Virus record (IMG/VR): IMGVR_UViG_3300037189_001599
Span: 1 to 25,104 of that record
DNA: 25,104 bases
From: a virus
Direction: 5' to 3' (one strand)
Shown one piece after another: positions 1 through 25,104 of this stretch. Position numbers and translations under genes: made by a program. Position 1 is the first letter of the stretch; each line of letters begins with the position of its first letter. The notes beneath the pieces are model-generated. The model did no database searches. It was given only the letters and a program-made list of their open reading frames with translations, and was not told the DNA's origin.

Positions 1-383
1 AAGTGCCATGGCTCCCAACCAATGTCAGCGTCAACAAAGAATAAATGTGTTGATTCTGTTTGTTCTAAGAACTTTGCAGTTAGTGTGTTGCGGGCACGAC
101 TGATAAGACTTTCGTTAACCATTGTTTCCAATGTCCAGTCAATACCAAGTTGACGGGCTGTGTTTGCCCACTTGATAAATGACATGAAAGTTGATTCAGT
201 CAACATACCACCATAGCATGGCATAGCGATATGCACACGGGTAGTACGCAAGAAATCAACGTTAACTTGAACTTGATTTCCCTGAGCTTGTTTTTGCTCT
301 GCTGCCGCTTGTTCAGCGATTTCCTGTACCTTTTCTACGGGTACAGTTTTCTCTTCGGTTTTTTTGGTTTTCTTTGTTGCCAT
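1..383 (-). CDS. Glycosyltransferase-like protein, 3' end outside window
   Basis: The ATG at 383 follows a good ribosome-binding site (GAGGA, 5 nt upstream) and about 127 codons are visible before the window edge. The N-terminus is Lys/Glu/Gln-rich (MATKKTKKTEEK) and probably disordered. The ordered part starts near residue 40 with a beta strand and glycine turn (HIAMPCYGG), continues with NESLISRARNTL, and reaches FFVDADIGWEP, where the DAD is a DxD-type metal/nucleotide-sugar motif. That order (strand plus GG, an NxSLxxRxRN segment, then VDAD) is what I know from GT-A-like glycosyltransferases of T4-like marine phages. The acceptor is unknown; modification of phage DNA, virion or host surface are all possible. 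It is the last visible gene of the minus-strand late block, 57 nt after the KxDG/HxGH gene. The fold is inferred from motifs only, and the C-terminal half is missing. Confidence 0.6.
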   Translation of the reverse strand, partial: MATKKTKKTEEKTVPVEKVQEIAEQAAAEQKQAQGNQVQVNVDFLRTTRVHIAMPCYGGMLTESTFMSFIKWANTARQLGIDWTLETMVNESLISRARNTLTAKFLEQTESTHLFFVDADIGWEPWH

Positions 384-407
384 TTTGTCCTCGTTAAAAT
401 GTATAAT

Positions 408-415
408 TATTTACA
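408..415 (-). promoter_or_regulatory. Weak T4-late-like promoter box (TGTAAATA)
   Basis: The minus strand reads TGTAAATA, a 6/8 match to the T4 late promoter TATAAATA, 24 nt upstream of the ATG at 383 and inside the only gap (384-440) between two late-type genes. The match is poorer than the GATAAATA boxes elsewhere in the window and AT-rich DNA gives chance hits, so this is tentative. Confidence 0.25.
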
Positions 416-440
416 CACTGAGGAGCAGTACGAAATATTT

Positions 441-2759
441 TTATTCTTCGTCTATATAATCAGATGATTCATTTACACCCGCTTTTTTAGGGCGATTGAT
501 GCTAACTTTAATGAACTCTTTATCATCTTGTTTGGGTGATGGTTTGTCTTTATAATTCTGAACATCCTGGTATTGTTTAATAGCAGATTGCTTGGTTACT
601 TCTTTAACTTCTTCTTCCGCCACACCTTGTTTTTCTTTTTGTTTGTTATGCCACAGACGATATTCGGCACTGGTATTAAATGTCTTACCAGCTTTCTTAG
701 CGGCAGCTTTTGCTTGTCTAGTAAGTTTAGCAGTCATCATTGCATCTTCGGAACGACCCTTGCCAGCGCCACCATATTCTGGACCTAGGTCATTATAACC
801 TTCCGCTACACCTTGCTGACTTTCTTTTAATGCAACCTTCATCAACTTGACAAATTGCATTTTTTTCTCTAATGACGCTTCTTTCAATAGAGGTTTTGCT
901 TTGCGAACAATATCAACTACACTTTCTTTCAGTGCTTTATCTTTGATTTGCTTAACTGCTTTTTGTTTTGGCTCTTTGACCTTTTTAGGTACATTTAGTC
1001 TTGATTTTGCTCTGTTCATAAATTCTAATACCTCTGCGTCACTTAATGCATCGGGCATAGCTTCACGCCAAAATGCAAATTGTTCCTCTTCTGTTGCGTT
1101 TGGATTCATTAATATCTCACGCATTGGGGTTGCTCTTGGTCCAGCTTCACTTTGTGCCGGATCGTTGACTTGTTGTCTTGCTATAATCTGTAGACTATCA
1201 AGTCCATATGATTTGTAGTTTACTTCACCTTGTTTGTTTGGCTTCATTAACCATTGAAATTCTGTTACTTGGTCTTCACCCAATACTAATACAACATTTT
1301 TATACTGACCGCTTAAATTAGTTAATATGCTGTTTAGATTAGGTCCAGTGTGAAAGATACTCGCTTCTTTTGGAAAGACTTTCTTGTATATATAAATCTT
1401 TTCTTCTGGTGTTAATGGATCATCTTTGCCCATTGTCTCAGATACAAAGAAAAACGGTGTTGCATGTAATTGTTGTGCTTGAATGATAACTGCTCTCGCC
1501 AATAACATGTGACCTTTATGTCCCATACCACGTCCCCAGCCAACTACTGCATCTACTTGAGGTTGAGTTGGTTGTGCTACTGCTTCAGTAATCTTCTTTG
1601 GTGCCCAGTTTTGTTGGTCAATTAACTTTAAGAATTGTCCGGGTAATGGATTGTCAAAACTAATCTCAGGGTGTGCTTGTACATAACCTTCTGGATTAGT
1701 TTGCATGATACCACCATGTAATCCTAAGCTTAGTGACTTAATCAATTGCATTTTAGCATTAGTAAGTCCTTCAACTGCACCTAATGTTGCTTCATAACCT
1801 TTTTGGTCTGCTAACATACCTTGTGCTTGACCTTCGCTTAGATTGGCTTGTGCCCATTGTGGGAAGTCTCTTACTAACCCTTCGCCTCTTAAATGACTAT
1901 TAAGATATGTATATAATATTCCACCGGGCTTACTTAAACCCTTTTTAGGTGCAAGATAGTTGTCAATGACATTAGCATTACTACTAATAAAGCTACCAAC
2001 TTTGTCAATATAACTTGTGTCAACGCCGGGCATTTCTTCTACGTATGTAGTACCTTGCACAATAATATCAGGCTTGGATAAACTCTCTGCATTTGGGAAT
2101 CTACCTTCATCGCTACTACCTAATGTTGGGTACCATCCAGTTGCGGCTACCATTAACTTTGCTTTTAATTGATTAGGGCTACCTATTCTTTTACCTAACT
2201 CACTATTGACTGGGATATGAAAGCCAGTGATGTTTGGCTTGAAGTCAAATGTTTTCGTGTTCTTGTTATAGACAGGCATTGCTGAATCACCGTCTGGCTT
2301 GACACCAGGATAAAACAATAAGCCACCTTCTAAGTAACCTGAATCAGGACTAATCTGTTCAAAGTAGGGCCATAAGTCTGCAACTTGTTTAGCGAATTGT
2401 GTACGACTAGCATCAGCACCGCCTCCTGTACCCAAGATAAACTTCATAATGTCTTGTGGATTGTTTGGTAGTGTCGGTACACCTGCTTTAGTTTGCATTG
2501 AACCACGTGCTATATAAGCCCATGCATTCTTTGGTATCATTCTAAAGACACCCTTTTCGTCACGACCCCAGTATATAACTGGCATGCCGTCCCATTTCAA
2601 TTCAATCGTATCATAATTATCAACCATGTGACTCATACGCTCAACCGCATGTAGTCCACCACCGCTACCATTTGAAATAACAAGGTCTTCTATATGTTGA
2701 TACTTACGTCCAACGCCAGGAGCTGCCGCTTCAAATAATGCTACGTCTGATAATTTCAT
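441..2759 (-). CDS. Two-domain nucleotidyltransferase-like protein (ligase-like KxDG plus HxGH domain)
   Basis: This 772-residue protein has two enzyme-like halves. The N-terminal half carries IELKWDGMP at residues 52-60. KxDG (Lys55) matches motif I of ATP-dependent ligases and capping enzymes, where the Lys is adenylylated, and GYLEGGLLFYPG (141-152) could be the acidic motif III. The second half has GRGMGHKGHMLLARA (409-423), whose HKGH (His414, His417) fits the HxGH motif of the nucleotidyltransferase/HIGH superfamily, followed by PLTPEEKIYIYKKVFP and a possible distal motif RATPMRE (542-548), like the SSTxxR of NMNAT-type enzymes. The C-terminal 180 residues are Lys/Glu-rich and hold QQGVAEG (648-654) and QGVAEE (711-716). 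The ATG overlaps the preceding stop as ATGA, so translation is probably coupled to the Pol-beta-type gene. Substrate and activity are unknown; the domain calls are motif-based inference. Confidence 0.6.
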   Translation of the reverse strand: MKLSDVALFEAAAPGVGRKYQHIEDLVISNGSGGGLHAVERMSHMVDNYDTIELKWDGMPVIYWGRDEKGVFRMIPKNAWAYIARGSMQTKAGVPTLPNNPQDIMKFILGTGGGADASRTQFAKQVADLWPYFEQISPDSGYLEGGLLFYPGVKPDGDSAMPVYNKNTKTFDFKPNITGFHIPVNSELGKRIGSPNQLKAKLMVAATGWYPTLGSSDEGRFPNAESLSKPDIIVQGTTYVEEMPGVDTSYIDKVGSFISSNANVIDNYLAPKKGLSKPGGILYTYLNSHLRGEGLVRDFPQWAQANLSEGQAQGMLADQKGYEATLGAVEGLTNAKMQLIKSLSLGLHGGIMQTNPEGYVQAHPEISFDNPLPGQFLKLIDQQNWAPKKITEAVAQPTQPQVDAVVGWGRGMGHKGHMLLARAVIIQAQQLHATPFFFVSETMGKDDPLTPEEKIYIYKKVFPKEASIFHTGPNLNSILTNLSGQYKNVVLVLGEDQVTEFQWLMKPNKQGEVNYKSYGLDSLQIIARQQVNDPAQSEAGPRATPMREILMNPNATEEEQFAFWREAMPDALSDAEVLEFMNRAKSRLNVPKKVKEPKQKAVKQIKDKALKESVVDIVRKAKPLLKEASLEKKMQFVKLMKVALKESQQGVAEGYNDLGPEYGGAGKGRSEDAMMTAKLTRQAKAAAKKAGKTFNTSAEYRLWHNKQKEKQGVAEEEVKEVTKQSAIKQYQDVQNYKDKPSPKQDDKEFIKVSINRPKKAGVNESSDYIDEE

Positions 2760-3484
2760 TTTAATATGTCCAATGCTTTACGGAACCACTCAAGACTACC
2801 TTCAGCAACTGGTTGTGGGAAATACTTTTCTTTCATTGCTTTGTATTTTTCAGGATACTGCTCTAATGCTTTCATCATTAGTGTAGGATTGCCCATGTCT
2901 TTTGCATTAGCAGTTGGTCCAATAATAATTTTAGCAATTTGATCCTTATCATTAGTAATAAGGTCTTTTGATTCTCTGTCTACTAGTCCCTTATATGGAC
3001 TCATCATTAAACTTCCACGTCCTGGTACTTGACTCATGTTTGCTAAGTCAGCCCACATAGCATGTAGTGTACCACCTTTTAATGTAGGATCGCTATAGTC
3101 ATGTGTATGCAATGGTTGTGCCGCGGCCGCATTCTCAACTGCCATTATGTCAACTTGAACCACGTCACTGGTGTTTCCTATTGGAATACCTACGTGAATA
3201 CTTACGCCAGTACGTGCGGCAAATAGACCTTTACTTTGAAAGTATTCTTCTAATGCTTTACGACTTAATTTTAATTCTTTGCTTGGGAATGCAGTCATCA
3301 ACTCTTTTGCATCTACCAATACATCAATATCACTTGAAATTTCTTTCTTACCTGCACTACCAATGGGGTATAATTGCATGTTAGGTGGCAATAGTTTTCT
3401 TAAATTATCCATGACTGCATTAAAGTTAGCTTTTTCTAACTGTACAGCATTTGGGACTACGTTTCCACCTTCAAATAATTTCAT
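2756..3484 (-). CDS. Pol-beta-superfamily nucleotidyltransferase
   Basis: A 242-residue protein. IGSAGKKEISSDIDVLVD (residues 41-58) is the signature GS-x(n)-DxD of the DNA polymerase beta/MNT nucleotidyltransferase superfamily, with Asp52 and Asp54 as likely metal ligands. A third acidic residue lies in VVQVDIM (Asp112), as expected for this fold. The family transfers NMPs from NTPs to nucleic acids, proteins or small molecules; the substrate here cannot be told. The C-terminus reads PQPVAEGSLEWFRKALDIL, sharing the VAEG motif with the next gene. It overlaps both neighbours (1 nt upstream, ATGA downstream), so it is expressed with the KxDG/HxGH protein. The fold call is good; the biological role is open. 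Confidence 0.7.
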   Translation of the reverse strand: MKLFEGGNVVPNAVQLEKANFNAVMDNLRKLLPPNMQLYPIGSAGKKEISSDIDVLVDAKELMTAFPSKELKLSRKALEEYFQSKGLFAARTGVSIHVGIPIGNTSDVVQVDIMAVENAAAAQPLHTHDYSDPTLKGGTLHAMWADLANMSQVPGRGSLMMSPYKGLVDRESKDLITNDKDQIAKIIIGPTANAKDMGNPTLMMKALEQYPEKYKAMKEKYFPQPVAEGSLEWFRKALDILK

Positions 3485-3822
3485 TAGTAACTTACCTTAA
3501 TACTTTGAATTGTTCCCTGTGTGAACATGTTGATTTGTGCTCTCATCCAGACAAAGTTGCCTTGAATGTTAGCATAACTGATTTGTGTTAGATTGTTTGC
3601 GTCAATAGTGTGTACTGTAAACCAGTCACTACCTGCTGGATTCTCAACTAATGTAGCTTGGATAAGAATGCGTCCAGAAACACCAGTTAAGTTCCACAAC
3701 AATGTTTGTGTATCTCTATTCCCTAGATGATAATTGGCTGCTGGTTTTCTATCCCCTGTTACAGTTGACATATTACTGTACGCTGTTTGTGGGAACAGAA
3801 TTTGAGTGGTTATTTGGCTCAT
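3484..3822 (-). CDS. Small beta-rich, probably virion-associated protein
   Basis: 112 residues, with no Cys or membrane segment. The sequence alternates polar and hydrophobic residues with many Thr, Asn and Gly, as in an all-beta sandwich, and ends in a strand pair around NFVWMRAQINMF and IQSIKVSY. Small proteins of this style are common in the structural regions of T4-like marine phages, but I do not recognise a named family. The start codon overlaps the stop of the 55-residue gene by one base (TAATG), and its own stop overlaps the next ATG, so it belongs to a four-gene coupled unit starting at 3989. A structural or decoration role is inference from composition and context. Confidence 0.6.
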   Translation of the reverse strand: MSQITTQILFPQTAYSNMSTVTGDRKPAANYHLGNRDTQTLLWNLTGVSGRILIQATLVENPAGSDWFTVHTIDANNLTQISYANIQGNFVWMRAQINMFTQGTIQSIKVSY

Positions 3823-3989
3823 TATGCTTTAACAACCTCAACGACTACAGAGTCACCGACTAACTCTTGGGCGACTTGTTCTAATGCTTGTTGGACATCA
3901 AGGTTAGCTACACTAGAAACTTCACCTTCGCTGTCCTTAACGATTTTGCTGAATTTGATGACTAAAACATCTTCGACAATCTTTGCCAT
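3822..3989 (-). CDS. 55-residue conserved-looking small protein
   Basis: A short ORF that fills the space between 3822 and 3989. It begins MAKIVEDVLVIKFSKIV and ends SVVVEVVKA, with a helical, Gln/Glu-rich centre (LDVQQALEQVAQEL) between two beta-like ends. The ATG at 3989 has a plausible ribosome-binding site (TTGGAG, 9 nt upstream) and sits 23 nt downstream of a GATAAATA late-promoter box; the stop overlaps the next ATG by one base. Tight packing, the ribosome-binding site and the promoter make it a real gene. It is acidic, soluble and without recognised domains. Function unknown; it is the first cistron of the late unit that includes the nucleotidyltransferases. Confidence 0.75.
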   Translation of the reverse strand: MAKIVEDVLVIKFSKIVKDSEGEVSSVANLDVQQALEQVAQELVGDSVVVEVVKA

Positions 3990-4012
3990 GGGGAATACTC
4001 CAATTAATAGAG

Positions 4013-4020
4013 TATTTATC
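4013..4020 (-). promoter_or_regulatory. T4-late-like promoter (GATAAATA)
   Basis: The minus strand reads GATAAATACTCTA, a 7/8 match to the T4 late consensus TATAAATA. It lies immediately after the stop of the gene ending at 4022 and 23 nt before the ATG at 3989. The same box with similar right-hand bases precedes other structural genes in the window. Confidence 0.6.
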
Positions 4021-4021
4021 T

Positions 4022-4714
4022 TTAGTCTTGTCGCTTTTCTAGTTTGTATCTTCTCTTAATCATATCACCGAATAGCATTGAAATCAATGTATTCGTACTT
4101 TCTTCGTCAAATTCTATGTAATAATGTGCTGAACAGTAGTTTTGATGCCAAGCTTTGTAATGACCCCTCAACCAAAGACGTAATGAATCGCTGGGAGAAA
4201 TAACAGTTTTGGTTCCTTTGTATCTGTTAATGAACTCAGCTAATTCTTCTTTAAAGTTAGCTTTGACACGTTTACTTTTTAGATAAACACGATATTTGTG
4301 TTTGGGTTCTTTAGCAAATAACTTGACACCTGTAGGAGCAATATCAACAATCTCGGTGAAATTGACATGTTCAGGACCTGCAATATTACGCAATGTATGC
4401 AACAACTGTAAATCATTACTGAAAATACCAGCAGTGGTACCCTCAATTCGTAGCGAACAAGTTTTAGTCTTTACGTGCTTGGTTTTCCAGTCAATGAAAG
4501 ACTCAATATCGTCTAAATCAATGTGTTGAATACGATTAGCATCATAGTATCTTCGGTTAGCTTCTAATCTTTTTAGATAGTCTAGCATAGTATCAACACC
4601 ATGCATGTACGCTATTCCAGGGATACTAAATCTAGCACGATATCTATACTTACCGTAGTACAGTACATCCCGATAATCAATTAAATCTATATCTGGTAGT
4701 TTAGCCGATGACAT
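4022..4714 (-). CDS. Uncharacterised phage protein, 230 aa
   Basis: A mixed alpha/beta soluble protein of 230 residues, basic overall. The first part (DYRDVLYYGKYRYRARFSIPGIAYMH) looks beta-rich and rich in Tyr and Arg; the middle has YLKRLEANRRYYDANR; the end (YYIEFDEESTNTLISMLFGDMIKRRYKLEKR) looks like a conserved C-terminal module. It resembles proteins I associate with T4-like environmental phages but carries no motif I can name. The start overlaps the end of clpA by 14 nt, so it is the third cistron of the dnaJ-clpA unit and probably expressed early. Many aromatic and basic residues could suit nucleic-acid binding, but that is only a guess. Confidence 0.6.
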   Translation of the reverse strand: MSSAKLPDIDLIDYRDVLYYGKYRYRARFSIPGIAYMHGVDTMLDYLKRLEANRRYYDANRIQHIDLDDIESFIDWKTKHVKTKTCSLRIEGTTAGIFSNDLQLLHTLRNIAGPEHVNFTEIVDIAPTGVKLFAKEPKHKYRVYLKSKRVKANFKEELAEFINRYKGTKTVISPSDSLRLWLRGHYKAWHQNYCSAHYYIEFDEESTNTLISMLFGDMIKRRYKLEKRQD

Positions 4715-6977
4715 TTATGAATCCATTACTATCTACTTCTACATTAATCTTAGGTGCTACGTCAAATACGATTACATCATCTACCAAGTTTGCTGTAACT
4801 GTGCTACTCTTAATCTTCTCAAACAAGATTTTCTTACTTAATGGTACACGAATCAATTCGTCAATCTTACGACCTAGAGGACGTGCGCCCATTTTGCTGT
4901 CATATCCATGCTCTGCAAGATATTCAACAACTGGTTCGCTCAAGTTAAGAGTAATGTCATGCACATTCTTAAGACTTTTCTTCAAGTCATCAGTGAACTT
5001 AATAACAATCTTTTTAATAGCCAACATATCTAGTTTGTTGAACTTACAAACCATGTCAATACGATTTCTGAACTCTGGCTTAAAGAACTCTTTCAATGCT
5101 TTCTCATCTTCGCCTGTACGTTCTTGCTTACCGAAACCGATTTGATTACGTTCACTGTCACTACTACCCAAGTTACTGGTCATGATAATGATACAGTTTT
5201 TAGCATTGACTTCTTTACCATTGCTACCTGTAACTCGACCTTCATCAAGCAATTGCAAGAATACGTCAAAGACTTCTGGGTGTGCTTTTTCAACTTCATC
5301 AAACAATAGAATTGAATATGGATTCTTGCTTAAGTCATTGATAAGCTTACCGCCACCTAATTCACCTTCACCGAAGCCAACATATCCTGGGGGCGCACCA
5401 ATGAACTTAGCAATAGCATGTTTCTCACTGAACTCACTCATGTCATACTTTAATAATGGCATGTCTAAGTTTTTACTTAATAGTTTAGCTAACTCTGTCT
5501 TGCCTGTACCAGTTGGTCCCAAGAATAAGAAACTACTTGTTGGCTTATTCTCGTTACCGATACCTGCATATGATACATACACACGTTCAAGTACTTTATC
5601 AACTGTTTCATCTTGACCATATAGTTTGTCTTTGATGTTAGACTCAAGGTTCTTGATACGTTCATCAGTAACATCAGCCATTTTATCAGCAGGTACACCT
5701 GTGTATCGTTCAACTTGTTCGTGAATCAACTCTTTGGTAATAACTGCACCGACATTCTCAAGCACACGTTGTTTAGCACATGCCGCATCTAACAAGTCAA
5801 TTGATTTGTCTGGATTCTTACGGTCATGAATATAACGAATAGCACATTCTACGCTTGCTTCAATTGCATCGTCAGTGATTTCTACGCTGTGGAAGTCATT
5901 CAATCGTGCTGATAGACCTTTAAGAATGCGAACCGTACTTTCTTGTGTTGGCTCGTCAATACTTACACGATAGAATCTACGCATTAACGCACGATCCTTC
6001 TCAAATGACTCGTAAAATTCTTCCCATGTAGTTGACGCAATAACTTTCAATGTACCTTTAGTAATTGCAGGCTTAATCATATTAGCAAAGTCAACACTGC
6101 CACCGCTTGCATTACCAGAACCTTTCATTGTATGTGCTTCGTCAATGAACAAAATAGCTTTGCGCTTTGTATTCAATGCTTGCAATACATTCTTAATCTT
6201 TTCTTCAAAGTCACCTCGATACTTACTACCTGCAAGCAAGCTAGCAACTTCAAGTGAATACAATTCGTGACCTTTTAAGAACTCAGGAACAGTTTCATCT
6301 ACGATTTGTTGTGCTAGCCCTTCTGCAATAGCAGTCTTACCTACACCAGGATCACCAACCATCAATACATTTGACTTGAATCGTTTAGCCAATACATTAA
6401 CAATGTCATTGACTTCTGTACTACGACCAATCATTGGCTCAATCTTACCATCTCTAGCTAATTGTGTAAGATTAGTTGTGTATTCTTCTAGGATATCGTC
6501 TGCTTGACTATCACTTAGTGCTGTAGTATAGTTGCCGCCTTTATAATGTTTCTGCCAGAAGGGCACAAACTCATTCTTAACGATTCCATACTTTAGTAAA
6601 AAGTAATGTGCATGACTATTTGTCTCTGCACTAATACTCAGATACAAGTCAATGGTTGTGATTGTTTTACGACCAGTGAAAAGAACTTGTGTGACACCAC
6701 GATTGATAGTGCGTTCTAAACTGTTTGTCTTTCTGGGTTGTACTTCTTCACCTGGGTTGACGTTCACTTGAATTGCTCGTAAGCTATCTAAGTAGACACC
6801 AATTTCTTTAGTTAAATTAGTTGTATCTGCACCAAATTGATCCAGACATTTTTTAAATGGGGGATGATTTACTAACGCAAGCAACAAATGCTCTACTGTG
6901 CAATATTGATGCTTGCGTTGTTTAGCAAATTCAATAGCCTGTTCGATAATTGCTTCTATTTCTACTGAACTGTGCAT
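4701..6977 (-). CDS. clpA: ClpA-type AAA+ unfoldase
   Basis: 758 residues, about the length of bacterial ClpA. The order is an N-domain (about 1-140), a first AAA+ module with Walker A GDPGVGKT (208-215) and Walker B ILFIDEAH (275-282), then a second with Walker A GPTGTGKT (487-494), Walker B ILLFDEVEKAH (556-566), the pore loop GYVGFGEG and the FRNR sensor region (636-639). No long ClpB-type coiled-coil middle domain is inserted, so it is ClpA/ClpC-like, not a disaggregase. IGF at 613-615 sits where ClpA carries the ClpP-docking IGL loop. The family unfolds substrates and feeds them to ClpP; no clpP is visible here, so a host ClpP is the likely partner. The ATG has AAGGA 7 nt upstream and lies 23 nt after dnaJ; the end overlaps the next gene by 14 nt. 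All catalytic motifs look intact. Confidence 0.93.
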   Translation of the reverse strand: MHSSVEIEAIIEQAIEFAKQRKHQYCTVEHLLLALVNHPPFKKCLDQFGADTTNLTKEIGVYLDSLRAIQVNVNPGEEVQPRKTNSLERTINRGVTQVLFTGRKTITTIDLYLSISAETNSHAHYFLLKYGIVKNEFVPFWQKHYKGGNYTTALSDSQADDILEEYTTNLTQLARDGKIEPMIGRSTEVNDIVNVLAKRFKSNVLMVGDPGVGKTAIAEGLAQQIVDETVPEFLKGHELYSLEVASLLAGSKYRGDFEEKIKNVLQALNTKRKAILFIDEAHTMKGSGNASGGSVDFANMIKPAITKGTLKVIASTTWEEFYESFEKDRALMRRFYRVSIDEPTQESTVRILKGLSARLNDFHSVEITDDAIEASVECAIRYIHDRKNPDKSIDLLDAACAKQRVLENVGAVITKELIHEQVERYTGVPADKMADVTDERIKNLESNIKDKLYGQDETVDKVLERVYVSYAGIGNENKPTSSFLFLGPTGTGKTELAKLLSKNLDMPLLKYDMSEFSEKHAIAKFIGAPPGYVGFGEGELGGGKLINDLSKNPYSILLFDEVEKAHPEVFDVFLQLLDEGRVTGSNGKEVNAKNCIIIMTSNLGSSDSERNQIGFGKQERTGEDEKALKEFFKPEFRNRIDMVCKFNKLDMLAIKKIVIKFTDDLKKSLKNVHDITLNLSEPVVEYLAEHGYDSKMGARPLGRKIDELIRVPLSKKILFEKIKSSTVTANLVDDVIVFDVAPKINVEVDSNGFINVIG

Positions 6978-7000
6978 AACTTTTCCTTATAAAATCTTAT

Positions 7001-7825
7001 TTACTTGTTTCGTGATTGCAATATAGCATCTAATATTGCGTTGTCTATTTTATCAGGAACTATGGGCTTAAGCAAGACATATTGGTCTCCTGTATGCCCA
7101 TTTACTTGTAATCCTTGACCTGCTACACGAACTTTGGTGTTAGGTTGTGTTTTGGGTTTGATTCCTAAATTGAATTTACTACCAGACAATGTAGTGAACT
7201 CAATATCTGTACCCACAATCAAGTCTAATACAGAGATTTCTACTTCACTGTGTAGGTCTAGTCCTTCTCTTTGGAACTTGTCATTGGCATGAACTCTGAA
7301 CTCAATGATTAACACACCATCGGGTATTAGATTATCATAGCGCATTTGTCCGCCATTATCTATACCTTTTGGAATGTCAACACGCACTGTTTGATTGCCC
7401 GAATTTGTTCTGAACTGTAGTACTTGTTCCCCACCATTCAATACTTGTTCTAGTGTAATCCAAATTGTAGTTTTGTATGTTGGGCGTTGCTGTCTTTGAT
7501 GACCAAACATTTGACCAAACATGTCGTGAAAGTCCATTCCACTTCTTGGGTCAAAGTTGAAATTGAATCCGCCACCAAAAGGACTTCCTGTAGTAAAGTG
7601 AAAGCCACCGGGTGCGCCACCCATACCACCGAAGGGATTTGGATTGTCGTATTGTTGTTTCTTTTCTGGATCGCTTAGTGTTTCATAAGCAGTTTGAATT
7701 TTTTGAAACATAGCAGTATCACCACCCTTGTCAGGGTGATGTTGATTTGCTAGTTTGCGATATGCTCTTTTAATATCTTCGGGGGTAGCATTTCTGTCTA
7801 CCCCCAGGGTTTGATAGTGTTCCAT
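7001..7825 (-). CDS. DnaJ-like co-chaperone, CbpA type (no zinc finger)
   Basis: 274 residues. A J-domain at 1-60 (YQTLGVDRNATPEDIKRAYR) contains the invariant HPD at 30-32, which stimulates DnaK ATPase. It is followed by a Gly/Phe-rich linker (65-108) and two C-terminal substrate-binding beta domains (TIWITLEQVLNGGEQ; LDLHSEVEISVLDLIVGT). The CxxCxGxG zinc repeats of type I DnaJ are absent, so it is a type II, CbpA-like protein; about 300 residues is usual, so this is slightly short but complete. It presumably recruits host DnaK. It is the first gene of the dnaJ-clpA unit. There is no obvious ribosome-binding site: a consensus sigma70 -10 ends 7 nt before the ATG, suggesting a leaderless or very short leader mRNA. 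Confidence 0.9.
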   Translation of the reverse strand: MEHYQTLGVDRNATPEDIKRAYRKLANQHHPDKGGDTAMFQKIQTAYETLSDPEKKQQYDNPNPFGGMGGAPGGFHFTTGSPFGGGFNFNFDPRSGMDFHDMFGQMFGHQRQQRPTYKTTIWITLEQVLNGGEQVLQFRTNSGNQTVRVDIPKGIDNGGQMRYDNLIPDGVLIIEFRVHANDKFQREGLDLHSEVEISVLDLIVGTDIEFTTLSGSKFNLGIKPKTQPNTKVRVAGQGLQVNGHTGDQYVLLKPIVPDKIDNAILDAILQSRNK

Positions 7826-7832
7826 AGTGTTG

Positions 7833-7862
7833 ATTATAGCACAGTTAGTGTGCTATTGTCAA
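7833..7862 (-). promoter_or_regulatory. Consensus sigma70 promoter of dnaJ-clpA
   Basis: The minus strand has TTGACA (7862-7857), an 18-nt spacer and TATAAT (7838-7833), the latter in the extended form TGCTATAAT. Both hexamers are perfect. Only 7 nt separate the -10 from the ATG at 7825, so transcription should start at or next to the start codon. A CATAAATA late-like box (7870-7863) abuts and just overlaps the -35 element. Confidence 0.8.
7836..7856. promoter_or_regulatory. Perfect inverted repeat in the dnaJ promoter spacer (possible operator)
   Basis: ATAGCACA and TGTGCTAT form a perfect 8-bp inverted repeat around the 5-nt centre GTTAG. It fills the promoter spacer and overlaps the first bases of the -10 hexamer. 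No T-tract follows on either strand, so it is not a standard terminator. Position and symmetry suit a repressor or activator site; the binding protein is unknown. Confidence 0.5.
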
Positions 7863-7865
7863 TAT

Positions 7866-8492
7866 TTATGAAGCTACGCCGGCTACCTTTTCTTTTGTAC
7901 GACCGTATGCGGCGATACCTAAAACAGCACCCATTGCGATGTGGTAAAGACCAGCACCCTGTAGTGTTAATGGTTGCCATTGACTTGTAACTGAACCATG
8001 ACTTAGTGCTTGTAGTACTGACCATAATACTGGAAAAATTACAAAGTCACATGTACATGTCAACATATAAATCCAACCCATCATTGGGCGCATTTTCTTG
8101 TTGATCCAATCTGTTGCATCTTTGTCTAATGCTACTGTAGACTCTCCGCCTTCGCTCATTGCACCGCCACCACTCTTTAGTGACTCTGCTTGATTTTGTG
8201 TTACTGTTACTGTACTTGTATTTGTACTTGGCATATTTGAACTCCCTTGATTAGTTGTTGCTGGGGCACTGCCCAAAGAACCTTGTGAACCTGGTGCTAC
8301 AGTGCCCAAGTTGCCAAATCCACCTGCTGCCGGTGCAGTACTCATTGTGTTACCACCTAATGGTGTACTGCCAAAACTACTACCTGCTGGAAATGCTGAT
8401 ATAGTTGGGTCAGCTGCCATCATTTCGTGATGGTCATCTGTTTTTGCTAATGGCATAGAGCCATCTGCTTTTTTTGCTAATAATGTTGCCAT
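7866..8492 (-). CDS. Putative holin with long low-complexity N-terminus
   Basis: I chose the ATG at 8492 (208 aa) over an upstream start at 8513 because AGGA lies 8 nt before it and it follows the previous stop by one base. Residues 1-120 are Gly/Ser/Ala/Thr/Asn-rich and disordered. The C-terminal 80 residues contain membrane segments: MMGWIYMLTCTCDFVIFPVLWSVLQAL and GAGLYHIAMGAVLGIAAYG, ending in a basic tail (RTKEK). The segment WINKKMRPMMGWIYM to QWQPLTLQGAGLYHIAMG resembles the three-TM holin family described for gene-transfer-agent release and found in many phages. Its role would be making inner-membrane lesions that release the endolysin. It lies in a late block but far from the endolysin gene. 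The holin call is from pattern memory and topology. Confidence 0.6.
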   Translation of the reverse strand: MATLLAKKADGSMPLAKTDDHHEMMAADPTISAFPAGSSFGSTPLGGNTMSTAPAAGGFGNLGTVAPGSQGSLGSAPATTNQGSSNMPSTNTSTVTVTQNQAESLKSGGGAMSEGGESTVALDKDATDWINKKMRPMMGWIYMLTCTCDFVIFPVLWSVLQALSHGSVTSQWQPLTLQGAGLYHIAMGAVLGIAAYGRTKEKVAGVAS

Positions 8493-8493
8493 T

Positions 8494-9084
8494 TTATAAT
8501 CCTGCCTTTGCAATAAAATCTTTTAATAAACTATCTTTTTCTTTGTAAACATTTGCATTGGCTAATCCTGCAATGTTTCTCATCTCGTTTAAATCACCAT
8601 CTTCTACATCTTCTACATCTTCAATATCTTCAACGTCATCATCGCCTTCTTCATTCTGTTCACGATATTCCATTGGGATAGTGATGATATGTTGCTTTAA
8701 CGTATTTAATTCTGGTTCGTACTCTTCACCGTTTATTTTAACTGTCCAGTCTGCTAAAGATAATCCAGTTAACGTTTCTAAATCATCTAATATTTCTAGT
8801 AATCTTTCTGGTGACTTGCTTCTACGATTAGTTTCTACAAACACAACGAAACGATTTGCCATTAACTCACCTTCGCTAACTTCAGCATCGTTAATATAAT
8901 CATATCCTTTGATTAACCAATCACACAAATCTTCACCAACTGCTTTACCTTTAACTATAAAAGAAAATGTAATGATTTCATCATTTTCACCGGATCTTGC
9001 TTCATATTCATCAACTGATACGATTGGAACAAGTTGATTTTCAAAATCTAAGTGGTCTAAACCTTCAACAAGTACTTTTCTCAT
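8494..9084 (-). CDS. Conserved T4-like phage protein, 196 aa, probably virion-related
   Basis: A soluble, acidic protein. The N-terminal two thirds look like a mixed alpha/beta domain (MRKVLVEGLDHLDFENQLVPIVSVDEYEAR through DWTVKINGEEYEPEL). Then comes an acidic run of Glu/Asp/Val repeats (EEGDDDVEDIEDVEDVEDGD, about 143-162) and a C-terminal segment LNEMRNIAGLANANVY. The LNxxRxxxGL element recurs in the giant protein at the right of the window. It follows the 207-residue gene with TAATATG spacing and precedes the holin. I recognise it as a type of protein common in environmental T4-like phages; function unknown. The acidic run could be a DNA-mimicking or linker segment, which is speculation. 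Confidence 0.6.
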   Translation of the reverse strand: MRKVLVEGLDHLDFENQLVPIVSVDEYEARSGENDEIITFSFIVKGKAVGEDLCDWLIKGYDYINDAEVSEGELMANRFVVFVETNRRSKSPERLLEILDDLETLTGLSLADWTVKINGEEYEPELNTLKQHIITIPMEYREQNEEGDDDVEDIEDVEDVEDGDLNEMRNIAGLANANVYKEKDSLLKDFIAKAGL

Positions 9085-9085
9085 A

Positions 9086-9709
9086 TTACATTCCTACGGG
9101 TTGACCATTTGGTGCAGCACCTGCGCCTGGGGCTGGGGGAGGCACACCTTGCCCACCTAGTGTTTGTTGACTCATATCCCCTTCTTGATCCTGACCTTCT
9201 TTGTCATAATCTTTTTCGTATGCATCATCCAACTCGTCTAGCTCAATGTTCTGACCAGCTAAGTCAATACTACCCTCACGGATATCGTTCATTAATTGTT
9301 TTGGAATCTCAATACGAACTAACCAAATTTCACGGTTAATCATCTTTGGGAAATGTGTTCCGGGCTTATAGTCATCAGGGCTATCAATCTTGATAGGTAC
9401 TTTGATTTTTGTCTTTTTAAAGTGAACTGTACAGCCCAGTTTAATAATTCTTTTACCTGCTCTTGGGTCGGGCATTAGTTTAGCTGGGTACATAAAAATA
9501 CATGCCACCGTGTACTTTTTAATCTTTGGACCATCAACTAATTCGCCCAAATCCCAGTTTTGGTAGGCGTACATATCGGCTTCATCTATTACTCGCTCAA
9601 AGTCTAGTAATGTGGATAGGGAAGCATCGCTGGTGAAAATACCCTTAATACTGTCAATAATACTAGGATAGTCAATATCTGAGAAAAAATCGTTTGCTGG
9701 TGACTTCAT
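9086..9709 (-). CDS. Conserved T4-like phage protein, 207 aa, probably virion-related
   Basis: The protein has a compact N-terminal domain (residues 1-150), with DFERVIDEADMYAYQNWDLGELVDGPKIKKY, the strand-rich VACIFMYPAKLMPDPRAGKRI, and KTKIKVPIKIDSPDDYKPGTHFPK. An acidic segment and a Gly/Pro/Gln/Ala-rich tail (PPPAPGAGAAPNGQPVG) follow. There is no signal peptide or membrane helix. It is the first gene of a short late unit (207 aa, 196 aa, holin). The ATG is preceded by GATAAATA only 7 nt away and has no visible Shine-Dalgarno. Such proteins recur in environmental T4-like phages near structural genes; I cannot name a function. Confidence 0.6.
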   Translation of the reverse strand: MKSPANDFFSDIDYPSIIDSIKGIFTSDASLSTLLDFERVIDEADMYAYQNWDLGELVDGPKIKKYTVACIFMYPAKLMPDPRAGKRIIKLGCTVHFKKTKIKVPIKIDSPDDYKPGTHFPKMINREIWLVRIEIPKQLMNDIREGSIDLAGQNIELDELDDAYEKDYDKEGQDQEGDMSQQTLGGQGVPPPAPGAGAAPNGQPVGM

Positions 9710-9716
9710 AATAAAG

Positions 9717-9724
9717 TATTTATC
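9717..9724 (-). promoter_or_regulatory. T4-late-like promoter (GATAAATA) directly at the gene start
   Basis: GATAAATACTTTATT precedes the ATG at 9709 with only 7 nt between box and ATG. In T4 late promoters the start site lies about 6 nt past the box, so this mRNA would have essentially no leader. Confidence 0.55.
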
Positions 9725-9772
9725 ATTTAAAAACTTATTATGTTGATTTCAAAAATACCGGGGTTAGCCTAA

Positions 9773-9780
9773 TATTTATC
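9773..9780 (-). promoter_or_regulatory. Second T4-late-like box upstream of 9709 gene
   Basis: The minus strand reads GATAAATATTAGG, 63 nt upstream of the ATG at 9709. It lacks the C that follows the box at other late starts, so it is less certain than the proximal copy. Confidence 0.35.
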
Positions 9781-9840
9781 ATAATATGTGTGAGAAATAC
9801 ATGACTATTAAAAATACCACCGCAAACTCTTAAATATATG

Positions 9841-9861
9841 TGAGAGGTAAGTCTACTCTCA
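9841..9861 (+). promoter_or_regulatory. Short hairpin in the phoH leader
   Basis: TGAGAG (9841-9846) pairs with CTCTCA (9856-9861) across a 9-nt loop, immediately before the AAAGGAG ribosome-binding site. The stem is only 6 bp and may be incidental. Confidence 0.25.
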
Positions 9862-9880
9862 TTTCAAAGGAGAATCTAAC

Positions 9881-10657
9881 TTGAGCAAAAGAAAAACTGG
9901 TGCTCTCCGTCAGGAGCAAGACGCTAGAATAGCATATTCTAAAAAACAAGACAACACATACTACACACAGGAATCAAAGACAATCAATTTCAACATATCA
10001 AAACCTAAATCAACGAACAGGCATATAGAATTAGTCCCCAAATCACTCAATCAGGAAAAGTACATCTTAGCATTATTAAATCCAGAAACGGATATAGTAG
10101 TGGTCAGTGGTCCTGCGGGCACTGGTAAGACTTATCTAGCTATGCAAGCGGCGATTAAGGCTATGAAATCTGGAGAATGTGATAGGATCATCCTAACACG
10201 TCCTGCAGTGGGTGTAGATGATGAAAAGCATGGGTTTTTACCAGGAGATTTGAACGCTAAAATGGAGCCTTGGACTCGTCCATTGCTTGATGTATTGCGT
10301 GAATACTACACAGCAAAAGAAATTATGTACATGCTGGAAGAACAGATAGTTGAGATTGCACCACTTGCATTTTGCAGAGGTCGCAACTTTAAAAGAAGTT
10401 TTGTAGTATTAGATGAAGCTCAAAATTGTACACCTAGTCAACTCAAAATGATTATGACTAGAATCGGCATCGGCAGTAAAATTGTAGTTACTGGTGATAT
10501 TGAACAAGCCGACAGAAAATCAGCCGACAACGGGCTACTAGACCTACAAAATCGTTTGGGGAAGGGGGTGATACCAGGTTTGCAGTTATGCAAGTTTGAA
10601 CTGAAAGACGTTCAACGACACAAAATTATTGAACATATTTTGGGTCTATATCAGTAA
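9881..10657 (+). CDS. phoH: PhoH-like P-loop ATPase
   Basis: 258 residues from a TTG start, chosen because AAAGGAG lies 8 nt upstream and no better ATG precedes the domain. Residues 1-55 are basic and polar. The PhoH ATPase core has Walker A GPAGTGKT (77-84), the family segment LTRPAVGVDDEKHGFLPGDL (105-124) and Walker B VVLDEAQN (175-182), followed by TGDIEQADR (204-212). PhoH is an RNA-helicase-like ATPase of uncertain function, linked to phosphate starvation in bacteria and very common in marine phages. This is the only plus-strand gene in the window. Its 3' end overlaps the convergent gene by 32 nt, so the two transcripts are complementary there. A perfect hairpin lies 17 nt past the stop. 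Confidence 0.92.
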   Translation: MSKRKTGALRQEQDARIAYSKKQDNTYYTQESKTINFNISKPKSTNRHIELVPKSLNQEKYILALLNPETDIVVVSGPAGTGKTYLAMQAAIKAMKSGECDRIILTRPAVGVDDEKHGFLPGDLNAKMEPWTRPLLDVLREYYTAKEIMYMLEEQIVEIAPLAFCRGRNFKRSFVVLDEAQNCTPSQLKMIMTRIGIGSKIVVTGDIEQADRKSADNGLLDLQNRLGKGVIPGLQLCKFELKDVQRHKIIEHILGLYQ

Positions 10658-10943
10658 CCTGGTCATCTGAGTCAGAGGGGAGTATCTCCCCTCTCCAGCC
10701 ATTCTCTTCGGACAATCTATCTACGATGTTAGGATACACACCCTTGTAATATGCATACAAGTTATCCCAATCAGTATCTACACGTTGTCCATCAATAATG
10801 CATTTATTAACTTTACGTTCCTGAAAGTCCATAATGATATTGACTGTTTGTAGGTCAGAATTTTTAATTTTCTTACCAAGACCAACCATCTCATCAATTT
10901 TACCGTCAGCTTTTTTGACGTAAGTTACTAATAGATATCTCAT
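10626..10943 (-). CDS. Conserved small T4-like phage protein, 105 aa, downstream of gp44
   Basis: It begins with a strand (MRYLLVTYVKKADGKIDEMV), has a second hairpin (VNIIMDFQERKVNKCIIDG), then a helical segment (WDNLYAYYKGVYPNIVDRL), and ends acidic (PSDSDDQVTDIDPKY). The fold is probably a small alpha/beta domain. Its ATG overlaps the stop of the clamp-loader gene as ATGA, so it is translationally coupled. In T4 the gene after 44 is 62, the small clamp-loader subunit, but this protein is much shorter than T4 gp62 (about 187 aa) and I see no match. It resembles an uncharacterised family of environmental T4-like phages. Its 3' end overlaps phoH on the other strand. Confidence 0.65.
   Translation of the reverse strand: MRYLLVTYVKKADGKIDEMVGLGKKIKNSDLQTVNIIMDFQERKVNKCIIDGQRVDTDWDNLYAYYKGVYPNIVDRLSEENGWRGEILPSDSDDQVTDIDPKYVQ
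10674..10694. promoter_or_regulatory. Perfect 9-bp hairpin just past the phoH stop
   Basis: AGAGGGGAG and CTCCCCTCT are perfectly complementary around a 3-nt loop (TAT), 17 nt downstream of the phoH stop codon. It lies within the coding sequence of the convergent gene. No T-tract follows on the plus strand, so it is not a classic rho-independent terminator. It could stop or protect the phoH 3' end, or act on the antisense mRNA. Confidence 0.45.
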
Positions 10944-11863
10944 GTTGTTAATTCTGCTAATGTTGCTGCCAAGCTGATTTCGGGAATGCCAACCATTGAA
11001 AGATTGACTAAGCCATTACGAATCACAATGATTGCTTGGTCTTTTTGTTCTGGAGTCTTGCCCCACAAGTCTAAGTTATTGTACATCCAACGATATGTAT
11101 CTTCAATACGTGTAGGATACAATGCTAAATGTTGTAACAATTGCTGACGACCTTCAATGACTTTACCACTCTTAAACAAATTAGTTGCTTCAAGTAATAA
11201 TTCATCTTCACTGTTACCGATACTTACTGGTGGTAACAATGTCCCTGTACTACTGTTGACTTGTACTTGATTCAAGCACTTACGCAAGTCTGGATATGTA
11301 GCACGAACATAACTGTCTAGTACATCCAATTCAAACTGAATGTTTTCAGTAACCAATACAGTTGCTACACGTGCAGTGAATTCTACCATATCAGTTTTAG
11401 TGATATGGAATTCGTGACAACGACTCTTAAGTGCTGGGATAATCTTGTGCTGATAGTTACAAGTTAGAATATAACGAACTGTACCTGCATAAGCTTCCAT
11501 GTCATTACGTAATGCCGCTTGTGCTGCCGCTGTAAGATAATCTGCCTCGTCTAACAACACGACTTTGAAGTTACCAAAAGGCATTGTTTGTACAAAGCCA
11601 TTGATTTTATCACGCATGTTATCAATACCGTTTTCACGACTCGCATTGATTTCTAGTACGTCATATTCTTGTACACCCAATTGATGTATCAATACTTTTG
11701 CAAGTGTTGTCTTACCAGTACCGGGGTCGCCGCTTAACAATAGATGCGGGATAGTACCAGAACTAATCCAACCCTCTACTTGTTGCTTTTGTCGTGCGTC
11801 AACAAAAACATATTCTTCTACTGTTGTAGGACGATACTTTTCTACCCATAGATTGTTCTTCAT
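10940..11863 (-). CDS. 44: Sliding-clamp loader large subunit (T4 gp44-like AAA+ ATPase)
   Basis: 307 residues, close to T4 gp44 (319). Motifs in order: LWVEKYRPTTVEEYV at the N-terminus (typical RFC/gp44 start), Walker A SGDPGTGKTT (44-53), Walker B VVLLDEADYL (101-110), sensor I region ILTCNYQHKIIPAL, and the SRC motif (147-149) with the trans-acting arginine finger. A helical collar domain follows. It loads the gp45 clamp onto primer-template DNA for the phage polymerase. It overlaps both neighbours by 4 nt and lies in the early-type unit with GroES-like and DnaE-like genes. No gp45 or recognisable gp62 is in the window. Confidence 0.92.
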   Translation of the reverse strand: MKNNLWVEKYRPTTVEEYVFVDARQKQQVEGWISSGTIPHLLLSGDPGTGKTTLAKVLIHQLGVQEYDVLEINASRENGIDNMRDKINGFVQTMPFGNFKVVLLDEADYLTAAAQAALRNDMEAYAGTVRYILTCNYQHKIIPALKSRCHEFHITKTDMVEFTARVATVLVTENIQFELDVLDSYVRATYPDLRKCLNQVQVNSSTGTLLPPVSIGNSEDELLLEATNLFKSGKVIEGRQQLLQHLALYPTRIEDTYRWMYNNLDLWGKTPEQKDQAIIVIRNGLVNLSMVGIPEISLAATLAELTT

Positions 11864-12183
11864 CGTTTCAGTGCTTCGTAAGTGATAATGTGATTTAATT
11901 CTTGACCCAAGTCTTTGTCATGGGGTACGATATGTAGTGAATTCTTCATTCTATCTGATTTCTCATCATAGTGACGTAACTCAACTACATGTCCGCCGTT
12001 AGCATTATACAATGTAAATGCTACGCCACGACTTTCTAATTCACCGGATTCACGTGATGTTACAGGACTACGCTGTGCTCTTTTACTACCGGTCATAACA
12101 AGATGGGGTCCGTCATCTGTCTCTTGTGGAACACTCCAAGCCCAGCGAGCCTTCTTTAAAAACCAATTATCAAACCACTTCAT
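11860..12183 (-). CDS. Conserved small T4-like phage protein, 107 aa
   Basis: I chose the ATG at 12183 over a GTG at 12201 because AAGG lies 8 nt upstream and the ATG follows the GroES-like stop by one base. The protein begins MKWFDNWFLKKARWAW, an amphipathic, Trp-rich basic segment. A polar linker (SKRAQRSPVTSRESGE) and a beta domain follow (GVAFTLYNANGGHVVELRHYD, SLHIVPHDKDLGQELNHIITYEALK). I recognise the AFTLYNANGGHVVELRHYD to IVPHDKDLG pattern from environmental T4-like phages but know of no function. The stop overlaps the gp44 ATG (ATGA). A Trp/Lys-rich start could bind membrane or DNA, which is speculation. Confidence 0.65.
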   Translation of the reverse strand: MKWFDNWFLKKARWAWSVPQETDDGPHLVMTGSKRAQRSPVTSRESGELESRGVAFTLYNANGGHVVELRHYDEKSDRMKNSLHIVPHDKDLGQELNHIITYEALKR

Positions 12184-12184
12184 A

Positions 12185-12553
12185 TTAGTATACCTTATCA
12201 CTCATTGTATCATCATTGGGAAGCTCATCACTAACTAAAAGGATATCATTAGGATCAACTTTACGAATTGTTTTCTTACCTGTTTCATCTTCAATATCAA
12301 TACCTCTAGTCCAACGACCATGACTAACTAGTATCCATTTACCAACTTGAATTTCTTCATCCTCATGGTCTGGACCTAATGCATAGACTCTTGCCCAACG
12401 TGGTCTGATACCTGAACTCTTACCGTCATCACCGGGAATGATAATTCCGCTTGTTGTGATACGTGCATCAAAACTCATATCGCAAACAATGATTGCATTG
12501 CCGATAGGTTTTACTGCTTTAACTTTATGTGCTTCAAATGCTAATTTACTCAT
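12185..12553 (-). CDS. GroES-like co-chaperonin (gp31-type)
   Basis: 122 residues, slightly longer than GroES (about 97) and near T4 gp31 (111). VKPIGNAIIVCD opens the beta barrel. The mobile loop that contacts GroEL is seen as MSFDARITTSGIIIPGDDGKS (26-46), where SGIIIP corresponds to GGIVL of GroES. The chain closes with VGKWILVSHGRWTRG and the final strand NDILLVSDE. T4 gp31 replaces GroES so that host GroEL can fold the capsid protein; the same role is inferred here. The ATG has no obvious Shine-Dalgarno but lies 6 nt after a perfect TATAAT. The C-terminal tail (LPNDDTMSDKVY) goes beyond the normal barrel. Confidence 0.82.
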   Translation of the reverse strand: MSKLAFEAHKVKAVKPIGNAIIVCDMSFDARITTSGIIIPGDDGKSSGIRPRWARVYALGPDHEDEEIQVGKWILVSHGRWTRGIDIEDETGKKTIRKVDPNDILLVSDELPNDDTMSDKVY

Positions 12554-12559
12554 GTGTTG

Positions 12560-12588
12560 ATTATATGTGAAAAGTTGTATATCTTCAA
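12560..12588 (-). promoter_or_regulatory. Sigma70-type promoter of the groES-like gene
   Basis: TTGAAG (12588-12583), a 17-nt spacer and TATAAT (12565-12560), followed by CAACAC and then ATG at 12553. The 12-mer TATAATCAACAC is identical to the dnaJ promoter. The -35 lies across the end of the upstream gene. Only 6 nt separate the -10 from the ATG. Confidence 0.65.
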
Positions 12589-13001
12589 GGCTTTTGGCTA
12601 ACTACTTTAACAATGTCATCAACCGAAAAATCATCGGCTACTTCATCATCATTTAACAATTCCATTTCCTCTGGCGTGACAATATCTACTTCTTCTTCTA
12701 CGGGAGGCGGAACATACATTGGCTTGTCCGGAACCAAATACTTTGGTTCGTCCGGAACCAAATCTGATTTTTTAATTTCTTCTTGGTTGTCACCAGACAT
12801 ACTGTGCATTTTACTTGCAAGGGTTTTGTGGTATACACTACTAATACGTTGATTATTATCCATAATCACTTCATTTTTGCTGTCAATGATATCACCACGT
12901 GCATTTACATTCATATTACCTGCGGCTCTTACATGTTCATGTTTACTGGCTAGTGCTGCCATATCAATTTCTTTTCCGATTGCGGATCTCATTCTAGACA
13001 T
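12585..13001 (-). CDS. Conserved T4-like phage protein, 138 aa
   Basis: The N-terminal half is basic and polar (MSRMRSAIGKEIDMAALASK, then EHVRAAGNMNVNARGDIIDS), a stretch I recognise as conserved in environmental T4-like phages. The C-terminal half is acidic and Pro-rich and contains a near-repeat, LVPDEPKYLVPDKPMYVPPP, then EEEVDIVTPEEMELLNDDEV. It is probably partly disordered. A strong ribosome-binding site (AAGGAG, 6 nt before ATG) supports the start. It lies 10 nt downstream of the DnaE-like gene and its stop overlaps the -35 of the groES-like promoter. Function unknown; a binding or adaptor protein in replication is possible from context only. Confidence 0.65.
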   Translation of the reverse strand: MSRMRSAIGKEIDMAALASKHEHVRAAGNMNVNARGDIIDSKNEVIMDNNQRISSVYHKTLASKMHSMSGDNQEEIKKSDLVPDEPKYLVPDKPMYVPPPVEEEVDIVTPEEMELLNDDEVADDFSVDDIVKVVSQKP

Positions 13002-13011
13002 TTGTTACTCC

Positions 13012-13518
13012 TTATTTTAAAAACTCATCAATGGACAAGTCATAGTACAAACTATTTATCCTGTGTACACCTATAAGAAATAATACGAAACTAGCGATAC
13101 TACTACCTCGTCCTACTCCCCAGACTACATTGTTTGCTCTCATTGTGTCAACCAAATACTTAAGATAGCGCAACAATGGAAACAACCCTCGTTCTTGGAA
13201 CAGTATTAATTCTTGCCCAGCACGTTGTAATTCAGCATATCCATTAGTTTGGTCAAGTACGAATTTAGCAATATCCATGTCAATATATTCTTTTGGCATG
13301 AACCATTTAGACTGATTTACTTCGTCAAATTCTTTTAATGACATTTCGGGCTTAGAATAAACAACAAACTTTGTGTTGATTGACAGTTCCAATGATTGAT
13401 TAAATATCATAGGTTTATCTACCAAAGCACGTTTGAGTTGTGCTTCTGGATCAGTTAGGTAGATATTGCAAATATCATCAGGTGACAATACTTGCTGACC
13501 AAATTCATCTGTATACAT
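13012..13518 (-). CDS. Short DnaE-like (Pol III alpha) fragment protein, 168 aa
   Basis: The C-terminus, VVWGVGRGSSIASFVLFLIGVHRINSLYYDLSIDEFLK, matches the start of the bacterial DNA polymerase III alpha palm domain, where GxGRGS is followed by the segment leading to the first catalytic aspartates. The protein ends just there, so the PDFDxDF metal-binding motif is missing. The 130 residues before it (including WFMPKEYIDMDIAKFVLDQ and AELQRAGQEL) correspond loosely to the region between the PHP and palm domains. Full DnaE is about 1,100 residues, so this is no complete polymerase. It is not obviously decayed: the frame is intact, a consensus promoter abuts its ATG, and a strong ribosome-binding site follows its stop. 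Short DnaE-like proteins are known in T4-like marine phages; function unknown. Confidence 0.65.
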   Translation of the reverse strand: MYTDEFGQQVLSPDDICNIYLTDPEAQLKRALVDKPMIFNQSLELSINTKFVVYSKPEMSLKEFDEVNQSKWFMPKEYIDMDIAKFVLDQTNGYAELQRAGQELILFQERGLFPLLRYLKYLVDTMRANNVVWGVGRGSSIASFVLFLIGVHRINSLYYDLSIDEFLK

Positions 13519-13524
13519 TTTGCT

Positions 13525-13553
13525 ATTATAGCAGATTATAAGATGAATGTCAA
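13525..13553 (-). promoter_or_regulatory. Consensus sigma70 promoter of the dnaE-like/groES unit
   Basis: TTGACA (13553-13548), 17-nt spacer, TATAAT (13530-13525) as extended TGCTATAAT: a perfect match on all elements. A second TATAAT lies 10 bp upstream (13540-13535). The -10 ends 6 nt before the ATG at 13518, so the predicted start site falls on the start codon. It fills the 36-nt gap after the upstream stop codon. Confidence 0.85.
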
Positions 13554-13554
13554 A

Positions 13555-14178
13555 TTATGATTTATCCGTTTTGTTGTCAAAGTTAGCAAACATAACTTCG
13601 TTTGATGGACCTGTTGCGATAGTTGTAATGGGTGTTTCTTCCCAACCCAAATACATATCTTCCCAAGCAACGTTATTCTTTACTAACTTAACAACCTTTT
13701 TACTACGGTTCTTTTTAGTGATGTTGTTAATCTTTGTAGAAGAATCACTCCACCAGCCCGGCTTTAAGAATGGACCTAAGTTTTCTTCCATTGAATGCTT
13801 GCACCATACTCCGTCACTCATACTAGAAGTTATTTCAATATCGGTTACAATCATTCTACCCTCAAGAATTGAGTTTAGTTTAGATATAAGCATGATACCG
13901 ATGATTTGGTCGTACGGTTCTTCGGGTAATGTACAGACTTTTAAGTCTGCATCCAAATACTTTTGTATGGCTTCGTCTTCATCTTCACAAATGAAAATTG
14001 AATTTTGTACACAGTAGTTTAAAAAATATTTGATGCGTTCTAATGCTATATTTTGTTCACGTATTTGTTCAGATTCAACGTTGAAGTCCACGTTGATATC
14101 GTACATGTTTAATATAAATTCGTTGCTAAAGTATACGCCGGTGCTAAATGAAAATGAACTATTAATTCTTGCTGTCAT
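13555..14178 (-). CDS. Uncharacterised phage protein, 207 aa
   Basis: The first half is beta-rich then helical (FILNMYDINVDFNVESEQIREQNIALERIKYFLNYC); the middle contains CTLPEEPYDQIIGIMLISKLNSILEGRMIVTDIEI, a well-packed alpha/beta core. The second half has GPFLKPGWWSDSSTKINNI and a basic run KKNRSKKVVKLVKNN. It resembles proteins I associate with environmental T4-like phages, without a known role. It overlaps the 85-residue gene by 17 nt and is the last gene of the right-hand structural block, ending just before the dnaE-like promoter. There is no membrane segment or signal. Confidence 0.6.
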   Translation of the reverse strand: MTARINSSFSFSTGVYFSNEFILNMYDINVDFNVESEQIREQNIALERIKYFLNYCVQNSIFICEDEDEAIQKYLDADLKVCTLPEEPYDQIIGIMLISKLNSILEGRMIVTDIEITSSMSDGVWCKHSMEENLGPFLKPGWWSDSSTKINNITKKNRSKKVVKLVKNNVAWEDMYLGWEETPITTIATGPSNEVMFANFDNKTDKS

Positions 14179-14419
14179 TGGATATGTTTATCTGTTGGTC
14201 GATGTTTTGTTTTTTGTACATCTCATCCATACGTTTCTTTAACTCAATGTTATAGCTGTTGATTACCATTTGAATTTGGTTAGCCATATGTTGATTGTTC
14301 ATGCGACTTGCAAAGGTCATCTTTTGATACAAACTAGTAATAGCAGTTTGTAATTCTTCAGATGATTTTTTGGATAAGTCGTTTAAATCTAAGAATGGAT
14401 GAGTAAGCATGTTATTCAT
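14162..14419 (-). CDS. Small helical phage protein, 85 aa
   Basis: I use the ATG at 14419; a TTG one codon upstream and an ATG at 14410 are alternatives and none has a good ribosome-binding site. The protein is almost wholly helical: LDLNDLSKKSSEELQTAITSL, then a long amphipathic stretch (FASRMNNQHMANQIQMVINSYNIELKKRMDEMYK), likely coiled coil. Its length and pattern suit a small chaperone, scaffold or assembly factor, but I cannot name a family. It lies between the 277-residue fibre-like gene (12 nt upstream) and the 207-residue unknown (17-nt overlap). Confidence 0.6.
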   Translation of the reverse strand: MNNMLTHPFLDLNDLSKKSSEELQTAITSLYQKMTFASRMNNQHMANQIQMVINSYNIELKKRMDEMYKKQNIDQQINISNDSKN

Positions 14420-14431
14420 CAATATATTTAC

Positions 14432-15265
14432 TTAGATACTAGACAGTGTGATTTTTTTCCAGATAACTGTACTGCCGTCATAATCGCCCATACACAAGTA
14501 TAGATATGTACCATCACTACATATGGTACCTGCTTTGTCACCCTGTGCACCAGTTCCTGTGGGAGTTCTTGTAGTGATTTGGTTAGCTTTTTGATTTCTA
14601 TTAATTGGGTGAATCTCTAATGTAGTACCGCAATCCTCAGTTGATATCATGTATTGTAGTTTAGCTACACCGCCACCAACTTGAAATGCATCTTTTGGAA
14701 CAGTAACAGTGTTTGTATATACTGTACTGGTTGCGGGGCTTCCATTGCTAGCATAATTCTCTAATGTTCTTGCGCTGAAACCCATGCCAGCAACAATGTT
14801 ACCTGTACTATCAATAGTTGTATCAGGGAATTTAATAACTGCTTGTGTATTGGCAACAGTTAATATTAATTGTACATTACTTTGTGTACCGCTTGGAGCC
14901 CATGCACCAAAGTTGATAGTTGTATTACCAGTGATTGTACCATATTGAACATCACCTTGACTTACATTAATTAATTTAACGTCAGACCCAGTAGTAGTGA
15001 TATTAGTACCCAAATTAAATGTGCTTGCTCTGAAACTCTTAACCAATGCATTGCTCATTAATGTATTAGCCATGTCATTATTAATGGTAGCACCATTCAA
15101 TGCTGACTTAACAATTACTTTACTTTGTAGGTCACTTATCTCAGTACCCGCAGAGTCAAGATTGTTTTTAATGCTAGTAAAATTATCTCTGAATCCTTGG
15201 CTATCGTTATTGATACCAGGAACTGGGTAATTTGTTTTAATGCCGTTTGTGTTGATTGCGCTCAT
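14432..15265 (-). CDS. Tail-fibre or baseplate-type structural protein, 277 aa
   Basis: The N-terminal segment PVPGINNDSQGFRDNFTSIKNNLDSAGTEISDL (15-47) has a conserved NxxxFRxNFxxIKxNL-like helix seen in phage fibre proteins. The 679-residue protein upstream starts in a comparable way (DPVRIAFLKSQNNFTELY). The middle is Thr/Asn/Gly-rich beta (TITGNTTINFGAW, LILTVANTQAVIKFPD). The end (AGTICSDGTYLYLCMGDYDGSTVIWKKITLSS) is a compact beta motif often found at the tip of phage structural proteins. A CATAAATA late box precedes it. It is probably virion-exposed; the exact position is unknown. Confidence 0.6.
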   Translation of the reverse strand: MSAINTNGIKTNYPVPGINNDSQGFRDNFTSIKNNLDSAGTEISDLQSKVIVKSALNGATINNDMANTLMSNALVKSFRASTFNLGTNITTTGSDVKLINVSQGDVQYGTITGNTTINFGAWAPSGTQSNVQLILTVANTQAVIKFPDTTIDSTGNIVAGMGFSARTLENYASNGSPATSTVYTNTVTVPKDAFQVGGGVAKLQYMISTEDCGTTLEIHPINRNQKANQITTRTPTGTGAQGDKAGTICSDGTYLYLCMGDYDGSTVIWKKITLSSI

Positions 15266-15283
15266 AGTGTTATTTCCGTAGTG

Positions 15284-15291
15284 TATTTATG
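15284..15291 (-). promoter_or_regulatory. T4-late-like promoter (CATAAATA)
   Basis: CATAAATACACTA on the minus strand, 18 nt upstream of the ATG at 15265. The right-hand extension CACTA is shared with the box upstream of the 679-residue gene. Confidence 0.55.
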
Positions 15292-15298
15292 ATTCAAT

Positions 15299-17470
15299 TT
15301 ACTTGGGTAAAATTGTTTTTCGAGGAAACAATACGTAAAAATCATGCGAATCAATTGGGTCGGGAGTAGGACTAGCACTTGGTAAGTTTTCCCAACTAGG
15401 AGTAGATAGATAATCGTTGTAATCAAACGTAGAACTCTTGTCCACAGTATAACGGTCAATCAAGAAATAGATTTGATTGAGTTTATGTCCCCAATTGTTG
15501 TTGATATTGTTTTTAATTGTTTCAGAATATCCAGGCTTTGTATAACATATTACCCATGCTTGTTGAAAGCCTAAAATGCTACCACTTGTTTGCTGACTTG
15601 ACATCCATAATGGTAATAACTTGCTATCATAGTTTTCGTCTAACACACTAGCAATTTGCTTTCTCATGTTATCAAAACTTGCTGGATACACATGTTTTAC
15701 TAAATTACTGCTTGCGCTATCATAGTAGGATATGTTAGCATTTAAATCAATTTCATAACTAGTGTAGATATCAGTACGACTATCAATATTGTCACCAGCA
15801 GAAATATCTATTACTTTAGGTAATGTGATATCTTTAGCAACACTCTTGCCTTCATTGTTAACCAAATCATCAATAATTTCACTGTAGACTACTTCATATA
15901 TTACGTTACCATTATCATCTCTTGCTACAGCAGTTTTTAGATTACCCAATGTAATCTGTCTCCAATAATGATTTTGATTGATAGCAGAAATGTATTTTTC
16001 AATAGTACTAGAATTCATCCCATACACTTGTACAAATTTAACTTCACTTGCTTTTCCAAAGTTATTATCTTCTGGTCTATACAAATAGTTATATGGTATA
16101 AGTGTTTCATCATTCAACAAAGAACGTATGATAGCTCTATCACTTAAATTAGGTGTTGCTTTGAAATACATGGTCTCGGTAGGAACATTATAATATTGAT
16201 TTACGTTAAGCGTAAATGTTCTTCTTCCGGTTAATGCAGGAAACATTTTACTGAATGCTTCTACTTCAAATGTAAAAGCGTTTGATGCACCAAGTGGTGT
16301 AAGCGTTGATTTAGGTTGATTAGCTACTTTACCTGCTAACTCACCTGTTTCTAGTAACACTAAGTTAGGTGGTAGATTTCCAGACACTAGTCTATAATGT
16401 AATACATGTGATGAAGTAGCAACTACACTTAAATCACTGATAGTATTGTTATTAATAGAACCTAAATTACTAGAACTCACCCAAGTAATGGTTGTGCTTA
16501 TGTTCTTTACTATTCTTAATTTGAATTTAGTGATACCGCTGATTATACTAGGTCTATTTCTTTTTCTTACACGCACACTAAAATCGTAGTCGCTTAGACC
16601 AGTACTACCTAATGTAGGAGTACCGCTGATCCATCCTGTAAAAGGATATCCAATTAATCCAGGGGGTAAATCAATGAATTCATAATCAATAGGATCATTT
16701 TCAAAATCATAACCAATAATTTTAAAATTGAAGTTAGACCCGCTTACTACAGTGGGTATTACATTATCTGGTGTATAATATCCATAGTATTTGTCATCAA
16801 CTGAAATGGTTAATGATAGTGGATGATTGTTTAATATAGCAGGTACTCTAGTATGTGCGGCACGTTTTAACTCTTGATTCAATACTGTAATTGAATATGT
16901 ACTTGATGCAACACCTAAGTCATTTTCCAATTTAACTGTGAATGAATATGTTTTAGTTGTTGGGTTACGGATATCGGTAATAGGGGGGTTGGCGTATCCT
17001 TTGATAACACCTAAACTAGTCATTTCTAGTCCAGGAGGTAATGTACCAGCACTAATTGTTACATTAGTTGAACTAGCAACTGCCGCTTGTGTATACTGCA
17101 ATTGAAATTCAACCCATGTACTATCATTAGTAGTAAAAATATTACCCGGCGGAGTTTTAAAAGAAGGCTGTAATGATCCTAACACTTTTATTGTAAATGT
17201 TCTATCAGAGACTTTTTGAAATTCATCATATGCACGGACAGTAAAAGTGTACGTAGCATCATCAGGTATTAATTTTGATGTGCCGTCAATGATAGCAACT
17301 TCATTTCTGTTGGTTAGCGTAATGCCTCCTGGCAAACTACCGTTAAGTAATTTATATTTTACTTCTGAACCTAGAGTAGAAGGTTTAGCAAAAAGTGTAA
17401 CGTGTAGGTATTTACCTGGTAAATAACTACCCAATGACCCTGCGGCTGTAACCCATATCGGCTGTGCCAT
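15299..17470 (-). CDS. Large virion protein with four Ig-like (He_PIG type) domains
   Basis: 723 residues. Four repeats each carry a core like LPPGLxxxxxGxIxG followed by YxFxVxxx and a final FTIxV strand: about 20-96, 107-196, 235-321 and 328-423. This is the pattern of putative Ig/cadherin-like He_PIG domains used as adhesive or spacer modules. The last 300 residues are different and non-repetitive (VPTETMYFKATPNLSDRAIIRSLL; HKLNQIYFLIDRY) and may attach the protein to the virion. No signal peptide. It lies between the endolysin (4 nt upstream) and a fibre-like gene, and its ribosome-binding site (AGGA) overlaps the endolysin stop. Tail or baseplate appendage is the likely role. Confidence 0.65.
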   Translation of the reverse strand: MAQPIWVTAAGSLGSYLPGKYLHVTLFAKPSTLGSEVKYKLLNGSLPGGITLTNRNEVAIIDGTSKLIPDDATYTFTVRAYDEFQKVSDRTFTIKVLGSLQPSFKTPPGNIFTTNDSTWVEFQLQYTQAAVASSTNVTISAGTLPPGLEMTSLGVIKGYANPPITDIRNPTTKTYSFTVKLENDLGVASSTYSITVLNQELKRAAHTRVPAILNNHPLSLTISVDDKYYGYYTPDNVIPTVVSGSNFNFKIIGYDFENDPIDYEFIDLPPGLIGYPFTGWISGTPTLGSTGLSDYDFSVRVRKRNRPSIISGITKFKLRIVKNISTTITWVSSSNLGSINNNTISDLSVVATSSHVLHYRLVSGNLPPNLVLLETGELAGKVANQPKSTLTPLGASNAFTFEVEAFSKMFPALTGRRTFTLNVNQYYNVPTETMYFKATPNLSDRAIIRSLLNDETLIPYNYLYRPEDNNFGKASEVKFVQVYGMNSSTIEKYISAINQNHYWRQITLGNLKTAVARDDNGNVIYEVVYSEIIDDLVNNEGKSVAKDITLPKVIDISAGDNIDSRTDIYTSYEIDLNANISYYDSASSNLVKHVYPASFDNMRKQIASVLDENYDSKLLPLWMSSQQTSGSILGFQQAWVICYTKPGYSETIKNNINNNWGHKLNQIYFLIDRYTVDKSSTFDYNDYLSTPSWENLPSASPTPDPIDSHDFYVLFPRKTILPK

Positions 17471-17474
17471 TAAA

Positions 17475-18092
17475 TTATCCTAATAGCTTTAATGCTAATT
17501 CGTAGTGATGTTTTCTATCTTCAATACCAATAGTACCACCATTGATACGTTTTGTAAGACCTACAAAGTCACCTTTATCGCAGAAATTATTTAAGTCATT
17601 ATTGTCCCAGAACCAACCAGCAGAACTAACTGCACCTTCTGGTGTTTCTAAGTACGCAACTGTTTCTTCAATACTAATACCTAAATCTTCTGCAAACTTT
17701 GTATAGTTAGCACGACCAGTCGATTGAATCAATCCACGGCCGCAGAACTTATATCCATCACCTGATGCTTCATCACCGTTAGCCATACGATTGGCATAAA
17801 CACGATTAGCAATTTTTTCTGGTTGACGTTCATATTGTTTAGCAGTTACCTCATCTGGGAAATACTTTTTAAATGTACCCATTAGACCTTTAGCACTGTA
17901 GTTTAGATTCTCTTTAACAAAATTAAATCCACCTGACTCATGTGCTGTTTGTGCCAAGAATGCGGCTGCTCTACGATGGTCGTCATACATATCATAGTAC
18001 TCAGCTACTTCATGTAATGCTGTTGCATATTTTGCTAATACATTTTCTTTTGTCTTCGGGCATAATGCCTTTAAAATTTCTAACGTAATCAT
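17475..18092 (-). CDS. GH19-family endolysin (chitinase-like muramidase)
   Basis: 205 residues, the usual size for a single-domain phage lysozyme of this type. AFLAQTAHESGGFNFVKENLNYSAKGL (44-70) contains the catalytic His-Glu-Ser (Glu52) and a second candidate acid (Glu61). CGRGLIQSTGRANYTKFAEDLG matches the GRGxxQxTGxxNY substrate-binding signature of GH19. The end (KRINGGTIGIEDRKHHYELAL) is also typical. It cleaves the glycan strands of peptidoglycan. With no signal sequence it needs a holin; the candidate is at 7866-8492. The ribosome-binding site AAAGGA lies 6 nt before the ATG, and the gene follows the fibre-like gene after 10 nt. Confidence 0.9.
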   Translation of the reverse strand: MITLEILKALCPKTKENVLAKYATALHEVAEYYDMYDDHRRAAAFLAQTAHESGGFNFVKENLNYSAKGLMGTFKKYFPDEVTAKQYERQPEKIANRVYANRMANGDEASGDGYKFCGRGLIQSTGRANYTKFAEDLGISIEETVAYLETPEGAVSSAGWFWDNNDLNNFCDKGDFVGLTKRINGGTIGIEDRKHHYELALKLLG

Positions 18093-18102
18093 TTGTTTTC
18101 CT

Positions 18103-20142
18103 TTAAAATCTTCCTACTGCAATTTCAATGACGCCTGACCCGCCGTCAAAGTTTTCTAAACTCTTACCTATCACACTACCCATTCTAGGTGATTCTTCTG
18201 CTCTTGCTATACCACCGCCAGCAGATACCATCATATCACCTTTGCGTACTTTACCAACTACTTTACATGGAACACGTCCTTGTAATGCAACCATTGTAGG
18301 GAACTCACAGTCCATTGCTGAGTTTAATACATATGCTGGGTCAGTAGAAACAACTCCTGCAACTTTGGTTGACATAACTCTATATGATTCAATAATTTCT
18401 TTGTCACCATCAAAGTCAACAACTGTACCTGGCTCAATATATCTATCAGCCGCATATATTTCTGCTAAGTCAGCAAATGTAGCTGTTAATCTTGAGCCTC
18501 CGCTTAATGACCAATTACCAGTAATAGTTCCACTAGTAGTATTTGCACCGGTAGTCAATAACTGCGTGTTAACATAACTTCTAGCTATTAATCCTGTACC
18601 AGTAATATTAGTAGTTGTTAAAATATCAGCAGTTGAGTTCAATCCTGCAGTAGTTGTAACTCCTGCTACAACAAGTCCAGCAGATGAACGTAAACTACCT
18701 GCTACTAAACTTCCTGTTGCACTGATTGTACCGTTTGTTACTAAGTTACCTACACTTGCGTTTCCTGTAACAGATAATGTAGATGCATTAACTGCGCTTA
18801 GTGCTACAAAATTATTTGAATTCAATGTACCTGTATCAGCGTTAAAACCAAAACTACTGTTAGTAAACAATCTTACGTTACCGGTAGATGCTGAGGTCAT
18901 TGTTAAGAAATAAGCACCTGAACTTGCACTTGAAGGTATATTAGCAAAGTAACTTACATTTGCTGAACTAACGTTGCCAACAATGTTTGCACCCGTTAAG
19001 TTGTTTAGATTACCTCCACCACCAATGAATTGAGTTGCAGTAATATTACCGGTACTTATGTTTTTAGCACCAGTTATATTATTAATTACTGAAAAATTGT
19101 TTGCACTAATTGTACCATCTGATGTAACGTCACTAGTAGCGGTTATCACATTTCCAGAAAATGACCCCGATACAATTAAACTAGTTAACGTACCTGTACT
19201 GGTGATGTTTGGTTGAGCATTTTGTGTGACATTTAAAGCAACTGTGGCAACATTTGCTAAGTCTGCTGTTCCGCTATATGTACTATAATTGGCGTTGGAT
19301 GCAGTACCAGTAACATTGGCTCCATTTATACTAGTTAATCTACTACCATCTCCAATGAAGTAATTTGAGGTTGTTGCATTACCTAAATTTGCATTACCGG
19401 AAGTTACATTCCCAGTAACTGCAAGACTTATTAATGTTCCTGTACTTGTAATATTAGGTTGTGTGGCTGTTGTTAACGTACCTTGAACATAATTAGCAGT
19501 TGCTAAATTACCCAAATTAGCATTAGTTGATGTTACGTTTCCTATAATATTCAATATAGTTCCGTTGAATGTCAGATTAGAACTTGCACCTACTACAGAA
19601 TTGTTATTGAATAATATTTGTGTGTTGCCACCTGTGGCTGATATAGTTGAGGCAGTAATTGTACTTGCTGTTATGCTAGTTGAAGTTACTGATGGAGTAG
19701 TTAATCCTGCGCCACCTGAGTTTAACGTTAAATTAGCTAATGTACCTACGCTTGTAATTATAGGTTGAGAAGCCGTTCTGATAGTACCGGTTAAGTTTGC
19801 GGCTACAATATTTGAAGTGTTTAATGTGCTAGCAATTTTAAGAGAAAAGATATTATTACTGCTATTTGCTGAAGCTGAGTTGCCAGTAGCAGTACCGATG
19901 CCTACTAAAATATTGTCATCTGTGTTAATCGTTACTTTAGCAATATTTGCTTTTACTGTAACTATACCAGTTTGTGTTGTTTGATTCAATCCATCGCCAG
20001 CAATTACTCTAACTACACCGGAAGAAAATGTAGTCTCATATAATTCTGTAAAGTTGTTCTGTGATTTTAAGAACGCAATTCTAACTGGATCCGCCGCCGG
20101 ATCGTTTGGATATGCGCCTACATTAATGTTTTCTTGTGCCAT
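18103..20142 (-). CDS. Repeat-rich tail-fibre-like protein, 679 aa
   Basis: Low-complexity Thr/Ser/Asn/Gly/Ala sequence with recurring motifs: QPxITSxGTLxxL at 126-139, 228-241 and 310-323, and a GDGSRLTSINGANVTG-like block at 264-280 and 374-390. This suits a trimeric beta-structured shaft. The N-terminal 40 residues (YPNDPAADPVRIAFLKSQNNFTELYE) are a likely attachment domain. The C-terminal 125 residues (555-679) form a compact, less repetitive domain (DLAEIYAADRYIEPGTVVDF, VALQGRVPCKVVGKVRKGD, SVIGKSLE) that I recognise as a common end module of phage fibre proteins. A GATAAATA late box precedes the ATG. Likely a receptor-binding or fibre-shaft protein; no enzymatic motif seen. Confidence 0.7.
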   Translation of the reverse strand: MAQENINVGAYPNDPAADPVRIAFLKSQNNFTELYETTFSSGVVRVIAGDGLNQTTQTGIVTVKANIAKVTINTDDNILVGIGTATGNSASANSSNNIFSLKIASTLNTSNIVAANLTGTIRTASQPIITSVGTLANLTLNSGGAGLTTPSVTSTSITASTITASTISATGGNTQILFNNNSVVGASSNLTFNGTILNIIGNVTSTNANLGNLATANYVQGTLTTATQPNITSTGTLISLAVTGNVTSGNANLGNATTSNYFIGDGSRLTSINGANVTGTASNANYSTYSGTADLANVATVALNVTQNAQPNITSTGTLTSLIVSGSFSGNVITATSDVTSDGTISANNFSVINNITGAKNISTGNITATQFIGGGGNLNNLTGANIVGNVSSANVSYFANIPSSASSGAYFLTMTSASTGNVRLFTNSSFGFNADTGTLNSNNFVALSAVNASTLSVTGNASVGNLVTNGTISATGSLVAGSLRSSAGLVVAGVTTTAGLNSTADILTTTNITGTGLIARSYVNTQLLTTGANTTSGTITGNWSLSGGSRLTATFADLAEIYAADRYIEPGTVVDFDGDKEIIESYRVMSTKVAGVVSTDPAYVLNSAMDCEFPTMVALQGRVPCKVVGKVRKGDMMVSAGGGIARAEESPRMGSVIGKSLENFDGGSGVIEIAVGRF

Positions 20143-20159
20143 AATTATGCCCTATAGTG

Positions 20160-20167
20160 TATTTATC
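20160..20167 (-). promoter_or_regulatory. T4-late-like promoter (GATAAATA)
   Basis: GATAAATACACTATAGGG on the minus strand, 17 nt before the ATG at 20142, with AGGG as a possible ribosome-binding site. It lies just past the terminator of the upstream gene, as expected for a new late transcription unit. Confidence 0.65.
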
Positions 20168-20179
20168 GTTTTTATAGCC

Positions 20180-20209
20180 AAAAAAATAGCCCGAGAACAT
20201 CGGGCTATT
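20180..20209 (-). terminator. Rho-independent terminator of the giant gene
   Basis: On the minus strand AATAGCCCGA pairs perfectly with TCGGGCTATT over 10 bp around the loop TGTTC, followed by a run of T. It begins 15 nt after the stop of the 20225 gene. It is the only classic terminator I see in the window. Confidence 0.9.
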
Positions 20210-20224
20210 AAATGCGTGAATTAC

Positions 20225-23200
20225 TTAGATTCCGCTTAGTTTTCTAAAGTCTGCTAGTAAATCTGTGCTATCTTTCATTAGTGTACCTTCTAATGTAACT
20301 TTGATTACTGGCATTGTAGATTGGTCACGTTTTTGACGATTTAACCCACCACTGATAGTTTTCATCATATACTCTAAGTCTTGGTCTGCTGTATCGTCAG
20401 CACTGTTAGCAAAGCCTTCATCTACTGGGTGCTCACATCCACATGACTCCATTGGGTAACCGCATTCGTTACATGATTCTTCATGACCTTCGTCAACTTT
20501 TTCCATGTCTCCGTCACCGTCTAAGTCAGCGTGTTCTTTACCCTGAGCACGTGCTTTAGCTAAATTACCGGTAAACATATTACCCTCTTCCATGTCATCT
20601 TCTTGCACTTTTTCCATGTCACCGTCGCCATCTAAATCGGCTTCTGATTTGCCTTGTTCACGTGCTTTAGCTAGATTACCGGTAAACATGTTACCTTCTT
20701 CCATTTCGGCTTCGTCTACTTCTTCATGCTCATCATCACATTCACATGGACTTTGTCCACATTCTTCACACTTACCATCTTCGTGATTATGTTCTTCGTG
20801 ACCTTCTTCAGATTCGTAATCTTGACCGCCGTGTTCTTCGTGACCTTCTTCGCCACCAACTTCAATGCCAGTCATTTTCTTAATCAAAGCCATCATGTCA
20901 TCGCCACCTCCCTCACTGCTCATAGAATCATGTGCGTGAGGATCGTCAACTGCGATTAACTGTGCTTCTGGACCTTGATGTTCGTCACTTGACATTGGTA
21001 ATCCATAGTTATTAACTTCTTGACCGTGTTCTTGTTTAGCACCACCTAAACCACCTAGCCCTGCATTACGCAATAGTTCAATGATTTCATGTGCATTGCC
21101 TTCAGTAGCACTTACATTAACACTGTCATGACCTTGGTCATCAATTGTTGTGCTGATAGTTAAATTTTCATTCAATAATGAATTTAATTCTTTGTCCCAG
21201 CTTTCTAACTGTACGTCTTTCATATCTTTTCCTTCAAATGCTTTTCTTGTAGAAGCTAAATTTCTGATAAAGCTTCCTGCTTCTTTAACACCTTCAGGAT
21301 CAGAAACTGCAGGTTTAAATGTTTTAGAATTGTCCGGTACTAATGGTTTGTAATCATCTTTACCCCATCCTGGGCTTGCTGTACGTGCCGATGGAGCAGG
21401 AGTACTTGGATTAGCTGTTGCAGGAGTTGCTGATCCGCGACCTGCACCTTCGTCAACTGTATTATGTCTTAAATAATGATGGAATGCTGTTACAACTTCA
21501 CCTAAGAAATCTTCATCATGGTTTAATTTGTAATATGCAGATTTTGGTGTCAAGCCTAATTGAATCAATTCATGATATACTGCATTTGCAAATTCATCAG
21601 AATCAGAAGCCAATGTAGGATTTTCATGTGCTAGTATTCTTCCAACTTTTTCGTAAGTATATTCGCTTTCTTCCATTACACGTGCTTCGTCAACTTTCTT
21701 CTTTTTGTTACGCAATGCGGCAAAATCTTTAGCATCTAATTTACCTTTTGGTGGTGCAACATCTAACTTGTCTTGCTTACCTGGTAAGTCTTTTGCTTCT
21801 GAAACACTTGCACCAGTAACATACACCTTTGCGTTCTTACCTTTTTTTGTTAAACTTCTAGCAATGTTTTCTGCTTGACGCTTGTCAGCAAATACTTTCC
21901 ATTGTTTTCCGTTTACCTCTACTGCATAATTATTCTTTTCATCTTCAAGACCGGCGTTGCGTTCACGATTTCTGAATTCATGGTCTGTTCCCATACCTCT
22001 TACGCTACTGTCATGGTCTCTTTGGTATGCATCACGATTTTCTTCAATTTTATCATACTTGTCGTACCCTTTAGCGGCACGACTCATTTGTTTTTCACCT
22101 TCAAACATACCTTGTTCTGGTAGTACACCTTTAGGACCTAAATTACCTTTATTATGTTGGATACTTTGTTTTAGTCTATTTGTAGGTCCGCCTGCTAGTG
22201 TTCCTTTGCGACCAGTTCTATCTGTTTTACGCAAATCATTAGATGTATGAAGTTCACGATGACCCAATCTATCAAAGTTAGGTGCTTTACCTCCGTGATT
22301 GCCACCGCCACCTCTTAACGCTCTCATAGCTTCACCAAAAGAATCAAATGTTCCCTTAACGTCATTGTCATACTCATCCGAGTAATCAACAGTAACTTGA
22401 CCAGTCTCTAGGTTATGCTCAATATTTCCTTGAGCATAGTAACCACCTTCACCATCATCAAAATTATATTCATCTACGTTAGGATCATGTGAATCTATTT
22501 TATGCCAATGTGACCAATTTCCACCTAGCTTGCTAAGTGCTGTTTCAAAGTCACCTTCACCCTCATTAATCATGTTATCAGAAACTGCTTCAATCCAATC
22601 TTTTAGACTGTGCTTAACAGACTTCTTACCAACTTCACCCTTTGCTTTGCTACCCAACATACCTTGTAAGCCTGATGTGTCAAACTTAGTATCATTACCG
22701 TGTTCGTCTTTATCACCTTTTGTTGGGCGACCACGACCACGTTTTGGTGCGTCTTTTTTAGCTTCAGAGCCTTTATCAACTTTGCCAATCTTATGTCCAT
22801 ATTGGTCACGAACATCTTCTTTACCATAGCTGTTACCATAAGTACCTTTGTGTACTGTAACTTCTGATTCTGTTAATTCAGGTAAACCTGAAAATTTTCT
22901 TAGTTGATTTAGTTCCATAGTTGATTCTCTCATAATTGATTCTTCAAAGTCTCTCGTTGCCTGAGTCTCAGGTCCGCCTTGATTTGGTGGTGCACCTTTA
23001 CCAAGCATATCTGCTTTATCACGTTGAAATTCTGCCATATCGGCGTCATACGGTACTTCCTGCATTGGCTTGCCGTCTCTTCCTAAAGGTGCAGCCATAC
23101 CAGATTTGATTCCTGATAGAGGACTGCCTGAAGTAGTAGCGGGTTGCGTATTACTTGCTTGATTCATTGCTGACTGAGCAGGTGCTACTTGTGGAGTAAC

Positions 23201-25104
23201 TTTAGCTGAACCAGAACCTGCTATATTTGATTGATTAGTAGCTGGCATGCGTTTAAGTGCATCTATTACATCATTTCCACCTGCCGGTGCTGCTTGTGTT
23301 GTTGATGTATTTGGTGGAGTATACTTTTGACCAAAAGCCGCAACTGCGTTTGAATTATTTGGTGCTGTTTGTGTAGTTGTTGCGGCTTGAGTTGGTTCTG
23401 AACCTGAGGCAGCATTTTGTGCGGCTCTCAATGAAGCTGCATTCATAGGTGTGCTTGATGCGCCGGCTGCTGGAGCAGGTTGTCCGCCCATTATGCCTGC
23501 CTTAGCTAATTCATTTGCACCACTTGCTGTTTGTGCTTGACTACCTACAGGAGGACCTGCTGGTTGAGCAGGCTTAGTTGTTGCTGCCTGTGTCTTTGGC
23601 ATTGTTGGATTAACAAATCCTCTACCACCGCCTGCTGATGGCGCCGGTGTTTTTGTTGCTGCCTGTGTAGTTGCCGCGCTTCGTGCGGCTAATTCTGCTT
23701 GTCCATTACCTCTACCACCACCTACGGTTGCGGCGTATATACCTGCTCCACGCTGATACGATCCAGGAGCTCCTGATGCACCAGCAGATGTTACTGCCGG
23801 AGTAGCTGCCGGTGGTTTTACTTGATTCATTGCTGATTGAGCAGGTGCTACCTGTGGAGTAACTTTAGCTGATCCTGCGCCAGCTGGTTGACCTACTGGA
23901 GCTGCTGGTCCGGTTGTTCCTGTTTTTGCACCTGCTTGATTTTGCATTGCTCTTAGTGATGATGCATTAGTAGCAGTTGTTGGTGCTGTTGCAGGCGCGG
24001 GTGCCGGTTTTTGCATATAAGCCGGAGGTGCTGCCTCCATTAACTCAGACATACCTGAAAGTTTTCTTATTCTGTTTAATTCTTCAAAAGACTCTTTAGT
24101 AAAAATTCCTTTGATTTTGTCACCTAGACCACCCCAAAATTGTTTTCCTGCTTCTCTATTTTGTATGTCTCTAGCATTATCAGCAGCCATCTTTGCGTTG
24201 TCCGGTACTTGCTGTCTAGGATGTGCTTGACGCCATTGAAGTTCGGCATCACTAGATGTTTTAACAGTACTTCCATCACCGCTTTTTATACTACTACCGT
24301 CACCGCTTTTAACATCAGCACCAGGTGCTAACGATGCGGGGTTAGTAGGTACTTTACCATCAATACGTTGACGAATAAAGTAATCAGTTGGGTCTGCATC
24401 TCCTATTTTTTTCTGGGCTTCAGGATCCATACTTGCTTTTTCAGCTGCCTTATTAGCATCAGATTGTAGCCTATCGGTTGTTGGCAACGAAGGTGCAGTT
24501 GTAGTTGCAGCCTGAGTCGGCTCTTGTACTCGTCCACCTAGATTATCACCAGATACTGTACTTTGTCCTTGACGGCTAGTGTCGATTGCGGGTTCTGGAG
24601 TAGGTGGTGTATAAGGCAAATCATTAGCGGCTGCGATACCTGCTTCACGTGGCTCAGGTGCTGGTTGTTGCTGAACTGGCTCTTCAGGTTTAACTGGTTC
24701 AGGAGGTTTTTCTGCACTAGGTCCAGGTAATACTGAATCTGGTTTATCTAATTCTGCTCTAGGTTGACCAGAAGGACGTGTCATTCTTTGTGCAATTTTA
24801 TCTAATGTATCGCCCTTTTGTATCTTGTACATATTACCGCCACCTAAATCAATACTATCACCTGCTTTGATTTGATTAACGTTTTTAATTTTATCTGGGT
24901 TCAATGCCATTAATGATTGAGCACCTTCACTACCTTTGTAGTTTAAGTTTTGTTGTTTTGTTCCAGGTGCGGGCTTCATTGGTCCGCTATCTGTAGTTGT
25001 TGCTGGTTGTGTGTTTGGAGTCACTGCTGGCGGATTAACTTTGCCACGACCTGCTCCTGCCATATAAGCACCACCTGCAATTGCTAAAGGAACAGCGGCT
25101 ATTG
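20225..25104 (-). CDS. Giant modular phage protein (LysM, AT-hook, Cys motifs), 5' end outside window
   Basis: The frame stays open to the window edge; an ATG at 25063 has no convincing ribosome-binding site and is preceded in frame by a hydrophobic stretch (AAVPLAIAGGAYMAGAG), so the true start is probably upstream. Numbering from that ATG (1,612 aa): LysM-like sequence at about 50-95 (LMALNPDKIKNVNQIKAGDSI, then YKIQKGDTLDKIAQRM); a long Ala/Pro/Thr/Gln-rich region to about 700 with repeated TQAATT; an AT-hook-like KRGRGRPTKG near 774; an SPOR-like segment YAVEVNGKQWKVFADKRQAE; a helical module (YTYEKVGRILAHENPTLASD); an acidic His/Glu-rich part; two CxxCG-CxC clusters; two 37-residue repeats. 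LNxxRKLSG motifs occur three times. No transmembrane helix in the visible main part. Role unknown; an internal head or scaffold-related protein is my inference. Confidence 0.6.
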   Translation of the reverse strand, partial: IAAVPLAIAGGAYMAGAGRGKVNPPAVTPNTQPATTTDSGPMKPAPGTKQQNLNYKGSEGAQSLMALNPDKIKNVNQIKAGDSIDLGGGNMYKIQKGDTLDKIAQRMTRPSGQPRAELDKPDSVLPGPSAEKPPEPVKPEEPVQQQPAPEPREAGIAAANDLPYTPPTPEPAIDTSRQGQSTVSGDNLGGRVQEPTQAATTTAPSLPTTDRLQSDANKAAEKASMDPEAQKKIGDADPTDYFIRQRIDGKVPTNPASLAPGADVKSGDGSSIKSGDGSTVKTSSDAELQWRQAHPRQQVPDNAKMAADNARDIQNREAGKQFWGGLGDKIKGIFTKESFEELNRIRKLSGMSELMEAAPPAYMQKPAPAPATAPTTATNASSLRAMQNQAGAKTGTTGPAAPVGQPAGAGSAKVTPQVAPAQSAMNQVKPPAATPAVTSAGASGAPGSYQRGAGIYAATVGGGRGNGQAELAARSAATTQAATKTPAPSAGGGRGFVNPTMPKTQAATTKPAQPAGPPVGSQAQTASGANELAKAGIMGGQPAPAAGASSTPMNAASLRAAQNAASGSEPTQAATTTQTAPNNSNAVAAFGQKYTPPNTSTTQAAPAGGNDVIDALKRMPATNQSNIAGSGSAKVTPQVAPAQSAMNQASNTQPATTSGSPLSGIKSGMAAPLGRDGKPMQEVPYDADMAEFQRDKADMLGKGAPPNQGGPETQATRDFEESIMRESTMELNQLRKFSGLPELTESEVTVHKGTYGNSYGKEDVRDQYGHKIGKVDKGSEAKKDAPKRGRGRPTKGDKDEHGNDTKFDTSGLQGMLGSKAKGEVGKKSVKHSLKDWIEAVSDNMINEGEGDFETALSKLGGNWSHWHKIDSHDPNVDEYNFDDGEGGYYAQGNIEHNLETGQVTVDYSDEYDNDVKGTFDSFGEAMRALRGGGGNHGGKAPNFDRLGHRELHTSNDLRKTDRTGRKGTLAGGPTNRLKQSIQHNKGNLGPKGVLPEQGMFEGEKQMSRAAKGYDKYDKIEENRDAYQRDHDSSVRGMGTDHEFRNRERNAGLEDEKNNYAVEVNGKQWKVFADKRQAENIARSLTKKGKNAKVYVTGASVSEAKDLPGKQDKLDVAPPKGKLDAKDFAALRNKKKKVDEARVMEESEYTYEKVGRILAHENPTLASDSDEFANAVYHELIQLGLTPKSAYYKLNHDEDFLGEVVTAFHHYLRHNTVDEGAGRGSATPATANPSTPAPSARTASPGWGKDDYKPLVPDNSKTFKPAVSDPEGVKEAGSFIRNLASTRKAFEGKDMKDVQLESWDKELNSLLNENLTISTTIDDQGHDSVNVSATEGNAHEIIELLRNAGLGGLGGAKQEHGQEVNNYGLPMSSDEHQGPEAQLIAVDDPHAHDSMSSEGGGDDMMALIKKMTGIEVGGEEGHEEHGGQDYESEEGHEEHNHEDGKCEECGQSPCECDDEHEEVDEAEMEEGNMFTGNLAKAREQGKSEADLDGDGDMEKVQEDDMEEGNMFTGNLAKARAQGKEHADLDGDGDMEKVDEGHEESCNECGYPMESCGCEHPVDEGFANSADDTADQDLEYMMKTISGGLNRQKRDQSTMPVIKVTLEGTLMKDSTDLLADFRKLSGI
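20480..20701 (-). repeat. Two tandem 111-nt coding repeats (37 aa each)
   Basis: Two in-frame copies, 20591-20701 and 20480-20590, each encode EEGNMFTGNLAKAR, then QGK, then ADLDGDGDMEKV. The peptides are nearly identical while many third-codon positions differ, so the protein repeat is being kept by selection. DLDGDGD resembles a calcium-binding DxDxDG loop. Confidence 0.85.
23161..23872 (-). repeat. Dispersed 49-nt in-frame repeat within the giant gene
   Basis: Positions 23161-23209 and 23824-23872 are 49-nt copies that differ at two bases. They are 663 nt (221 codons) apart, so in frame, and encode SAKVTPQVAPAQSAMNQ in both places. Neighbouring copies of SLRAMQNQAG/SLRAAQNAAS suggest that a larger block was duplicated and then diverged. 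Confidence 0.75.

Follow-up and report, generated by a model that had tools for sequence, protein, structure and literature searches.

The leaderless cI mRNA of phage lambda is made from PRM. It is the mRNA of a single lysogeny repressor of a temperate phage, and has been named as leaderless (PMC9031893). In the Thermus phage phiYS40, most of the middle and late mRNAs are leaderless, and IF2 is raised and IF3 lowered during infection (PMC3594737). A comparable arrangement is known in bacteria, where the start codon of TA-led genes and of the -10-adjacent ORFs of Deinococcus is preceded at about 12 bp by a -10-like box, with no Shine-Dalgarno (SD) sequence (PMC3160421, PMC12340547). Leaderless genes and the leaderless mRNAs of phiYS40 are already known; what is new here is a conserved, predicted leaderless programme of T4-related jumbo phages that draws on two promoter classes.

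The clade described below resembles each of these systems in part. phiYS40, a lytic phage, also shows short offsets when its genome is scanned for sigma70-type sites in this way (7 at 5-8 nt, with further ones up to 13), but its host is Thermus, a group in which leaderless genes are common, and it has no offset peak at NATAAATA. Our clade, in contrast, is one of T4-related jumbo phages with two promoter classes, the use of which could be mapped across orthologues. As in TA-led genes, there is a -10 at the spacing that puts +1 on the start codon, no SD and an AUG start. However, TA-led and Deinococcus promoters are mainly a -10, whereas here there is often a strong -35 together with an extended -10, and a gp55-type class as well. 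Instead of a single repressor as in lambda, several genes for replication, chaperones and structural proteins are involved. Finally, the clade shares with T4 the TATAAATA-type late promoters and a gp55-family sigma, but none of the ATGs (of ORFs of at least 60 aa) in T4, RaK2 and half of Atu_ph07 is located 4-8 nt from a late motif, while in the clade about a third of the late-motif ATGs within 60 nt are (103 of the 318 at 4-60 nt).

The window, i.e., the whole stretch of DNA analysed, is the 25,104-base IMG/VR record IMGVR_UViG_3300037189_001599, in which scans gave no Rfam match and no tRNA. PA5oct-type jumbo phages have the nearest relatives of the window's clamp loader and of its GroES-like and DnaE-like proteins (identity up to 54%), with Atu_ph07, Phosso, SCTP-2, RaK2 and 121Q being more distant. 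In both the window and PA5oct the genes run in the order DnaE-like, small gene, GroES-like, clamp loader, PhoH. The DnaE-like protein (168 aa, with a partial match to PF07733) is a stand-alone protein common to PA5oct, Atu_ph07 and RaK2. A limited search of the literature on PA5oct and promoters retrieved no transcript map of this phage. Searches of viral contigs provided 77 groES, 22 dnaJ and 80 dnaE loci, and four contigs of 303-352 kb holding relatives of the window (G001-G004) were read as whole genomes, although the relatives' contigs are possibly incomplete. The DnaE-like proteins of G002-G004 are 65-73% identical among themselves and 62-64% identical to that of the window. T4, RaK2, PA5oct, S-PM2 and half of Atu_ph07 were used as the outside comparison set. 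Both the scoring of promoters and the cut-offs applied to it were chosen by hand, and the best sigma70-type site was sought 0-40 nt upstream in distinct upstream regions.

Three genes of the window, all on the minus strand, have a host-sigma70-like promoter abutting the start codon and are predicted to be leaderless. The dnaE-like gene (13012..13518; PF07733 fragment / phrog_11127) is preceded by a TTGACA -35 box (13553-13548), a 17-nt spacer and a TATAAT (13530-13525) that ends 6 nt before the ATG at 13518. For dnaJ (7001..7825; PF00226 and PF01556) the TTGACA (7862-7857) is separated by 18 nt from a TATAAT (7838-7833) that ends 7 nt before the ATG at 7825. At both promoters the -10 is extended (TGCTATAAT), with TGC ahead of TATAAT. 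In the groES-like gene (12185..12553; Cpn10, PF00166), for which the prediction applies to this sub-lineage, the -35 is TTGAAG (12588-12583), which overlaps the upstream gene's stop codon, and after 17 nt the TATAAT (12565-12560) ends 6 nt before the ATG at 12553. Boxes, spacers and coordinates agree with those of the preliminary description, as do the 12-mer TATAATCAACAC common to dnaJ and the groES-like gene and the lack of an SD before the three ATGs in the window. The perfect combination TTGACA-N16-18-TATAAT was observed twice in the window against 0.07 expected. However, TATAAT-N4-9-ATG was found 7 times against 3.7 +/- 1.9 expected, which is not beyond chance, so that the claim is carried by conservation in relatives and not by window counts.

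This conservation was clearest for dnaE. Among the homologues with a score of at least 10, the -10 ended 5-7 nt from the ATG in 79/79, and at exactly 6 nt in 64 of them; the sequences of the -35 and -10 boxes vary, and so does the gap to the upstream gene (9-57 nt), but the distance to the ATG is nonetheless kept. The gene is apart from the upstream frame and has an abutting promoter in 93 of the 109 distinct dnaE proteins (one of these rows, with a weaker score, was assigned by hand), while the remaining 16, PA5oct and RaK2 included, overlap the upstream frame by 4-41 nt. On a maximum-likelihood tree the promoter/overlap label takes two changes, versus 15 for shuffled labels. As many as 90 of the promoter rows fall in one group (support 90/71), with three others apart; within this group no loss of the promoter was detected, nor any cultured phage among those placed on the tree. 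Since the rows are related, these are two events and not 109. It appears from the tree that dnaE went from overlapping the upstream gene to a predicted abutting promoter of its own mainly once, at the base of the 90-row clade.

For dnaJ, 58/60 homologues scoring at least 10 have the end of the -10 at 5-8 nt from the ATG. The dnaJ promoter also contains a dyad, TAGCACA-CTAAC-TGTGCTA (7837..7855, minus strand), the right arm of which enters the -10; a stem of at least 6 bp was found in 37/58 homologues, compared to 8.4% of the shuffles. Directly upstream of the -35 is CATAAATA (7863..7870, minus strand), a possible second promoter of the late type, and 24/58 homologues have an ATAAATA at a distance of 34-37 nt from the ATG. 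Judging from these motifs, it may be that dnaJ is also transcribed from a late-type promoter, with a leader of roughly 30 nt, and it is conceivable that the conserved potential hairpin could be placed in the leader of that late transcript. Along similar lines, near-palindromes centred on the -10 of tilS and dnaE were seen, e.g., CTATGCTATAATGCATAG just ahead of the ATG; these dyads look covarying, but shuffling ignores relatedness and we make no claim about them.

An SD was detected in none of the 165 dnaE and dnaJ homologues, and the normal leaders with ribosome-binding sites that were searched for at these two genes in relatives were not seen, which supports the predicted leaderless state put forward in the preliminary description. 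We enlarged the comparison with a 166-aa gene of unknown function (p166), a TilS-like gene and a 5'-3' exonuclease. At a score of at least 10.5, 40/40 p166 and 17/17 tilS homologues had the promoter at 5-6 nt, and for ten further genes of the window, with 49-98 homologues apiece, the count at 5-8 nt was 0; homologues are mutually related, so that none of these counts are independent. For dnaE, dnaJ, p166 and tilS together, an SD is present in 0/242 sequences and the start is ATG in 240/242, in contrast to 41/60 in clpA and 0/58 in phoH. The SDs noted for clpA, phoH and the 12585-13001 gene do occur in nearly all of their homologues, and are strong in most. An attempt to detect AUG-only use from GTG/TTG ratios at short offsets was abandoned, the whole-genome counts being few and too noisy.

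The layout is not universal. Exonuclease (fen) homologues are split, with 21 at 6 nt and 22 at 26-36 nt, and those with distant promoters (for example, L330 and L372) often have no SD too, so that the lack of an SD alone is not diagnostic. In the groES-like gene the layout is kept in the close relatives L001, L004 and L006 and in a few distant ones, and 49/91 homologues have some SD; its predicted leaderless state is not conserved beyond close relatives and a few others. What had been proposed as an unusual, uniform strategy is therefore not uniform, given the few groES-like cases, the divided exonuclease and the many genes that keep leaders and SDs. On the other hand, the predicted leaderless layout is wider than first claimed, since it extends to further sigma70-type and T4-late-type genes in the genomes of relatives.

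Sigma70-type sites with an ATG at exactly 6 nt numbered 9, 10, 9 and 7 in G001-G004, forming a peak, and 0-1 in each genome of the outside set. In each relative genome, short offsets are seen for about 10-13 ATGs with sigma70-type promoters, the candidate genes including primase-like, Mre11-like, GIY-YIG and ribonucleotide reductase small subunit genes, among others, and for 15-30 ATGs with T4-late-type promoters. G002 and G003 (e.g., L182 and L188) also contain a second, leadered family of near-identical promoters (TTGACAATAAAT..TATAATACTTGTATTGA), several of them followed by AGGAG-like sites.

In the clade, NATAAATA promoters are followed by an ATG at 4-8 nt in 103 cases, at 9-15 nt in 7 and at 16-60 nt in 208, against 3, 5 and 180 in the outside set (Fisher 3e-20). 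In G001-G004 the offsets peak at 4-5 nt and leadered genes begin from 16 nt on; a leader of a few nucleotides has no room for an SD, and thus the gap at 9-15 nt fits two modes of translation. Of the short-offset late-motif genes, 100/104 have no SD. The peaks are found whichever base (G, T, C or A) precedes ATAAATA, while the controls GATACATA, GATATATA and GATAATTA gave a weak peak or none. A gp55-family sigma was identified in G001, G002 and G003, but not in G004, a contig that is possibly incomplete. In the window, GATAAATA (9717..9724, minus strand) lies 7 nt before the ATG of a virion structural protein gene (9086..9709, minus strand; phrog_12928), a predicted leaderless late gene of which 62/62 homologues start with ATG and have no SD, and in which the distance between ATAAATA and the ATG is most often 4, 5 or 7 nt. 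By contrast, the same GATAAATA at 13053..13060 (minus strand), located 51 nt ahead of the 12585-13001 gene, is a leadered late promoter. This gene has an SD; in its homologues ATAAATA is mostly at 50-52 nt and the SD is found in 98/98.

We are confident that leaderless transcription is the best explanation for the abutting promoters of the three genes, and from their position we infer both where the mRNAs begin and how ribosomes bind them. The sigma70-type promoters would set +1 on the first base of the AUG, or no more than about 1-2 nt away from it, as the start position at this type of promoter can shift by 1-2 nt, and ribosomes would bind the resulting leaderless mRNAs via the 5'-terminal AUG. 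The three genes would then be part of a programme of the whole clade, in which T4-late-type promoters (gp55-family sigma) serve some structural genes. A sigma70 -10 occupies positions -12 to -7 and a T4 late box -13 to -6, so that distances of 6 and 5 nt are predicted; the observed peaks are at 6 nt for the sigma70 type and 4-5 nt for the T4 late type.

A different possibility, which we regard as unlikely, is that the local promoter acts as a booster, with translation mainly from upstream read-through mRNAs and a leaderless product that is poorly translated. The genes do sit in same-strand runs, dnaJ may have its late-type promoter upstream, and bacteria can translate non-overlapping genes devoid of an SD. 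However, read-through would not require a -10-to-ATG distance held at 5-8 nt, coupling over the dnaE gaps would be weak, with no SD in the gap in any dnaE or dnaJ homologue, and the dnaE lineages without the promoter regain coupling by overlap. It is even less probable, to the point that we give it little weight, that the start codons are misassigned and a real start downstream leaves a short leader. Such reannotation was needed in Deinococcus (PMC12340547), but here the dnaE matches and nearly all of the dnaJ matches listed align from residue 1 or 2, Met1 of dnaJ is directly ahead of the J-domain match (residues 2-60), and the overlap-type dnaE genes begin at the same Met. That TATAAT or ATAAATA stands beside the ATG by accident in AT-rich intergenic DNA can be dismissed, for even if raw genome counts of TATAAT-N5-7-ATG equal those of reversed-pattern controls and the window count is near chance, it is ruled out by the offset histograms, in which peaks emerge in the clade once a -35, an extended -10 or reading frames are required and are not seen in T4, RaK2 and Atu_ph07 despite common motifs, and by the spacing conserved among orthologues.

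If the genes are leaderless, as we think, phage factors might take part in their translation. Huge phages with rpS1 candidates often have no SDs (PMC7162821), and leaderless translation reportedly benefits from the supply of fMet-tRNA (PMC9031893). A search for S1 domains in the phages examined gave none. G001-G004, PA5oct and Atu_ph07 encode the ribosomal protein bS21, and IF3_C was found in RaK2 and Atu_ph07, but not in G001-G004 or PA5oct. G002 and G003, each with 24-35 tRNA genes and a tmRNA, have one Met-anticodon tRNA apiece (L192:3576-3650; L205:1328-1402), with C first and an A-TCCA end, by eye an unpaired C1-A72 as in initiators. Beside the tmRNA of G002 there is a CTA-anticodon tRNA (L181:3712-3786), a possible amber suppressor. 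The ties of bS21, IF3_C and the Met tRNA to leaderless translation are suggestive only. We propose quite tentatively, and with the odds rather against it, that in this T4-related jumbo clade a gene set across sigma70-type and gp55-type promoters is leaderless and aided by phage factors (an initiator-like tRNA in two genomes, bS21 and no IF3 of its own), with an initiation route unlike that of the host.

Leaderless translation in proteobacteria is usually argued from a few cases such as lambda cI. The clade offers a gene set conserved over dozens of contigs, with matched relatives (PA5oct, RaK2, Atu_ph07 and T4) that have leaders, and with natural experiments in dnaE (overlap versus abutting promoter) and in the 5'-3' exonuclease (short versus long distance). 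Gene finders that expect an SD may misplace starts in these phages. Very probably, judging from their promoters and start codons, a large uncultured group of giant phages expresses a fixed gene set with neither leader nor ribosome-binding site, while T4 and the cultured giant relatives in the comparison have normal leaders.
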